From positions 992,001-1,056,000 of the forward strand of contig NC_011126.1 in assembly GCF_000020785.1 (NCBI RefSeq): a stretch of 64,000 nucleotides of DNA. Reading direction: 5' to 3'. A model generated the notes under the pieces. The model worked only from the letters and a program-made list of their open reading frames with translations. It did no database searches and was not told the origin of the DNA. Shown one piece after another: positions 1 to 64,000 of the stretch (position 1 is its first letter; each line of letters starts with the position of its first letter). The translations under genes and the position numbers were made by a program. This stretch comes from Hydrogenobaculum sp. Y04AAS1. GTDB taxonomy: Bacteria; Aquificota; Aquificia; Aquificales; Aquificaceae.

Positions 1-254
1 TATAGTCTCTTTTCATCTTTTTTATAAAGATAGCTTATCAAAGATATAATGTTTGGATGTCTTAAAAGTATAAGGGATTGGACTTCTTTCCAAAGATATT
101 CTATAGCATATTCATCTTTTGCTATTTTTAATGCAAACTCCTTCCACTTGTATTTGCCTTTTAAGCCCTCAACTTTGTATACTTTACCAAACTCACCTTC
201 CCCAAGAATACCCACTATCCTATACATATCTAAAACTATATCGCCTATTTCCAT
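1..254 (-). CDS. Serine/threonine protein kinase, N-terminal part (cut by window edge)
   Basis: The first 84 codons of a Hanks-type kinase domain are visible; the rest lies beyond the window. A glycine-rich loop GEGEFG sits at residues 18-23, the ATP-binding lysine in FALKIAK at residue 43, and a likely helix-C glutamate (E57) in LWKEVQSL, followed by RHPNIISL as in many kinases. The domain starts almost at the first residue, so no N-terminal extension precedes it. The ATG overlaps the truA stop codon (TGATG), so it is translationally coupled to truA. The substrate cannot be told from this fragment. The catalytic loop and any C-terminal sensor or membrane segment are not visible. Confidence 0.85.
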   Translation of the reverse strand, partial: MEIGDIVLDMYRIVGILGEGEFGKVYKVEGLKGKYKWKEFALKIAKDEYAIEYLWKEVQSLILLRHPNIISLISYLYKKDEKRL

Positions 255-997
255 CAGTAATATACCTTTTTTAAGTATAAACCATGAGCTTTTGCCGTGT
301 GGTTTGAAACTCTCTTTGCTTTTAAAAAATCATTTACATCGTCTATTGATATAAGCCCTTGAGCGTAAGATAACATCGTCCCTACCATACGCCTTACCAT
401 ATACCTCAAAAATCTATTGGCAGTAATTGATATTTCTACCAAAGGGTAATCCACTTTAAAAGTTATATTTTCTACAGAGCAATAGCCGTTTTCGTCTTCA
501 AGCTCTTTGGTAAATCCCCTAAAATCCTTATAACCTAAAAATAAGTGCGATATTTCCATCATTTTGCCTAAATCTGTAGGCTTATACACAAGCATTGCCC
601 TATCCTGGAAAAACGGTGAGTTTTTCTCATCAAAAAACAGTTTATATATATAGGTTTTTTTTAAAGCATCAAAACGGGAGTTAAACTCCAAAGGCACCTC
701 TTCTATGTTGTGGATTTTTATATCCTTTGGTAGAGCGCTATTTAGGGCTTTCCTTAAAAAATTTAAATCTTTATCAAATTCCATCTTGACGTTGAATACA
801 AACTCAATAGCATGAACGCCTTTGTCTGTCCTAGAACAACCTATAGCCCTTATTTTTTGCTTTATAGGTTTTTTCTTATTTACTATGTAATACAGTTTTT
901 CTTCTACTTCGTTTTGTATGGTAGGTACGTTTGGTTGGTATTGCCATCCGCTGTAATTTGTGCCTACAAAGGATATAGTAAATTTATAGTTCTTCAC
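254..997 (-). CDS. truA: tRNA pseudouridine synthase A
   Basis: Isomerises uridines 38-40 in the tRNA anticodon stem-loop to pseudouridine. The 247-residue protein has the family's usual length. The catalytic aspartate is D58 in the motif GCSRTDKGVHA, and the N-terminal segment FVGTNYSGWQ is also typical of the family. The C-terminal part has the conserved RFLRYMVRRMVG segment. The gene overlaps the end of the upstream phosphorylase gene by 4 nt and the downstream kinase start by 1 nt, so all three are probably one transcript. Confidence 0.95.
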   Translation of the reverse strand: MKNYKFTISFVGTNYSGWQYQPNVPTIQNEVEEKLYYIVNKKKPIKQKIRAIGCSRTDKGVHAIEFVFNVKMEFDKDLNFLRKALNSALPKDIKIHNIEEVPLEFNSRFDALKKTYIYKLFFDEKNSPFFQDRAMLVYKPTDLGKMMEISHLFLGYKDFRGFTKELEDENGYCSVENITFKVDYPLVEISITANRFLRYMVRRMVGTMLSYAQGLISIDDVNDFLKAKRVSNHTAKAHGLYLKKVYY

Positions 998-2673
998 ACC
1001 GCCAACGTGTTCTTTAGATAAAGCTTTGTTATATATTCCATTACCATCCTATTTGTATTAAAATATGTCCCACTTGTGGCTACAGCCATTTTCATAACGT
1101 TTATATATTTCCCAAAGCTGTTGTAGTAAGTGGGCAATATTATATATCTAAGCTTGTTGTAAAGATCGTGTATCTCTTCTTTATCCCATTCTGGTTCTAA
1201 AGCTATATCTTCCCAAGAGGTTTTTTTACCTATGGACCAGCCGTTTATGTTTTCCATACAGCCTTCTATCCACCATCCATCCAATACAGAGAAATTGGGA
1301 ACACCATTTAAAGCTGCTTTCATTCCACTTGTACCAGAAGCCTCTAAAGGTCTTTGTGGAGTGTTTAACCATATATCTACGCCGGATATAATAATCTTAG
1401 CTTTATACATGTCGTAATTTTCTATAAAAGCTATTTTTAGCTTGTTGGTTTTGGATTTTGCATAATCTTTTGCATCAAATATCTCTTTTATGATAGCTTT
1501 GCCTTCTCCGTCAAGTGGATGAGCTTTACCAGAAAATACTATTTGAAGACCGTTAAAATCGTTAGCTATATCTATGAGCCAGTCAATATCTTTTAATATA
1601 ATATGATTTCTTTTATAGGCAGTTATACGCCTTGCTCCCCCTATAGTAAACCAATCTCTAGAAAATGAAGCATCCGTTTGAGAGTTTACCAAATCTATAA
1701 GATCGTCTTTTGCCTTTTGATGGGCTTGTATAAATATCTGATCTGGTACATTTACTATCTGTCTTAGTAAGGAAGGGTCTTCTTCCCAACCTCTTATAAA
1801 TTCTGTGTAAAGCTTTTTATGATGAGGTGATACCCATCTCATATGATGCACACCGTTTGTCACATATTCTAGCTTATGCCCTTCAAAAATACTTTCAGAT
1901 ACGTATTTGTGTTTTTTTGATACAGCAGCCACAGTTCTTGAAGCTTTTAAAGATACCCAAGATAGGTTAAACTCTTGATCGTGATCAAAAAGATCTTCCA
2001 TATTTGCATCTTTGATATAATCTTTTAAATAGGTTTTCACATCTTCTATTGGAAACTTGTCAAAAGCAGCTGCCACAGGTGTATGAGTTACAAAAACTAC
2101 CCTATCCCTAACTTTTTCTATGTCTTGCAAATCTCTCAAAAGACCCACCGTTAGAAATGCTGAGTGACTTTCGTTTATGTGGTATACCATTATTTTATAA
2201 CTCAAAGCTTTTAAAAGCTCATAACCCCCTATACCAAATATAATCTCTTGAAGCATCCTATCTTTCCCTTGGGCAAGATAAAGCCTGTCAAATATTTGTC
2301 TTATATCTGGTTGGTTTTCTTTCAAGTTTGTATCTAAAAATAGTACTGGTACTATATGACCATTTATACCCATCATATCGTATTTCCAAGCTGTCACATA
2401 TATATCTTGACCGTTAATAGGTATTTTGATTTTAATATCTAAAGGCTTTAAATATTTTGATGGGTCCCAAGCTTGCGGGAAATCTGTTTGAGCTCCATGA
2501 GCTGTAAGATGCTGAGATATATAACCCTTTCTCCAGAGTATAGTAACACCTACAGAGGGCACTTTTAAATCCGCAAGGCTTTGAAGCGTATCACCAGCCA
2601 ATACTCCCAAACCCCCACTGTAAGTGGGTATATATGGCTCTACGCCGCATTCCATTACAAAATAAGCTATCAT
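994..2673 (-). CDS. Alpha-glucan (glycogen) phosphorylase, short GT35 form
   Basis: Predicted to release glucose-1-phosphate from glycogen or maltodextrins with a PLP cofactor. The PLP-lysine region reads EASGTSGMKAALNG, matching the EASGTGNMK motif of classical enzymes; the protein begins with FVMECGVEPYIPTYSGGLG and contains VFVTHTPV. At 559 residues it is much shorter than the 800-residue E. coli GlgP or MalP and belongs to the compact alpha-glucan phosphorylase group. It lies upstream of truA with a 4-nt overlap and just downstream of a DsbC-like gene. Whether glycogen or a periplasm-derived dextrin is the substrate is not shown. Confidence 0.9.
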   Translation of the reverse strand: MIAYFVMECGVEPYIPTYSGGLGVLAGDTLQSLADLKVPSVGVTILWRKGYISQHLTAHGAQTDFPQAWDPSKYLKPLDIKIKIPINGQDIYVTAWKYDMMGINGHIVPVLFLDTNLKENQPDIRQIFDRLYLAQGKDRMLQEIIFGIGGYELLKALSYKIMVYHINESHSAFLTVGLLRDLQDIEKVRDRVVFVTHTPVAAAFDKFPIEDVKTYLKDYIKDANMEDLFDHDQEFNLSWVSLKASRTVAAVSKKHKYVSESIFEGHKLEYVTNGVHHMRWVSPHHKKLYTEFIRGWEEDPSLLRQIVNVPDQIFIQAHQKAKDDLIDLVNSQTDASFSRDWFTIGGARRITAYKRNHIILKDIDWLIDIANDFNGLQIVFSGKAHPLDGEGKAIIKEIFDAKDYAKSKTNKLKIAFIENYDMYKAKIIISGVDIWLNTPQRPLEASGTSGMKAALNGVPNFSVLDGWWIEGCMENINGWSIGKKTSWEDIALEPEWDKEEIHDLYNKLRYIILPTYYNSFGKYINVMKMAVATSGTYFNTNRMVMEYITKLYLKNTLAV

Positions 2674-2678
2674 AACGA

Positions 2679-3464
2679 TTATTTTATCAGATTGTCAAAC
2701 TCTTTGTACATTGCTTCTTTTGAGTTTGCAATACCAGTTTCCACTTTTCCAGTAGGACCCACAAATGTAGGCGTTCCATCTACTCCTAAACCTTGCAAAT
2801 ATGATATATTTTCCTTTACTTTTTCTAAACCTTTTTTACAAGGGCTTTTTGGTACCGGAGCGCTATACATAAACTCCAGCATGCTATAACTAGCGTTGTT
2901 GTCACATAAAAGCTCAGCGGATTTCTTAACAGAACCAGGATGCAAAGAACCTGTTGGTGTTTGTACAGGATATAAAATTACTTTTATTGCTATATGGTTT
3001 TTCTTAGCCCATTCTTTAAGAGGGTTTTCCGCTTCGTGACAAAACGGACATTGAGGATCTGTTATGAAATATACAAAGTTTTTAGCGCTTTTACCGTTGT
3101 ATACAAAATCAACATGACTTTCTAACTTTTTTAGTTGATGTTTTGACAGCTTTTCATACTTAGATAGATCTGGGGCCACCAAAGACTTATGCTTTATATC
3201 TATCACTTGACCTTGTATTATATAGTTTCCATCTTTGCTTATAAAAAAGTATTGAGCGTTTAGAGGAGATACCTTAAACACCACTTCACAAAAACCTTTA
3301 AGCCTTTTGGATGGAGATACATCCTCTATTTTTAGAGTAGGCGGTAGATTAAAATTTTTCAATATGCTTTTAACATCTGTTTTTGATGGACAAGCGTCCT
3401 TTGCATAAGCACTACTTATCATCATACCAAAAGCAACAATAGATAGCAACAATTTTTTATACAT
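2679..3464 (-). CDS. Periplasmic thiol:disulfide interchange protein, DsbC/DsbG-like
   Basis: A secreted thioredoxin-fold protein of 261 residues. A signal peptide of about 21 residues ends in SSAYA. A CPFC active-site motif lies at residues 139-142 in FITDPQCPFCHEAENPLKEW, and a cis-proline loop is seen in GVDGTPTFVGP near the C-terminus. An N-terminal region of about 100 residues before the thioredoxin fold matches the dimerisation and linker layout of DsbC/DsbG isomerases. Two further cysteine pairs occur outside the active site. Isomerase versus oxidase activity cannot be decided from sequence. The RBS AGGAGG precedes the ATG. Confidence 0.85.
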   Translation of the reverse strand: MYKKLLLSIVAFGMMISSAYAKDACPSKTDVKSILKNFNLPPTLKIEDVSPSKRLKGFCEVVFKVSPLNAQYFFISKDGNYIIQGQVIDIKHKSLVAPDLSKYEKLSKHQLKKLESHVDFVYNGKSAKNFVYFITDPQCPFCHEAENPLKEWAKKNHIAIKVILYPVQTPTGSLHPGSVKKSAELLCDNNASYSMLEFMYSAPVPKSPCKKGLEKVKENISYLQGLGVDGTPTFVGPTGKVETGIANSKEAMYKEFDNLIK

Positions 3465-3502
3465 AAAAATCCTCCTAAATATTAAATGCCATTATACCAC
3501 AG

Positions 3503-4453
3503 CTAAATGAATAAATCATGAATAGTCTTCACTTTCTCTAACACATCCTCTGGTTTTACAAAATCAAGACATTGATAGGTTTTTGTTTTACAGCTTTTAG
3601 GATTTATAGAACAAGGGTGACAATATAACTTAGGTTCTAAATAAAACCCATTTATAGGATAAAACCCATAAGAGGCTGAAGTAGCACAATATATTGAAAT
3701 AGCTTTTATACCAAAGGCGTTTGCTATATGAACAGAAGAAGAATCGTTTGCAATCATAAGAGAAGAAAGACTCGAAGTAGCTAAAAACTCTTTCAAAGAA
3801 GTTAAACCTGATAAGTTTAAAACATTTTTTATATTGTCAAAAGCCTCTAAACGTTTATCAGATAATATAACTACAGGTTTATCAAGAGATTTTGAGAGCT
3901 TTACAAAGTGCTCTTGTTTCCAGGTTTTTAAGAAAAAATTTGACGTAGGAGATATTGCTATAAAAGAAAGTGGTAAATTGAACTTTCTTTTCACAGCTTC
4001 TTTTAGATCTTCTTCTATATATAGCTTTGGTGGTTTTGGGTTTAGTTTTTTTGATATCAAAAGCTCCAAAAGTTTTATATTTCTTTCTATCTCGTGAATA
4101 CCTTTTTCTTGGTAAGGTATAAGGTCTGTATATAAAAATTTTCCTTCTGATCTATCAAAACCTATCCGCTTTTTAATACCAGATAAATATAATATCAAGG
4201 CGCTTCTAAAAGATACATGTAAAGACAAAACAGCATCGTAACCTTTTATGGCTTTTATGATATCAAAAGAGTCTTTCAACGACCTATCGTAAGGGTAAAG
4301 CTCTATAGGGTAACCATAGAAAATATCTTTTATGAAAGGCCTTCCTACAAAACCTACGTTGTGTTCTCCGAAAATCTCAACAGCATTTTGCAAAAGGGAT
4401 GTAGCCAGCACCACATCCCCTAAGTAAGCTGTTTGCCAAACAAGTACTTTCAA
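3503..4453 (-). CDS. Glycosyltransferase family 9, ADP-heptose:LPS heptosyltransferase-like
   Basis: Predicted to add heptose or a related sugar to the LPS core on the inner face of the cytoplasmic membrane. The 316-residue protein has the GT9 N-terminal signature LGDVVLATSLL (residues 11-21) and the C-terminal donor-site segment IANDSSSVHIANAFG. A cysteine-rich tail (CHPCSINPKSC) is also found in some WaaF/RfaF homologues. It probably forms a transcription unit with the small anchored protein downstream of it on the minus strand side (4464-4892 precedes it). Exact sugar and acceptor are unknown. Confidence 0.85.
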   Translation of the reverse strand: MKVLVWQTAYLGDVVLATSLLQNAVEIFGEHNVGFVGRPFIKDIFYGYPIELYPYDRSLKDSFDIIKAIKGYDAVLSLHVSFRSALILYLSGIKKRIGFDRSEGKFLYTDLIPYQEKGIHEIERNIKLLELLISKKLNPKPPKLYIEEDLKEAVKRKFNLPLSFIAISPTSNFFLKTWKQEHFVKLSKSLDKPVVILSDKRLEAFDNIKNVLNLSGLTSLKEFLATSSLSSLMIANDSSSVHIANAFGIKAISIYCATSASYGFYPINGFYLEPKLYCHPCSINPKSCKTKTYQCLDFVKPEDVLEKVKTIHDLFI

Positions 4454-4463
4454 TAAACAAGCA

Positions 4464-4892
4464 CTAAAAACTTATGTTGGTTATCTTCCAAGAGTCGTTC
4501 TCTTTTGATACAGTAAAGGTAATATCACGTTCCATATGCTCGTTGTCTTTGGTTTCTAGCACAACCTTTACCTCAGAGTCTGAAATTTTTGATACGTTTT
4601 TAATCTTAAAAGATTTTACAAAAGACATCTGACCCTCCAAAGAAGCCCCCAAAGCTTCGTACGGCTTCATCTCCACTAAAGCAAGTGGTAATTTTAATTG
4701 GCTTTCTAAGCTTTCCCTTAGGCTTGGATCAAGCTTTCTTATAGCTTTCATAGGATGATGGTCTTTTAGATTAGCAACAAAATCCGATACTAAATCTCTA
4801 GATATTCCTTGAGGTGAAGACCCGCAAGCTCTAAAAAGCAAAAATACAGCCCCTAAGGCTACTATTCCTATAATAATTTTCTTCTTTGACAT
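4464..4892 (-). CDS. Small membrane-anchored or lipid-anchored protein of unknown function
   Basis: A 142-residue protein with a short hydrophobic N-terminus (KKIIIGIVALGAVFLLF) followed at once by ACGSS, which could be an atypical lipobox or a signal anchor. The remainder is a soluble alpha+beta domain; its C-terminal half, ending DSWKITNISF, is built like the NTF2-like domains of DUF4878-type lipoproteins, where a 'dg.WKi' strand ends the fold. That resemblance is by eye only. It begins 2 nt after the SudA-like gene and may belong to the end of that operon. Confidence 0.6.
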   Translation of the reverse strand: MSKKKIIIGIVALGAVFLLFRACGSSPQGISRDLVSDFVANLKDHHPMKAIRKLDPSLRESLESQLKLPLALVEMKPYEALGASLEGQMSFVKSFKIKNVSKISDSEVKVVLETKDNEHMERDITFTVSKENDSWKITNISF

Positions 4893-4893
4893 G

Positions 4894-6291
4894 CTATGAC
4901 CTCCTGGATTTATTAATAAGATAATCGTAAATATGCTTAGCCGCTTCTTTCCCCTCTTTCAAAGCTCTTACTACAGTATCACCGCCGTTTACCACATCCC
5001 CAGATGCAAATATACCATCAATAGAACACATATAATTTTGGTCCACTTCAAGAGTACCCCATTTTGTAGTCTTTAAGTTTAGTTCTTCAAAGGCTATAGG
5101 GTTCGGTTTTTGACCTATAGCCAACACCACAGCATCACAGTCTATAACAAACTCTGAGTTTGGTATCTCAACTGGTCTAGGTCTTCCTGACTCGTCTGGC
5201 TCGCCAAGCTCCATTCTTACACAAAGAAGACCTCTTGTATAACCGTTTTCATCTCCTATTATTTCTTTTGGTTGTGTAAGCCAATGTATTATGGCACCTT
5301 CTTCTTGAATGTGATCCCACTCTTCGTCTCTAGCTGATGAGGTTTCTCTGGTTCTTCTATAAACCACATGGGTTTCTATACCAAACCTTATGGCACTTAT
5401 AGCACAATCCACAGCGGTAAATCCACCACCTATTATGGCTACTTTTTTTATATCGGCCATTTGACAACCTAAAGCTATATTCATGAGAAATTCTATTGCA
5501 GAATATACATTTATAAGGTTGTCTCCTTTTATACCAAGATTTCCCCTACCAGCACCTACACCTATAAACACCGCATCAAAGTTTTCTTTTAATTCTTTGA
5601 AGGACATACTTCTTCCTACTACTATGCCAGTATGGAATGTTACGCCCATTTTTTTGAGTTTGTTTATTTCGTATTCTAGTATGGATTTATCAAGCCTTGC
5701 ATTTGGAATACCGTAAAACATCACACCACCAAGCTTAGGAAGCGCTTCGTAAACCTCAACATCTATACCTTTTCTAGCAAGTTCATAAGCACATCCTAAT
5801 GATGCTGGACCTGAGCCCACAATCGCAACTTTGTATCCTTTCTTTTCTTCTATATCTACTGAAGGTTCTATGCCAGATATCCTTACAAAATCTCCTACAA
5901 ACTTTTCTAAAGCCCCTATGTTAACAGGAAGGCCCTTGTTTCTCTTGTTTCTTACCGTATCAAAGTACAATATGCAAGCACCTTCGCATTGCCTTTCTTG
6001 AGGACATACCCTTCCACATATTGAGGGAAATATATCCGTTTGAGTGATTATCTTGTAAGCTTCCAATATGTTACCTTCCGCTATCTTCGATATAAAACCA
6101 GGTATGTCTACATTTATAGGACAACCTTTAATACATCTTTTATCTGCATCTTTGCAAAGTATACAACGCCTTGCCTCATCTATAGCTAAATTTATTGTAT
6201 AGCCAAGGGCATACTCTTCAAAGGTTTTTGTACGCTTCTCCACTGGCATTAAGACTTCTTGGTTTCTATCGTAATACCTAATTTTTTTCAT
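4894..6291 (-). CDS. NAD(P)H-dependent FAD/FeS oxidoreductase, GltA/SudA/NfnB-like large subunit
   Basis: A 465-residue glutamate-synthase-small-subunit-type flavoprotein. The N-terminal ferredoxin-like domain has cysteines in CILCKDADKRCIKGCP and CGRVCPQERQCEGAC; an FAD dinucleotide motif follows (AIVGSGPASLG, about residue 155), and an NADPH-binding motif (AIIGGGFTAVD, about residue 285). It ends in FASGDVVNGGDTVVRALKEG, typical of the family. The gene directly follows its likely partner (6295-7062); together they resemble NfnAB/SudAB, transhydrogenases or sulfide dehydrogenases able to bifurcate electrons between NADH, NADPH and ferredoxin. Its place at the end of the sHdr cluster suggests a role in electrons from sulfur oxidation; that role is inferred. 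Confidence 0.88.
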   Translation of the reverse strand: MKKIRYYDRNQEVLMPVEKRTKTFEEYALGYTINLAIDEARRCILCKDADKRCIKGCPINVDIPGFISKIAEGNILEAYKIITQTDIFPSICGRVCPQERQCEGACILYFDTVRNKRNKGLPVNIGALEKFVGDFVRISGIEPSVDIEEKKGYKVAIVGSGPASLGCAYELARKGIDVEVYEALPKLGGVMFYGIPNARLDKSILEYEINKLKKMGVTFHTGIVVGRSMSFKELKENFDAVFIGVGAGRGNLGIKGDNLINVYSAIEFLMNIALGCQMADIKKVAIIGGGFTAVDCAISAIRFGIETHVVYRRTRETSSARDEEWDHIQEEGAIIHWLTQPKEIIGDENGYTRGLLCVRMELGEPDESGRPRPVEIPNSEFVIDCDAVVLAIGQKPNPIAFEELNLKTTKWGTLEVDQNYMCSIDGIFASGDVVNGGDTVVRALKEGKEAAKHIYDYLINKSRRS

Positions 6292-6294
6292 GAC

Positions 6295-7062
6295 TCAACT
6301 CTTCCTAGAACGCACCAACACTTCTTTTAAAATTAGGTGCCTTCTGTTTAAATCATCAAAATCTATCTTGTTGGCTTCAAGCCAAGGCCCTTCTACGCAA
6401 GGGAGTTTAAGTTTGCCATCATATTGAATCCTGCAAGCCAAACAGAGCCCTACCGTACAAAGCATCCTTGTGATAACTGCACACAGAACATCTTTATCTT
6501 CATAAACACTAACTAACTCTTTAGCTAACTCGTTAGAACCAGCACTTATAACAACATCATATGGTTTCTCGATCTTACTAAAAGCCTCTATACTATCAAA
6601 CTCATAAACATGATCAAATATATCTGTATAGTTTTTCAAATCATCTAAACGCACAGCATCAGAATTTATGAAAGCAAGTTCTACTTTGTTTTTTGATTTT
6701 AGATGTTTTGCAACATTGTATATACCTGCAAAACCCCAATTTATACTGACAAATAGTATATTTTTATATTCTAGCTGAGGAAAAGGCTTTCCCGCTGGAC
6801 CTTCCACGTAATGCAACTTTTGCCCTGGCTTTACATTTTCAAAAGCCTCAGTCACCACCATATCATCAGATTTTTGCAATAAAAAAGAAACCGTACTGTG
6901 TTCTGCATCTGCACTCATGATAAAAATGGGTATTCTTTCTGGCTTTTCTTGATATTGCATGATAAAAAACTGACCAGGCTTTGCTTTTGAAAGATACAAA
7001 CTCTTTAGTGTTATTAGTTTTAGGCTTTTAGAGATATCTAAAACTTCTAATACTTCAGCCAT
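6295..7062 (-). CDS. Ferredoxin-NADP reductase-like FAD/[2Fe-2S] subunit, SudB/NfnA/PyrK-like
   Basis: A 255-residue protein: an FAD-binding beta barrel (residues 1-100, with QFFIMQYQEKPERIPI), an NAD-binding Rossmann part, and a C-terminal [2Fe-2S] site spaced C-x4-C-x2-C-x11-C in MLCTVGLCLACRI...LPC, as in PyrK, SudB and NfnA. It overlaps the end of the radical SAM gene by 8 nt and is followed after 3 nt by the large subunit, so co-translation is likely. The pair would form a soluble flavin-based complex. Which pyridine nucleotide and which ferredoxin it uses cannot be read from sequence. Confidence 0.85.
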   Translation of the reverse strand: MAEVLEVLDISKSLKLITLKSLYLSKAKPGQFFIMQYQEKPERIPIFIMSADAEHSTVSFLLQKSDDMVVTEAFENVKPGQKLHYVEGPAGKPFPQLEYKNILFVSINWGFAGIYNVAKHLKSKNKVELAFINSDAVRLDDLKNYTDIFDHVYEFDSIEAFSKIEKPYDVVISAGSNELAKELVSVYEDKDVLCAVITRMLCTVGLCLACRIQYDGKLKLPCVEGPWLEANKIDFDDLNRRHLILKEVLVRSRKS

Positions 7063-8053
7063 TCACAAAATCCCTAATGTCAAATATCACCGTAGAACAG
7101 CAGTTTGGAGATATATAAGGTTTCATGCCAAATTCCATGCTTTGAGATACTATGCCCTCTGCTGGAAAAGCTATACCATTTGCCCCTGCTAACATAGCGT
7201 ATGTATCAAAAGCCAAACGATACTCTCCCGCTGGTCTTGCACATCCTATTATTATAGGGTTTTTTGGCATTTTTTGCCTAGCGTAAAGTATCACCTCTGC
7301 AGCTTCTTCAGCACTTGGAGGTTTTATAAGCTGATATCTTGCGTTACCGTAGTAAGGCATAACCACTACAAGCACCAAAGCATCGGGATCATACTTTGAT
7401 ATTATGTCCACCGCGTTAAACTCACCTATGATCTTGCCGTAATGTAGGCCTATGATAATATGCGGCACTATTTTAAGGCCATGATCTTTTAAAAGTCTTA
7501 AGGATTCGTCGTAGTCTTTGGTGCTTTTGTGAGGAAGTTTATAAACCTTATGAATTGTTTCATCTTCACCTATAATATCTAAAAGAACAGCATCCACCTC
7601 AGCTTCTTTCAGCGTCTTAGCTAATCTTTCATCCACAAGGCCAACATGACATGTTACTATAAGTCCCAGCTCTTTTTTGGCATATATCATGGCATCTTTA
7701 TAGTCATATAGTTCCACAACGTTATCTTTGTTTGAACCTCCAGATATCAATATACCTCCAACGCCTGCTTCTTTTAAGTCCTCACAAACCCTTATAAGTT
7801 CTTCAGGTGAAGTGGCAGGTATCATATGATGCAATATTTTAGAAGCGCAGTGATCGCACATCAATTCGCACTTTTTTCCAGTTATAGATATATCTACAAA
7901 CCTTGGTTTGGAAACAGTTTTAAAATCCTCTACCTCGTAATGCTTAAAACCTGGCCCATAAAAAAATATATTGTTTCCAAAATGCTCCTCTTTTGTTTTA
8001 AGACCTGTTTTGAGCTTTTCTAAAAAAGCTTCATCTACTTCTATATCTATCAT
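7055..8053 (-). CDS. Radical SAM protein, probable LipS-type lipoyl synthase component
   Basis: A 332-residue radical SAM enzyme with the cluster motif C-x3-C-x2-C at C62, C66 and C69 (KKCELMCDHC). Further cysteines occur near the C-terminus (IIIGCARP and SPNCCST), as expected for a protein holding a second auxiliary cluster. In other sHdr organisms radical SAM proteins LipS1 and LipS2 sit beside lbpA and assemble lipoate on LbpA; position and size suggest this is one of them, but which one was not decided and no second copy or sLpl ligase is in this window. A biotin-synthase-like radical SAM enzyme of another function is the alternative. Confidence 0.75.
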   Translation of the reverse strand: MIDIEVDEAFLEKLKTGLKTKEEHFGNNIFFYGPGFKHYEVEDFKTVSKPRFVDISITGKKCELMCDHCASKILHHMIPATSPEELIRVCEDLKEAGVGGILISGGSNKDNVVELYDYKDAMIYAKKELGLIVTCHVGLVDERLAKTLKEAEVDAVLLDIIGEDETIHKVYKLPHKSTKDYDESLRLLKDHGLKIVPHIIIGLHYGKIIGEFNAVDIISKYDPDALVLVVVMPYYGNARYQLIKPPSAEEAAEVILYARQKMPKNPIIIGCARPAGEYRLAFDTYAMLAGANGIAFPAEGIVSQSMEFGMKPYISPNCCSTVIFDIRDFVNG

Positions 8054-8063
8054 AAATTCTACC

Positions 8064-8411
8064 TCAAAATGTTATTACTTTAGCACCTTGATCTATAAGT
8101 TCTAAAAGCTCTGGACCAATAGCCAAAACATTGATACCTTTTTCTTCGTTGTACTCCTTTTCCCCTAGCTTTGTAGAGTTGTTTATACAGGCCATTGTAG
8201 TAATGCCTTTTTCTAAAAGCTTATAAAACAAATCTTTTAAATGAGGTATATCCTCTATTTGCCTTGGTACCTTCACTCCGTCTGCCCAAAAGAAAAATCT
8301 AACATCAAATCTTGGATCCTCGGAGGCTCTTAAAGCAAACCTCATACTCATCTCTACTTTCAATTCACTTGTATTTACATCAGACATCAACACAATAGCT
8401 AGTTTCTTCAT
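8064..8411 (-). CDS. DsrE-family small sulfur-transfer protein
   Basis: A 115-residue DsrE-fold protein beginning KKLAIVLMSDVNTSELKV. A single cysteine region, TTMACINNSTKLG (C75), occupies the position where DsrE proteins carry their sulfur-binding cysteine. It lies between the second lbpA gene and the LipS-like gene. It is one of four DsrE-family genes in the cluster and is the most divergent from the others. A role in carrying persulfide sulfur is inferred from family and context. Confidence 0.72.
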   Translation of the reverse strand: MKKLAIVLMSDVNTSELKVEMSMRFALRASEDPRFDVRFFFWADGVKVPRQIEDIPHLKDLFYKLLEKGITTMACINNSTKLGEKEYNEEKGINVLAIGPELLELIDQGAKVITF

Positions 8412-8448
8412 TTAAAACACCATATACAATTAATTTTTAAATTTAGTA

Positions 8449-8471
8449 GCCCTACTCCAAAAGAGTAGGGC
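8449..8471 (-). terminator. Intercistronic hairpin between second lbpA and dsrE
   Basis: A perfect 9-bp stem GCCCTACTC/GAGTAGGGC with a 5-nt loop lies between the stop of the lbpA gene (8482) and the start of the next gene (8411). On the minus transcript it is followed by AT-rich sequence with no clean T run, so it is a weak terminator, attenuator or RNA-stabilising hairpin rather than a strong terminator. Confidence 0.6.
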
Positions 8472-8481
8472 ATAGATTATA

Positions 8482-8928
8482 TTAACCGCAGGAAATACCT
8501 TTTTCTTTTGCTATAGCACCTAACTTTTCTACGGCTTCTGAACCTTTAAGAAGAGTTGATACTTCTGATGGATTTGTAGGTTTTATTTTTGCTATCCAAC
8601 CAGCACCGTATGGATCGTCGTTAGCTAAAGCAGGATTTGCCTTTACTGTATCGTTTATCTCTACTACCTCACCACTTAACGGAGACGGCACTGGACCAAC
8701 CCATTTTCCGCTTTCTATGGTAGCGACGGACTTTCTTCTTTCCACAGTCTTACCTGGTTTTTTCGGTGTATAGGCCACCAATCTACCAGCCATAGCTGCA
8801 GCTACAGAAGTGAGGCCCACTGTGAAGGTGCCATCACCGTTGTCTTTTGCCCATGTAAAGGCGTTGGCCTCTGCGTCAACGTCGTAAAGTAAATCCTCTG
8901 GGATATTGCACCCGTTTACTACTGCCAT
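8482..8928 (-). CDS. lbpA: Lipoate-binding protein of the sHdr pathway, second copy
   Basis: A 148-residue GcvH-like protein. The lipoyl-lysine is predicted as K75 in the turn ATIESGKWVGPVP; the C-terminal stretch DDPYGAGWIAKIKP is typical of GcvH/LbpA proteins. No glycine cleavage genes (gcvP, gcvT) are near, and the sHdr neighbourhood identifies it as LbpA, a carrier of sulfur intermediates bound to lipoate. It differs clearly from the other copy at 9635-10111, so the two are not a recent duplication. A strong ribosome-binding site (AAGGAGG) precedes the ATG. Confidence 0.9.
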   Translation of the reverse strand: MAVVNGCNIPEDLLYDVDAEANAFTWAKDNGDGTFTVGLTSVAAAMAGRLVAYTPKKPGKTVERRKSVATIESGKWVGPVPSPLSGEVVEINDTVKANPALANDDPYGAGWIAKIKPTNPSEVSTLLKGSEAVEKLGAIAKEKGISCG

Positions 8929-8979
8929 ATATACCTCCTTAATAAATTATTTTCTAAATTAATGTTTCCTTCTAAAAGC

Positions 8980-9381
8980 TTAAAAGATTATTACCTTATC
9001 AGCTTCCAAAGATTTTTGAGCAAATTCCCCAGCCGGAACTACACCATCTAACAACGGTATTAACTCATCTTCCTTTAAACCCGACGAGTCTATAGCCTGC
9101 TTGCAAGAATAAAGTTTAACACCGGCAGCTTTAGCATCTTTCATAAATTCATATACTGATTTTGGTTTTTGACTTGCTACACAAGAATCCCCACCAGGGT
9201 ATATAGACTCTGGAACACCCTTTCGTATTAGATTTGTGCCATCCATATTAAAAAATATCTCTACTATTGCATCGTTTGAAGCCATCAAAGCCCCTATAAA
9301 AAACGGTGTAGCGCATCTATGAGGTGTTTTTGGCCCACTGGTCATAAGTATTAAAACTTTTTGGCCTTCTACTTCCATCAT
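8980..9381 (-). CDS. DsrE-family sulfur-transfer protein
   Basis: A 133-residue DsrE-fold protein with the conserved cysteine C93 in KLYSCKQAIDSSGL, plus C23 and C67. It overlaps the thioredoxin-like gene start-to-stop by 4 nt (ATGA), so the two are translationally coupled. It sits between two lbpA genes. Transfer of persulfide sulfur to or from TusA, sHdr or LbpA is the likely role; the exact step is not shown. Confidence 0.82.
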   Translation of the reverse strand: MMEVEGQKVLILMTSGPKTPHRCATPFFIGALMASNDAIVEIFFNMDGTNLIRKGVPESIYPGGDSCVASQKPKSVYEFMKDAKAAGVKLYSCKQAIDSSGLKEDELIPLLDGVVPAGEFAQKSLEADKVIIF

Positions 9382-9638
9382 GAGTTAAGCACCTTCCTTA
9401 CCTCTTCTTCTGAGGGTACTCCTACAAATGTTAGTTTGCCATTTATAATAGTGGATGGAACACTTCTAACTATTAATTTTTTAGCCCAAGCCCTACCTTC
9501 TGGTTGAGCCACATCAAGCACTTCGTATTTAAATCCAAGCTCAGCTTGTAATTTCTGATAAAGAGCATCTGCATCTGGACATGTAGCACACCACTGAGAT
9601 ACTAAAAGTATAACATGTTTATCAGAAGCTGCCATCAT
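9378..9638 (-). CDS. Small thioredoxin/glutaredoxin-fold protein with CATC motif
   Basis: An 86-residue single-domain thioredoxin-like protein. The redox motif is CATC in LLVSQWCATCPDA and the cis-proline loop is VRSVPSTIING. The start was moved from 9653 to the ATG at 9638, which overlaps the lbpA stop (ATGA) and has GAGGTG a few bases upstream; the ATG at 9635 is an equally good choice. Sandwiched between lbpA and dsrE, it may reduce the disulfide of LbpA or of a DsrE persulfide. That role is inferred from position. Confidence 0.82.
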   Translation of the reverse strand: MMAASDKHVILLVSQWCATCPDADALYQKLQAELGFKYEVLDVAQPEGRAWAKKLIVRSVPSTIINGKLTFVGVPSEEEVRKVLNS

Positions 9639-10111
9639 GTACACCTCATACAAATAATATCTTCTCTATCTATATACTCTTTCATTTTTCTAATAGCTTC
9701 TTCACCAGTTACCAAATCTTTTAAATCTCTTTCTAAATTTACAGGTTTTAAAGTTACTATCCAACCTCTACCATATGGATCGTAATTTATTATATCAGCT
9801 TGCTCTAGCAACTCTTCGTTTCTTCTTACTACTTCACCCTCTACGATACAAGGTATAGGACCAGCCCATTTACCACTCTCTAACGATGCCACTGGTTTAC
9901 CTTTAGGTATTTTCTTACCGACATCTTTTATGCGTATATGTAGAAGCTTACCAGATCTGGTTTGACCTACATCTGTAAGACCGTACGTTACATTACCGTC
10001 TGGTTCTAATCTAATCCACACTTGATTTTCTATATCGTAATACAAATCTTTTGGTATCAAACAACCGTTATGATCAACTATATTTTCATCTACATTACCA
10101 TGTAAATCCAT
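9635..10111 (-). CDS. lbpA: Lipoate-binding protein of the sHdr pathway, first copy
   Basis: A 158-residue GcvH-like protein. The lipoyl-lysine is predicted as K81 in ASLESGKWAGPIP, and YDPYGRGWIVTLKP matches the C-terminal family segment. It directly follows sHdrB2, the usual place of lbpA in sHdr operons. It ends in the cysteine-containing tail ICMRCT, which the second copy lacks (that one ends GISCG). The stop overlaps the start of the thioredoxin-like gene. Confidence 0.92.
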   Translation of the reverse strand: MDLHGNVDENIVDHNGCLIPKDLYYDIENQVWIRLEPDGNVTYGLTDVGQTRSGKLLHIRIKDVGKKIPKGKPVASLESGKWAGPIPCIVEGEVVRRNEELLEQADIINYDPYGRGWIVTLKPVNLERDLKDLVTGEEAIRKMKEYIDREDIICMRCT

Positions 10112-10138
10112 GCTTATACACCTCTAGATCTCTAAATC

Positions 10139-10160
10139 GCCCCCAAGAAATATAGGGGGC
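10139..10160 (-). other. Hairpin between sHdrB2 and lbpA
   Basis: Six G-C pairs (GCCCCC/GGGGGC) close a 10-nt AT-rich loop in the 60-bp gap between sHdrB2 (ends 10172) and lbpA (starts 10111). No T run follows on the minus transcript, so RNA processing, stabilisation or partial attenuation is more likely than termination. Confidence 0.55.
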
Positions 10161-10171
10161 AACTTAGTATA

Positions 10172-11134
10172 TCATGCCAAACCGTATCTTTTCAATACTG
10201 GTAATGGATCAGATAAATTGTCTTTTAGCTTTACTTCAGAGGCGCTTCTTCCCAATGCAAGACCTAAGAGTTGAGTAAAATAAACGGCTGGTACATCAAC
10301 ATCTGGAACACCTTTTAACATTAATCTATGCCTATACATTTCCAAAGAAGCATGGCAAAGTGGACATTCGGTAGCTATAACATCGGCGCCATTTCTTTTA
10401 GCGTTTTGCAATATCATCATAACAAATTTTTCTGACACTGACTCATCCGACAAGGAGTGAGGACCACCGCAACATTGGGTATGCATAGGTTCAAAATCTA
10501 CACTAGTAGCTCCGGCTGCTTCTAAGAGTTTGTTTTGGAAAAATGGATGTTCATCATCATCAGCCGTTGCTCTTCTCATGGGTCTATCTTTATCTAAGTC
10601 CTGACCACCAGAGTGCGAATATGTCCTAGCATAGAAGTGCGGTCTTGTATATAGACAACCGTAGTAGTTGGCTACCTTTAAACCTTTTAAAGGTTTCTTG
10701 GTCTTTTCTTTTATTTTTTCTGGGCCAGCTTCTTCGTAAAGCCACTCTAAAGCATGATATGTCTCAGGTATTACATCCAAAGGATCCACACCGCCTTCTC
10801 TTAAAAGAGCATTTGTTTTAGTAAGCACAGAATTATCGGTGGTTAGAAAGTACCAAGCCCTTTGGAGTGAAAAAGAACAACCGTTACAAGGAGCCACTAT
10901 TACTTCATGTCCTTGTTTTCTAGCCAAAGACATATTTCTAGCGTTCATTAAAATGGTGCCCCAGAACGTTACATTTTTTGATTCCATTGCTCCGCAACAG
11001 TTGTAATCTTCTAAATAATCAAACTGTAACTCCAAATCTTTAGCTACCAGTCTTAAAGATACATCGTAAGCTCTAGCTGCACCTTCTAATGAGCAACCTG
11101 GGTAGTAAGCCACACGTTTACCTATAACACCCAT
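10172..11134 (-). CDS. hdrB2: sHdrB2, CCG-domain heterodisulfide reductase-like subunit
   Basis: A 320-residue protein with two cysteine-rich CCG domains. The first has C14, CCG at 46-48 and C83-x2-C86 (APCNGC); the second has YYGC, then TQCCGG and TECPLC. Both keep the full set of ligands that hold the non-cubane [4Fe-4S] clusters at the active site of HdrB. It is the sixth sHdr gene in the usual order C1-B1-A-hyp-C2-B2. The complex is thought to oxidise a protein- or lipoate-bound sulfur intermediate in the cytoplasm. Confidence 0.93.
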   Translation of the reverse strand: MGVIGKRVAYYPGCSLEGAARAYDVSLRLVAKDLELQFDYLEDYNCCGAMESKNVTFWGTILMNARNMSLARKQGHEVIVAPCNGCSFSLQRAWYFLTTDNSVLTKTNALLREGGVDPLDVIPETYHALEWLYEEAGPEKIKEKTKKPLKGLKVANYYGCLYTRPHFYARTYSHSGGQDLDKDRPMRRATADDDEHPFFQNKLLEAAGATSVDFEPMHTQCCGGPHSLSDESVSEKFVMMILQNAKRNGADVIATECPLCHASLEMYRHRLMLKGVPDVDVPAVYFTQLLGLALGRSASEVKLKDNLSDPLPVLKRYGLA

Positions 11135-11146
11135 GTAAAACCTCCT

Positions 11147-11908
11147 TTAATGAGTCATTATGCCTTCTTCTCTTATAACTCTTTCAAGAACTTGTTTGAA
11201 TCTATTCCAGTTTTGAGTTCTTGGATGTATCAACATATGTTTGGCATTTAATATCAAGAAATCTATGTTCATACCTTTCAACGGTTTGATAGCTAAGCTT
11301 TTTAACCAATCTGGCAAACCACCTGCAAAAGGTATTGGTTTCTTGAGGATTGGATCCTTCATTACATTAAAACCTTGTTTTTCCATCCATCCAAACAAAA
11401 GCTCTCCATCTTCTATACGTCCGTATTCTATGACACTTTCAGTAAAGAACTTGTCAAACTTTTTAGATGGGTACTCTTCTATAAGGCCTCTTTTTGACAT
11501 TTGATTTACTATTACCTTTAATACTTCCTCTACCAAAACGCCTTTTGGACATCTATGCGTACATTTGTGACAAGATACGCATCTCCATATTACATCTGCT
11601 CTTTTCTGCAACTCATCTAGCATACCTAACCTTGCTAAATATATGAAGTGTCTTGGGTTGTATTTCTCATCCCAATAGTTATGCACAGGACAGCTAGCTG
11701 TACAGTATGAGCACTGATAACACTGGTTTATCGTTTTTCCTTGGGGGTGGTTGATGATGTCTTTGGCAAAATCCAAATCGTAATCATCTATTACGCGAGG
11801 AAGTATTATAAGGTTCCAGTCTCCAGATGCATCAACACCGTCTATAACTATTCTGTCTTTCTTTATTATACGTTCTTGCTCTACAAGGCCACGTTCATGA
11901 ATAGCCAT
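11147..11908 (-). CDS. hdrC2: sHdrC2, iron-sulfur subunit
   Basis: A 253-residue electron-transfer subunit with two [4Fe-4S] motifs: CYQCSYCTASCP (C63, C66, C69, C73) and, about 40 residues on, CVSCHKCTHRCP. A helical C-terminal half follows. It lies 13 nt upstream of sHdrB2 and probably passes electrons between sHdrA and the sHdrB2 active-site clusters. Confidence 0.93.
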   Translation of the reverse strand: MAIHERGLVEQERIIKKDRIVIDGVDASGDWNLIILPRVIDDYDLDFAKDIINHPQGKTINQCYQCSYCTASCPVHNYWDEKYNPRHFIYLARLGMLDELQKRADVIWRCVSCHKCTHRCPKGVLVEEVLKVIVNQMSKRGLIEEYPSKKFDKFFTESVIEYGRIEDGELLFGWMEKQGFNVMKDPILKKPIPFAGGLPDWLKSLAIKPLKGMNIDFLILNAKHMLIHPRTQNWNRFKQVLERVIREEGIMTH

Positions 11909-11920
11909 AACAACCTCCTA

Positions 11921-12694
11921 TTAATAGGTAAAAGTTACTTCATCATCTCTTAAAACACCTAACAGACGTTTAGCGATAAAATCTGCAGGCGGGAAAAACC
12001 CTTTAGCACTATGCATTGTAGATAAGGTCATGTAATCAACGTAAGTACCATAAATCATAGCCAAAAAGATATCTACAAACAAAAATCCTCTCACTCTTAT
12101 ACCGAACTCCAGAAGCTTTTCGTAAACCTGAACATAGGTTTGATAAAAGTCTTCATACGTAGAGCCATACATCTCTCTGCCATGCCCATTTACTGGGGCT
12201 TCTTCTTTTAAGAACACAATAGCTCCACTTTCGGATTCCGGGTCCCATATCCAAGAGGTAAAAAGTATGTAATCTTCTGGAAACGTAAAATGTAGTATCT
12301 CTGCCGCAATATCCCTAGCGTTTTTCTTGCTTATGCCTCTTATTACATCCGTAAAAGCGTTAACCTTTTGTTCCCAAGAATCTGCTTTAGAATATAAAAG
12401 ATCGCTTATAGCTTTTTTGAGGTTGTTAACACCGGTCTCTTCCACTATCTTGTTTCTGAATCTTCTAGCTGGGTACATTCTGTAAAATACATCAAGCAAT
12501 TTGTCCTTGTCTATAGAAGCTAATCGCTCCTTTGAGAATGTCTCTCTAAAAAGATTTGATTTCTCAAGAACCCTAGAATAGAACTCTTGCGCTAGCTCTT
12601 CTCCATCTCCTAATATTTTTATTAAATAATCCCTTACTAAAAAGTCATCAAGAGGGGCCGCTTTGAACCCCTCGTTTGGTTTAATGTTGCTCAT
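11921..12694 (-). CDS. Conserved sHdr-associated protein ('hyp')
   Basis: A 257-residue soluble protein with no recognisable catalytic motif. It occupies the place of the 'hyp' gene that sits between hdrA and hdrC2 in sHdr operons of other sulfur oxidisers. It is rich in aromatic and charged residues and lacks CxxC pairs, so it is not expected to hold FeS clusters. Its start ATG is within the end of sHdrA (one-base overlap). It may be an assembly factor or a structural subunit; the function is unknown. Confidence 0.85.
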   Translation of the reverse strand: MSNIKPNEGFKAAPLDDFLVRDYLIKILGDGEELAQEFYSRVLEKSNLFRETFSKERLASIDKDKLLDVFYRMYPARRFRNKIVEETGVNNLKKAISDLLYSKADSWEQKVNAFTDVIRGISKKNARDIAAEILHFTFPEDYILFTSWIWDPESESGAIVFLKEEAPVNGHGREMYGSTYEDFYQTYVQVYEKLLEFGIRVRGFLFVDIFLAMIYGTYVDYMTLSTMHSAKGFFPPADFIAKRLLGVLRDDEVTFTY

Positions 12695-13752
12695 TATACA
12701 CTTACCTTAGCTCCTATAAAAGCTATTGCCTCTGCAGCAGCTGCTTCACCTTCAGACATAGAGGACTCTATATCTACCGGGCCTTTACAAGCGCCTGCTA
12801 TAAATATACCTTCTTTGTTAGATATTATATTTGAACCTGAATTGTCAGAAGGTATTAGGAATTTACTATCTTGATCTTGGTTTAAACCTAGTATCTTAGC
12901 AACCTTCTTAGTGCCTTCGGATGGTTCCATTCCAAGCACCAAAACTACTAAGTCCATTGGCACTTCTGATGGCCTTTGAACTATAGTGTCTTCGTGCTTT
13001 ACCACAAGTCTTCCATCTGACGGTCTAAAGGTTATTTCAGCTATTCTTCCTCTTACATATCTAACGCCAGCTTTTTCTTGAGGAGCCCAATAGAATGGGT
13101 ATTCCCAAGTACCATATGTTCTAACGTCCATATAATAGCAAAATACATCTACATCTGGATAATGTTCTCTTATCTCTGTACCTTGTAAACCAGAGAGAGC
13201 ACATCCGTATCTACAACAGTGTACATTTGATACACCTAATTGCCTATCTCTTGAACCAACACAAAATACAAATGCTACACGCTTAGGAAGTTGGCCGTTG
13301 GATGGTCTATAGAGCTTGCCTTGACGGGAAAACATTTGCTCTAACTCAAGGTTGGTTATTACATCTGGGAAAAGCCCATAACCGAGTTCACCCTTTCTTC
13401 TTGGATTAAAGTGTTGGAAACCTGTAGCCACTACTATAGCTCCAGCTTCTACAGTTTCGCCATTTGACAGTTTTACTTTGTAATTACCTGGCACGCCTTC
13501 ACAAGCTTCTACTTCTGTACCTAATTTGACTTTAACGTTTGGGTTCTTAGTTACTTCATCAATAACGGGGCCTAAAACTTGTGATGGTTTTAACTTTCTT
13601 GGAATAAGAGTATGGTAATCTTCCAATACCGGTCTACCACCTAGTTTTTGTTCCTTCTCCACTAAGATGGTAGATATACCTAATTTGCCAAGAGTTTTAG
13701 CTGCGGATACACCAGCAGGCCCGCCACCTATTACTAACACGTTCTTAGACAT
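12694..13752 (-). CDS. hdrA: sHdrA, FAD-containing subunit
   Basis: A 352-residue flavoprotein. The FAD motif VIGGGPAGVSAA lies at residues 6-17 and a second dinucleotide-type segment at VVATGFQHF. The [4Fe-4S] ligands are in FCVGSRD and VHCCRYGC; FIAGACKGPVDIESS near the C-terminus is typical of HdrA. Like other sHdrA proteins it is much shorter than methanogen HdrA, lacking the extra ferredoxin and N-terminal domains. It links the two B subunits through the C subunits, and its flavin would pass electrons on to an acceptor. Confidence 0.93.
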   Translation of the reverse strand: MSKNVLVIGGGPAGVSAAKTLGKLGISTILVEKEQKLGGRPVLEDYHTLIPRKLKPSQVLGPVIDEVTKNPNVKVKLGTEVEACEGVPGNYKVKLSNGETVEAGAIVVATGFQHFNPRRKGELGYGLFPDVITNLELEQMFSRQGKLYRPSNGQLPKRVAFVFCVGSRDRQLGVSNVHCCRYGCALSGLQGTEIREHYPDVDVFCYYMDVRTYGTWEYPFYWAPQEKAGVRYVRGRIAEITFRPSDGRLVVKHEDTIVQRPSEVPMDLVVLVLGMEPSEGTKKVAKILGLNQDQDSKFLIPSDNSGSNIISNKEGIFIAGACKGPVDIESSMSEGEAAAAEAIAFIGAKVSV

Positions 13753-13772
13753 ATATAACCTCCTAAGGTTTA

Positions 13773-15089
13773 TTAAGATCTAAACAATACCTTATCAGCC
13801 GTTGCACTTGCTCTTGGTTTGCCGTCGGATGTTCTGCTGTATGGTTCATACAAGTCATAGGTTTTAAAGAATTCTTGAAGTTCGTCGTGTTTGCCTGCTT
13901 TATCAAGCTCATTTATATATTTTACGGTGTCTTCCCACTCTTTTTTTAGCTCTTTCCAGTTGGTTATACCCATTTTTTCCAAAAGAGGTTCATAACTTGA
14001 GCAGTTCCAGTACAGCTGGACTATCTTGTACGGATGTGCACCGCAGGCTAAAGCTGAGAACATAACATCTGACATAACAGCTACCGGATAGTACATATCA
14101 TGAGCTTTGCCTATCCATTGATTCTTTTCGAAAGTTGTGGTACAACCAGTATCGTGAGTTACGATGAGGTCTGCCTTAGCATCCTCATATATTACCTTCA
14201 ACTTTCTATTTATAGCAAAAGACCTAGTAAACTCTCTTTCTGTCAATATATGCCTAAATCCAAAACCACAGCAATCATACCATGTGTAATAGTCAGCAAC
14301 TATAGCTCCCAATTCTTTTATAACAGCCGTAGATGCTGCTGGTCTTTGGCCTCCATATATTTCTGGGTCATATACGTAATCGTCAGCTATCATTTTCCAA
14401 ACGTGGCAAGCGTTGTGTATAGCAACTCTTACATTTGACACATCTATACCTCTTGGTTTACCTTCTTTTTCGTATAATTCTTTTATTTTATATCTGTTTG
14501 CATGTGTCCATTCTGAATAATGTACTACCTCTTGAGGTATCACCAATTCACCATTTGGTCCTAATCTACCCAACTTCTTCAATATAGGTCTTACAGCATC
14601 TCTAAGTTCTTTATTCATTATGAGTTGTTCTCTAGTTTCCTTGTAAGAACCAAATGAAGTACCACAGTGAATTAAAGGATAATAACCAGTCTTCCAAGCT
14701 TGGTGCATGTTTCTTAGCCATACAGCTGCCAAAGCCACTGGATTTGACGTACCAGAACCGTGATAGTTCCATGCGGTACAAGAAGTTTGGTGTGGTTCAT
14801 TTAGATAATCATATCCAAACTTGTTCATAAACCAGAATATAGATGCTGGATAACCGGGTATATTACCACATTGTCCACAAGATTTATGATGCCATAGTTT
14901 GTTGGTAGGCACAGTCTTTATACGACCTGTTCTTGTATAAACCTCTACAGGTTTATGTTCTTCGGTGATTCTATGTATAAGGATCTCGCCCTTTGCTTCC
15001 AATTCTTCCATGCGCTCAAATATTTCATCGTAATGAGCATGGTTGTTTTGAATTGGAAATTTGGTCTTGTCATATCTAAGTAAACTCAT
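13773..15089 (-). CDS. hdrB1: sHdrB1, CCG-type heterodisulfide reductase-like subunit
   Basis: A 438-residue HdrB-like subunit. The C-terminal domain keeps a CCG (WYDCCGFGF) followed by TGCTTTF, where the usual CxxC is CxxT. The N-terminal domain has CGQCGN, TSCTAWN and IHCGTSF, again without an intact CxxC. So neither domain has the full canonical ligand set that sHdrB2 has. It is longer than sHdrB2 by more than 100 residues, mainly in an extended helical tail. It lies between sHdrC1 and sHdrA and probably supports one cluster or has a structural role. Confidence 0.9.
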   Translation of the reverse strand: MSLLRYDKTKFPIQNNHAHYDEIFERMEELEAKGEILIHRITEEHKPVEVYTRTGRIKTVPTNKLWHHKSCGQCGNIPGYPASIFWFMNKFGYDYLNEPHQTSCTAWNYHGSGTSNPVALAAVWLRNMHQAWKTGYYPLIHCGTSFGSYKETREQLIMNKELRDAVRPILKKLGRLGPNGELVIPQEVVHYSEWTHANRYKIKELYEKEGKPRGIDVSNVRVAIHNACHVWKMIADDYVYDPEIYGGQRPAASTAVIKELGAIVADYYTWYDCCGFGFRHILTEREFTRSFAINRKLKVIYEDAKADLIVTHDTGCTTTFEKNQWIGKAHDMYYPVAVMSDVMFSALACGAHPYKIVQLYWNCSSYEPLLEKMGITNWKELKKEWEDTVKYINELDKAGKHDELQEFFKTYDLYEPYSRTSDGKPRASATADKVLFRS

Positions 15090-15109
15090 AAAACTAACCT
15101 CCTAAAATT

Positions 15110-15130
15110 TTTTTGGCACTATGCCAAAAA
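15110..15130 (-). other. Hairpin between sHdrC1 and sHdrB1
   Basis: A perfect 9-bp inverted repeat TTTTTGGCA/TGCCAAAAA with a 3-nt loop lies in the 50-bp gap between sHdrC1 and the ribosome-binding site of sHdrB1. In RNA it places A/T runs on both arms, so it could act as a leaky terminator or a processing site. Confidence 0.55.
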
Positions 15131-15139
15131 TTGCACAAA

Positions 15140-15862
15140 TCATTCTTCTTGCATGTCTTCCCAGCGCTCTTCGTTTTCTTCTACCATATCCATAATAACG
15201 TTGTAAAGGTTGGGGTCTATCTTTTCAAGCATATCAAATATACCTGTTTCTCTCCAAATACTGTAAAGCTCTATGGCAGTTTGAAGAGACACTTCCCAAG
15301 CTGTTTTTACAGCTTTACCTACATCAAAGGGTATAGCCATACGTTTTGCTCTCAGATTTTCCATATTGTCAGCCATCTTTGGACCCCAGTCTGGGAAAAA
15401 GTCCGGTTGAAGCATATCCGCTGAGAGCTGGTTACCAGTGGTCATAACCTTAAGCAACACACGACCGTATGGTTTGAGAAGATCTTTGGTTGCGTCAAAG
15501 GCGTTTCTAACGGCTACTTCTCTCATTATAGCCACAAGACCACCTGGGTTGTTTACGAATGGACACCTTATCCAACAGGTGAAGCATTGAGAACAAGCCC
15601 ATATATATTCGTGCATCATATCATAAAGCACTTCCACATCATCTTCCAAAAATCTTTGCACTATCTCTCTGGGTGAATAATCAAAAAATCTGTTGGATGG
15701 GCATGATGCAGTGCAAACACCGCAGTTTAAGCACCCAAATATATATTCGTGATAGCGAAAGTCTGACTTGACTTCCTCTACAATTCTAACCTTCTCTTCC
15801 CATGGCACATCTTTTGTTTTCTGTGATATGGGAAGATTGTATCCATAAGCGTGACCATCCAT
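15140..15862 (-). CDS. hdrC1: sHdrC1, iron-sulfur subunit
   Basis: A 240-residue subunit with two [4Fe-4S] motifs: CLNCGVCTASCP (C44, C47, C50, C54) and CSQCFTCWIRCP. The acidic C-terminal tail ends EENEERWEDMQEE. It heads the sHdr core genes and follows a DsrE gene by 13 nt. It should relay electrons between sHdrB1 and sHdrA. Confidence 0.92.
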   Translation of the reverse strand: MDGHAYGYNLPISQKTKDVPWEEKVRIVEEVKSDFRYHEYIFGCLNCGVCTASCPSNRFFDYSPREIVQRFLEDDVEVLYDMMHEYIWACSQCFTCWIRCPFVNNPGGLVAIMREVAVRNAFDATKDLLKPYGRVLLKVMTTGNQLSADMLQPDFFPDWGPKMADNMENLRAKRMAIPFDVGKAVKTAWEVSLQTAIELYSIWRETGIFDMLEKIDPNLYNVIMDMVEENEERWEDMQEE

Positions 15863-15875
15863 AACAATTACCTCC

Positions 15876-16304
15876 TTAAAGGGTTATAACGGCGTACTCG
15901 CCACTCATTACTTTGTCTAAGAATGCCGCACCACCTATTATACCGTCGCAAAGCTCAGTATTGACATCCTCTCTCTTGTATTCTTCCGTCAAATCTAAAG
16001 ATGGTACACAAAGATATACCTTTACTCCTGCTTCTTTTGCCATTTTTATGAAATCATATACAGTTTGTTCTACACCAGGTCTTACTTTAACCTTTTTTGC
16101 ATTGTCTTTCATCAACAAGAATCCAGCCTCTGAAGTAATAACCATCTCTACTTCAAAGTCCATTGTTGTAGCCGCAGTAGCTAAGAAAAAAGGTGCACCC
16201 GCTTGAGGGTTTATAAGCTCACCAGTCACCGCATCGGCTCTTTCAAAAAATGGGACAGTTAAAATATAGAAAATAATCTTATCAAATCCATTTGGTACCG
16301 CCAT
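15876..16304 (-). CDS. DsrE-family sulfur-transfer protein upstream of sHdrC1
   Basis: A 142-residue DsrE-fold protein. The conserved cysteine is C99 in KVYLCVPSLDL, and a second (C118) lies in NTELCDGIIGG. The position directly before sHdrC1 is where dsrE3-type genes occur in other sHdr loci. It would shuttle sulfane sulfur with TusA. A strong GGAGAG ribosome-binding site precedes the ATG. Confidence 0.85.
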   Translation of the reverse strand: MAVPNGFDKIIFYILTVPFFERADAVTGELINPQAGAPFFLATAATTMDFEVEMVITSEAGFLLMKDNAKKVKVRPGVEQTVYDFIKMAKEAGVKVYLCVPSLDLTEEYKREDVNTELCDGIIGGAAFLDKVMSGEYAVITL

Positions 16305-16358
16305 AAATCTCTCCTTTAATAAGTTTAATCCTAAAATTTAAAAAATCAATTAAGATTT

Positions 16359-16390
16359 GCTTATAAGAATATAATAAAAATCTTATAAGC
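16359..16390 (-). other. Inverted repeat between the two leading dsrE genes
   Basis: A perfect 9-bp inverted repeat GCTTATAAG/CTTATAAGC with a 14-nt loop lies in the 129-bp gap between the DsrE3-like gene (ends 16434) and the next dsrE (starts 16304). It could be an RNA hairpin or a dimeric regulator-binding site in front of an internal promoter. Confidence 0.5.
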
Positions 16391-16433
16391 TTTTCACTAC
16401 AATTACACGCTATAACCAGTGCCATACTTTATC

Positions 16434-16967
16434 CTATACAAAAATTGTTATAGGTTTATCAGCTTCCAATATAAAATCAAAAAGCGTCATAGCACCGCCC
16501 GGAGGCTCCAAACCATCTATTAAATCTTCGTATTTATATCCGAAAAGATCCATAGTCATTTGGCAAGGTATCATTTTCACATCGGCTTCTTTACATAGTT
16601 TAAGAAGTTCTGGGATAGAGGCAACACCATGTTCTTTTATAGATTTTTTCATCATTTCAGTCATTAAATCCGTCATTCCTGGTATTACACCCATTAGCTG
16701 AGGAGGACCTGGTATAAAGTTTGACACACTTTTAAGAAAAGGAAACTTTTCTTCCATAGAAGGTGGGAAGGCCATGGGCATAGCCGGGTTTCCAACGGGA
16801 GCCAACTTTAACTGGTTTACCTTTTCCTTATGTACTATATTTAAGCCGTAAAACGTAAAGAATATGGCTGTTTCTAAACCCATCGAAGCACCTACTGATG
16901 CTAGTATCAATGGCGGATATGCCATATCTAACGTACCTTTTGTGGCTATTATGGCCAATCTTTCCAT
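16434..16967 (-). CDS. DsrE3-like sulfur carrier (DsrE/F/peroxiredoxin-like family)
   Basis: A 177-residue protein with the extended DsrE3-type fold: a hydrophobic N-terminal half (MERLAIIATKGTLDMAYPPL) and the conserved cysteine C135 in KMIPCQMTMDLFGY, plus C125 ten residues before. A methionine- and proline-rich insertion of about 60 residues lies between the fold halves. It follows tusA by 10 nt, the tusA-dsrE3 pairing seen in many sulfur oxidisers, where DsrE3 and TusA exchange persulfide sulfur. Confidence 0.87.
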   Translation of the reverse strand: MERLAIIATKGTLDMAYPPLILASVGASMGLETAIFFTFYGLNIVHKEKVNQLKLAPVGNPAMPMAFPPSMEEKFPFLKSVSNFIPGPPQLMGVIPGMTDLMTEMMKKSIKEHGVASIPELLKLCKEADVKMIPCQMTMDLFGYKYEDLIDGLEPPGGAMTLFDFILEADKPITIFV

Positions 16968-16977
16968 AGCAAACTCC

Positions 16978-17211
16978 TTACTTTTTCTTTAGATAGAATA
17001 TAATTTTTCCACCTTCTTCTACAGTTTCTAGTAGCTCATCACCAGTTCTTTTACAATAAGCTGGTATGTCTGCTTTTGCTCCAGGGTCTGTGGTGATAAG
17101 TTCCAAAATTTGACCAGATGACATTTCTGCCATTTCTTTTTTGGTTTTAAGTACCGGTAAAGGACAATTGAGACCAGATGCATCTAAAGTTCTGTCTGCT
17201 TTCACAGCCAT
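16978..17211 (-). CDS. tusA: TusA-family sulfur carrier protein
   Basis: A 77-residue SirA/TusA protein with the sulfur-binding cysteine C16 in LDASGLNCPLPVLKTKK (CPxP motif). It is the first gene of the sulfur-oxidation cluster as transcribed, has an AGGAGG ribosome-binding site, and is paired with dsrE3. In this setting it most likely delivers sulfane sulfur to the sHdr system rather than serving tRNA thiolation. Confidence 0.93.
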   Translation of the reverse strand: MAVKADRTLDASGLNCPLPVLKTKKEMAEMSSGQILELITTDPGAKADIPAYCKRTGDELLETVEEGGKIIFYLKKK

Positions 17212-17315
17212 GTAAAATACCTCCTAAACAAGTTATGCTATTATTTTAATCTTTATTTTATATTTTATGTATTAAGATTTTATTAAAAAAAAATTAATTT
17301 TTTTTATAATTATTG
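17212..17315 (-). promoter_or_regulatory. Presumed promoter region of the sulfur-oxidation operon
   Basis: The 104-bp AT-rich gap upstream of tusA is the only sizeable spacer before the first gene of the cluster. It contains an A8/T8-type inverted repeat near 17285-17303 that may terminate the upstream DUF507 transcript. No convincing -35/-10 pair could be fixed by eye. Confidence 0.4.
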
Positions 17316-17864
17316 TTAAGCAAGGCCTCTTTGTTTTAGAGTGTCTTGATATATCCTTTTATATAGAATGTTCCACTCCGACGTGCCTTCTACAATCCTC
17401 TTGGAATAGTTTTTTATACGCATACGTACTTCTTTCTCTATTTCTTCTTCTTCTTTAGCAGCTTCTATAAGGATAGACGATATAACTTTTCTTATCATCG
17501 GTATATCTTCATAAATTTCTATGTTTGGATCGTTTTTAATGAGATCTCTTATCTTGTTGGTTATTTGGTTCATGCGTTCTCTAGGTCTTGTTTCTATCTT
17601 CATTTCTTCAGCCAGTTTCATTCTTATGGTTCTATAAGCTGTCCTGTAGTCTATATTTTCTTTTTCTATATAAGATAACTGGTCTTTTAATATTTCTTTT
17701 GCCCTTTCATCCAAGTTTTTTTCTTCTTCATCGGCTTCTTTAAATATTGCCAGCAACTGTTTTTTAAAATAATCTACATCTTCTACTTCTATATATTTTT
17801 TTGTTAAAAGCTCAGATACTAACTTATTTATTATTCTTTCCACCAACCTTTCTGGTAATCTCAC
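17316..17864 (-). CDS. DUF507 family protein
   Basis: A 182-residue, highly charged, helical protein made of two similar halves: MRLPERLVERIINKLVSELL and, from about residue 95, RPRERMNQITNKIRDLI. This matches the DUF507 family found in Aquificae and Deltaproteobacteria. It follows atpC by 11 nt and may share its transcript. Function is unknown. Confidence 0.85.
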   Translation of the reverse strand: MRLPERLVERIINKLVSELLTKKYIEVEDVDYFKKQLLAIFKEADEEEKNLDERAKEILKDQLSYIEKENIDYRTAYRTIRMKLAEEMKIETRPRERMNQITNKIRDLIKNDPNIEIYEDIPMIRKVISSILIEAAKEEEEIEKEVRMRIKNYSKRIVEGTSEWNILYKRIYQDTLKQRGLA

Positions 17865-17875
17865 ACTTATGCTCC

Positions 17876-18286
17876 TTAAGCTTTTATTTTAGGACTAAAA
17901 TGCTTTGCTATGTTTATAAACGTTTCCGCCATCTCTCTTTTTTTCTGCCATTCTGATATTTCTTCAGCAGTTCTTGCATCAGATAATTTCCTTGTAGCTT
18001 CTTCAAAGACTTTTTTGTATTCCTCAAGGTCTATATTTCCTACTGGAACAGCTTCTTCTGTTAGTATTATAACTTTGTCCGGTGTTATATCGGCAAATCC
18101 ATATCCTACAGCTATACCGTTTTTGTCATCTTTGTTGAAGTAAACCAAACCTGGTTTTATTTGAGTTAAAAGCAACATATGGTTTTCCAATATCCCCATT
18201 TCACCATCGTAGGCTGGTATATTTACAGATTCTACTTCTTCAGTGTATACAATGCCCTTTGGTGTGACTATATCAACTTTTAACAT
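17876..18286 (-). CDS. atpC: F1Fo ATP synthase epsilon subunit
   Basis: A 136-residue subunit that couples the rotor stalk to the F1 head. The N-terminal beta sandwich has the family segment IPAYDGEMGILENHMLLLTQIKPG; the C-terminal helical hairpin follows from about residue 90. No other ATP synthase gene lies next to it, so the atp genes are dispersed in this genome. It diverges from dnaN across a 75-bp spacer. Confidence 0.92.
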   Translation of the reverse strand: MLKVDIVTPKGIVYTEEVESVNIPAYDGEMGILENHMLLLTQIKPGLVYFNKDDKNGIAVGYGFADITPDKVIILTEEAVPVGNIDLEEYKKVFEEATRKLSDARTAEEISEWQKKREMAETFINIAKHFSPKIKA

Positions 18287-18349
18287 AAAGCCTCCATATC
18301 ATAAGATAATATTATACCAAAATATTTTTTGTAAAAAAATTAAATATGC

Positions 18350-18361
18350 TATAATTATGGT
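18350..18361 (+). promoter_or_regulatory. dnaN promoter -10 box, leaderless arrangement
   Basis: TATAAT at 18350-18355 ends 6 nt before the dnaN ATG at 18362, and no Shine-Dalgarno sequence is present. Transcription would start at or within a base or two of the start codon. Confidence 0.65.
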
Positions 18362-19558
18362 ATGGATTTAGAAAAAAACCAATGTAGCGTAGTCTTCGAT
18401 AAAAAAGAATTTGACGATATCATATCCAAAGCTAAAAATACCACAGAATCGAAATCCATACTCCCGATACTGTCAAATTTCCTTATAGAGATAGAAAATT
18501 CTAAGTATTTTGTAAAAGCCACAGACTTAGAAAACTATATAAAGATAGAAGGCAGACCAGAACAATCGGAAGTTAGCTGCACCTTGTGCATAAATTCTAA
18601 GAAACTAAGCGATATAGTAAAAAGTCTTTCTTCTGCTACATTCACGCTAACGCTTGTAAACGACCCTTCAGCACAAAGCTCTTACGTGCAAATACAAAGC
18701 GGTAGAAGTAAGTTTAAGCTAACGTTGGCTGAAGCTTCTGAGTTTCCCGCTTTTCCAGAGATAGAAAACGACATGATATCAAACAACATACCGGGTTTTA
18801 TGCTTTTAGAGGGCTTAGAGAGAACAGATTACGCTGTAGCAAAAGAAGATGCGATGAATCCTACCCTTACAGGCGTAAACATGATATTTGACAACAACGA
18901 TGGAAAATCTTTTGTAGAGTTTGCCGCCACAGATGGTAATAGGCTTACGGTTTTCAAAAAATACTACCCTAAAGATGAATCTAACGAAAACATAACCTTA
19001 AGCAACATGTCCTTCACAATACCAAGAAAAACGGTAAAAATCCTAAAATCTATAACAAACAAAGCATCTTTCGTAAATATTTACTACAAAAGCGGTAGCT
19101 CGTTTTTGATTTTTGAAGATAAGGCAATGGGATGTACGTTGTTTAGCAGGCTTTTAGAAGGAGAGTTTCCAGATTACAAGACTTATATAGAAAACATAGA
19201 TAGACCTTTAAACGCCAAAATACAGCGTAAAGATTTGAGAGATTTGATAAGAAGGCTTTCTTTTAGTGCAGATGGCACTGTTATACCTATAAAGCTTACC
19301 TTTGCCGATAACATTTTGATAGGAGAAACCTCAGACAGAGAATCAACAGAAGGAAGGGATGAGATCGATATAGATTACGTAGGAGAAGCTTTTAGCGTAG
19401 ACCTAAATGCAAGATATCTAAAAGAATCCGTAGACTACGCTCCCTGCGACTATATAAATATATCTACCGACGACCCCATGAACGGTATGTTAGTTTCTTG
19501 TGGAAATCTTGAAGAAGAAGGTTTTTATTACGCTTCTTTAATAATGCCTTTTGGATGA
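18362..19558 (+). CDS. dnaN: DNA polymerase III beta subunit (sliding clamp)
   Basis: A 398-residue clamp protein with three repeated domains; it tethers the replicative polymerase to DNA. Typical segments are KNTTESKSILPILSNFLIE near the N-terminus, ATDGNRL in domain 2 and the C-terminal SLIMPFG, the equivalent of the family's M(P)MRL end. It is about 30 residues longer than the E. coli protein. No dnaA is adjacent. The start follows a -10-like box and lacks a ribosome-binding site. Confidence 0.94.
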   Translation: MDLEKNQCSVVFDKKEFDDIISKAKNTTESKSILPILSNFLIEIENSKYFVKATDLENYIKIEGRPEQSEVSCTLCINSKKLSDIVKSLSSATFTLTLVNDPSAQSSYVQIQSGRSKFKLTLAEASEFPAFPEIENDMISNNIPGFMLLEGLERTDYAVAKEDAMNPTLTGVNMIFDNNDGKSFVEFAATDGNRLTVFKKYYPKDESNENITLSNMSFTIPRKTVKILKSITNKASFVNIYYKSGSSFLIFEDKAMGCTLFSRLLEGEFPDYKTYIENIDRPLNAKIQRKDLRDLIRRLSFSADGTVIPIKLTFADNILIGETSDRESTEGRDEIDIDYVGEAFSVDLNARYLKESVDYAPCDYINISTDDPMNGMLVSCGNLEEEGFYYASLIMPFG

Positions 19559-19582
19559 TTTTAAAATCTTAAAACTTAAGTT

Positions 19583-20326
19583 ATGACTGAAAACAACCAA
19601 ATATTGGAAGAGCTAAGGTTAAAAGAAGGAGACACGTGGCGTATCTTTAAAATCCTTAGCGAATTTGTGAGTGGATTTGATACACTATCCCACGTAAGTC
19701 CAGCGGTAACGTTCTTTGGAAGCGCCAGATTTGATGAAAACAACTTTTACTATAAAAAAGCTTATCAGCTTAGCTACGAGTTTGGGAAAGGTGGTTACAA
19801 CGTTATAACAGGTGGCGGACCTGGTATTATGGAAGCGGCTAATAGGGGTGCTAAGGATGCTGGTGTTATATCGGTGGGCTTAAATATAAAGCTTCCTAAA
19901 GAGCAAAAACCAAACCCATATCATACGCTTTCCATGAGCTTTGAATACTTCTTTGTAAGGAAAGTTATGCTTATAAGATACTCTACAGCTTACCTTGTTT
20001 TTCCAGGTGGATTTGGCACTATGGACGAACTATCTGAAGCTCTTACCCTAATACAAACTAAAAAGAGTCCAAAATTTCCGCTTATTCTCTTCGGTAAAGA
20101 ATTTTGGGAAGGTCTTATGGATTTTTACAAAAATACCCTTATAAAACATGGTACCATCGACGAGGAAGACTTATCTCTTGTTCATCTTACCGATGATATA
20201 GACGAGGCTATAGCTATAGTGGATAAACATCTCTTAGAAAAAATCAAACTCATGGAAGAGGAAAAAGAAGATAATTCAAAGTTAGAAAGGTATAAAAACA
20301 CCGCAAGGGTAAGAGGTCTTAGATGA
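19583..20326 (+). CDS. LOG-family protein (TIGR00730 Rossmann fold nucleotide hydrolase-like)
   Basis: A 247-residue protein with the LOG-family motif GGGPGIMEAANRGA and the second motif PGGFGTMDELSEALT. These are the signature PGGxGTxxE of phosphoribohydrolases that cleave cytokinin nucleotides or other nucleoside monophosphates. It overlaps the next gene by 4 nt. The physiological substrate in bacteria like this one is unknown. Confidence 0.9.
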   Translation: MTENNQILEELRLKEGDTWRIFKILSEFVSGFDTLSHVSPAVTFFGSARFDENNFYYKKAYQLSYEFGKGGYNVITGGGPGIMEAANRGAKDAGVISVGLNIKLPKEQKPNPYHTLSMSFEYFFVRKVMLIRYSTAYLVFPGGFGTMDELSEALTLIQTKKSPKFPLILFGKEFWEGLMDFYKNTLIKHGTIDEEDLSLVHLTDDIDEAIAIVDKHLLEKIKLMEEEKEDNSKLERYKNTARVRGLR

Positions 20327-21465
20327 TCAAGTTTTTACACATAGGAGATATACATGCTGGCAAAACGCTTCACAGCAGATCAAGAAACGATGATGCAGAA
20401 TACGCCATATCTCAAGTGATAGATTTTGTAAAAAAAGAGCCTGTAGATTTCATACTTATGGCAGGCGATATCTTTGATCAATACACTCCGGATGCAGAAG
20501 CCACAAAAATCATATTTGATTTTATGGTAAGTGAGTTAAACGCTTTAAAGATTCCAGTAGTCATGATCACCGGAAACCACGATGGACATAGTTTTTTTGA
20601 AGGTTACAAGACTCTTGCCAAATACGCCAACATGCATTTGTTTGTAAAACCTTCTACAAAAGATTACATTATTACAATAAAAGATACCAACATAATATGT
20701 GTACCTTATGTTTTTACTAAGATCTTAGATAAAACCTGGGAAGATAACGCTGCCTCAGAATATGCTCATAAAGTAGAAAATTTTATAAATGCACTCATTT
20801 CAAAAGCCCCAAGAAATACCTTTAATATATTGCTTTCCCATATGATGGTAAAAAGTGCAAAACCAACAAAATCAGAAAGAGAAGCTTCCATAGGGGAGTA
20901 TTATGCAATAAATTTAGACAACATAAACAATCTTAAAAACTTGGACTACGTTGCCTTAGGGCATGTGCATAAATATCAAAAAATACCCACCACTACAGAT
21001 ACCTATTACACAGGTTCTTGTTTTCAAATAGATTTTAACGAAGAAGGGCAAGAAAAATACTTCAACTTTGTAATTTTAGAACAACAATCCACCAACAAAG
21101 TAGAAAAGATAAAATTAGATATAAAAAACCAGCTTAAAACTCTAAAAGTTAATGCCAAAAGCTTAAATATAAAAGATATAGAAAACGTAAAAGGATACGT
21201 AAGGGTAATCATAGACGATACCATCGAAAATACTAGGCTTTTAGAATCAAAATTAACATCAGAACATATAGCGGGCAAAATCTTAGAAATAAGAAGAAAC
21301 GTTTTTGAAAAACCAGACATAGAAGTAGATTTAAACAAAATAAGAAATAACCTTGTGGATTTTTACGAAGAATATTACAAGGCAAAATACCGCGAAGATT
21401 TGCCAGAGGATTTAAAGAAAGCATTCGTAGAACTTCAATACAAAGTAGAGCATACAGAAGACTAG
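20323..21465 (+). CDS. DNA repair exonuclease, SbcD/Mre11-like
   Basis: A 380-residue metallophosphoesterase. Phosphodiesterase motifs are GDIHAGKTLHS (motif I, residues 8-18), LMAGDIFDQY (motif II), ITGNHDGHS (motif III), ILLSHMMV and ALGHVHKYQ (motifs IV and V). This order and spacing identify the nuclease subunit of the SbcCD (Mre11-Rad50) double-strand-break complex. No sbcC ATPase gene is adjacent, so the partner would be elsewhere. Confidence 0.88.
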   Translation: MIKFLHIGDIHAGKTLHSRSRNDDAEYAISQVIDFVKKEPVDFILMAGDIFDQYTPDAEATKIIFDFMVSELNALKIPVVMITGNHDGHSFFEGYKTLAKYANMHLFVKPSTKDYIITIKDTNIICVPYVFTKILDKTWEDNAASEYAHKVENFINALISKAPRNTFNILLSHMMVKSAKPTKSEREASIGEYYAINLDNINNLKNLDYVALGHVHKYQKIPTTTDTYYTGSCFQIDFNEEGQEKYFNFVILEQQSTNKVEKIKLDIKNQLKTLKVNAKSLNIKDIENVKGYVRVIIDDTIENTRLLESKLTSEHIAGKILEIRRNVFEKPDIEVDLNKIRNNLVDFYEEYYKAKYREDLPEDLKKAFVELQYKVEHTED

Positions 21466-21480
21466 ATCAATAGATAAAAG

Positions 21481-21508
21481 TTGACTTTTTCACAAACTTT
21501 TATATACT
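21481..21508 (+). promoter_or_regulatory. Promoter of the SPFH/NfeD pair
   Basis: TTGACT at 21481-21486 and TATACT at 21503-21508 are separated by 16 nt. An AGGAGGG ribosome-binding site (21518-21524) follows about 9 nt before a TTG start at 21533. Confidence 0.65.
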
Positions 21509-21532
21509 TTAAAGTATAGGAGGGTAAAAAGT

Positions 21533-22381
21533 TTGATAAATTTGATAATAGTAGTTACAATTGTAACAATTACAGTTATTGTTGTAAGATTTTCTATAAG
21601 GACAGTGTCCCAAGGAGAAGAGTGGATCATAGAAAGGCTTGGCAGGTACCATAGGACTTTAAAACCAGGTCTTGCTTTTGTAATACCTTTCCTAGATTAC
21701 ATTAGAAACAAAGTAAACGTAAGAGAGCAATTTTTAGATGTACCTTCTCAAGCTGTCATAACAAGAGATAACGCTATAGTCCAAATAGACGCCGTTTTTT
21801 TCTACAGGGTTGTGGATAGTTACAACGCCACTTACAACATTACAAACATAAATGCATCGTTGATACAATTAGCCAAAACAAACCTAAGAGCCATAATAGG
21901 CTCCATGGAGCTAGAGCATGCCCTATCCAATAGAGATGAGATAAACGCAAAGCTTAGAAACAACTTATCTGGTATAGAAAGCGAATGGGGCATAGTGATA
22001 ACAAGAGTTGAAATAAAAGATATACTTCCACCAGAAACAATAGTAAAAGCGATGGAAAAACAAATACAAGCTGACAGAGAAAAAAGAGCTATCATCCTTC
22101 AAGCAGAAGCCAGCAGAGAAAAACAACGCTTAGAGTCTGAAGGTTATCTCATAGCACAAACCAATAGAGCAGAAGCTATAAAAAGGGTAGGGCAAGCCCA
22201 AGCAGACGTCATAGCAATGATAGGGCAATCTCTAAAAGAATCAGGGGAAACCGCTGGTTTATTGCAGTTGGGAGAGCGTTATATAGAGGCTATAAAAGAT
22301 TTGGCTTCTTCAAACAGCTCTAAGCTGATAATATTCCCAAACAGCATAATAGATGCCGTAAAAAATCTTATAGACAAATGA
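21533..22381 (+). CDS. SPFH/band 7 membrane protein (stomatin/slipin-like)
   Basis: A 282-residue protein with one N-terminal membrane segment (residues 1-18) and a band 7 domain starting VSQGEEWIIERLGRYHRTLKPG, followed by a coiled coil with QADREKRAIILQAEASREKQ. Start codon TTG, chosen because of the AGGAGGG 9 nt upstream. It overlaps an NfeD-like gene by 4 nt, the classic stomatin-NfeD operon. Such pairs organise membrane microdomains and oligomeric rings. Confidence 0.93.
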   Translation: MINLIIVVTIVTITVIVVRFSIRTVSQGEEWIIERLGRYHRTLKPGLAFVIPFLDYIRNKVNVREQFLDVPSQAVITRDNAIVQIDAVFFYRVVDSYNATYNITNINASLIQLAKTNLRAIIGSMELEHALSNRDEINAKLRNNLSGIESEWGIVITRVEIKDILPPETIVKAMEKQIQADREKRAIILQAEASREKQRLESEGYLIAQTNRAEAIKRVGQAQADVIAMIGQSLKESGETAGLLQLGERYIEAIKDLASSNSSKLIIFPNSIIDAVKNLIDK

Positions 22382-22851
22382 GCCCGTTTCTTTGGATACT
22401 ACTTGGTATATTGCTTTCTTTATTAGAACTAGCACATCCTGTAATGATATTTTTCCCCATAGGACTTAGCGCTATTGCAACTGGAATTTTTGGGCTTTTG
22501 ATAGAATATTTTACAAAAATACCTTACGAAAGAATGCTCATAACCCAGCTTATTACCTTTTTTGTTGTAAGTGCCATAAATATATATCTTCTTCGTAAAA
22601 TCTCAAAAGAGTGGATAAGCATAAAAACACCAAAATCTTCTCAGCCAGAAAACGCTATACTAGGGCATGAAGTTTACGCAAAAGAAGACGCCAAAGCAAA
22701 AACCATGATAAAGGTGGAATCCCCTTCTCCAATCCTCGGTGTAAACTTATGGCATGCAAAAGTTTTAGATGATGTAAAAGCGGGCGATAAGCTTATAGTG
22801 GTTGGTCACGAGGGAGGTATATTGGTTTGTAAAAAAGCCTCCTCTGATTAG
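22378..22851 (+). CDS. NfeD-like membrane protein
   Basis: A 157-residue short NfeD (NfeD1b-type): two or three hydrophobic segments in the first 85 residues and a C-terminal OB-fold beta domain from about residue 95, with the family segments LWHAKV and AGDKLIVVGHEGGILVCK. It lacks the N-terminal ClpP-like protease of long NfeD proteins. It partners the SPFH protein encoded just upstream. Confidence 0.9.
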   Translation: MSPFLWILLGILLSLLELAHPVMIFFPIGLSAIATGIFGLLIEYFTKIPYERMLITQLITFFVVSAINIYLLRKISKEWISIKTPKSSQPENAILGHEVYAKEDAKAKTMIKVESPSPILGVNLWHAKVLDDVKAGDKLIVVGHEGGILVCKKASSD

Positions 22852-22875
22852 GAAATGTGCTATCATATATTATCT

Positions 22876-23088
22876 ATGAAGAAGAAAATTTTTCTTTTGG
22901 GTATTTTTGCTTTTACAATGATAGGATGCTCTTCAAAGCAACAAAACAAAGAAAACACTAGCGCTCAGAACACCTCTCAAGCACCACCACCTTCAATTTC
23001 ATGCAAAGATTACTGCAAACAACAGTGCCAAGGCTTAGCTCAAAGCTGTGAGACAAACTGTCTTAACGCCTGTTATCCTACCCCTTAA
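22876..23088 (+). CDS. Small cysteine-rich lipoprotein
   Basis: A 70-residue protein with a lipoprotein signal ending MIGC (residues 15-18). A Gln/Asn/Pro-rich linker leads to a C-terminal domain with six cysteines spaced C-x3-C-x3-C-x6-C-x3-C-x3-C. The ATG at 22876 was preferred to an upstream ATG at 22855 because it starts the signal peptide directly (MKKKIF). The symmetric pattern suggests a helical hairpin held by disulfides or a metal site. No family was recognised. Confidence 0.75.
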   Translation: MKKKIFLLGIFAFTMIGCSSKQQNKENTSAQNTSQAPPPSISCKDYCKQQCQGLAQSCETNCLNACYPTP

Positions 23089-23119
23089 CAAAAGCTTTTA
23101 AAAGATTTATATTTATAGT

Positions 23120-23833
23120 ATGATAGCTAAAAATTTTGATTATAGATCGGAAGATATAACCTGTGAAGGGTATTTGGCTTACGAAGAAAGCTCCAATATC
23201 AAAAGGCCTGGGGTTTTAGTAGTACCAAATTGGATGGGTGTAGGTGATTTTGTGAAAGAAAAGTGCGAGAAGCTTGCTTACCTTGGCTATGTAGCTCTTG
23301 CTGTAGATGTTTACGGCAAAGGCGTAAGACCAAAAGATACAGACGAAGCCGCTAAACTCTCTTCTTATTACAAAGAAAATTACCTTCTTTTGAGAAAAAG
23401 ACTTAAAGATGCACTAAATGCTATAAAAACTATAGATCTTGTGAAAGATGATTACATAGGGGCTATTGGCTATTGTTTTGGTGGTAGTGCTGTTCTTGAG
23501 CTTGCAAGGTCAAACGAAGATATAAAAGGCGTAGTAAGCTTTCATGGTGGTCTTACTACGTTAGATATTAATAGAAATCCCATAAAAGCAAAAATATTGG
23601 TTTGTCATGGAGTAGATGATCCTTTTGTACCTATGTCTCAAATAGAGGCTTTTATTAAAGAGATGAATGCAAGAAAAGCTGATTATCAAATTATTATGTA
23701 TGCTGATGCAGTACATTCTTTTACAGAAAAAGCTGCTGGTAACGATAAATCAAAAGGAACCGCCTACAATGAGCTTGCCGATAAAAGATCTTGGAACCAC
23801 ATGCTTTTATTCTTTCAAGAGATATTTAGATGA
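23120..23833 (+). CDS. Dienelactone hydrolase family protein
   Basis: A 237-residue alpha/beta hydrolase. The nucleophile elbow is GYCFGGSAV, a cysteine in the place of serine as in true dienelactone hydrolases; the acid is in GVDDPFVP and the catalytic histidine in [10 protein letters not shown]. The true substrate is probably not a chlorocatechol product here, since no aromatic degradation genes are near. It overlaps the next gene by 4 nt. Confidence 0.9.
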
Positions 23834-24171
23834 TAAAACTAAAAAGAGTATACGAACCAAAAGAAGAGACTGATGGTTTAAGAATATTAGTGGATAGACT
23901 TTGGCCACGAGGTATAAAAAAAGATAAGATAGATTTATGGCTAAAAGACATAGCTCCTTCTGATGAAATTAGGAAGTTTTATCACGAAAGCAAAGATTTT
24001 GAGGCTTTTGAGAAAAAATATATAGAAGAGCTCAAGAAAAAAGACATAAAAGAACTTTTAGAATTAGCCGAACAAAACACTATAACGCTTCTATACGCCT
24101 CAAAAGAACCTAAAAACAACGCCGTTGTCTTAAAGGAGTATCTAGATTGGATATTAGAAAAGCAAAAATAA
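23830..24171 (+). CDS. DUF488 family protein
   Basis: A 113-residue protein with the family hallmark [27 protein letters not shown] (residues 17-43; conserved DRLWPRG) and [12 protein letters not shown] near the C-terminus. DUF488 proteins are small and uncharacterised. The gene is translationally coupled to the hydrolase gene before it. Confidence 0.9.
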
Positions 24172-24605
24172 AAGATGCCCCTTACATACATGAGCTTATA
24201 AACGAGCACGCTAAGACCAGTGTTTTGCTACCAAGAAGCCTTAGTTCTATATATGAAAATATAAGGGATTTTTTTGTGGCCACAAAAGATGATAACATCA
24301 TAGGTGTTTGCGCTCTTCATATAGTATGGGAAGATTTGGCAGAGATAAAGTCTTTAGCGGTAGCAACAAACTATACAAAAAAGGGAATAGGAAAAGCGCT
24401 AGTGGAAACTTGTTTAAAAGAAGCTAAGGAATACGATGTAAAAACTGTATTTGTTTTAACGTATCAAGTGGATTTCTTTAAAAAAATAGGTTTTGAGCTT
24501 ATAAAAAAAGAAACGTTGCCCCACAAAATATGGGGAGAATGTATAAATTGCTCAAAATTTCCTTCTTGTGATGAAATAGCTATGTCAAAACTTTTAAAAG
24601 CCTAA
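24147..24605 (+). CDS. argA: GNAT acetyltransferase, short ArgA-type N-acetylglutamate synthase
   Basis: A 152-residue GNAT protein. The acetyl-CoA loop is in [11 protein letters not shown] and the C-terminal segment [23 protein letters not shown] is characteristic of the stand-alone ArgA-type N-acetyltransferases that start arginine biosynthesis in bacteria lacking the long kinase-fused ArgA. AAGGAG lies 9 nt before the ATG; the gene overlaps DUF488 by 25 nt. Assignment of the substrate (glutamate) is by this motif only. Confidence 0.8.
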
Positions 24606-24626
24606 AAAACGATATAATATAATAAT

Positions 24627-25040
24627 ATGAAGATAGGTTTTGTGTGCGATAAACATTCCAACAGGAGTATTATAGCAGAAGCCTTGGCTTTGAAGATGTT
24701 AAAAGAACTTGGACTAAAGGCAGAGGTGTATTCAGCAAGCCTTGAACCTGATAAAGAGATAGAAACTACCGTCTTAAAGCTTTTAGAAGAAAAAGAATTC
24801 AACGTAGCTAACATTAAAAACAACGCGTTAGAAGATATACCTTATGAAGAGTTAGATGTGCTTATAATGATATGCGATAAACTAGATAAAACCTGTCCCT
24901 ATATAATATCCCACAAAAGACGAGAAACTTGGCTTGTGGAAGAGCCCTACCCATTGACAAGGGAAGAGCTAAAAAGAACTATAGACAAAATAGAAAGATT
25001 TTTGAAGGATTTGTTTAGATATGACAAATTATCCAAATGA
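24627..25040 (+). CDS. Low-molecular-weight protein tyrosine phosphatase family (ArsC-like)
   Basis: A 137-residue protein with the P-loop C-x5-R in VCDKHSNRSIIAE (C7 to R13) near the N-terminus and a DP-like acid region around EEPYPLTREEL. This fold serves either protein tyrosine phosphatases or arsenate reductases; the cysteine pair of thioredoxin-coupled ArsC (C82/C89) may be matched by CDKLDKTC (residues 85-92), favouring an arsenate reductase. No ars genes are adjacent. The ATG follows a TATAAT-like box with no ribosome-binding site. Confidence 0.78.
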   Translation: MKIGFVCDKHSNRSIIAEALALKMLKELGLKAEVYSASLEPDKEIETTVLKLLEEKEFNVANIKNNALEDIPYEELDVLIMICDKLDKTCPYIISHKRRETWLVEEPYPLTREELKRTIDKIERFLKDLFRYDKLSK

Positions 25041-26070
25041 AAAAATACTATGGTTAGCCACCAATGAAAACCCAAATTTTGGTGGAATAGAGCTTCACAG
25101 CGTAACTTTTGTAAAAGCTATAAAACAAAGGGGTTTTAACGTAAGCTTGTGCTTATCTAAAGACAACTATGTAGACAAAAACACACATGAGATTGAAAAA
25201 TGTTACGCAACCACGCGCTATTCTTTTGATTTAAAAACTTTTAGAAAGATATACGAATTTACAAAAAAAATAAACCCAGATGTAATAGTAGCCAACAACG
25301 CCAAAGAGTATGAGATAGCTCTTGTTGTATCAAAGTTTTTAAGAAAAAAGGTTATAGCTTTTAGACATATGGAGAATCTGAAAAACCCTTTGGTGGCAAG
25401 GCTAATATTATCAAATATGGATATAGTCTATACCGTAAGCGAAAAACTAAGGCAAGAGCTTTTATCAAAAGGAGTTAAAGAAGACAAACTAAGAGTGCTT
25501 TACAACTTAGTAGAAGAAGGAAACCCTAAAAAGCAAAGTAAAGATAAGATAAGGATTCTTTTTGTAGGGAAAGTCATAGAGGCTAAAGGTATTTGGGAGT
25601 TTTTGCATCTTGCCAAAGAGTTAAAAACCTATCAAGAGTTTGAATTTTATGTGGTGGGAGATGGTGAAGAGCTCAACAAAGCGAAAGCTTTTTCAGAAGA
25701 AAATAGTTTAAACGTAAATTTTGCAGGCTTTCAAGAAGATGTTTACCCTTATTATCAGATTGCGGATGTTGTTTTGATACTATCAAAGTACGACGAGGCC
25801 ATGACAAGAGTTGTCATAGAAGCTTTGGCAAACGGTTGCGCCGTTGTAGGTTCAATCGTCGGTGGTATAAAAGAAGCAATAGAAGAAGGCAAGAATGGTT
25901 TTTTGGTAAATCCAACAGATATAAAAGCCATCAAAGATGCCATTCTTCCTTTTAGAGATAAGAATAAGCTTTCAGAAGCTCAAAAATGCTCTTACGAGAT
26001 ATATAAAAGAAAGTTCTCAGAAGAGGCCATTTTAAATAAGTTTGAAGAGGATATATTAAATCTGATATGA
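25021..26070 (+). CDS. Glycosyltransferase family 4 (GT-B fold)
   Basis: A 349-residue retaining glycosyltransferase. The N-terminal domain includes GGIELHSVTFVKAI; the donor-sugar domain has ILFVGKVIEAKGIWEF and the E-x7-E segment EAMTRVVIEALANGCAVVGSIVGGIKE. It overlaps the preceding phosphatase gene by 20 nt. It probably acts on cell-envelope glycans at the inner membrane; donor and acceptor are unknown. Confidence 0.9.
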   Translation: MTNYPNEKILWLATNENPNFGGIELHSVTFVKAIKQRGFNVSLCLSKDNYVDKNTHEIEKCYATTRYSFDLKTFRKIYEFTKKINPDVIVANNAKEYEIALVVSKFLRKKVIAFRHMENLKNPLVARLILSNMDIVYTVSEKLRQELLSKGVKEDKLRVLYNLVEEGNPKKQSKDKIRILFVGKVIEAKGIWEFLHLAKELKTYQEFEFYVVGDGEELNKAKAFSEENSLNVNFAGFQEDVYPYYQIADVVLILSKYDEAMTRVVIEALANGCAVVGSIVGGIKEAIEEGKNGFLVNPTDIKAIKDAILPFRDKNKLSEAQKCSYEIYKRKFSEEAILNKFEEDILNLI

Positions 26071-26077
26071 TATACCT

Positions 26078-27403
26078 ATGAACTGGCTTATAAACTTTAT
26101 AAAAAAACTATTTAAAATAGAGTCAAAGCAAGAATACGCCTATAAATTAACGCTTAGTTTCATAAAGCAATTTGGGTTAACTACAAACGATAAAGAAAAT
26201 ATTGAGTTTTTTTATGTGATTTTTTTAGAATGGGGAAAAACAAAAAATGGCATGAAAAACCTATACGAGCTTTTGAGCGAAGCATACGTAGTTTTTGCCA
26301 AGCTTTTAAAAGCAGAACCAAATTCTTTAAAATCGTTGGATCCTGATGTAAGCGAAGCCCAAAAAAATAAAAAATCTATCATCAAATTGCTTGAATTTGT
26401 TTTATCAAAAGCAAAAACAAAGGGTAATTTTGAGAAAATTTTGGAGGCTATAGATAGACAAGAGGTGATAGACAATGTTATTCCTTCTGTCGTAATAAGA
26501 TTTTTGATACCTGTAATGCTAGATAACTTAACAAAGTTAAACGTAAAAAACGACCTTGTGAAATTTGCCAATATAATTGCATTTTATAGAAACGTTGTTA
26601 ATCAAGAGATACTCATATTTTTAGAAAATATATTCGGCATATATTTAGATATATACATAAAATATAAAAACGATATAGAAGTTTTTGCTATGAGCACCAT
26701 CCAAGATTTTAATTCTTTTATAGATATTTATAAAGATGGTGATAAGGAAACCATAAGAACTTTTATCAAGTATGTAGCATCTTCTTACTTGCTATTTCAT
26801 ATAAACAACTACAAAGAATACTCAGAAGAAGTTAAACAGTATTTTGATGTACTTTTACAAAATTTAAAACAAAGGTATGAGCAGGACGAAGCGCTTTTAC
26901 AAGCAGTTTTTATAACTTTATACAACATTTTAAAGCTTTCAAGCTCTTTAAACGATGTTACGTTATATGTTCAAAGCGTGGACAACTATATAGTAGATTT
27001 TATAGAGGTGGCAAAATCTGAACAGGTAAAAGAAAGGTTGAAAGAGAATAAAATGTTCTTTTACGCCTCTAAGAAGATAAAAAAAGATATTTATACCACT
27101 GAAAGCCTTCTTATAAATTATGTGGCTTATGCAATACCTAACCTTCTAAATGTTTGTCAGAATATAGACTTATTTGAATATTGCAGAACTTTAGTAAAAG
27201 ACCTTATGAACACTTTCATAGAGGTGGAGATAGCTTTTTATTACATATACGTGGTATTACCAAGATGGGTAAAAGCAAACAAAAACCAAGACATACTATT
27301 TGACATGCATGAGAAACTCAAAAGAATTCTTTATCCTATGCAAAAAGATATGAGTGAGCTGGTGAGATTTTTCTATTTTGACTTCAAAGACTACATGGTA
27401 TAA
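26078..27403 (+). CDS. Large helical protein of unknown function
   Basis: A 441-residue, Lys/Ile-rich, apparently all-helical soluble protein. No signal peptide, membrane segment, nucleotide-binding loop or metal motif was recognised. It follows the glycosyltransferase gene by 7 nt, so the two could be co-transcribed, but a -10-like TATGAT also ends 6 nt before its ATG, which would allow separate leaderless expression. No homologue could be named. Confidence 0.7.
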   Translation: MNWLINFIKKLFKIESKQEYAYKLTLSFIKQFGLTTNDKENIEFFYVIFLEWGKTKNGMKNLYELLSEAYVVFAKLLKAEPNSLKSLDPDVSEAQKNKKSIIKLLEFVLSKAKTKGNFEKILEAIDRQEVIDNVIPSVVIRFLIPVMLDNLTKLNVKNDLVKFANIIAFYRNVVNQEILIFLENIFGIYLDIYIKYKNDIEVFAMSTIQDFNSFIDIYKDGDKETIRTFIKYVASSYLLFHINNYKEYSEEVKQYFDVLLQNLKQRYEQDEALLQAVFITLYNILKLSSSLNDVTLYVQSVDNYIVDFIEVAKSEQVKERLKENKMFFYASKKIKKDIYTTESLLINYVAYAIPNLLNVCQNIDLFEYCRTLVKDLMNTFIEVEIAFYYIYVVLPRWVKANKNQDILFDMHEKLKRILYPMQKDMSELVRFFYFDFKDYMV

Positions 27404-27475
27404 ATGCTTTGTATCATAGCTTTTAAGATGAGCTTTTTTTAAATTCTAAAATCACAAAAAACAAAGGAGGTAAAG

Positions 27476-27778
27476 ATGAGCTATATACTTTCCATAAGTA
27501 TGTTTCCAGTGGATAAAGGTGAATCCCTAAGTCAATACGTGTCAAAGGTATCTAAGATTATTCACGAGTCGGGTCTTGAGTATGTAATAACACCTATGGC
27601 CACTATTATAGAAAGTACGGAGATAGAACCACTTCTTGAAATAATAAAGAAAGGGCTTGAGACAATGCAACAAGATTCTAACAGAATATACGTTAATATG
27701 GCTATAGACTATAGGAAAGGAGATAAGACCGGAAGGCTAAAACAGAAGGTAGAGTCTTTGAAATCAAAGGTTGGTTAA
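27476..27778 (+). CDS. MTH1187 family thiamine-binding protein
   Basis: A 100-residue single-domain protein (DUF77/COG0011). Typical segments are SISMFPVDKGESLSQYVSKV at the start and YVITPMATIIES in the middle. Members form ferredoxin-like-fold tetramers and some bind thiamine. A strong AAAGGAGG ribosome-binding site precedes the ATG. It converges with the PTPS gene with no gap. Confidence 0.9.
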   Translation: MSYILSISMFPVDKGESLSQYVSKVSKIIHESGLEYVITPMATIIESTEIEPLLEIIKKGLETMQQDSNRIYVNMAIDYRKGDKTGRLKQKVESLKSKVG

Positions 27779-28120
27779 TTACTCGTAATATTCGGCACCG
27801 CAGTTTTCTGTTTCCCAAACTACTACCCTTTTAACGTTGTATTTTGCTTTTAATGTATCAAAGAAATATTTAGCTAAATTTTCGGCGCTTGGTGAAAAAT
27901 CAAACACATCGTTTAAGAGCTTATAGTCTGGCAATATTTCATCAAGATATTGGTCTATTTCTACAAAATCAACACCTATGCCACCTTTGTCCAGCTTCTT
28001 TACCTCTATAAAAACCTCTATGCCAAAAGTATGACCATGAATGGGTTCTGGAGCCCCTTTGTAATATGTAAGAAAATGAGCGGCGTTAAACTTCTTCTTA
28101 ACCCTTATTGTATAAGGCAT
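27779..28120 (-). CDS. 6-pyruvoyl-tetrahydropterin synthase family, PTPS-III type
   Basis: A 113-residue T-fold protein. Zinc-binding histidines are seen in FNAAHFL (H15) and IHGHTFG (H28, H30). The catalytic Cys of QueD/PTPS (CxxxHGH) is replaced by Glu in PEPIHGH (E25, ExxHGH), the signature of PTPS-III enzymes that replace FolB in folate synthesis. The start was set at 28120 (MPYTIR), where the ATG overlaps the stop of the gene before (TGATG); a longer reading would add 24 residues antisense to nothing conserved. QueD-like activity is the alternative. Confidence 0.85.
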   Translation of the reverse strand: MPYTIRVKKKFNAAHFLTYYKGAPEPIHGHTFGIEVFIEVKKLDKGGIGVDFVEIDQYLDEILPDYKLLNDVFDFSPSAENLAKYFFDTLKAKYNVKRVVVWETENCGAEYYE

Positions 28121-28356
28121 CAAATATCCTCTATGGATTCTCCTTTTAAAAGCCTTCTTACTTTGTTTACCACAGAAAGCACCACAAACCAAAGGGCATG
28201 ATAGTCTATATTGTCAAATTCTTCAGCCACATCAAGAGTTCCATCGTCTTTTTTTACAAGATAAACGTATTTCATAGCCTCAAGACAAAGCACTTTATTT
28301 ATGCATGTAGCTAATATCTTATCTTTTATATCTTTTGGCAGTTCTAATTTTTCCAT
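28120..28356 (-). CDS. Small protein of unknown function upstream of PTPS
   Basis: A 78-residue helical protein with a TAAAGGAG ribosome-binding site. It lies between yicC and the PTPS-III gene and is coupled to the latter by a 1-nt stop/start overlap. Two cysteines occur in ATCINKVLCLEAMKYVYLV. It may be a small accessory protein of the pterin or nucleotide genes around it; no family was recognised. Confidence 0.7.
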   Translation of the reverse strand: MEKLELPKDIKDKILATCINKVLCLEAMKYVYLVKKDDGTLDVAEEFDNIDYHALWFVVLSVVNKVRRLLKGESIEDI

Positions 28357-28366
28357 ATTTTCTCCT

Positions 28367-30642
<2,276 letters not shown>

Positions 30643-30734
30643 CTAAAAGTTCAAAAGTCAATGGCATTTTATCATTGTTTTATAGATTTCAAGATGTAAA
30701 TTTAATTGCTTTTTCGAATATATTTGATTAAAAA

Positions 30735-30812
<78 letters not shown>

Positions 30813-30870
30813 TACCATCAAATAGCTTTCTTATTATAGCAAAATCTTCTCTCATTGTAAATGATTTTAG

Positions 30871-31387
30871 TTATATTGATTGAGCTAAAGCTATACAACC
30901 GTATACAATATCTATACTCTTATCTGATAGTTCTGTCAAGCTACTTATAACTTTCTTCAGCTCATTATCTCTATAATAATCTATTATTTTTGCACCTATT
31001 TCATGAAATTCTTTGTGAGATTGACCTATTTGTTTGAAAAGTTTTAACGCCTTATCCCCATATTTTGATTTAATATCTTCTTCATTTATACTATAATACC
31101 ACTTACCAAATTTACATTCAGTATGAGATGTTGGCCTCCAGTCAGTGTTATTAACCAATACCGAAAAAAAAATTTTTAACATACAACTCATGGCTTTCTA
31201 CCATATCTATTAAAGTGTCCGTAAAATTTTTGTCTTTAATTTTGTTTTTATACTCTGCTTCTCGCAACAGGTTAATTTCTTTCAATTCTTTGTCGATGGT
31301 CTCCACAAGCTGATTACCAATCTTTGCAATAGCTTCCACAAGTTTATCGTGGTTGCCGCCACCGCTTAATGTCTGTTTGCTTTCCAT
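30871..31387 (-). pseudogene. CZB (chemoreceptor zinc-binding) domain protein, frameshifted at T9
   Basis: Two overlapping frames, 31387-31151 and 31191-30871, together encode one stand-alone CZB domain. The first supplies an N-terminal helix and the zinc histidine in ESHELYVKNFF; the second supplies ECKFGKWYY and GQSHKEFHEIG, the C-[F]-G-x-W and H-x3-H zinc motifs known from E. coli DgcZ. The break is at a run of nine T on the coding strand (31164-31172); with eight T the frame is open and gives 171 residues. It may be a decayed gene, a phase-variable gene, one rescued by transcriptional slippage, or a sequence error. Confidence 0.75.
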
Positions 31388-31509
31388 TTTACACCTTTCT
31401 AAAAAGAATAGTAATATAATATGATATATACCAATATATTTTAGTTAAATTTTCTTTATAAGGCGTTAAAAATTAATTATATTTTATTTGCCATTTTTTA
31501 TTTGCCATT

Positions 31510-32625
31510 TTAATCCCCAGTGTCATACTTTATAATGCTATCGTGAGACAAAAGACTAAACTTGGTTTCCCTATGACTATTTACTATTGAAAAGCAAAGC
31601 CCAAGAAGTATAGCGCTAACCATTATGTTGCTTCCTCCATAAGAAATAAAAGGAAGCGGTATACCCACCACCGGCACAAGACCCATAGCCATAGCCAAAT
31701 TTATCGTAGAATGAAAAAATATAAAAGCTGCCACCATCACCACGTATATTTTTTCTGTATACAATCTCAAATAGTAAGATATACTTAAAAGCCTCAAAAC
31801 CAAATACAAATACAATATTATTATAACCACAGATATCACAAACCCAAACTCTTCCGCTATAACAGAAAAAATAAAGTCGGTATGTCTTTCTGGTAGAAAT
31901 AGAAGGTGAGATTGGGTACCTTTTAAAAAACCTTTACCAAAAATTCTACCAGAGCCTATTGATATTATGGATTGGATAAGCTGGTAACCACCTTTGGAGT
32001 AATAGGCTTTGGGGTTTAAAACCGTCAATATTCGCTCTTTTTGGTATTGCTTCATAAAATGCCACGCTACTATAGGAATTACCGTTGCTATAGGTATTGC
32101 GTATCTGAAAAAATTTTTTGGAAACTTTGCAAAGAATACCAAAGACATTACAGGTAATGTCATTATCACCGCAGAACCCAAATCTGGTTGCTTATATATT
32201 ATAAGAAAGGGGATACCGATGCTAAGGAGTATATAAGCTATTTTTTGGGCTTTTAAATAAGGGCTCATATAAATTATATAATCTACTATAAGTATTACGG
32301 AGGCCTTCATAAACTCCGATGGTTGTATGCCAAAAGGACCTATACCTATCCATCTTTTTGCACCGTATATAGTTTTTCCAACAAACATTACCGCTATTAA
32401 AAGAAAAAGATTTACACCATATATCAAAGGAGCTAAAGAAAGAACTGAAGAGAACCTAACCCTACTTATACCATACATGATAACCCAGCTTAGGATAATA
32501 TATAAAAGTTGTTTTATGAAAAGCCCATATTGAACACCGTAAGTGGTGTATGTAGAACTATAAACTCCCACCAAACCTATTATCTGGATAAAAAATATAG
32601 TGAGTGCTAAATCAACGGGGCGCAT
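31510..32625 (-). CDS. rodA: Rod shape-determining peptidoglycan glycosyltransferase RodA
   Basis: A 371-residue SEDS-family membrane protein with about ten transmembrane segments. Family segments include PDLGSAVIMTLPV, RHTDFIFSVIAEEFGF and the C-terminal PLPFISYGGSNIMVSAILLG. It polymerises lipid II during cell elongation. It overlaps cdsA by 14 nt. RodA is preferred to FtsW because of the neighbours and the short N-terminus. Confidence 0.92.
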   Translation of the reverse strand: MRPVDLALTIFFIQIIGLVGVYSSTYTTYGVQYGLFIKQLLYIILSWVIMYGISRVRFSSVLSLAPLIYGVNLFLLIAVMFVGKTIYGAKRWIGIGPFGIQPSEFMKASVILIVDYIIYMSPYLKAQKIAYILLSIGIPFLIIYKQPDLGSAVIMTLPVMSLVFFAKFPKNFFRYAIPIATVIPIVAWHFMKQYQKERILTVLNPKAYYSKGGYQLIQSIISIGSGRIFGKGFLKGTQSHLLFLPERHTDFIFSVIAEEFGFVISVVIIILYLYLVLRLLSISYYLRLYTEKIYVVMVAAFIFFHSTINLAMAMGLVPVVGIPLPFISYGGSNIMVSAILLGLCFSIVNSHRETKFSLLSHDSIIKYDTGD

Positions 32626-33322
32626 TTATTGTATAAAACACCAATGAGCTAAACATAAGAGCGTCAAACCTATCTAAAAAACCACCGTGCGGACCAAACA
32701 CATTTGAAAAATCCTTAACATTGTATTGTCTTTTTATTAGGCTTTTAAAAAGATCACCAAATACCCCAACGATACTTACAGCTATACCTATGATAAGACC
32801 TCTCGAAAAACCAAAATAAAATATATTAAATATAATACATGACAAAGAACCACCAATAAATCCTTCTATAGTTTTATTTGGAGAAATCTCAGGTGCCAAT
32901 TTACGTTTGCCAAAATTCTTACCTACATAATAGCTCATTGTATCAAGTATCCAAACCCCCAACAAAAGCCCCAAAATGTAATAATTGCCAAGCGTTTTAA
33001 CCTTATATATATATTCTGGAAGCGTTGTGCTAAAGGTTAGTATAAAAAAGCTTTTATAAAAAGATTCTAAATCCTTTTTAGTTAAAAGCTCTAAAAAAAC
33101 CACTAAGAAAATTGCCAAAAACCCATAAGTTATATTGTAAAGACTTAACAACATAATAAAAGGTGCTAAAAATATCACTGTTTTTGAACCTAATACATCT
33201 TTTAGTTCCTTTGCTACAAAAAAACTTAAGACAAACACTCCTAAAAGCGTTATAAACTTAAAAGATAGCAAGAAAAATAGCGTGCCAAGACCTACAATTA
33301 TACCATAATATTCTCTATTCAT
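32612..33322 (-). CDS. cdsA: Phosphatidate cytidylyltransferase
   Basis: A 236-residue integral membrane enzyme that makes CDP-diacylglycerol. The family signature appears in SPNKTIEGFIGGSLSC and near the C-terminus FGDLFKSLIKRQYNVKDFSNVFGPHGGFLDRFDAL, with the conserved S-x8-D-x3-K-R-x4-K-D-x5-P-G-H-G-G-x2-D-R pattern (here FGPHGG). It overlaps the cpoB-like gene by 4 nt. Confidence 0.92.
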   Translation of the reverse strand: MNREYYGIIVGLGTLFFLLSFKFITLLGVFVLSFFVAKELKDVLGSKTVIFLAPFIMLLSLYNITYGFLAIFLVVFLELLTKKDLESFYKSFFILTFSTTLPEYIYKVKTLGNYYILGLLLGVWILDTMSYYVGKNFGKRKLAPEISPNKTIEGFIGGSLSCIIFNIFYFGFSRGLIIGIAVSIVGVFGDLFKSLIKRQYNVKDFSNVFGPHGGFLDRFDALMFSSLVFYTINAPR

Positions 33323-34137
33323 TTAATCTCTAATTCGGATCTTGCTAAAGCCGCTTCTATACTATTTGGGTAAAGTTTTATAAGCTCCTTGTATAAGTTT
33401 ATAGCCGCTGATTTTTGTCCCATTTCTCTATATATGTTCGCCGCAGAAAAATACGCCGAAGGCGCTTTATCACAAGAGGGTAATTCACCTTTTTTACACT
33501 TATCTATCAAAGATAGCAGTATCGCCAACGCTTCATTGTTATGATGCATGGCTTTTTCAGCCATTCCTAACCAGTAGTATGCGTTGTTTGTAAGTTTTGA
33601 ATGTGGGTTTTTCAATATAAACTCTTTGAAAAGTCTCTTAGCTTTTTGATAATCTCCAGATTGATAAGCTGTGTAAGCCATTCCGTATAGTTCTTGAGGG
33701 CTTTGAGGCGTGTTTGAGATGAGGGCTTGCAAATTGGAAGATGAACTTTGAGTTTCAGAAGGAGCTGTAGAATTTATTATAGTAACGGTGCTTGATAGAT
33801 TTTTTATGCCTTTTGAAGGGGTTATAGCTGGTAAAGAGCTAAGGTTTGAAGGTGATGGCGGTGTTTCAGAAGATTCTGGTGGGGTTTGAGACTCAGATTC
33901 TCCAAGGTTTTTTGTAATATTGTTGTATGTAGAAAGCCCAAGCTTTACCCTCAATTTTGCCAAAGACTCATCCAAAGAATCTAGCCTTCTATTTATTTCG
34001 TTGATTTCTTGTTGTTGATATTGATACTGTTGCTGAAGCATAGTTATTGGATTTGGCCCTTGCTGTGTCGGCTCTGCACAAGAGCTAAGAAGAATCGCCA
34101 ACCCGCTTATTGCAAAAAACAATTTCTTTTTTTTCAT
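33319..34137 (-). CDS. Tol-Pal system TPR protein, CpoB/YbgF-like
   Basis: A 272-residue secreted protein. Its signal peptide ends in ILLSSCAEP, a lipobox, so it is probably a lipoprotein. A coiled coil rich in Gln (residues 35-70), a Ser/Thr/Pro-rich linker (80-145), and C-terminal TPR repeats from about residue 150 (ELYGMAYTAYQSGDYQKAKRLFKEF) match YbgF/CpoB. E. coli CpoB is not a lipoprotein, a difference worth noting. No tol or pal genes are adjacent. Confidence 0.82.
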   Translation of the reverse strand: MKKKKLFFAISGLAILLSSCAEPTQQGPNPITMLQQQYQYQQQEINEINRRLDSLDESLAKLRVKLGLSTYNNITKNLGESESQTPPESSETPPSPSNLSSLPAITPSKGIKNLSSTVTIINSTAPSETQSSSSNLQALISNTPQSPQELYGMAYTAYQSGDYQKAKRLFKEFILKNPHSKLTNNAYYWLGMAEKAMHHNNEALAILLSLIDKCKKGELPSCDKAPSAYFSAANIYREMGQKSAAINLYKELIKLYPNSIEAALARSELEIK

Positions 34138-34175
34138 ACTTTTATTTTAACATAGTTAAGGTTTTAATTTTAGGT

Positions 34176-34187
34176 TAAAATAGATAT
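34176..34187 (+). promoter_or_regulatory. cysS -10-like box, leaderless arrangement
   Basis: TAAAAT at 34176-34181 ends 6 nt before the cysS ATG (34188) and no ribosome-binding site is present. Confidence 0.5.
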
Positions 34188-35654
34188 ATGGGATTTGTGC
34201 TTTATAATACGCTTAGTGCTGAGTTGGAAGAGTTTGTACCTATAAACCCTCCTCAAGTAAACATATACACCTGTGGTGTCACCGTATACGATGATTCTCA
34301 CGTAGGGCATGGGAGAAGTCTTATAGTATTTGATGTTTTTAGAAGATACTTAGAAAAGCTCGGATACAGGGTAAAGTTTGTTAGAAATTTTACAGATATA
34401 GACGATAAGATTATAAACAAAGCCAACGAAGAAAACAAAGACTTCATGAGCATTGCCAACAGATACATAGCTAGATACTACTTAGATATGGAAGCCATAA
34501 ACGTAAAACCCGCTAACGTAGAACCAAGAGTTACAGAACACATGGAAGAGATAATATCCCTTATATCAAAGCTAATAGAGCTTGGAAAAGCTTACGAAAG
34601 CGATGGCGATATATATTTTTCAATAGATAGTTTTAAAGATTACGGCAAACTTTCAAAAAGAAGCCCAGAAGAATTAGAAGCAGGAGCTAGAATTGAACCT
34701 TCTTTAAAAAAAAGAAATCCCCTTGACTTTGCATTGTGGAAAGCATCAAAATCTCACGAACCTGGCTGGGAATCCCCTTGGTCTTACGGAAGACCAGGCT
34801 GGCACACCGAATGTGTGGCTATGATATTTAAACATCTTGGAGAAACTATAGATATACATGCAGGCGGTATAGACCTCGTATTTCCCCATCATGAAAATGA
34901 AATTGCTCAAGCAGAAAGTATTACCGGTAAACCTTTTGCCAGATATTGGATGCACAATGGTCTTGTCACCGTTGGCGGTAAAAAAATGTCAAAATCCCTT
35001 GGAAACTTTGTCACTTTAAAAGAGATATACACAAAGTACCATCCAGACGTTTTAAGGCTTTTAGTATTGTTTACACATTATAGAAGCCCTTTAGATTTTT
35101 CCTTTGAAAAGATGGAAGAAACAAAAAAAGCTTACGAAAGATTAAAAAGCGCTATAGAAGACATAGAACCTTTAAAAGCTATAGCAAAAGAAGGGAAACC
35201 TGTTGTAGACATAGATTTTTATAGTCTTGAAAAAAGCACCCAAGAGCAATTTTACAAAGCCCTATCAGAAGATTTCAACACATCGTTAGCTATTGCTCAC
35301 ATTTTTAACGCTGTAGCCGAGTTAAACAAAGCAAAAACAGAGAGCTTTAAAATAGGCTATATTACACCTAAAGAGCTTGAAGGATATCTATTTTTGGCAA
35401 ACAGCTTAAAACAGACGTTAAAAGATATTTTTGGGCTTTTAGAAGAAAACACCTTACAAAACACTCTAAAGACGTTGGAACCAGCTTCAAGCGTCAATAT
35501 ATCCACAGAATTTTTAGAAATTTTGATAAAAGCTAGAAACTTGGCAAAAGAAAACAAAGATTTTAAAGTAGCGGATTTCATAAGGGATGAGCTTCTAAAC
35601 TATGGTATAAAGCTCGAAGATACAAAGGCTGGTACCATCTGGAAAAAGCCCTGA
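34188..35654 (+). CDS. cysS: Cysteinyl-tRNA synthetase
   Basis: A 488-residue class I aminoacyl-tRNA synthetase. The HIGH-type motif is HVGHGR (about residue 38) with the preceding [11 protein letters not shown]; the zinc ligands include that cysteine, TECVAM and HHENE; KMSKS is in [11 protein letters not shown]. The C-terminal part ends with the DALR-like helical region. Downstream lgt begins one base before its stop. Confidence 0.97.
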
Positions 35655-36454
35655 TGCCATTTTACATAAGAATAGGCAAATTTGCTGTATCGACATTGGG
35701 CCTAATGATAACTATATCCCTTTTTATCTCTTACGTTGTGTCTTTGCAAATCTCTAAATATATAGGTATATTAAGATCCCAGACAGAAAATATCTTTTTG
35801 ACGGGAGCGCTTTCTGGTATTTTATTTGGAAGACTTTCTTATATTATCAAAAATCACGACCAGATACCAAACTTCGTAAGCGTATTTCAAATATGGAACG
35901 GTGGTATCGATTATTACGGAACTATAATAGGTGTTATACTAGGAGTTGTTTCCGTGGCTTGGTTTTACAACATACCTATTTTAAAAGCCTTGGATATAAC
36001 CTCTATAATAGGTTCTCTTATGCTTGGATTTGGTTATATATCGGCAGGTCTTGTAGGTTTTGGTTTTGGAAGACCTGTACCTTTGGCAGTGGATGTTACA
36101 CCTGGGTTTCACCTTTTGAAAGCGTTTCCGTTTTTTTATGTGGTTTATAAGTTTGGTGATATAGCTCCTCCTTCTATTCCCTTTTATCCAGTACAGTTTA
36201 TTTACGGTACATTGTTTTTGCTGTTTGGCATAAGCCTAATATTTTATGTGATAAAAAAACAAAATAGGTTTACGGGAGAAGTATTTTCTATTTTTCTCAT
36301 GCTTTATGGAATTTCAAATATTATAGTAGGATATTACACAATAAGCCGTGTTGTATTTAATCACATTACACTAGAACAGTTGTTTGGGCTGTTAAGTTTT
36401 ATATCTGGGTTTGTTATTTTGATGCTTTTAAAATCAGAAAAAACCAACATATAA
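35654..36454 (+). CDS. lgt: Prolipoprotein diacylglyceryl transferase
   Basis: A 266-residue membrane enzyme that transfers diacylglycerol to the lipobox cysteine of prolipoproteins. It has about seven transmembrane segments. The Lgt signature region is recognisable as FGRLSYIIKN and WNGGIDYYGTIIGVILG (conserved G-G-x5-G), and GFGRPV; the usual HGG is replaced by WNGGI. It is therefore a divergent Lgt. It is coupled to cysS by a 1-nt overlap. Confidence 0.82.
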   Translation: MPFYIRIGKFAVSTLGLMITISLFISYVVSLQISKYIGILRSQTENIFLTGALSGILFGRLSYIIKNHDQIPNFVSVFQIWNGGIDYYGTIIGVILGVVSVAWFYNIPILKALDITSIIGSLMLGFGYISAGLVGFGFGRPVPLAVDVTPGFHLLKAFPFFYVVYKFGDIAPPSIPFYPVQFIYGTLFLLFGISLIFYVIKKQNRFTGEVFSIFLMLYGISNIIVGYYTISRVVFNHITLEQLFGLLSFISGFVILMLLKSEKTNI

Positions 36455-36462
36455 AGATTTGC

Positions 36463-36475
36463 TATAATACTTCAT
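36463..36475 (+). promoter_or_regulatory. -10-like box before the carboxypeptidase gene, leaderless arrangement
   Basis: TATAAT at 36463-36468 ends 7 nt before the ATG at 36476 with no Shine-Dalgarno sequence. Confidence 0.6.
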
Positions 36476-37699
36476 ATGTACTACAACGAAGAAGATAGAT
36501 ATACTAAGCACAAGAATCTAAAAAGGTTTCTTGTGTTGTTGGTGCTTGGATTCATATTTTACGTTGGTTTTCAACTTTTTAAAGGTTTTCCAAAGCCCGA
36601 GTTAGAACTTTCTTTGAAAGATCAACAGATATCAGGTTCTTTTAACATCTCCTGGCCCACTGATATAAGGTATGGGGTAATTGGTACACTTCAAAGCGGT
36701 ATCATATCAAAAAATCCAAATCAAGGTCAATGGCCATTAGCCAGCGTAGCTAAAATAATGACAGCTTATATAATTTTAAAAGATCACCCTCTTCCAATAG
36801 GGCAAGATGGACCTACAATTACTGTCACCCAAAAAGAGGTAAACGAATATGAAGCTTTTAAAAAAGATGGCCAATCCGTAGTAAAAGTAGCCTTGGGCGA
36901 AAAACTTACAGAAAGACAACTTTTAGAAGGTCTAATGATACCGTCTGCCAACAACTTTGCATATATATTGGCTAGATGGGATGCAGGTAGCGTAAAAGCT
37001 TTTGTGGATAAAATGAATAAAACCGCTCAAAGCCTTGGTCTAAAAGATACACGTTACGAGGACCCATCAGGTGCTAGCGCTGGGACTGTAAGCACACCAA
37101 AAGATCAATTTAAACTCACCCAGCTTGCCATGCAAATCCCAACTTTTAGACACATGGTAGCTATGCCTCAGGTAAATTTACCGATAGCAGGTATACAGTA
37201 CAATGTTAACTATGACCTTGGGAAAGACAACATAGTAGGTGTAAAAACTGGTTCTTCTTTACCAGCAGGCGCAAACTTTGTCTTTGACTCAAAACAAGGT
37301 AACATAGATATACTAGGTGTAATCTTTGGTGCATCTGGCAAATCTTCTCTTATGACAGCTTTAAAAGACGCCATAATCCTCATAGACACAACAAAAACTC
37401 AGATATCTACCGAAAAACTTATATCTAAAAATCAACAGATAGGCTTTATCAAAGTATCTTGGATGAAAAAAGAGATTCCCATGTTGGCATCTCAGGATTT
37501 TAGCACCGTAGTTTATCCTGGCATGAAGATAACTTACTCTCTTTATCCTATAAAGGATATGAAATTTCCAATAAAATCTAACGAAGTAATCGGTACTCTT
37601 GTTATAAATTATGGAGATTCTAGCTACAGCATGCCAGTAATAGTTTCTCAAGAAATAAAAGAGCCTAGCTTTTTAGACAAATTAAGGAGGGTATTGTGA
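36476..37699 (+). CDS. D-alanyl-D-alanine carboxypeptidase (penicillin-binding protein 5/6 type)
   Basis: A 407-residue low-molecular-weight PBP. A single membrane segment lies at residues 20-36. The active-site motifs are SxxK in LASVAKIMTAY, SxN in IPSANNFAY and KTG in VGVKTGSSLPAG. A C-terminal beta domain of about 100 residues follows. Unlike E. coli DacA the membrane anchor is N-terminal rather than a C-terminal amphipathic helix. It trims pentapeptides on the periplasmic side. Confidence 0.92.
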   Translation: MYYNEEDRYTKHKNLKRFLVLLVLGFIFYVGFQLFKGFPKPELELSLKDQQISGSFNISWPTDIRYGVIGTLQSGIISKNPNQGQWPLASVAKIMTAYIILKDHPLPIGQDGPTITVTQKEVNEYEAFKKDGQSVVKVALGEKLTERQLLEGLMIPSANNFAYILARWDAGSVKAFVDKMNKTAQSLGLKDTRYEDPSGASAGTVSTPKDQFKLTQLAMQIPTFRHMVAMPQVNLPIAGIQYNVNYDLGKDNIVGVKTGSSLPAGANFVFDSKQGNIDILGVIFGASGKSSLMTALKDAIILIDTTKTQISTEKLISKNQQIGFIKVSWMKKEIPMLASQDFSTVVYPGMKITYSLYPIKDMKFPIKSNEVIGTLVINYGDSSYSMPVIVSQEIKEPSFLDKLRRVL

Positions 37700-38115
37700 A
37701 AAATTTTCTTTTTATAGGGGTTGTCTTAGGGATGGGGCTTAGAATGGCTTTTGGTTACATAGGTGATTCATACGAAACATTTTTAAAAGAATACAAACAT
37801 GTAAAGATTTTGAGCATAGATAAAAGTATTACGCCGCATGCCAAAAGAGCTCTTGAGATAGAGGCATATAGTTTTAAGGTATACGCTCTTTTTGATAAAA
37901 AAGATATTTGCTACGAGGAATACACGTTAAAAAATAAAACACTCCCATCGCCAAATTTATTTATAAAAGATGCTTCTAAGATAAAACCAAAGCTTTTATT
38001 TAAAATACCTTTAAGAATGGCCGTATGGGAATACGATACTCCAACATATAAAATTATTTACCAAACCTTTGGTCTACCAGGTTATCTTGGAGCCGATGCA
38101 AGGATAAAACAATAA
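37696..38115 (+). CDS. Secreted protein of unknown function
   Basis: A 139-residue protein starting with GTG; AGGAGG lies 5 nt upstream and the start overlaps the previous stop (GTGA). A signal peptide of about 20 residues (GVVLGMGLRMAFG) is followed by a small mixed alpha/beta domain with a single cysteine. It lies between the carboxypeptidase gene and a Nudix-like gene. No family was recognised. Confidence 0.75.
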   Translation: MKNFLFIGVVLGMGLRMAFGYIGDSYETFLKEYKHVKILSIDKSITPHAKRALEIEAYSFKVYALFDKKDICYEEYTLKNKTLPSPNLFIKDASKIKPKLLFKIPLRMAVWEYDTPTYKIIYQTFGLPGYLGADARIKQ

Positions 38116-38116
38116 A

Positions 38117-38890
38117 ATGGATTTGGATAATATAAAGTTTATAGGATTTTCGGATAAAAAGTTAAAAAAATTTTTGGACAAATCAAACTACATTTTTTGG
38201 GATTGGATAAATAGATTAAAAGCTAAAGACAAACTTCAATATATAAAAATATATGGGAAAGATGCCGTATATTTTGGAAAAGAGTTTGGAAGGGTTCAAG
38301 TGTTTGTAAAACTTGAAAACCTATATAGGGGCATAATAACCCTTCGCAAAAAAGCTGTGGCAATCGGCGTATTTGTATTTTCCGATGATATATATCAATT
38401 AAACGTAAAACAGTTTAGATATCCCATTTTGGATGAAGCAGAAGAAATAGTGGCAGGTCTTATAGATGCTATAAAAAACAGCGATTTAGAAAAATCCATA
38501 GAAGAAACTATAAAAAAAGAGGTTACAGAAGAACTTGGCATAGAACCAACATCAAATATATACAAAAGCCTAATGGAATCTAAGCCTATTTTTATAAAAT
38601 CTCTTTATCCAACCATAGGAGATTCTTCTGAAGAAGTATTTTTGTATGTTTTGTTTTTAAAAGCCCCAAAAGAAGAATTGAAACATCTTTGTAAAAAAGA
38701 GGCTGGCAACAAAGAAGAAAACGAATATACAAAAGTTTCATGCATAAAAGGTATAGAAAACGTCTTGAATAGAGATTACATAGACGCCAAAAGCTTTATA
38801 ATACAGCTTTGGTTAAAAACCAAATACTTAGAATTCAAACAATCTAATTTTACAAGTTTTGAAGATTTTATTGTGAACTTATATAAATAA
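38117..38890 (+). CDS. Divergent Nudix-like hydrolase
   Basis: A 257-residue protein. The segment DEAEEIVAGLID, then KSIEETIKKEVTEELGI resembles the Nudix box of ADP-ribose pyrophosphatases, with REUXEEXGU present as KEVTEELGI (Arg replaced by Lys) and a few extra residues between the glycine and the catalytic helix. So it is probably a Nudix enzyme with an altered box, or a non-catalytic relative. No ligand can be inferred. Confidence 0.6.
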   Translation: MDLDNIKFIGFSDKKLKKFLDKSNYIFWDWINRLKAKDKLQYIKIYGKDAVYFGKEFGRVQVFVKLENLYRGIITLRKKAVAIGVFVFSDDIYQLNVKQFRYPILDEAEEIVAGLIDAIKNSDLEKSIEETIKKEVTEELGIEPTSNIYKSLMESKPIFIKSLYPTIGDSSEEVFLYVLFLKAPKEELKHLCKKEAGNKEENEYTKVSCIKGIENVLNRDYIDAKSFIIQLWLKTKYLEFKQSNFTSFEDFIVNLYK

Positions 38891-38925
38891 AACTTAGATG
38901 CTTATCATATGCTAATATATTTAGT

Positions 38926-39681
38926 ATGGATTTAAAGCAAGAAACGCAAGAATTACCGTTTTTTTTGGTATCTATACTGATAAACATATTCTTGTTTTCT
39001 GGTTTGGCTATGCTTTTTACCATGAGACCACTTTTAAGCCAATATCAAAATCCACCTGTCAACGTACAGCTAATAAATCCACCAAAAGAAGTACCAACCC
39101 CGCCAAAACCTATAAAACTTCAAAAATTTCATACGAAAAAAGCTTACTCTAAACCTTTAAGCCCAGCAAAAGGCTATAAACCATCAAGAGGCGTCCATAA
39201 ACCCTTGCAAACAAGCGCTTTAAGACAAAGACAGGTATTCAAAAAAGGGGATATAAAAATCCCGGTGGTACACCATCCACCAAAAGCACCGCCAAAAAAC
39301 ATCAGCGTATTGTCATCTTTGGAAAAAGAAATTGAAGCCCAAAGAAGGCAAGCCCAAACAGACATAGAAGGAGCCATAAAACAAGTGGGAAATCTAAGTG
39401 CTACTATAAGCTCAAGAGGGTCTTACCTTCATGAGGGTTCTAGAAAGCTTATATACGCACCGCCCGCTCCTGTTATAAGAGCTGGTGAGTTCCCGGCACC
39501 TATGGTTTTAAGGATTTTTGTATCACCCTCTGGATATGTAACAAGGATTATTATTTTAAGAAGAAGTGGTATAGCATATGTGGATAGGGAAGTGGTAAAC
39601 TACGTAAGAAGGTTTAGATTTGAACCTATAAATGGACCAGTAGAAAGTGGTACAATTACTATTAACTTTAAAGGAGGTTAA
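38926..39681 (+). CDS. TonB-family energy transducer
   Basis: A 251-residue protein with an N-terminal membrane segment (residues 12-32), a proline/lysine-rich periplasmic linker (NPPKEVPTPPKPIKL) and a C-terminal TonB domain (APMVLRIFVSPSGYVTRIIILRRSG ... YVRRFRFEPI). It would pass energy from ExbBD to outer-membrane receptors. No exbB or exbD gene is adjacent. A weak -10 (TAATAT) ends 7 nt before the ATG. Confidence 0.88.
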   Translation: MDLKQETQELPFFLVSILINIFLFSGLAMLFTMRPLLSQYQNPPVNVQLINPPKEVPTPPKPIKLQKFHTKKAYSKPLSPAKGYKPSRGVHKPLQTSALRQRQVFKKGDIKIPVVHHPPKAPPKNISVLSSLEKEIEAQRRQAQTDIEGAIKQVGNLSATISSRGSYLHEGSRKLIYAPPAPVIRAGEFPAPMVLRIFVSPSGYVTRIIILRRSGIAYVDREVVNYVRRFRFEPINGPVESGTITINFKGG

Positions 39682-39684
39682 ACT

Positions 39685-40287
39685 ATGCAGATTGAGTTTA
39701 TCGGCAAACACTTTGAAATCACAGAACACTTAAGGGCTTTTGTGGAATCAAAACTATCAAAGTTTAAAAGGCTTTTAAGAGAAACAGGTGAAGACCAAAC
39801 AGAAATAGTAGTAACAATATCAAGCGCCAGAGCAAAACATACCGACGACAACATCAACAAAACATCCATCTACAGAGTAGATATAGATATCTATATAAAA
39901 AGCAACGGCGGTGGTGCGGTGCACGCTTGGGAAGAGGACAAAGATGTCTATACAGCTATAGATAAAGTTTTGGATGAAGTAGAGCGTCAACTTTTAAAAC
40001 TAAAAGAAAGAAGGCTTAACTATCGTCGTAAAAGCTCAAAAACAAAAGAGGAAACAAGAGAAATACCACTAGAACCACTTGAAGAAGAGCAAGAGACTAA
40101 AGCATTTGTAATAGAAGAAACCTTTTCAGTGGAAAAGCCTATGAGCGTTGAAGATGCTATTTTAGAACTAACCGAAAACCACATGGTATTTTTACCTTTT
40201 ATGGATACAAAAGACGGTAAGATAAAAATTTTATATAGAAAACGTTCAGACAGTTTTGGCGTTATCGACTTAGGGTGTAAAAGATAA
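39685..40287 (+). CDS. hpf: Ribosome hibernation promoting factor, long form
   Basis: A 200-residue protein with an N-terminal ribosome-binding S30AE domain (residues 1-110; IEFIGKHFEITEHLRAFVESKL and YRVDIDIYIKSNGGGAVHAWEEDKD) and a C-terminal dimerisation domain (PMSVEDAILELTENHMVFLPFMD ... YRKRSDSFGVIDL). The long form joins 70S ribosomes into 100S dimers in dormancy. It follows tonB by 3 nt and precedes secD by 2 nt, so it is probably co-transcribed with them. Confidence 0.93.
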   Translation: MQIEFIGKHFEITEHLRAFVESKLSKFKRLLRETGEDQTEIVVTISSARAKHTDDNINKTSIYRVDIDIYIKSNGGGAVHAWEEDKDVYTAIDKVLDEVERQLLKLKERRLNYRRKSSKTKEETREIPLEPLEEEQETKAFVIEETFSVEKPMSVEDAILELTENHMVFLPFMDTKDGKIKILYRKRSDSFGVIDLGCKR

Positions 40288-40289
40288 GT

Positions 40290-41792
40290 ATGCCAAAGAA
40301 TATTTTTATCAATATTCTTATAGGGACTTTTATCATAATAGGTTCTTTGCTGGTGGTGGCTTTTAAGCCAGTAAACCTTGGTCTTGACTTGAAAGGGGGC
40401 ATAAGCATGGTCTTGGCTCCCGATATAGACAAAGTTATAAAAGAAGAGTATGAAAACACAGCCTCTGATATATCAAAACTTTTTTTGAAAAATCATATAA
40501 ACGTCTTAGATGTAACACCTTCTCAAGATGGTATATACATAGATTTATTAAACGCTTCAGATTACAGCAAAGTTTATGAGCTTTTGACAAAATACTACAA
40601 AAATAGAATAGATATTTCCAAAGTATCACCTCTTAAAGTTAAAGTTAGATTTAGCTCTATTTATCTTAGTCAGATAAAAGAAAACGTTATCACTCAAACG
40701 GTGGAAGTCCTAAGAAGAAGAGTAGACCAACTTGGCGTAGTGCAACCTGTAATTACAAGGCTTGGCAATTCTAAAGTTATGGTGGAGCTACCCGGTGTTA
40801 TGGATTTAGAAAGGGCTAAAAAAGTCCTTGGGAAAACCGCTCAGCTTGAGCTCATGGAAGTGGTGGACGCATCAGCTTCTTTAGATGCTTTACAAAAAGA
40901 ATTAAAACCAGATGAAAAGATATTGCCATCAAAAGATGGACATGAATGGTATTTAGTTAAGAAAAAACCTATAATAACAGGGGCTGATTTAAAAACCGCT
41001 TACGAGAGCACCGATAGCTTTAACAACCCTGCTGTTAGCTTTGAACTAAATTCAAAAGGAGCTGAAATATTTGGTAATTTTACCCAGAGCCATATAGATA
41101 AAAGGCTTGCTATAGTCCTTGACAACAGAGTTATGTCTGCTCCAGTTATTCGTTCAAGAATATCAGATCAAGGTCAGATAACTGGTAATTTTACACCAGA
41201 TCAAGTAAGGGACTTGGCCGCTATTTTAAGAGCCGGTGCATTGCCTACAACGCTTCACATACTCCAAGATGCTGTGGTAGGGCCCACTTTGGGAAAAGCG
41301 GCTATAAAACAGAGTATCTATGCTGGTTTAGCGTCGTTTTTGTTTGTGGTGTTTTTGATAATAACAAGGTATAAGACAGCAGGGGTCACAGCCACTATAG
41401 CTATAATAATGAATGGGCTTCTTCTTTGGGCTGGTCTTGTGCTTTTAGGAGCTACACTTACATTGCCAGGTATTGCAGGTATCATACTAAATATGGGTAT
41501 AGCGGTAGACTCAAACGTTCTTATTTTTGAGCGTATAAAAGAAGAAATAGCAAGGGGCAACACCCTAAGGAAAGCCGTAGAATACGGTTATAAGAGAGTG
41601 CTTAGTGCCGTTTACGATACACACGCCACACTTCTGGTGGCAGCTTTGATACTTTTTCAATTTAGTAGCGGTCCAGTGAAGGGCTTTGCCACCACACTTA
41701 CTATTGGTACCATAGCATCGTTTTTGTCAAATGTTTATTATTCAAAAGTGATGATAGACATCTTAGCGAAACTAAGAATGCTTAAGATATGA
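40290..41792 (+). CDS. secD: Protein translocase subunit SecD
   Basis: A 500-residue RND-type subunit. A first membrane segment (residues 6-24) is followed by LGLDLKGGISMVL, the P1 domain motif (D1), then RRRVDQLGVVQPVI and, after the P1 domain, five transmembrane segments with GIVVDSNVLIFERIKEE-like GIAVDSNVLIFERI. It assists late protein export using the proton gradient. No secF follows; the next gene is pilD, overlapping by 4 nt. Confidence 0.95.
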   Translation: MPKNIFINILIGTFIIIGSLLVVAFKPVNLGLDLKGGISMVLAPDIDKVIKEEYENTASDISKLFLKNHINVLDVTPSQDGIYIDLLNASDYSKVYELLTKYYKNRIDISKVSPLKVKVRFSSIYLSQIKENVITQTVEVLRRRVDQLGVVQPVITRLGNSKVMVELPGVMDLERAKKVLGKTAQLELMEVVDASASLDALQKELKPDEKILPSKDGHEWYLVKKKPIITGADLKTAYESTDSFNNPAVSFELNSKGAEIFGNFTQSHIDKRLAIVLDNRVMSAPVIRSRISDQGQITGNFTPDQVRDLAAILRAGALPTTLHILQDAVVGPTLGKAAIKQSIYAGLASFLFVVFLIITRYKTAGVTATIAIIMNGLLLWAGLVLLGATLTLPGIAGIILNMGIAVDSNVLIFERIKEEIARGNTLRKAVEYGYKRVLSAVYDTHATLLVAALILFQFSSGPVKGFATTLTIGTIASFLSNVYYSKVMIDILAKLRMLKI

Positions 41793-42625
41793 CAATCCTA
41801 ATCTTACTTATATTCTTTTTGCTTGGTACTATCTTTGGAAGCCTTTACAACGTTCTAATATATAGACTTCCAAGGGGAGAGTCTGTCGTTTATCCAAATT
41901 CCAAGTGCCCTCATTGTGGACATAAGATAAAACCTTATGAAAACATACCCATATTATCTTACATTTTCTTGAGAGGTAGATGCAGTGCTTGCAAAAATAA
42001 AATATCTATGAGATATCCTATAGTAGAAGCCCTTACCGGGTTTTATTTTGCCCTTTGTGTTTATGCTTTTTATATAAAAAACAATGAAAATTTATATGTG
42101 TTAAATATCCCTGATGCTGTAAAAACATTAGAAGCTTTACTTTTTGGGTCAATACTTATAGTACAATCTTTTATAGATTTAGATTGGTTTATACTCCTTG
42201 ATAGTTTTAATTACGCTGGCATAGTGTTTGGACTTTTATTTTCTCTTAGTAATTATGGTTTTGTTGATATTAAAAGCTCAATACTTGGGATTTTGTTTGG
42301 GGGTTTAATTCCATTTTTAATATACTATATTTATCTTAAGGTTAGGAAGATGGAAGGTCTTGGCATAGGTGATATAAAACTTTTGACCATGATAGGGGCC
42401 TTTGGTGGTATCTGGATGGTGCTTGGGGCTATGTTTTTTGGTTCTTTAATAGGGCTTTTGGTAAGTATACCTACTATTATAAAAAATAAAAATATGCAAT
42501 ACTATATACCCTTTGGGCCATTTTTGTCTATTGGTGCAATACTTTGGATGTTTTTAGACCGTGGCATCCTTGTAGACCGTGGCATACTTGTTGGTAAATT
42601 TATAGAGAGAGTGTTATGGACTTAG
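41789..42625 (+). CDS. pilD: Type IV prepilin peptidase / N-methyltransferase
   Basis: A 278-residue A24 aspartyl protease. It has the cytoplasmic zinc domain (CPHCGHKIKPYENIP ... CSACKNK) and the catalytic aspartates in SFIDLDW and GLGIGDIKLL (GxGD motif). It cleaves type IV pilin and pseudopilin leaders and methylates the new N-terminus. The last about 16 residues read DRGILVDRGILVGKF: this tail is encoded by two copies of a dispersed 18-bp repeat (42560-42591) and is not a family feature. Confidence 0.92.
   Translation: MTILILLIFFLLGTIFGSLYNVLIYRLPRGESVVYPNSKCPHCGHKIKPYENIPILSYIFLRGRCSACKNKISMRYPIVEALTGFYFALCVYAFYIKNNENLYVLNIPDAVKTLEALLFGSILIVQSFIDLDWFILLDSFNYAGIVFGLLFSLSNYGFVDIKSSILGILFGGLIPFLIYYIYLKVRKMEGLGIGDIKLLTMIGAFGGIWMVLGAMFFGSLIGLLVSIPTIIKNKNMQYYIPFGPFLSIGAILWMFLDRGILVDRGILVGKFIERVLWT
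42560..42591 (+). repeat. 18-bp repeat family, locus inside pilD (2 copies)
   Basis: Two units with core CGTGGCATMCTTGT begin at 42560 and 42578, exactly 18 bp apart. They encode DRGILV twice in frame. The same unit in the opposite orientation is found at 52566-52651, 53746-53850 and 61403-61434. Confidence 0.85.
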
Positions 42626-42894
42626 GTCAGATAATCATAATACTGGTTATAGCGTATATAGTGCTTGGGCCTGAGAAGATGATGGATGTGGCTACAAAGC
42701 TTGGAGAGTTTACAAGAAAAGCCAGAGAGTTCATAGATGAGATAAAAATGCAAGCTTATATAGAAAATGTAAATAAAAAAGTGTTAGAGCTTGAGAAAGA
42801 ACAAACTAATACCGAGGAAAAGAAAGATGGAGAAGGAACTTCCGAAAGCTCCCCTGATGGAGCATCTTCAGGAACTAAGACAGAGAATACTTAA
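42616..42894 (+). CDS. tatB: Sec-independent translocase TatA/TatB-type subunit
   Basis: A 92-residue protein with one N-terminal membrane helix (residues 4-18, IIIILVIAYIVLGPEK) followed by an amphipathic helix and a charged, Ser/Gly/Glu-rich tail. The LGPEK turn fits TatB slightly better than TatA (FGPKK), but the two cannot be told apart firmly. It overlaps tatC by 68 nt, so part of its tail is encoded by the start of tatC in another frame. It lies just before tatC in an operon-like order. Confidence 0.85.
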   Translation: MDLGQIIIILVIAYIVLGPEKMMDVATKLGEFTRKAREFIDEIKMQAYIENVNKKVLELEKEQTNTEEKKDGEGTSESSPDGASSGTKTENT

Positions 42895-43582
42895 ATCTAT
42901 AGCAGCCGTACTTATATTTTCTACCATAAGCTTTTTTTACGCTAAGTATGTTTTTGAGATTTTAAAATACCCTATAGATATATACTATCCTGGTATGAAA
43001 CTTATAACGCTATCTCCCACAGAGCCCCTTTTTATCATGATGGAGATATCTGTAATAGTGGGCATCGCCCTGTCAATACCAATAATACTTTATCAAATAT
43101 GGAAATTTATGGAACCAGCCCTTTATCCTGAAGAAAAAAAGCTTGTTTTTCCTTTGGTGTTTTTCTCTTTGATACTTTTTATAACAGGTGCAACATTCGC
43201 CTACTTTTTAGTACTTCCTATGGCACTAAAATTTCTAATAGGTATAGGCTTTAGCCAGCTTCAAGCTAAACCTATGCTATCTGCGGAGCTTTACATAAAC
43301 TTCTTACTTAAAATGCTTCTTGGTTTTGGCGCAGCTTTTGAGATGCCCATTTTTCTTTTCATGCTACAAAGGGCCGGCATAATATCTACAAAACAATTAA
43401 AATCTTTTAGAAAATACTTTATAGTAGTAGCGTTTTTTATAGGTGCTTTGATAGCCCCAGATGTTTCCACTCAAATCCTTATGGCTTTCCCCCTCATTGC
43501 CCTTTATGAAATATCTATATTTATAGGTAGATTTGCCGTTAAAAAGCAAAATACTTCAAAAGATATACAAAAAGCCCAATAA
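42827..43582 (+). CDS. tatC: Sec-independent protein translocase TatC
   Basis: A 251-residue membrane protein with six transmembrane segments; it recognises twin-arginine signals. Family segments are LMEHLQELRQRILKS at the start and PLFIMMEISVIVGIALSIPIILYQIWKFMEPALYPEE. The start was set at 42827, which has GAGG about 10 nt upstream and begins the usual TatC N-terminus; the open frame extends back to 42791 without conserved sequence. Confidence 0.94.
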   Translation: MEKELPKAPLMEHLQELRQRILKSIAAVLIFSTISFFYAKYVFEILKYPIDIYYPGMKLITLSPTEPLFIMMEISVIVGIALSIPIILYQIWKFMEPALYPEEKKLVFPLVFFSLILFITGATFAYFLVLPMALKFLIGIGFSQLQAKPMLSAELYINFLLKMLLGFGAAFEMPIFLFMLQRAGIISTKQLKSFRKYFIVVAFFIGALIAPDVSTQILMAFPLIALYEISIFIGRFAVKKQNTSKDIQKAQ

Positions 43583-43640
43583 ACGTTTGGTTTCTTGTTT
43601 TAAACAATATTATCAAATATTTCAATCAGTTAGTTTATAG

Positions 43641-43652
43641 TATAATAATTCT
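43641..43652 (+). promoter_or_regulatory. carB -10 box, leaderless arrangement
   Basis: TATAAT at 43641-43646 ends exactly 6 nt before the ATG at 43653; no ribosome-binding site. Confidence 0.65.
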
Positions 43653-45317
43653 ATGCCAAAAAATACCAATATAAAGAAAATACTCATCGTAGGAGCAGGT
43701 CCTATTATCATAGGCCAAGCGGCAGAATTTGATTATTCTGGTACTCAGGCTTGCAAAGCCCTTATGAGAGAAGGTTATGAAGTAGTGCTGGTAAATTCAA
43801 ACCCAGCCACCATAATGACAGATGAACAGCTTGCCACTAAGACTTACATAGAACCATTGAGCGTTGAAGTGCTTGAGGAGATTATAAAAAAAGAACGCCC
43901 AGATGTCTTACTACCTACCTTAGGAGGGCAAACGGCTTTAAACTTAGCAAAGGATTTATATGAATCGGGCATATTAGAAAGATATGGTGTAGGAATAATA
44001 GGTGCCAACTACGAGGCTATCAAAAAAGGTGAAGACAGGGCTCTTTTTGCAAAAGCTATGGAGGAGATAGGTCTAAAAGTTCCACCAAATGCCATAGTAA
44101 ATTCTATCTCAGAAGGTATGGCCTCTATAAAAGATATAGGATTTCCAGCTATATTAAGGCCAGCTTTTACACTTGGCGGGACAGGGGGTTCTATCGTTTA
44201 CAACTTAGAAGAGTTTCCAGCTAAGCTAAATGCTGCTTTAGAAGCCTCTCCTATACATCAGGTGCTTATAGACAAATCTCTTATAGGATGGAAGGAGTTT
44301 GAGCTTGAAGTCATAAGAGACACAAAAGACAACGTCGTTATAGTTTGTTCTATAGAAAACTTTGATCCTATGGGTGTTCATACTGGAGACTCTATAACAG
44401 TAGCACCAGCCCAAACCCTAACCGATAAACAATATCAGATGTTAAGAGATGCAAGCCTTGCCATTATAAGAAAAATAGGTGTTGATACCGGAGGCTCAAA
44501 TATCCAGTTTGCAGTAGACCCAAACAGCGACAATTTTTACGTGATAGAGATGAACCCAAGGGTTTCAAGAAGCTCAGCCTTGGCTTCTAAGGCCACTGGT
44601 TTTCCCATAGCAAAAGTAGCTGCCCTTCTGGCGATTGGATATACCCTTGATGAGATAAAAAACGACATTACAAAAAATACGCCTATAAGCTTTGAGCCAA
44701 GCATAGATTATGTTGTAGTAAAAATACCAAGATTTGATTTTGCAAAGTTTAAAGAATCAAGCAAAATTCTTGGTACCACCATGAAATCTGTGGGCGAAGT
44801 GATGGCTATAGGAAGAACTTTTAAAGAAGCTTTCATGAAAGCCATAAGAAGTTTAGAAACCGATAATCCATATCTCTTTATGAAAGATTACGAAGCGCTT
44901 TCTTACGATGAGCTTCTTACAAACATAAGGATACCAACACCAGAACGTATTTTTTATATAAAAGAAGCGTTTATGAGGGGTATAAGCATAGAAAAAGTGA
45001 ATGAAGTAAGCCACATAGACAAATGGTTTTTACATCAGATAAAAGAGCTTGTAGAGGCTTACAAACAAGATATACCTTTTGATAAAGATTATATATTTGA
45101 GCTAAAAATATTGGGCTTTTCAAATAAAGAAATAGCTAAAAAGTTTAACAAGACAGAAAAAGAGATAGAAGAGCTTTTGGAAGGTCTTATGCCTACTTTT
45201 AAAGCGGTGGACACCTGCGCGGGGGAGTTTAGGGCTTATACGCCTTATTATTACTCCTCTTGGGAATATCCATACTATAAAATCGGGCAAGAAGAAGCTA
45301 TTTTTGACAACGACTAA
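43653..45317 (+). CDS. carB: Carbamoyl-phosphate synthase large subunit, N-terminal half
   Basis: A 554-residue protein that corresponds to only the first half of the usual 1070-residue CarB: the carboxyphosphate-forming ATP-grasp unit ([20 protein letters not shown], then [12 protein letters not shown] and [20 protein letters not shown]) and the oligomerisation domain ending in [17 protein letters not shown]. The C-terminal half, which makes carbamoyl phosphate from carbamate, must be encoded elsewhere, as in Aquifex where carB is split into distant genes. The gene ends normally and is not a truncation. Confidence 0.94.
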
Positions 45318-45709
45318 ATTTTGCATAAGTCCAAAAACTACTGCCAAAGATAGACATAAATAAACCATCTCACGAAGATTTTATCTTCTAATTTTATTTT
45401 CTAAAAGCCTAAAAATGTTAATATAATTTCTGAATTGTTAACATCAAAATCTCTAAAATCATTGTCTATCAAAGATCTGTCGATCGGCAAAAAATTATTA
45501 AAAAACGCCTTGTTTTCAAACAAAAAAATACCTCATTTTTGCCACTTTAGCTATATCTGATAAAGAATTGTCGATCTCCTATGATTTTGCTCCTATTGAC
45601 GATCGACGGGAAATATGTTATATTATAAGCTGTTGATAGGTTGATGAGATACCTCAAAAACCTTGCCGGCAAAGGGTTTTAGGGTATTTCACAATTTTTT
45701 CATTTTGGG
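45318..45709 (+). promoter_or_regulatory. CRISPR leader region
   Basis: A 392-bp stretch without genes, very AT-rich, directly upstream of the first CRISPR repeat. GTCGATC/GATCGAC recurs at about 45479, 45570 and 45600. Promoter-like TATATTAT lies near 45620. The repeat's 3' end (ATTGAAAC) faces away from this side, so this is the leader end. No coding sequence is supported here. Confidence 0.65.
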
Positions 45710-47665
45710 GTTTTGTTTGTACCTATAGGGGATTGAAACTTTACTTAGGGATAGTGATGATACAGTATATAGTAAGTTTTGTTTGTACCTATAGGGGATT
45801 GAAACTTTACTTAGGGATAGTGATGATACAGTATATAGTAAGTTTTGTTTGTACCTATAGGGGATTGAAACTTTACTTAGGGATAGTGATGATACAGTAT
45901 ATAGTAAGTTTTGTTTGTACCTATAGGGGATTGAAACGTAAAGCTTATATACGCTACTTGTCCTGGCTGCAGTGTTTTGTTTGTACCTATAGGGGATTGA
46001 AACTTTATCGCTTGATTTTCAAAGCAAACGGCAGATATGTGTTTTGTTTGTACCTATAGGGGATTGAAACGCTTCTACATCATTGCCAGACACAATTAAA
46101 TCTGGTTTTGTTTGTACCTATAGGGGATTGAAACAGATCAAAGCACGATCTCTGTCTGGGAGAACGAGGAGTTTTGTTTGTACCTATAGGGGATTGAAAC
46201 TCAAATACTGGATAGACATGGAAATCCAGATACAAAGTTTTGTTTGTACCTATAGGGGATTGAAACTCAGCCAGTATTCGTTGTTTTTCAACCATACTGT
46301 GAGTTTTGTTTGTACCTATAGGGGATTGAAACAAACATTAAACACACTATAAAACTGTCTACCTACTCGTTTTGTTTGTACCTATAGGGGATTGAAACTA
46401 AACCAACCGTTGAATTTTAACGTCGTAATACCAGCGTTTTGTTTGTACCTATAGGGGATTGAAACTAATATCAACGCCACGCTCTCGTGGTGATATATTT
46501 GGTTTTGTTTGTACCTATAGGGGATTGAAACTTACGAGCGAAAGCTCTTGCAATTTATCAGACAAAATGTTTTGTTTGTACCTATAGGGGATTGAAACTA
46601 AAAATCACAAAACCAATTTGGACTGCTAACAACTGGGTTTTGTTTGTACCTATAGGGGATTGAAACTCGTTCTGTACGAAGATGTATTTAATTGTCCACC
46701 AGTTTTGTTTGTACCTATAGGGGATTGAAACAGACAATACAAAGACAAAGTACCAGCCATAGAGGTGCGTTTTGTTTGTACCTATAGGGGATTGAAACAA
46801 CAAATTTGGTATGGACACGTCATGCCATATGTGGCGTTTTGTTTGTACCTATAGGGGATTGAAACGGAATTATCTCCCGAATCTCAAAGGCAAATCAGAC
46901 AGGTTTTGTTTGTACCTATAGGGGATTGAAACACTTTAGGGTCATATTTTCAAAGCCTGTAGTTTTTAGTTTTGTTTGTACCTATAGGGGATTGAAACTC
47001 TGTCCAGCGACGTATCCATTCCCTATGGAGCCTGGTTTTGTTTGTACCTATAGGGGATTGAAACACATTCACCACCTGGAATGGTTGGATCACCAAAACA
47101 GAGTTTTGTTTGTACCTATAGGGGATTGAAACAATATTCGTCCAAATATGAACTATAACATACATAATGTTTTGTTTGTACCTATAGGGGATTGAAACTT
47201 GATTTGTTTGCAGGAATAGGCGGTATAAGAATAGCGTTTTGTTTGTACCTATAGGGGATTGAAACGATATAGGGACTACTCAATCAGGCTCAATAGTAGC
47301 AAAGTTTTGTTTGTACCTATAGGGGATTGAAACGAAGTATTACACGAAGGTAAAGATGATGAAAAAGCCGTTTTGTTTGTACCTATAGGGGATTGAAACG
47401 ATAATGATTTAGAACATATTGTATTTTTCAATTCTTGTTTTGTTTGTACCTATAGGGGATTGAAACTACAACGTTACTAGTGATAACAGTAACAATACAT
47501 AGCGTTTTGTTTGTACCTATAGGGGATTGAAACACCAGAAGTTGTTTGCTGGCTCAACTAAGAGTTTGAGGTTTTGTTTGTACCTATAGGGGATTGAAAC
47601 AAGTTATTTCTGTTTATTTCAAACTTGAGACTATACTTTTGTTTGTACCTATAGGGGATTTACTT
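45710..47665 (+). CRISPR. CRISPR array, 30 repeats of 30 bp and 29 spacers
   Basis: The repeat is 30 bp, starting GTTTTGTTTGTACC and ending GGGGATTGAAAC; copies begin at 45710, 45776, 45842, 45908, 45974, 46041 and so on to 47571, with a last degenerate copy at 47636. Spacers are 36-39 bp. The ATTGAAAC end is the 8-nt crRNA 5' handle of type I and III systems, so transcription runs on the plus strand. The first three spacers (45740, 45806, 45872) are identical. The final repeat has a mutated 3' end, as expected for the leader-distal end. No cas genes occur in this window. Confidence 0.98.
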
Positions 47666-47775
47666 TTGTAAATAATGTTAGTAGTAGCAATTTCTGGTTT
47701 CATCTGAGCCGTCTGGGTTAAGAAGCTGTGAAATCATATCCTTTAAATACTTTTGATTTGTAGTAAAATAGATCT

Positions 47776-48720
47776 ATGGATATACAACCTCACGATACAT
47801 TTTTCAAGCAGATATTTTCAGATCCCAAAAGAGTAAAGATACTTCTTGATATCTTTGCAGAGGATATAGCACAAGATATACACTCTATAACACCTGTTAA
47901 TACAGAAAAGTTTTCTTCTAAATCTCAAAAGTTTATGCTTGATTTACTTTTTAGCTGCAAAGTAGAAGATCAAGATGCATATATACGGGTAGTACTTGAG
48001 CACAAATCTTATCTTGATAAAGAACTACCTACTCAGCTTCTATACTACAACGCCGCTATCTGGGAAGAAGCTATAAAAGAAAAAGAGTATTACCCTCCTA
48101 TTATCAACATTGTTTTTTATCATGGAAAAGGTGAATGGAATATACCTAAATCTTTGCCAGTTGTTAAAAATATCAAATTAGAAAAATACACATCCAAACT
48201 TAACTATATACTTATAGATCTAAATCGAGTATCTGATGAAGATATTATAAGTAAGACACATCAAGATCTTTGCATGCTATGGGCTATGCTTACAATGAAA
48301 CATATATTTGATAGCATAGAAAGCTTTATAAAAGTATTTGAGCTTATAGCAGATTATATCAAAACCCATGATTATATAGAAACGACTCATTGCATATTTT
48401 TAACGCTTGATTATATTGTATATGTGAAAGACAGTGCTGAAGAGGTTGAAAATATTTTAAAAGAACTAACAGGAGGTGATGAGAAGGTTATGACACTAAC
48501 AGAAAAGTGGAAAATGGAAGGCAAACAAGAAGGATTACAAGAAGGATTACAAAAAGGATTAATTAAAGCTAAAAAAGATGACATTAAGAGTGCCATTCTT
48601 ATAAAGTTTGGGATACTACCAAAAGAGCTTGAAGAGAAAATAGAAATTACAGATGATATACAGACTTTAGACGATATCTTCAAGAAAGTTATACTGGCCA
48701 CTAAAATTGAAGAAATTTAA
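47776..48720 (+). CDS. Rpn-family PD-(D/E)XK nuclease
   Basis: A 314-residue member of the recombination-promoting nuclease (RpnA/YhgA-like) family. The N-terminus MDIQPHDTFFKQIFSDPKRV and the catalytic core LDLLFSC ... IRVVLEHKSY (acid, then E-x-K) match the family. A Glu/Gly/Lys-rich repeat (KQEGLQEGLQKGL) precedes a C-terminal helical domain. TAAAAT ends 6 nt before the ATG, with no ribosome-binding site. Such proteins are often annotated as transposases, but cut DNA in RecA-independent recombination. It lies just after the CRISPR array. Confidence 0.88.
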   Translation: MDIQPHDTFFKQIFSDPKRVKILLDIFAEDIAQDIHSITPVNTEKFSSKSQKFMLDLLFSCKVEDQDAYIRVVLEHKSYLDKELPTQLLYYNAAIWEEAIKEKEYYPPIINIVFYHGKGEWNIPKSLPVVKNIKLEKYTSKLNYILIDLNRVSDEDIISKTHQDLCMLWAMLTMKHIFDSIESFIKVFELIADYIKTHDYIETTHCIFLTLDYIVYVKDSAEEVENILKELTGGDEKVMTLTEKWKMEGKQEGLQEGLQKGLIKAKKDDIKSAILIKFGILPKELEEKIEITDDIQTLDDIFKKVILATKIEEI

Positions 48721-48770
48721 TAAGTTAGCCGATTTAGTAATGACTTCTAAAATTTACTAAAATTGTTATC

Positions 48771-48935
48771 CTAATGAGATTTAAGCTTCATCTGAAGCGG
48801 GTAGGTTCTAACAACTTCACCAAATCCTGAAACGCGATTATATCTTTCTAGTGTGCCAACGGCATTTTTTACATCGTGAGTAAAATATTTGTTAAGAAGA
48901 CTGGAATTTGAAATGTGGTAAACCACTCTGTCCAT
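48771..48935 (-). pseudogene. Possible gene fragment (54 codons)
   Basis: A 54-codon open frame, ATG to TAG, encoding a protein-like sequence with HDVKNAVGTLERYNRVSG. The peptide DVxNAVxTL recurs in the minus-strand reading of the repeat at 61321-61350. This suggests either a remnant of a larger gene whose pieces are scattered or a translated dispersed repeat. No ribosome-binding site was seen. Confidence 0.35.
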
Positions 48936-49218
48936 ATTCTATCTAAACTTATACATCTTCGGATTCTATCTATATAGCCATTATGGCTTATTAGGCTTCT
49001 TAAGTTTTATTAAGAGCAGGTCGTACTTTAATAACTGAATAAGTGTATAGAGTTTTTTATACTTAGTAAATCCCAGCATGGCATTTTTAACTTTTTAGGT
49101 AAAGGCTTTGTTTTATTTCATCTGAAGCTCTTGGATATTAAAAAGACATAAGTATAATTGCAATCATAGCAACATCGTTGATTTACAATGCTTGAAAGGC
49201 AGCTTAATTTAAAACATG

Positions 49219-49248
49219 GTCTTTTGTGTACCTATAGGGGATTGAAAC
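49219..49248 (+). repeat. Solitary CRISPR-like repeat
   Basis: A 30-bp copy of the CRISPR repeat with a few changes near its 5' end (GTCTTTTGTGTACC) and an intact 3' end (GGGGATTGAAAC). It lies about 1.55 kb beyond the array. A weaker match (49284-49313, 17 of 30 positions by hand) follows after 35 bp, a spacer-like distance. Confidence 0.75.
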
Positions 49249-49345
49249 TGATCAATATCATTGCAAAAATAAAAATAGATATTAAAATCTGTCTGCTTAT
49301 AGGGGTTTTAATAGCATTTAGATAAAATACAATAGGAGGTAATAA

Positions 49346-50014
49346 ATGAAGAAGCCTTACATTATAGGAGGAACAATATTATTAGTTTTAATTGGTGGTT
49401 TTGTTTTTAACAGATACGTGTATAGTAAAATAGAATATAAAAAAGGTCTTTCTTATTATAAAAATAAAAACTACCAAAAAGCATTACCTTTATTTAAATA
49501 CGCTGCGAATCAAGGATATGCGCCAGCAGAAGAGAAGCTTGGATATATGTATGGACGCGGTCGGGGTGTACCACAGGATTACTATGAAGCTGTACATTGG
49601 TTTAAAAAATCTGCTAAACAAGGATATGCAAAAGGAGAATTTTATCTTGGAACGATGTACCTAGCTGGTTTAGAAGTAGCACATGATCCCAATAAAGGTG
49701 TATATTGGTTAAAAAAATCTGCTGAACAAGGAGATGCAGAAGCAGAAGATTTTCTTGGAATGATTTACCTAGGTGGTTCAGGAGTACCACACGATTATAA
49801 AAAAGCTGCATATTGGTTTAAAAAAGCTGCACATCAAGGTGATGCTTTAGGAGAATATCTTCTTGGTCGTATGTACCAACATGGTTTAGGGGTACCAAAA
49901 GATCATAAAAAAGCTTCATATTGGATTAAGAAAGCAAAAAAACAAGGACATGCAAAAAGAAAATATTATCTTGATGAACTTCGTAAATTAAAGCACCTAT
50001 TAGGTGGTTATTGA
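49346..50014 (+). CDS. Sel1-repeat protein, membrane-anchored (222 aa)
   Basis: An N-terminal membrane segment (residues 7-24) anchors a domain of about four Sel1-like TPR repeats (for example LGYMYGRGRGVPQDYYEAVHWFKKSAKQGYA). Such helical solenoids bind proteins outside the cytoplasm. AGGAGG precedes the ATG. It ends in LKHLLGGY, matching the end of the other Sel1 gene at 50686-51717, and the 55 bp after both stops are nearly the same, so they are duplicates. Function is unknown. Confidence 0.9.
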   Translation: MKKPYIIGGTILLVLIGGFVFNRYVYSKIEYKKGLSYYKNKNYQKALPLFKYAANQGYAPAEEKLGYMYGRGRGVPQDYYEAVHWFKKSAKQGYAKGEFYLGTMYLAGLEVAHDPNKGVYWLKKSAEQGDAEAEDFLGMIYLGGSGVPHDYKKAAYWFKKAAHQGDALGEYLLGRMYQHGLGVPKDHKKASYWIKKAKKQGHAKRKYYLDELRKLKHLLGGY

Positions 50015-50162
50015 ATCAAAAAAAAGTGTATGAAATGGAAAGAAATAATCTTGGAAGGATGTACCAATGAACCTGAATTTTTTAGAAACAAAAGCATATT
50101 AGGTAGAGAATGCAACGTTTTAGTAAATCAAGCTTGGAAACCATAGATAGGAGGTATATAAA

Positions 50163-50639
50163 ATGAACTTTGATTTCATTAAGATCTCAAGAGCCACTTT
50201 TATAATAGCTATTATATGTTTCTTTTTGCCGTGGGTTCAGTTCTCCTGCGGAAGCCACCACGTAGATTTGAATGGGATGAACTTCGTTACAGGAAAAACG
50301 CTTAGCAATGGAAGACATATACATCCAATGCTCGAAGTTGTCTTTGCATTCTTATTAGCTTTAGCTGGAATTGCTATAACTTTTGCTAGAGGCAAATTTG
50401 CTAACACCAAGCTAGTCTCCATAGGTACTGCTGTAGTAGGTGCTATAGGATTTTTATTACTTTATAGATTTAAAGGACAGCTTTACAATGCCTTTCTAAT
50501 AGAACAAGAACAAGGAAATATTTTCCCAGGTGTCAAGCTACACTTTCGATACGGACTTTATTTGACCATGTTATCGTTCATTGCTGCCTTTCTTATAGGT
50601 GTTTATTCTCTGAAACGACAGGTACATGATACAAAGTAA
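50163..50639 (+). CDS. Small membrane protein with four transmembrane segments
   Basis: A 158-residue protein with hydrophobic segments at about 10-26, 60-76, 84-100 and 128-146. The first loop has a single cysteine and several histidines (CGSHHVD and NGRHIHP). AGGAGG is upstream of the ATG. It lies between the two Sel1 genes. No family was recognised. Confidence 0.7.
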   Translation: MNFDFIKISRATFIIAIICFFLPWVQFSCGSHHVDLNGMNFVTGKTLSNGRHIHPMLEVVFAFLLALAGIAITFARGKFANTKLVSIGTAVVGAIGFLLLYRFKGQLYNAFLIEQEQGNIFPGVKLHFRYGLYLTMLSFIAAFLIGVYSLKRQVHDTK

Positions 50640-50685
50640 ACTGATTTATGAAAACTTAAATTACAAGATGGATAGGGGGTGATAA

Positions 50686-51717
50686 ATGAATAATATAATA
50701 GCTAATATAAAGAAGTCTTACATTATAGGAGCAGTGATCCTATTAGTTGTGATTGGTGGCTTTTTTGTTTATGAACATGAATATGGTCCAGAAGCAAAAT
50801 ACCAAAAAGGTCTTCATTATTATAAAGATAAAAACTACCAAAAAGCATTACCTTTATTTAAAGAATCAGCAAAGCAGGGGTATGCACCAGCAGAAGCTAA
50901 ACTTGGGTATATGTATTTACGTGGTTTAGGAGTGTCAAGAGATGACGATAAGGCTGCTTATTGGTTTAAAAAAGCTGCACACCAAGGTAATGCTAGAGGA
51001 GAAGTTGGTCTTGGTTATATGTATTTGTTTGGCAAAGGCGGAGTATCAAAAGATTATCAAAAAGCTTTATATTGGATTAAGAAAGCAGTTAAACAAGGTG
51101 ATGCTCGAGGAGAAAATAACCTTGGATATATGTATGAATATGGTTTAGGAGTACCACAGGATTATAGCAAAGCTGTATATTGGTATAAAAAAGCTGCTGA
51201 ACAAGGACTTGCAGCAGCAGAAGATAGTCTTGGATATATGTATGAATATGGTTTAGGAGTACCACAGGATTATAGCAAAGCTGTATATTGGTATAAAAAA
51301 GCTGCTGAACAAGGACTTGCAGCAGCAGAAGATAATCTTGGATATATGTATTTGTTTGGCAAAGGCGGAGTATCAAAAGATTATCAAAAAGCTTTATATT
51401 GGATTAAGAAAGCTGCACATCAAGGTGATGCTTTAGGAGAAGCTACTCTTGGACATATGTATGCAGAAGGTTTAGGAGTACCACAGGATTATAGCAAAGC
51501 TTTATATTGGTTTAAAAAAGCTGCTAAACAAGGACTTGCACAAGCAGAAAATAATCTTGGATATATGTATGCAGAAGGTTTAGGAGTACCACAGGATTAC
51601 AACGAAGCCGTATATTGGTTACAGAAAGCTGCTGAACAAGGACTTGCACAAGCTAAAATCAACCTTGAATATATAAAAACAAAACTTGCATTAATGCACC
51701 TATTTGGTGGTTATTGA
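50686..51717 (+). CDS. Sel1-repeat protein, membrane-anchored (343 aa)
   Basis: An N-terminal membrane segment (residues 11-28) is followed by about seven Sel1 repeats, each about 36 residues. One repeat unit (YEYGLGVPQDYSKAVYWYKK) occurs twice in tandem with almost no nucleotide change (51133 and 51241 onward), and another (FGKGGVSKDYQKALYWIKK) also occurs twice. So the repeats are being copied or homogenised. It ends LMHLFGGY like its neighbour at 49346. Confidence 0.9.
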   Translation: MNNIIANIKKSYIIGAVILLVVIGGFFVYEHEYGPEAKYQKGLHYYKDKNYQKALPLFKESAKQGYAPAEAKLGYMYLRGLGVSRDDDKAAYWFKKAAHQGNARGEVGLGYMYLFGKGGVSKDYQKALYWIKKAVKQGDARGENNLGYMYEYGLGVPQDYSKAVYWYKKAAEQGLAAAEDSLGYMYEYGLGVPQDYSKAVYWYKKAAEQGLAAAEDNLGYMYLFGKGGVSKDYQKALYWIKKAAHQGDALGEATLGHMYAEGLGVPQDYSKALYWFKKAAKQGLAQAENNLGYMYAEGLGVPQDYNEAVYWLQKAAEQGLAQAKINLEYIKTKLALMHLFGGY

Positions 51718-51800
51718 ATCAAAAACAAGTGTATGAAATGGAAAGAAATAATCTTGGAATGATGTACTAATATGGCTTAGGAGTAGGCTTAATTCAAATA
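51718..51800 (+). pseudogene. Remnant Sel1 coding sequence after the Sel1 gene
   Basis: After the stop, the sequence in another frame reads ERNNLGMMY, stop, YGLGV, which is a broken Sel1 repeat. The same flank follows the other Sel1 gene at 50015-50066. The ancestral gene probably had more repeats. Confidence 0.6.
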
Positions 51801-51829
51801 AATAAGGCAGACAAAAGGAGGTATTAGGC

Positions 51830-52417
51830 ATGTTAAAGAAGTTAGTTTCAGTATTAGCTTTAACAAGTTTGGCTTTTGGCAGTGGGTTGTGTTTTGACCC
51901 GTATAACCATGATTATGGGGTTAGCACAAAAAAACTGCATGATGGTAATTTAGATTATTACAACAAAATAATTATACTTCGCAATGGTAAAATGCAACTT
52001 GATAAATATACAAGGATAAAGCTTGTAAAATATGCCGTAAAGGGCAACAAAGCTTTAATGCTAATGAGAGGTGCAGGCGAGTATTTTGTAGTATATACTG
52101 AATGCATGAACGGAAAACCAGTTACAAAGGATGTAGAACAAACGGCTTTCATGAATTCAAATATACCAGCAACGAGAGTTGTTAATCTTCCAAAATATCC
52201 AATAAAGTTAGGATTTTACAAAGATGGATTTTGGGTTAAAGCTTTAGAAATTAATTGGATAAGACATATGGATCAAGATAGAGGACCTGGTGGTTATGCT
52301 TGTGATTACCAAACTGAATATTTTTCGTCCAAACCTATTCCTGTTGATCAAGAGTTTAAAGATGAATGGTTACCTACAAAGCTTTGCCAAGCTTTAGGGA
52401 ATAAATACGGACCATAA
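51830..52417 (+). CDS. Secreted protein of unknown function
   Basis: A 195-residue protein with a signal peptide of about 18-20 residues (LVSVLALTSLAFGSG). The mature part has four cysteines (GLCFDP, YTECMNG, YACDYQ and TKLCQA), suggesting two disulfides in the periplasm. AGGAGG precedes the ATG. It follows the Sel1 gene pair and may act with it. No family was recognised. Confidence 0.75.
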   Translation: MLKKLVSVLALTSLAFGSGLCFDPYNHDYGVSTKKLHDGNLDYYNKIIILRNGKMQLDKYTRIKLVKYAVKGNKALMLMRGAGEYFVVYTECMNGKPVTKDVEQTAFMNSNIPATRVVNLPKYPIKLGFYKDGFWVKALEINWIRHMDQDRGPGGYACDYQTEYFSSKPIPVDQEFKDEWLPTKLCQALGNKYGP

Positions 52418-52497
52418 AGGAGCCCAACTATAAGAAAGCTATCTGAATTTTGGTTTTCATTTTCTAATGGTATGACCTTTGCGCTTTTTTGATTTAG

Positions 52498-52527
52498 GTT
52501 TTTTATGTACCTACAAGAGACTGAAAA
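52498..52527 (+). repeat. Degenerate CRISPR-like repeat
   Basis: A 30-bp sequence beginning GTTTTTTATGTACCTA matches the array repeat at 23 of 30 positions by hand. It stands alone, with no recognisable second repeat a spacer's length away. Confidence 0.5.
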
Positions 52528-52565
52528 GAGCTTTTTAGGTTATAGAACGCTTGCTAAGATAGTTT

Positions 52566-52651
52566 ACAAGTCTGCCATGCCCCACAAGTCTGCCACGACA
52601 AACAAGTATACCACGATAAACAAGTCTGCCACTCTCCCAAGTATAGCAAGA
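52566..52651 (-). repeat. 18-bp repeat family, 5 copies
   Basis: Units with core ACAAGTMTGCCACG on the plus strand start at 52566, 52584, 52602, 52620 and 52638, exactly 18 bp apart, with 4 variable bases between cores. The last copy is degenerate. The array ends just before the 3' end of the Rpn gene at 52691. Confidence 0.85.
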
Positions 52652-52690
52652 TTTATGTTATTTATGATGTATTTAACCTGTACTAAAGTA

Positions 52691-53686
52691 TTATCGCTTG
52701 GTAGTTTCAGATATCAGCTTTCCTATCTCATCAATGCTATTGGCAGTAATAGATTTATCAAATATAACATTTAGCTTTTCAAGGTCCTCTATCTTAGATA
52801 GCCTATTTTCAATATCTTCTGGCAATATCCCAAATCTTGTCAATATCACACGTTTTATATCCTCTAATTTCTCTTCAAGCTTTCCCTCAAGCTTTCCTTC
52901 TAATTTACCTTTTAACTCACCTTCAAGCATTCCTTTTAAGATGGCTTCTTGTTCTAATTCTTTAACAAGCTTTCCCACCACAGGCCACTCTTTTATGTCG
53001 TCTATAGTTAAGCTTATTTCAAGCATAGGTGCCTCCTCGTAAAAATCTATAATCTCTTTACTTAATTTAGGTCTTATACTTAAAAGCGTCAATATCTTCT
53101 TAAACCAATCAAACCTTTCTTTGCTTGGCAGCTCTTTTAATTTAGCTAAAGCTTTTTTGAATAGCTTTCCTCTATCTTTTACATTGCATAGAAATGCAAA
53201 AGTTATATCTGCTATGTTGTTAGACTCTATCAGACTATCGCATTGAATATACTTTATATCTATTATCTCGTATTTGTAAGAAATACCAATATCTTCAAAA
53301 GAATTTTCCATATTGCATTCATCTTCACCAAGATAAATAAGCTTTTGATAAAGAGACCTGTCTTTAAAATGCGACTTTATAAGGCTATAATACTCAAGCA
53401 TTCTGTAAAGCATGTCTTTGTCATTACTTGTTTGAAATTCTATATGTAGTATTGAGTTATCTTCAAGCTCTAAAAGTAAATCCACTCTTCTTTCTTTTGT
53501 GCTTGGAAACACTGAGTTCAAAACACGTTTGTAGTTTTTACCTGTTATCATTCTTATAAATGCACTTTCTGAAAAAGATGGGATGATATCTCTTATTGTG
53601 ATATCTATCTTCTGAGGATGTTTATTCTCTTGATCCATAACATAAGTAAAATTATATCGCTCTTTGTATAAGTCCATATAGGGCAT
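52691..53686 (-). CDS. Rpn-family PD-(D/E)XK nuclease-like protein
   Basis: A 331-residue protein. The nuclease core is RRVDLLLELEDNSILHIEFQT, with a catalytic acid and an E-x-Q in the place of E-x-K, so activity is plausible but altered. A run of six Glu/Gly/Lys units (GKLEGKLEEKLED) lies near residue 265, then a C-terminal helical domain like that of the other Rpn gene at 47776. It is flanked on both sides by 18-bp repeat arrays. Confidence 0.85.
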   Translation of the reverse strand: MPYMDLYKERYNFTYVMDQENKHPQKIDITIRDIIPSFSESAFIRMITGKNYKRVLNSVFPSTKERRVDLLLELEDNSILHIEFQTSNDKDMLYRMLEYYSLIKSHFKDRSLYQKLIYLGEDECNMENSFEDIGISYKYEIIDIKYIQCDSLIESNNIADITFAFLCNVKDRGKLFKKALAKLKELPSKERFDWFKKILTLLSIRPKLSKEIIDFYEEAPMLEISLTIDDIKEWPVVGKLVKELEQEAILKGMLEGELKGKLEGKLEGKLEEKLEDIKRVILTRFGILPEDIENRLSKIEDLEKLNVIFDKSITANSIDEIGKLISETTKR

Positions 53687-53745
53687 AGAAAGAGAGGTTT
53701 GTTATATTTGAGATAAGTGTTTTCTTAAAAGACAATAATATCAAG

Positions 53746-53850
53746 ACAAGTATACCGCGCCCTACAAGTCTGCCACGATCCACAAGTATGCCACGCCCCG
53801 CCAAGTATGCCACGATAAACAAGTATGCCACGATAAACAAGTATGCCACG
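53746..53850 (-). repeat. 18-bp repeat family, 6 copies
   Basis: Units start at 53746, 53764, 53782, 53800, 53819 less one base of drift, and 53837, in near-perfect 18-bp register; the plus-strand core is ACAAGTATGCCACG. It is the largest array of the family in the window, in the gap upstream of the second Rpn gene and of rpsT. Confidence 0.88.
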
Positions 53851-53936
53851 GTTTATGTGTTTAAGATGTATTGAACTTGTGCATTTGTATAAATTGTTTG
53901 TTATAATATAATATTAATTTTTAAAGGAGGTTTTAG

Positions 53937-54218
53937 ATGCCCAACAAAAGACAGGCTGCTAAAAGAGCTAGAAGAGATGAAAGAAGAAGAGAGATAAATG
54001 CGTTGCATGTATCAAGGATGAAAACTGCCATAAGAAATTTTAAGAAACTCATACAAGCCAAAGATTTAGAAACCGCCAAAGCCAAACTTCCTTTTGTGGT
54101 AAGCATGATACAGCACGCAGCCGCTAAGGGTTCTATACACAAAAACGAAGCGGCCAGAAGAGTCTCAAGAGTTACACAACTTTTAAACAAGGCTTTGGCA
54201 TCCAATGAGCAAAAATAA
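53937..54218 (+). CDS. rpsT: 30S ribosomal protein S20
   Basis: A 93-residue basic protein starting PNKRQAAKRARRDERRREIN, with the S20 helical layout and the C-terminal KGSIHKNEAARRVSRVTQ. AAAGGAGG lies 6-8 nt before the ATG. The downstream TPR gene overlaps it by 14 nt. Confidence 0.96.
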   Translation: MPNKRQAAKRARRDERRREINALHVSRMKTAIRNFKKLIQAKDLETAKAKLPFVVSMIQHAAAKGSIHKNEAARRVSRVTQLLNKALASNEQK

Positions 54219-54786
54219 GATATACACTATTTTATCGCTTAGCATCACAGCTATATTTGTGGCCATAGGTTTTTATTTTCTTAAAAAGCATGAAAAAGAG
54301 TACAACGAAGCTGCAAGTTATCAACTGTCAAAAGTAGATGAGCTTTTACAACAAAAAAATTATCAAGGAGCTTTAAACCAAGCTCAATTTGTGGCAACCC
54401 ATTATAAGAAAAGCCCAATGGCGCTTTTGGCAATGTCTTATGAAATAGGCATATCCACGTTGGCAAACCTGCCTGTGAACGACGTTGCTTTGTCTCAAGA
54501 TATTTCATCTAAGGCAAAAACATTGCCTGCTAAATTTTTATACGAAGAAAGGGCAGCCTACGGACTTTACAAAGAAGGTAAATATCAACAAGCCATAAGC
54601 ATACTAAACACCATCCCAAACAACGCTTTCAACAAAGCTTCTGCCTTACTATTGGAAGCCGAAGCTTACGAAAAGTTAAACGACAAAGTAAAAGCTATAA
54701 CAGTTTACAACGATATAATAAAAGCGTTTCCAAAAAGCTATTATGCAAACGTAGCCTCTCTTAGAATATCGATGTTAGAATCATGA
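54205..54786 (+). CDS. TPR-containing membrane-anchored protein
   Basis: A 193-residue protein with a membrane segment at residues 6-24 followed by TPR-like helices (YQGALNQAQFVATHY; YQQAISILNTIPNNAFNKASALLLEAEAYEKLNDKVKAIT). It resembles YfgM/BamD-like tetratricopeptide proteins that bind envelope partners. It is coupled to rpsT and overlaps purC by 4 nt. Confidence 0.8.
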   Translation: MSKNKIYTILSLSITAIFVAIGFYFLKKHEKEYNEAASYQLSKVDELLQQKNYQGALNQAQFVATHYKKSPMALLAMSYEIGISTLANLPVNDVALSQDISSKAKTLPAKFLYEERAAYGLYKEGKYQQAISILNTIPNNAFNKASALLLEAEAYEKLNDKVKAITVYNDIIKAFPKSYYANVASLRISMLES

Positions 54787-55484
54787 ACAAACTCTATGAA
54801 GGTAAGGCTAAAATAGTCTATGAAAACGACCAAGACACTTACATAATAACATTTAAAGATGATGTTACCGCTTTTGACGCCATAAAAAAAGACAACATAT
54901 CTGGTAAAGGACATATAAATTTAGAAATAACATCTTTTATTTTTGAGCTTTTAAAAGCCAAAAACATAAAAACACATTTTATAAAAAAGCTATCTGAAGA
55001 CTCGATGCTTGTTTTAAAAGCAACCCGCATAGATGTAGAAGTGGTGGTAAGAAACATAGCTGCTGGAAGCCTAACCAAAAGACTCGGCATAAAAGAAGGT
55101 ACATCTTTAAACCCACCGCTGGTAGAACTTTTTTACAAATCCGATGAGCTTCACGACCCTCTTATATGTATAGAACACGTTAAACTTCTCAACCTTGCCA
55201 CCGAAGAAGACATAACATTTATGAAACAAGCCGCTTTGAAAGTAAACGATGTTTTAAAAGAGTTCTTTGATCAGCTTGATATAATACTTGTGGATTTCAA
55301 ACTTGAATTTGGTAAAACAAAAGACGGCGAGATAATATTAATAGATGAAATATCTCCAGATAGCTGCAGACTTTGGGACAAAAAAACCGGCGAAAAATTA
55401 GACAAAGATAGGTTTAGGTTTGACCTTGGGGATCTAAAAGAGGGCTATCTTAAAATCTTAGAGCGCATAAAAACACATTCATAA
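54783..55484 (+). CDS. purC: Phosphoribosylaminoimidazole-succinocarboxamide synthase
   Basis: A 233-residue SAICAR synthetase of purine synthesis. It begins YEGKAKIVYENDQDTYIITF and has VVVRNIAAGSLTKRLGI and VDFKLEFGKTKDGEIILIDEISPDSCRLWD, the ATP- and CAIR-binding segments of the family. It starts within the end of the preceding gene. Confidence 0.96.
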   Translation: MNKLYEGKAKIVYENDQDTYIITFKDDVTAFDAIKKDNISGKGHINLEITSFIFELLKAKNIKTHFIKKLSEDSMLVLKATRIDVEVVVRNIAAGSLTKRLGIKEGTSLNPPLVELFYKSDELHDPLICIEHVKLLNLATEEDITFMKQAALKVNDVLKEFFDQLDIILVDFKLEFGKTKDGEIILIDEISPDSCRLWDKKTGEKLDKDRFRFDLGDLKEGYLKILERIKTHS

Positions 55485-55831
55485 AAATACAAAGCGTTTT
55501 AAAACATAAATCTCTTGCTGATTTTATAATAAAAATTTCCATTTTGTTTAAAAATATTTTTAATTTTCCGCATTTTGGTTTTTATTTTTGATGTTAATTT
55601 ATTTAATTCAAAGGCAGTTTAACTTAAAAAGGTTAAATATTTTGTAAAATAAGTTTTTGGATTTTACAATTATAATACGATTTATATCATAAAGAATGTT
55701 TTATATCAAAAGCGGGCTGCTTAATTTTAAAGGCAAAAAGAGGTTATGACAATGTGTCAAATCATATTTAAACTATTGACAAAAGATCTTATAAGTATAG
55801 ATTTTTACAAACCAAAAAGGAGGCGAAGTCT
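55485..55831 (+). promoter_or_regulatory. AT-rich gap before the NuoL-like gene, possible promoter
   Basis: The 347-bp gap between purC and the NuoL-like gene has no gene. TTGACA at 55776-55781 is a good -35 but the nearest -10-like sequence (TATAGA, 55796) is only 14 nt away. A short inverted repeat GACA-ATG-TGTC lies at 55748-55758. The rest is low-complexity A/T. Confidence 0.4.
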
Positions 55832-57421
55832 ATGGAAATAGTGGTATCCATACCATTTATTCCACTTGTTATTGCCGCTTTGATATCCTTTGTGGATGAT
55901 AAGAGGGCGATACCAAGAATCAGTATGTTCTTTTCAGGGCTTATAGCCATTATAAGTTTGATAGGTACGGCTTATGAGTTTATGTTTCATAAAGTGATAG
56001 TGGGGTTTTACAACACCTTGGTGTTTGATCATTTGGCTTCTATACTGGTGCCTTATGTGGCCATCATAGGGCTTGTTATAAGAAAGTACGCTTCAAACTA
56101 CATGTGGGACGAAAAAGGTTATAAGAGGTTTTTTATAATACTAAACTTTATTTTTAGCTCCATATACTTTATGATAATGGCAAACAACCTCATTGTAATG
56201 TTTATAACTTGGCAGATACTAAGCCTTAGTCTTTACTTCTTGATATCTTTTAGAGTAGAGTCAAAAGATGCAGTAAGGTTTGGCTCTTGGGCTATCACGG
56301 TGCATAGAATAGGAGATTTCTTTTTCTTGTTAGGGACGATACTAACATACAAAGTATACCATACGCTAAACCTTCAAACGCTATATCACATATGGCAAAC
56401 CAACATAGAGCATAGCACTATTGTAAATGCAATAGCCCTCTTGTTTGTGGCTTCTGCAATGGCAAAATCAGCTATTATACCTTTTTACTTTTGGCTTCCT
56501 TACACATCGGAAGCTCCAACTCCAGTTTCAGCCCTAATGCATGCTGGTATAGTAAACGCTGGTGGTATACTCTTGAACAAAATAGCTTACCTTTATCTAT
56601 CTTCCTCAATTGCTTTGAATACCGCGTTTTTCTTTGGCATATTAACCGCTATAGCCGCTTCTGTGGTGATGCTCTCTAAACCAGATATAAAACGCTCTTT
56701 GGGTTATTCTACAGTAGGACAAATGGGATATATGATAATGGAAGCTGGTATAGGAGCTTTTAGTGTAGCAATCTATCACCTCATAGTACACGGTATATTT
56801 AAAGCCTCTTTGTTTTTAGAGTCTGGTAACGTCATACACCTTGCCAGAAAAGATCCAAACATACCAAAAAATCTCTCTTACAAGCTTTTCTCAGAAGAAA
56901 CTGAGGAAAACAGAAAAACCATAGGTGAGATTGTAGCTATATTTACCATAATACCTATAGTGCTTTTTACACTTATAGAGTTTTTGATAAATAGAGTTCA
57001 ATTTCAATTCCAAGCTGGTATTATATTCTTAGCTTTTGGTTGGCTCACCAGTGCCCAGCTTTTCCTATCGTTTTTTAAGGTTTCTAAAAATACATCTTTA
57101 AAAACCATATTGGGTCTTATAGTATCTTTTGTATTTATAGTTTTAACCTACGAGTTTATGGGTACCACCTTTGAAGAATACCTCTATGGGCCAAAATACG
57201 TAGAGTTTTACAAAGCGGCCAATCTGTCTATACCTTACCTTCTTATTTTGCTTGCTTTACTCATAGGTGTTATAGTCTTTGGTTGGGCTATCATATACTA
57301 TCAATCCTACAAAGATGCTTCTGGCACAAGGTATGAAAAGCTAAAATGGACTTTTTATAAAATCTTCTCCAGAGGATTTTTCTTGCCAGACATTTTAATA
57401 AGGTATTTTAAGCTTTTATAA
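55832..57421 (+). CDS. NuoL/DabB-like proton-conducting membrane subunit (solitary)
   Basis: A 529-residue protein with about fourteen transmembrane segments, of the NADH dehydrogenase subunit 5/MrpA/DabB superfamily. Motifs include WAITVHRIGDFFFLLG and LPYTSEAPTPVSALMHAGIVNAGG, with the conserved lysine in AMAKSAIIPF. The short length and the absence of nuo genes favour a DabB-type protein, which energises inorganic carbon uptake with DabA (DUF2309). No dabA is adjacent, so this is tentative; a solitary antiporter subunit is the alternative. Confidence 0.82.
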   Translation: MEIVVSIPFIPLVIAALISFVDDKRAIPRISMFFSGLIAIISLIGTAYEFMFHKVIVGFYNTLVFDHLASILVPYVAIIGLVIRKYASNYMWDEKGYKRFFIILNFIFSSIYFMIMANNLIVMFITWQILSLSLYFLISFRVESKDAVRFGSWAITVHRIGDFFFLLGTILTYKVYHTLNLQTLYHIWQTNIEHSTIVNAIALLFVASAMAKSAIIPFYFWLPYTSEAPTPVSALMHAGIVNAGGILLNKIAYLYLSSSIALNTAFFFGILTAIAASVVMLSKPDIKRSLGYSTVGQMGYMIMEAGIGAFSVAIYHLIVHGIFKASLFLESGNVIHLARKDPNIPKNLSYKLFSEETEENRKTIGEIVAIFTIIPIVLFTLIEFLINRVQFQFQAGIIFLAFGWLTSAQLFLSFFKVSKNTSLKTILGLIVSFVFIVLTYEFMGTTFEEYLYGPKYVEFYKAANLSIPYLLILLALLIGVIVFGWAIIYYQSYKDASGTRYEKLKWTFYKIFSRGFFLPDILIRYFKLL

Positions 57422-57433
57422 GGAGGTATGCTT

Positions 57434-57502
57434 ATGTACTACTTAGCATTGGCTATGATGGGTATTTTAAACAAAGCTCTTGAGCTTATAGAAAATATTT
57501 GA
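57434..57502 (+). CDS. Possible 22-residue hydrophobic microprotein
   Basis: A 23-codon frame (MYYLALAMMGILNKALELI, then ENI and stop) with a perfect AGGAGG 7 nt upstream of the ATG, directly after the NuoL-like gene. It could be a membrane microprotein or the start of a broken gene. Support is the ribosome-binding site only. Confidence 0.4.
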   Translation: MYYLALAMMGILNKALELIENI

Positions 57503-57613
57503 AGAGTATTTAAACTATATAGAAATCCAAGGGGCATCTCTTCTTTAAATTGTAATATATACCATGAGTCTTTACTACGAAAACCTAAAAGGTAAATTTT
57601 TAATTATCTTAAA

Positions 57614-57631
57614 AGCCCCGAAATCGGGGCT
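57614..57631 (-). terminator. Terminator of the His/Lys-rich peptide gene
   Basis: A hairpin with a 7-bp G/C-rich stem (AGCCCCG/CGGGGCT) and a 4-nt loop, followed on the minus strand by TTTTAAG and AT-rich sequence. It lies 20 bp beyond the stop of the gene at 57651-57851. Confidence 0.75.
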
Positions 57632-57650
57632 CGAAAATGAGAGATTTATA

Positions 57651-57851
57651 TCACTTTTTGTGCTCTACTTTTTTGTGGGCTACTTTTTTGTGCCACTTCT
57701 TGTGCCATTTTTTGTGCACTACTCTTTTGTGCCATTTTTTGTGCACCATCTTCTTGTGCACTGGTTTGTGTTCCATTTTCTTTTCTGCTGCCATCACCAT
57801 TGGTGATACTGCAAACATACCTGCTAAAAGCATTGATAAGAACTTCTTCAT
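57651..57851 (-). CDS. Secreted His/Lys-rich peptide, acid-shock (Asr)-like
   Basis: A 66-residue protein whose signal peptide ends VSPMVMA. The mature 44-45 residues are almost entirely His, Lys, Trp and Val in repeats such as VHKKWHKK, with 9 histidines and 18 lysines. The start at 57851 (MKKFLS) has GGAGG upstream; the frame continues back to 57926 without support. It is like the Asr acid-shock protein of enterobacteria in being a small periplasmic protein with HHK/HKK repeats, though no direct homology can be claimed. It may buffer protons, bind metal or nucleic acid, or shield the envelope. Confidence 0.8.
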   Translation of the reverse strand: MKKFLSMLLAGMFAVSPMVMAAEKKMEHKPVHKKMVHKKWHKRVVHKKWHKKWHKKVAHKKVEHKK

Positions 57852-57938
57852 AGCTCTTAACCTCCTATAAAAGTTTTGATAGTTTTTAATATAATAAAAA
57901 AAAGATGAAAATTTGATGAAAACCAAAAATATTTTATA

Positions 57939-59183
57939 TTACAAGTATAAGTAATCTTCTCTGGCTGGGCCAGTAGAAAGCATCGATACCTTCGTATTTA
58001 GATAATCCTCTATAAACATTATATAATCTAAAGCCTCTTTTGGAAGTTTGCTTTTATCTCTTGCCGCCTTTGTGGTGGCTTTCCAGCCTTTTAATGTCTT
58101 ATAAATAGGCCTTGCGTTTTCCATATCTTTCAAAGAAGACGGAAAATCTTCAAAGTTTTCATAAGCTATGCAAACTTTTATCTCATCAAAAATGTCTAAG
58201 ACATCTAGTTTTGTAAGTATTATTTCATCAAAGCCGTTGGTATCGCAAGCGTATTTCAAGGCCACCAAATCAAGCCACCCACATCTTCTTGGCCTTCCGG
58301 TGGTAGAACCATACTCATGCCCAAAATCTCTTAAAGCATCTCCTATCTCATCTTTTAGCTCTGTAGGAAAAGGACCGGCTCCTACCCTTGTAGTGTAAGC
58401 TTTTGAAACACCCACAAACTTAGCATCGGTGAAATATTTTGGATGAAGTCCTGTGCCGTTTGAAAGACCAAGCGTTGATGAGTTGGAAGAAGTTACATAA
58501 GGGTATGTACCTATGTCTATATCAAGCATAACTCCTTGAGCCCCTTCAAATATTACGCTTTTTGAGGTTTGTATAATTTTAAAAGTATTTTTAATATTTT
58601 TTTCTATAGGTTTAAAAAGCCTAAAAATATCTTCTGCAACTTCATCTTTGTTTAGCTCAAACCTTTCGTTATATACCTTTTCACATAGTTCTTTTGTGAA
58701 TTCAAGATTTTCTTCAAGCCTATTGAAAAATATATCTTCATCTTTTAAATCTACCATCCTTATGCCTTTTCTGGCGTATTTCATCATATATGTAGGGCCT
58801 ATACCTTTTAAAGTTGTGCCTATGTTTGATTTTTTTTCAAAAAGCCTATCTAAAATTTTATGATAAGGAAGGATTATATGTGCTCTATCGCTTATAAAAA
58901 GTCTATTCTCAATATCCAAAACCTCAAGATCTTTTATCTCTTTACTTAACACTTCAAGGTCTATAACCATACCTTGGGCTATTATGCCTTTTGTATGCTT
59001 ATGAAGTATGCTAGTGGGCACAAGATGAAGGATATATTTTTTGCCTTCTACTATAACAGTATGACCTGCGTTGTTTCCACCTTGATATCTCACAGCCGTT
59101 TCATAGTCTTTGGATAGCAAATCCACTATCTTGCCTTTACCTTCATCACCCCATTGAGCACCAACTATAACCAGTTTTTCCAT
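57939..59183 (-). CDS. purA: Adenylosuccinate synthetase
   Basis: Makes adenylosuccinate from IMP, GTP and aspartate. The 414-residue protein starts with the P-loop GAQWGDEGKGKIVDLLS and has GNNAGHTVIVEGKKYILHLVP, GPTYMMKYARKGIRM and GSTTGRPRRCGWLD of the family. Confidence 0.96.
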   Translation of the reverse strand: MEKLVIVGAQWGDEGKGKIVDLLSKDYETAVRYQGGNNAGHTVIVEGKKYILHLVPTSILHKHTKGIIAQGMVIDLEVLSKEIKDLEVLDIENRLFISDRAHIILPYHKILDRLFEKKSNIGTTLKGIGPTYMMKYARKGIRMVDLKDEDIFFNRLEENLEFTKELCEKVYNERFELNKDEVAEDIFRLFKPIEKNIKNTFKIIQTSKSVIFEGAQGVMLDIDIGTYPYVTSSNSSTLGLSNGTGLHPKYFTDAKFVGVSKAYTTRVGAGPFPTELKDEIGDALRDFGHEYGSTTGRPRRCGWLDLVALKYACDTNGFDEIILTKLDVLDIFDEIKVCIAYENFEDFPSSLKDMENARPIYKTLKGWKATTKAARDKSKLPKEALDYIMFIEDYLNTKVSMLSTGPAREDYLYL

Positions 59184-59238
59184 AACCTATTCATTATATC
59201 AGAAAAAGCTTTATGTTGATATATTAAGCAGGATTTTA

Positions 59239-59328
59239 TGGCGGAGAGGGAGGGATTCGAACCCCCGGTGGGCGTGAACCCACTGATGATTTCAAATCAC
59301 CCGCTTTCGGCCACTCAGCCACCTCTCC
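59239..59328 (-). tRNA. tRNA-Ser (anticodon TGA)
   Basis: A 90-nt tRNA including the encoded CCA. The acceptor stem GGAGAGG/CCTCTCC, the T loop GGTTCGAATCC and a long variable arm (GTGGG/CCCAC) mark a serine tRNA; the anticodon loop TTTGAAA has anticodon TGA. Confidence 0.95.
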
Positions 59329-59390
59329 TGAAGTTATATTATTTTACCAGAAGTTTGAAGAAGTTTTTATAGTTTTTAATAGTGTGCCAA

Positions 59391-59429
59391 AGGGCCGTTC
59401 TCTAGGGCCGTTCTCTAGGGCCGTTCTCT
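59391..59429. repeat. 13-bp tandem repeat, 3 copies
   Basis: The unit AGGGCCGTTCTCT occurs three times in tandem at 59391, 59404 and 59417 in the short gap after the tRNA and the end of the HxlR-like gene. It is preceded by AGTGTGCCAA, a fragment of the other dispersed repeat family. Confidence 0.85.
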
Positions 59430-59443
59430 GCACTTCTGAAAGC

Positions 59444-59779
59444 CTATGCCTGTTCGTTAGCTTTGAAATGCGAAGTTGTCGCTCTATACTCTTCACCCCA
59501 TTGATGCAATACATCTAAGACAGGTTTTAAACTCTCTCCAAGAGGTGTAAGAAAGTACTCTACTTTTGGGGGGATTTCAGGATATATTTTTCTCTCTATG
59601 AGACCATAATATTCTAACTCTCTTAGTTGTTTGGTAAGCATTTTTTGAGTTACTTCTGGCATAGACTTTTTTAGTTCCGAAAAGCGCTTTTTACCTGTAA
59701 GCAGTTCCTTTATAATAAGAAGTTTCCATTTGCCGTTTAATATATTTAACGTTATACTAACCGGGCATTCTTCACTCAT
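59444..59779 (-). CDS. HxlR-family winged-helix transcriptional regulator
   Basis: A 111-residue regulator with the HxlR core CPVSITLNILNGKWKLLIIKELL ... RFSELKKSMPEVTQKMLTKQLRELEYYGLIER. It is coupled to hisC by a 4-nt overlap. CPV at residues 5-7 matches the redox-sensing cysteine of HypR/QorR-type HxlR proteins. Its last 13 residues, RATTSHFKANEQA, look like a dispersed repeat also found at 61448-61546 and not like a family feature. Confidence 0.88.
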   Translation of the reverse strand: MSEECPVSITLNILNGKWKLLIIKELLTGKKRFSELKKSMPEVTQKMLTKQLRELEYYGLIERKIYPEIPPKVEYFLTPLGESLKPVLDVLHQWGEEYRATTSHFKANEQA

Positions 59780-60825
59780 AGGTAGACTTGTTGAGCTATT
59801 TCTTTTAAAGCGTTTATAAGAGCGTCGTTTTCTTCTTTTTTACCGATACTTATCCTTATATGATTTTCAAGGTTTGGAAGGTAAGATATGTTTCTTGTCA
59901 AAATACCTTTTTGTATTAGGCTTTTATGAATAAAATCTGCATCGTTTACTTTTATTAGGAAAAAGTTTGCACAAGAATCATACACTTTTATACCTTTTAT
60001 ATCAGAAAGGGCTTCTTTTAGTCTATGTCTTTCATCTATTAAAACTTTTATTTGGTTTTTGATGTTATCTATGTGGTTTGAAATAATATAATCTGCCATA
60101 GCTTGGGATGTGTAGGATACGTTAAAAGGCATCTTTAGTTTGGATATTTCTCTTATAAACTCTTTTGTGCCTATCAAAGCCCCAACTCTCAAAGATGCAA
60201 GGCCTATTTTGGATAAAGTTCTCATAACCGCCATGTTGTCATCTTTTATAGCATCTTTTATATAAGTTTTACCACAAAAATCATAATAAGCTTCATCTAC
60301 GACGGTAAAAGTATGTTTTCTTATAAGTGCTATATCTTCATCCCTAAACAAGTTTCCGGTGGGGTTGTTTGGATTTGATATGAAAGCGATAGAGGGTTTT
60401 TTCTCAAGGGCTTTTTGAAGTGTTTGTTTGTTCATTTGAAAATTTTCATCCAAATCAACATCGTATATGGGCTTTCCCAAAGCGTTTGCTATAACCTCAT
60501 ACATGGGAAACGTAGGACGCGGTATCAATACTCCTTCATCAAGTTCTCCTATACCAAGCATAAGATATTGGATGGCTTCATCTGAGCCGTTGCAAACCAT
60601 TATGTTTTCTGGTTCTACCTCATAAAGCTTGGATAGAGTTTGCCTTAGTTTTGTAGCATGAGGATCTGGATATCTGTTAAACTCTATATTTTTTATAACC
60701 TCTAAAAGCTCTAACTTTACAGACTCCTCCAAATCAAAAGGGTTTTCGTTGGAAGAGAGTTTTATATGACAAGGTGTTGTCTCGGTTTTGTAGGCTTTTA
60801 AAAGCTTAATTCTCTTGCTAAACAT
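59776..60825 (-). CDS. hisC: Histidinol-phosphate aminotransferase
   Basis: A 349-residue class I/II PLP aminotransferase. The PLP-lysine lies in [24 protein letters not shown] and [11 protein letters not shown] are the substrate and cofactor motifs. Related aromatic or phosphonate aminotransferases share these motifs, but the length and N-terminal [15 protein letters not shown] fit HisC. Confidence 0.92.
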
Positions 60826-60855
60826 CTTTTTATTATAGCATTTATAATATTTAGA

Positions 60856-61320
60856 ATGATAGGTATAATAATGGGAAGCTCATCGGATTGGGAATATATG
60901 AAAGAAGCGGCGGATTTGCTTGAGGAGTTTGAAGTCCCTTACGAGAAAAAGGTGGTATCCGCTCATAGAACCCCAGATTTGATGTATGAATATGCCAAAA
61001 GCGCAAAAGAAAGGGGCATAGAACTGATAATAGCAGGGGCTGGAGGTGCTGCTCATTTGCCTGGTATGGTGGCATCCATCACTACACTTCCAGTTATAGG
61101 CGTCCCGATACCAACAAAGCATCTAAACGGTGTTGATTCTTTGTACTCCATAGTCCAGATGCCAAAAGGTATACCAGTAGCCACAGTAGCCATTGGAAAC
61201 GCCTACAATGCCGCTCTTTTAGCCATTAGGATTTTATCTATAAAATACGAATCTCTTTCTAAAAAGCTCGAAGACTACAAAAAATCTTTAGAGCAAAAGG
61301 TTTATAATATGGTTATTTAA
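60856..61320 (+). CDS. purE: N5-carboxyaminoimidazole ribonucleotide mutase
   Basis: A 154-residue PurE class I enzyme of purine synthesis, with [13 protein letters not shown] at the start, VVSAHRTPD and [17 protein letters not shown] ends 7 nt before the ATG (60843-60848) and there is no ribosome-binding site. It diverges from hisC across 30 bp. Confidence 0.95.
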
Positions 61321-61550
61321 GTGTGTCAACGGCATTTCTTACATCGTAGTGTGCTGTAAGCATTTCTTACACTACCAGTGCCTGTTCCCTCGTCAATTCC
61401 CGACAAGTCTACCACGCAAAACAAGTATGCCACGCAATAGTAAAATGCGATGTTATCGCTCTATAGTGTGCTTTAGCATTTCTCATAGTTTTGGGTGGCT
61501 TTGTCTGTTCTTTAGCTCTGAAATGCGATGTTATCGCTCTATAGTTGTAA
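61321..61550 (-). repeat. Mosaic of dispersed repeats
   Basis: Downstream of purE, short modules recur: AGAAATGC..CACACT (61321-61345, 61357-61380 and 61471-61490) and ATGCGATGTTATCGCTCTATA (61446-61466 and 61523-61543), plus two 18-bp units at 61403-61434. The minus strand reads as RNAVDTL-like and YRAITSHF peptides. Related copies lie at 48849-48875 and 59373-59490. Confidence 0.7.
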
Positions 61551-61604
61551 ATTTTTCAAAAATATATATAATAAATTATTATAGTGTTTTTTTTAGGAGA
61601 GATT

Positions 61605-61976
61605 ATGAAGAGTGATGTTGAGACTACAGAGCAAGAGATTAGAAATGATGAAATACATGATACGGCTGTTATAAAACTTAAAGAGTTATTTCCTGAACTG
61701 GACTCTTTGACTGCAAGAGAAACCGGAGTTATAGTAAGGAAAATGATGGAAGAGCTCTTAGAAAAAAATGTGAAAATTATTTTGGATTTTGAGGGCGTTG
61801 AACTTATTACACAAGGGTTTGGGGACGAAATAGTAGGGGTATTCGTTAGAAAAAATGGGGTAGATTTCATAAAACAAAATATTAAACTTATAAACGCCAA
61901 AGATTTTATCCGTGGTACCCTAAATTGGGTGATATCTTACAGTAAGAAAATGGCTCAAAGCACTTCTTCATCCTGA
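61605..61976 (+). CDS. STAS-like (DUF4325) protein
   Basis: A 123-residue protein of the DUF4325/STAS-like type: a helical start, then RETGVIVRKMMEELLEKNVKIILDFEGVELITQGFGDEIVGVFVRK. AGGAG lies 5-9 nt before the ATG at 61605. It converges with the HATPase gene 62081-62815; such pairs are found together in many genomes and probably act as a regulator and its binding partner. Function is unknown. Confidence 0.75.
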   Translation: MKSDVETTEQEIRNDEIHDTAVIKLKELFPELDSLTARETGVIVRKMMEELLEKNVKIILDFEGVELITQGFGDEIVGVFVRKNGVDFIKQNIKLINAKDFIRGTLNWVISYSKKMAQSTSSS

Positions 61977-62080
61977 TCCCATATATATATTTTGAAAAAC
62001 TCATCTTTAGAGAATTCTATTTCATCTTCAAAAAATTCAAAAGCTACTATTGATCCTTTCCAGTTTGTATTTTGAAACTC

Positions 62081-62815
62081 TTATACAGTTAAATGGTTAT
62101 CTCTGTCCAATCTTACCATGCCGTTGTTGGAAATTATCATTAGTTTTCCGTTTGTCTTTTCTATTATCGTTTTTAGAGCATAAAGTCCGTATCCAACATT
62201 ATTATTTTGAGAATAATAAGTATTTATTTTTGCCAGTGGGCTACTAACACCTTTTTCAAGAGCTTTTAAAATCGCATCTTGTTCCGTATTTACTTGATAT
62301 CGCCTTTGTATATTGTGTAAAAATCCTACTCCTCTATCTACTACAACTATTTGCAATCTTCTCTGGGCTGGGAAGTATTGACCAGTAATTATAGCTCCAA
62401 TAGGACTAAGTGAGTGTTGAATGGCATTGTGTAATATCTCTCCTACCATGTAATCTAAATAACTCTTCAAATCTTTTTTGTCTTCATTTCTCAAGTCTTT
62501 AAAATCACTCATTATCTTTTTTGCCAATCTATCTCTACTAATATCTAGATTACCACTCTTTACAACCTCTAAAGGAATGTAAGTTCTACTTTCATCGTAA
62601 TGAGCTTCATTTAACGTTTTAAAATACGAATAAAAGCGTGAATTTGGATCTGATTTAATCTCAACATCTTCTATCTCTTGTTTTATAGCTTTTAGCATAG
62701 CTATACCAACAGGCTCTACGTAATCATAACTTGAAACATCAATAGTACCATTTTCTATCTTTGTAAAATCACATATATTGTTGTGTAAGTTGTCAAAAAT
62801 TAGTTCTCTTCTCAT
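62081..62815 (-). pseudogene. HATPase-domain regulator with a premature stop
   Basis: A 244-residue frame with N-box GEILHNAIQHS, G1 DRGVGFL and G2 NNVGYGLYALKTII of the GHKL ATPase fold; it is preceded by an N-terminal STAS-like region. It stops at TAA (62081-62083) before the last ATPase strand. The same frame continues for 41 codons past that stop, reading NWKGSIVAFEF (the expected last strand) and ending in TGA at 61955-61957. So the full protein was about 286 residues and carries one nonsense codon. The N, G1 and G2 motifs are intact, so partial function is possible. Confidence 0.75.
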
Positions 62816-62817
62816 GA

Positions 62818-63498
62818 TTATCTCCTCATTAGTTGCATACCTATTCTATCTATCCTAGGGCTTATAAGGGCTAAAAATAGCTGTCTTAGACCAATGAGGG
62901 GGCTATTTTCGGCGGTGGTAAGAGATGGGACATGACCAGAGAAGTATATAACAAAAGCATCGCCTATTAGGTCTTTCCTTGGTACAAAGCCCCAATACCT
63001 GCTGTCTTCTGAGTTGTCTCTGTTGTCTCCCATTACAAAATAATCTCCAGGCGGGACCACTACATCTACGTTTCTTCTTGGCACAAAAGGATGTTTGTAA
63101 ATAGCTATAAGATGTTTTCTAAACTTCCCATCACCTATTGGAAGATATTCATAGTAAATGAGTTTTCTATCAGTTTGTTTTACAAATTGCCATTTTATCT
63201 CTTTGCCGTTTATATAAAGGGTTTGACCTTTTACTACTATGTGATCTCCTGGAACACCTATTATCCTTTTTATAAAATCTATATTTGGATTAACAGGCCA
63301 CTTGAAAACCACTATATCCCCTCTTTTTGGCTGTGATATCTCATAAGCCAATCTATTTACAAGCACAAAATCCCCCACATCAAGGGTTGGCTTCATAGAA
63401 CCAGATGGTATATTGAAAGCCTCCACCACAAAAGCCCTTAAAAAAATCACCACTATTACGATGATTATTAATTCTTTTATCTCTTTTAAAAAGTTCAT
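62818..63498 (-). CDS. lepB: Signal peptidase I
   Basis: A 226-residue S26 protease that removes signal peptides on the outer face of the inner membrane. The catalytic serine is in NIPSGSMKPTL and the lysine in FIKRIIGVPGD; VMGDNRDNSEDSRYWGFVP is the family's box E. The membrane segment is N-terminal (residues 8-26). It follows the HATPase gene on the same strand. Confidence 0.95.
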   Translation of the reverse strand: MNFLKEIKELIIIVIVVIFLRAFVVEAFNIPSGSMKPTLDVGDFVLVNRLAYEISQPKRGDIVVFKWPVNPNIDFIKRIIGVPGDHIVVKGQTLYINGKEIKWQFVKQTDRKLIYYEYLPIGDGKFRKHLIAIYKHPFVPRRNVDVVVPPGDYFVMGDNRDNSEDSRYWGFVPRKDLIGDAFVIYFSGHVPSLTTAENSPLIGLRQLFLALISPRIDRIGMQLMRR

Positions 63499-63553
63499 TT
63501 GGTATATTATACTAAAAGCCTATAAAATTTGCATGAAAAGGGTAAAACAATGC

Positions 63554-63565
63554 TAAAATAAAATT
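63554..63565 (+). promoter_or_regulatory. moeA -10-like box, leaderless arrangement
   Basis: TAAAAT at 63554-63559 ends 6 nt before the moeA ATG at 63566, with no ribosome-binding site. Confidence 0.45.
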
Positions 63566-64000
63566 ATGATAGATTTTGAAGAGGCTTTAAGGATTATTTT
63601 AAACAATACAAAAACTTTGGATGATGAGCGCATATTTTTAGATCAAGCACTAAATAGAGTGCTTTTTAAAGACATCTACGCCAAAGAAAACATACCAAGC
63701 TTTGATAATGCGGCGATGGATGGTTTTGCGCTTTTAAATGAAGATTTATTGCCTTTGAAAAACGCACTGCCGGTAAAGCTAAAGATAGCTGGGGAAGTAT
63801 CAGCTGGAGCAAAACCAATACCTATTAAAAAAGGAGAAGCTGTTAAGATATACACAGGTGCTCCTATACCACAAGGGGCGGATACTGTGATAGAGCTTGA
63901 ACTCACAAAAGTAAACGCCGATGAGGTAGAGATTTTAGCTTATAAAGAAAAAGGATCAAACATAAGAAGAATAGGTGAAGATATCAAAAAAGGCGATTTA
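63566..64000 (+). CDS. moeA: Molybdopterin molybdenumtransferase, N-terminal part (cut by window edge)
   Basis: The first 145 codons are visible. The N-terminus IDFEEALRIIL and the segments NIPSFDNAAMDGFAL, AGEVSAGAKP and IYTGAPIPQGADTV are MoeA signatures (PxxDxxAMDGFA and TGAxxPxGAD). It inserts molybdenum into molybdopterin. The MPT-binding domain lies beyond the window. The ORF is open to the window end. Confidence 0.92.
   Translation, partial: MIDFEEALRIILNNTKTLDDERIFLDQALNRVLFKDIYAKENIPSFDNAAMDGFALLNEDLLPLKNALPVKLKIAGEVSAGAKPIPIKKGEAVKIYTGAPIPQGADTVIELELTKVNADEVEILAYKEKGSNIRRIGEDIKKGDL

Follow-up and report, generated by a model that had tools for sequence, protein, structure and literature searches.

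A predicted type I sHdr-LbpA locus in Hydrogenobaculum with a genus-level DsrE gene and an adjoining Nfn/Xfn-like flavoprotein pair

The genes between tusA and sudA in Hydrogenobaculum sp. Y04AAS1 raise the question of whether sulfur delivery, lipoate carriers, carrier assembly and electron disposal are united in a single run, as an earlier note on this DNA had claimed. The window, that is, the whole 64,000-nucleotide stretch that was analyzed, belongs to a closed genome of 1,559,514 bases. On its minus strand, from 17211 to 4894, the order is tusA, dsrE-A, dsrE-B, sHdrC1, B1, A, H, C2, B2, and lbpA-a, followed by a thioredoxin-like gene, dsrE-C, lbpA-b, dsrE-D, lipS1, sudB, and sudA. Every named gene of this run is present according to the list of open reading frames, Pfam, and NCBIfam, and with the PDB as a further source the identities given in the note (tusA, four DsrE-type genes, the sHdr core, two lbpA genes, a CATC thioredoxin-like gene, a radical SAM gene, and the flavoprotein pair) were all confirmed. 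The claim of one integrated run that reaches from sulfur delivery to electron disposal exceeds the evidence. Reasoning by analogy, we favor, with a probability of about 0.65, a type I sHdr locus that would convert cytoplasmic sulfane sulfur to sulfite, with the flavoprotein pair as a general redox enzyme that happens to be its neighbor and dsrE-D as a genus-level addition.

The sHdr core and its conservation

All features described here lie on the minus strand of the window. The run begins with tusA (16978..17211), which encodes a sulfur carrier protein of 77 amino acids (PF01206, 91.5 bits) and likewise opens the conserved run of other Aquificaceae. The core starts with sHdrC1 (15140..15862), a putative iron-sulfur electron carrier identified by the HdrC model (94.3 bits) and by synteny, and sHdrB1 (13773..15089), the proposed catalytic subunit, recognized by PF02754 and the HdrB model (92 bits). 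These are followed by the FAD iron-sulfur subunit sHdrA (12694..13752), which matches part of the HdrA2 model only (255.8 bits), by sHdrH (11921..12694), by sHdrC2 (11147..11908), with Fer4 domains and a syntenic position, and by sHdrB2 (10172..11134), with two CCG domains and 135.7 bits to the HdrB model. The 257-residue sHdrH, the "hyp" of the earlier note, has no relative in Pfam, NCBIfam, or the PDB, where a sequence search returned only chance-level matches; its predicted structure is confident and all-helical and has no PDB match either, and it was identified by relatives that occupy the equivalent place in loci of other phyla.

Type I sHdr systems are defined by shdrC1B1AHC2B2 in one syntenic cluster (PMC11582611), and this arrangement is found at 15862-10172. 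C2 and B2 are separate open reading frames, not the fused B3 that accompanies etfAB in type II, and no Etf gene lies within the run. The features of type I LbpA are present as well, with ESGKW in both proteins, cysteines in NGC near the start, and C-terminal cysteines in CMRCT or SCG. Judged by its sequence, the locus is a type I sHdr-LbpA locus of known gene order, with sulfur carriers and two lipoate carriers.

Within the Aquificaceae, sHdrB1 was found in 52 of 64 genomes, and it was absent from all other families of the phylum searched. Besides the window, synteny was compared in 20 loci drawn from eight genera; in all, the comparison covered g1, g2, g3, g4, g6, g8, g9, g10, and g11 (labels run from g1, the own genus, to g11). 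Wherever the contig reaches, the order tusA, dsrE-A, dsrE-B, C1, B1, A, H, C2, B2, dsrE-C, lbpA-b is constant in these 20 loci. The lbpA-a gene and the thioredoxin-like gene are gained or lost together, both being absent in g2, g3, and g11, and lipS1 lies 3' of lbpA-b in most genera and elsewhere in g11. Leaving aside dsrE-D and the flavoprotein pair, the run is conserved across Aquificaceae genera with small losses, and its gene content is kept family-wide far beyond chance.

The core order was said to be known from other sulfur oxidizers, and it is indeed the same in Acidithiobacillus, Sulfuriferula, and Aquificaceae loci. A scan of named genomes yielded 513 relatives of sHdrB1, and the loci of the best 80 of these, 49 of them outside the Aquificota, were compared. 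Acidithiobacillus and Sulfuriferula loci carry, one after another, tusA, dsrE-A, the core, lbpA-a, dsrE-C, lbpA-b, lipS1, the ligase gene, and lipS2. In loci of the Hyphomicrobium type, dsrE-B precedes C1 and there is a single lbpA-b-like gene; in the Sulfobacillus type a thioredoxin-like gene is likewise located 3' of lbpA. The Aquificaceae gene set thus combines parts that are found separately elsewhere.

Sulfur relay and lipoate carriers

The four DsrE-family proteins all score above the gathering threshold of PF02635 or PF13686, and the aligned cysteine is retained in all four. The largest, dsrE-A (16434..16967; 177 amino acids; PF13686, 162.5 bits), is of the DsrE2/DsrE3 sulfurtransferase type, and its orthologues in Acidithiobacillus-type loci are placed between tusA and C1. 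The dsrE-B gene (15876..16304; 142 amino acids; above the PF02635 cut-off) corresponds to a DsrE gene that precedes C1 in loci of the Hyphomicrobium type, with 48% identity to the gene at this place in one locus (L201). An orthologue of dsrE-C (8980..9381; 133 amino acids; PF02635, 58.6 bits) is found between both lbpA genes in Acidithiobacillus-type loci. The number of DsrE genes had been singled out as unusual, an idea that we rejected for these three, which are family-wide and have counterparts in the sHdr loci of other phyla; it holds for the fourth. Among 136 Aquificota genomes, dsrE-D (8064..8411; 115 amino acids; PF02635, 33 bits against a cut-off of 22.7) occurs only in five genomes of its own genus, and a PDB sequence search gave chance-level matches only. 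We read it as a component that this genus has added to the sulfur relay.

Both lipoate carriers are GcvH-like by Pfam and contain the lipoyl lysine site in ESGKW. The best match of lbpA-a (9635..10111; PF01597, 127.6 bits) is LbpA1-like, and the gene is orthologous to the first lbpA of Acidithiobacillus-type loci. It is overlapped by the thioredoxin-like gene (9378..9653), which encodes a WCATC motif and matches PF13192 (Thioredoxin_3). In turn, lbpA-b (8482..8928; PF01597, 134.7 bits) is LbpA2-like by best match, and the single lbpA of Hyphomicrobium-type loci matches it best; published work (PMC6067878) shows LbpA to be essential in Hyphomicrobium.

The radical SAM gene, previously called LipS-like, is lipS1 (7055..8053), which scores just above the curated NCBIfam cut-off (NF053742, 232.9 against 230 bits) and is the only LipS1 gene in the genome. 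The claim that carrier assembly is contained in the run fared less well, and we rejected the idea that all maturation genes lie together: only lipS1 is local, the lipoate ligase is encoded at 878 kb, a LipT relative (35% identity) at 749 kb, and the LipS2 candidate at 528 kb. With 204 bits, this candidate stays below the cut-off of 270, which no Aquificota LipS2 attains, and LipS2 is clearly its best family. The genome yielded no LipA, and since the sole match to the LipA model is the biotin synthase gene, LipS1/LipS2 appears, from these matches, to be its sole lipoyl synthase. A rule stated in PMC6067878 (2018), by which the maturation genes of Aquificae are strictly in the shdr-lbpA operon, does not hold in this genome.

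The flavoprotein pair

Downstream of lipS1, and overlapping it by 8 bases, lies sudB (6295..7062), followed by sudA (4894..6291). The SudA protein resembles Nfn large subunits (TIGR01316, 629.4 bits against a cut-off of 472), with an E value of about 1e-118 to those in the PDB (NfnI and Thermotoga maritima NfnB). Its partner has the hallmarks of an Nfn/Xfn-like small subunit of the FAD and 2Fe-2S type, matching Nfn small subunits in sequence (PDB 5jca, 4ylf, and 5vj7); the predicted model (pLDDT 92.4) finds its best PDB fold matches in Pyrococcus Xfn and NfnI, with a TM score of 0.88 each. Of the two cluster motifs of NfnB, GRVCPQExQCx3C (PMC6405883) is present in SudA as GRVCPQERQCEGAC, whereas RCx2Cx4Cx3CPV corresponds to RCILCKDADKRCIKGCPI, with a spacing of six residues in place of four, and GALEKF after a longer stretch takes the place of Gx2ER. 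Both 4Fe-4S motifs are kept with small differences. In SudB, the 2Fe-2S site of NfnA is present (CTVGLCLACRIQYDGKLKLPC), and the NAD(H)-binding loop GGGxG is replaced by FVSINWGFAGIYNV. The loop is replaced in the aligned Aquificaceae SudB proteins too, for example by NWGFAG or SWGIAP, and a Desulfurobacteriaceae relative retains GGGLG. Most likely, as far as these likenesses go, the pair is a general redox enzyme of the NADP/ferredoxin type.

Position says less about its role than first appears. The genes do lie on the minus strand in one direction, as had been stated, but the same-strand series, whose gaps nowhere exceed 129 bases, extends further in both directions. Beyond sudA, it continues with genes for a DUF4878 protein (4464..4892; PF12870) and a heptosyltransferase-like protein (3503..4453), and then with DsbC-like, glycogen-phosphorylase-like, and truA genes; at the other end it includes DUF507 and atpC (the names heptosyltransferase, glycogen phosphorylase, TruA, and AtpC being our reading of the sequences). 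Because the tight spacing runs on into unrelated genes, close spacing and a shared strand are weak evidence of joint function in this run. Likewise, promoter-like and terminator-like sites were no commoner in a scan than in shuffled sequence.

The relatives of the pair point in the same direction. The earlier note had treated it as part of the sHdr run and had named homologues lying mostly away from sHdr genes as evidence to the contrary, which is what we found. SudA is in the sHdr run in 8 of the 40 Aquificaceae genomes that have it, namely, five of the own genus and three of g10, an uncultured genus; this count includes an own-genus draft (G031) with SudB joined to the run and SudA on another contig, for which SudA linkage was inferred. 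The other 32 genomes either have SudA on a different contig or 180 kb or more from sHdr, or yielded no sHdrB1. On the other side of the balance, the own-genus genomes compared all preserve the close lipS1-sudB contact. In g4, g6, g9, and g11, sudA is followed by DUF4878 and then the heptosyltransferase gene as in the window, but far from sHdr. By this gene order, sudB, sudA, DUF4878, and the heptosyltransferase gene form an older block that now abuts lipS1, the latter two being ancestral neighbors of sudA and DUF4878 not being a sulfur gene. None of the 13 sHdrB1-bearing genomes of g3 yielded SudA or SudB (thresholds 1e-60 and 1e-8). In the 49 sHdr loci outside the Aquificota, where several contigs are short so that counts are lower limits, no SudB and one weak SudA match (25%) were detected.

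The arrangement in g10, in which the pair is directly 3' of lbpA-b and DUF4878 is not next, suggests a separate joining event. A tree rooted with distant outgroups left g1 and g10 unplaced (supports 36 to 49); hence, an ingroup tree of eleven cluster proteins was used, in which g10 groups with g7, g2, g3, and g11 (support 97) and is separate from the own genus. The two genes of the pair lie on different contigs in g7, and sHdr genes occur on neither. Given the separation of g10 from g1 and the unlinked pair of g7, two joinings are simpler than one joining followed by at least three losses, and the pair appears to have become attached to sHdr on two occasions, although an old linkage with later losses may also account for the pattern. 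Two genera that are separate in the tree both carry the pair directly inside the run, which is hard to explain by chance and counts against the view of a mere neighbor. That the pair genuinely works together with sHdr or its lipoate machinery is possible, but we hold it to be doubtful. Since g10 yielded no LipS1, this protein is unlikely to be the sole basis of such a link.

Working model, alternatives, and known systems

In the favored reading of a type I sHdr locus with a neighboring redox enzyme, and by analogy with the published biochemistry of these families, persulfide sulfur would reach the sHdr complex by way of DsrE and TusA proteins. The lipoate of LbpA would act as a swinging arm and electron acceptor, sHdrB, C, and A would pass electrons onward, and LipS1 would make the lipoate itself together with the distantly encoded LipS2, ligase, and LipT. 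The sudB-sudA block abutting lipS1 is probably on the same transcript, as its position implies.

An alternative that we consider unlikely, yet the best of the remaining ones, is that SudB-SudA serves as the electron exit of sHdr in the own genus and in g10, with sHdr or dihydrolipoyl-LbpA, instead of NADH, giving electrons to SudB, from which they would flow through SudA to NADP and ferredoxin, perhaps by a bifurcation that would spare reverse electron flow. The place of the pair inside the run in two separate genera agrees with this, as do the retained 4Fe-4S motifs of SudA and the missing GGGxG loop of SudB, a trait shared with Pyrococcus Xfn; published work describes Xfn/NfnII as not using NAD and as having a third partner of unknown identity. 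The authors of the LbpA work propose low-potential electrons from dihydrolipoamide. As the acceptor of these electrons they proposed a dihydrolipoamide dehydrogenase, for which no gene is apparent in bacterial clusters. The loop is altered, however, also in relatives whose pair is unlinked, dihydrolipoyl dehydrogenase-like enzymes are present, and the pair was not found in the sHdr-bearing genomes of g3 or beside the 49 loci outside the Aquificota, and is not linked to sHdr in most Aquificaceae genomes that carry SudA. The specific proposal that SudB-SudA is of the Xfn type, with the sHdr complex or dihydrolipoyl-LbpA as third partner, so that electrons from sulfur would go straight to NADPH and ferredoxin in Hydrogenobaculum and g10, is in our estimation rather improbable. 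That the pair is the low-potential electron source for LipS1, a radical SAM enzyme in need of a reductant, and for LipS2 is very improbable despite its place at the end of lipS1, as the genome already has a relative of LipT, the flavoprotein suggested in published work for this role, the g10 pair adjoins lbpA where LipS1, LipS2, and LipT were not found (a LipA above cut-off is encoded on the same contig as sHdr), other genera carry lipS1 without an adjoining pair, and g3 has lipS1 and neither SudA nor SudB was found there. Electron disposal by the pair, as claimed earlier, is thus an unproven hypothesis. If the pair is the acceptor, the destination of sHdr electrons would be answered and a substrate could be named for Xfn-like enzymes; if it is not, close spacing and a shared strand in such compact genomes are a weak sign of joint function.

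With the type I sHdr-LbpA systems of Hyphomicrobium, Acidithiobacillus, and Aquificaceae, the locus shares the core C1-B1-A-H-C2-B2, TusA, DsrE, LbpA, LipS1, and the gene order. It differs in the fourth DsrE, in the thioredoxin-like gene paired with lbpA-a, in the location of LipS2, ligase, and LipT elsewhere, and in the Nfn-like pair that abuts its end. For the LipS1/LipS2-sLpl(AB)-LipT assembly (PMC10332631), the genome has a candidate for each of the four components, but the genes are scattered and LipS2 falls below its cut-off. Nfn and Xfn/NfnII of Thermotoga and Pyrococcus have in common with SudB-SudA the two-subunit layout, the 4Fe-4S motifs of the large subunit, and the fold and 2Fe-2S site of the small one, whereas SudB departs from them in its NAD loop and SudA in the longer stretch past the second cluster motif, and the pair stands beside sHdr; an open-access literature search retrieved no direct report on Nfn genes in sHdr clusters. 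An hdr cluster of Hydrogenobaculum sp. Y04AAS1 was drawn by Quatrini et al. in 2009 (PMC2754497) and is probably the same locus of the same or a very close strain; the figure legend names Hdr, Rhd, TusA, DsrE, and Sat, and the accessible part of that paper does not discuss the extra DsrE, LipS1, or the flavoprotein pair. The system is known and largely published for its own genus, and to it are added a genus-specific fourth DsrE and an adjoining Nfn/Xfn-like pair.

The conserved core protein sHdrH

The conserved hypothetical protein of the sHdr core, sHdrH (11921-12694), is confidently predicted to be all-helical (pLDDT 91.7, pTM 0.90). Because a fold search of the PDB with this model returned no match below an E value of 0.4, the predicted structure may represent a new fold. 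Residues invariant among 39 sequences include R78, H135, W148, D208, Y215, and Y218. Elsewhere in the core, genome G001 carries sHdrB1 in separate pieces (L047:5031-6374), and the cause of this break is a frameshift or a sequencing error.

Lipoate assembly and neighboring genes

None of the lipoate assembly proteins LipS1, LipS2, and LipT was detectable in the sHdr-bearing genomes of genus g10 (L063, L117, and L118), and a canonical LipA is encoded close to the sHdr genes in L063. We therefore consider that LipA may mature LbpA in this lineage. In the Hydrogenobaculum genome that contains the window, lipS2 lies about 5 kb from a second run (L113:13887-15687; 533.9 to 535.7 kb), in which one gene encodes a DsrE protein, another resembles tusA, and a further one, judged by the N-terminal sequence of its product, appears to encode a flavoprotein of the sulfide:quinone type. 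In genus g9 (L127:9504-11689), the immediate neighbor of sudB, the Nfn/Xfn-like small subunit gene, encodes a dihydrolipoyl dehydrogenase (436.7 bits).

A thioredoxin-like companion of lbpA-a

The gene for the thioredoxin-like WCATC protein (9378-9653) overlaps the lipoate carrier gene lbpA-a, and across the Aquificaceae genera the two are present or absent together. Possibly, this protein serves as a redox partner of the lbpA-a type of LbpA. In Sulfobacillus-type loci, the thioredoxin-like gene is likewise located 3' of lbpA.
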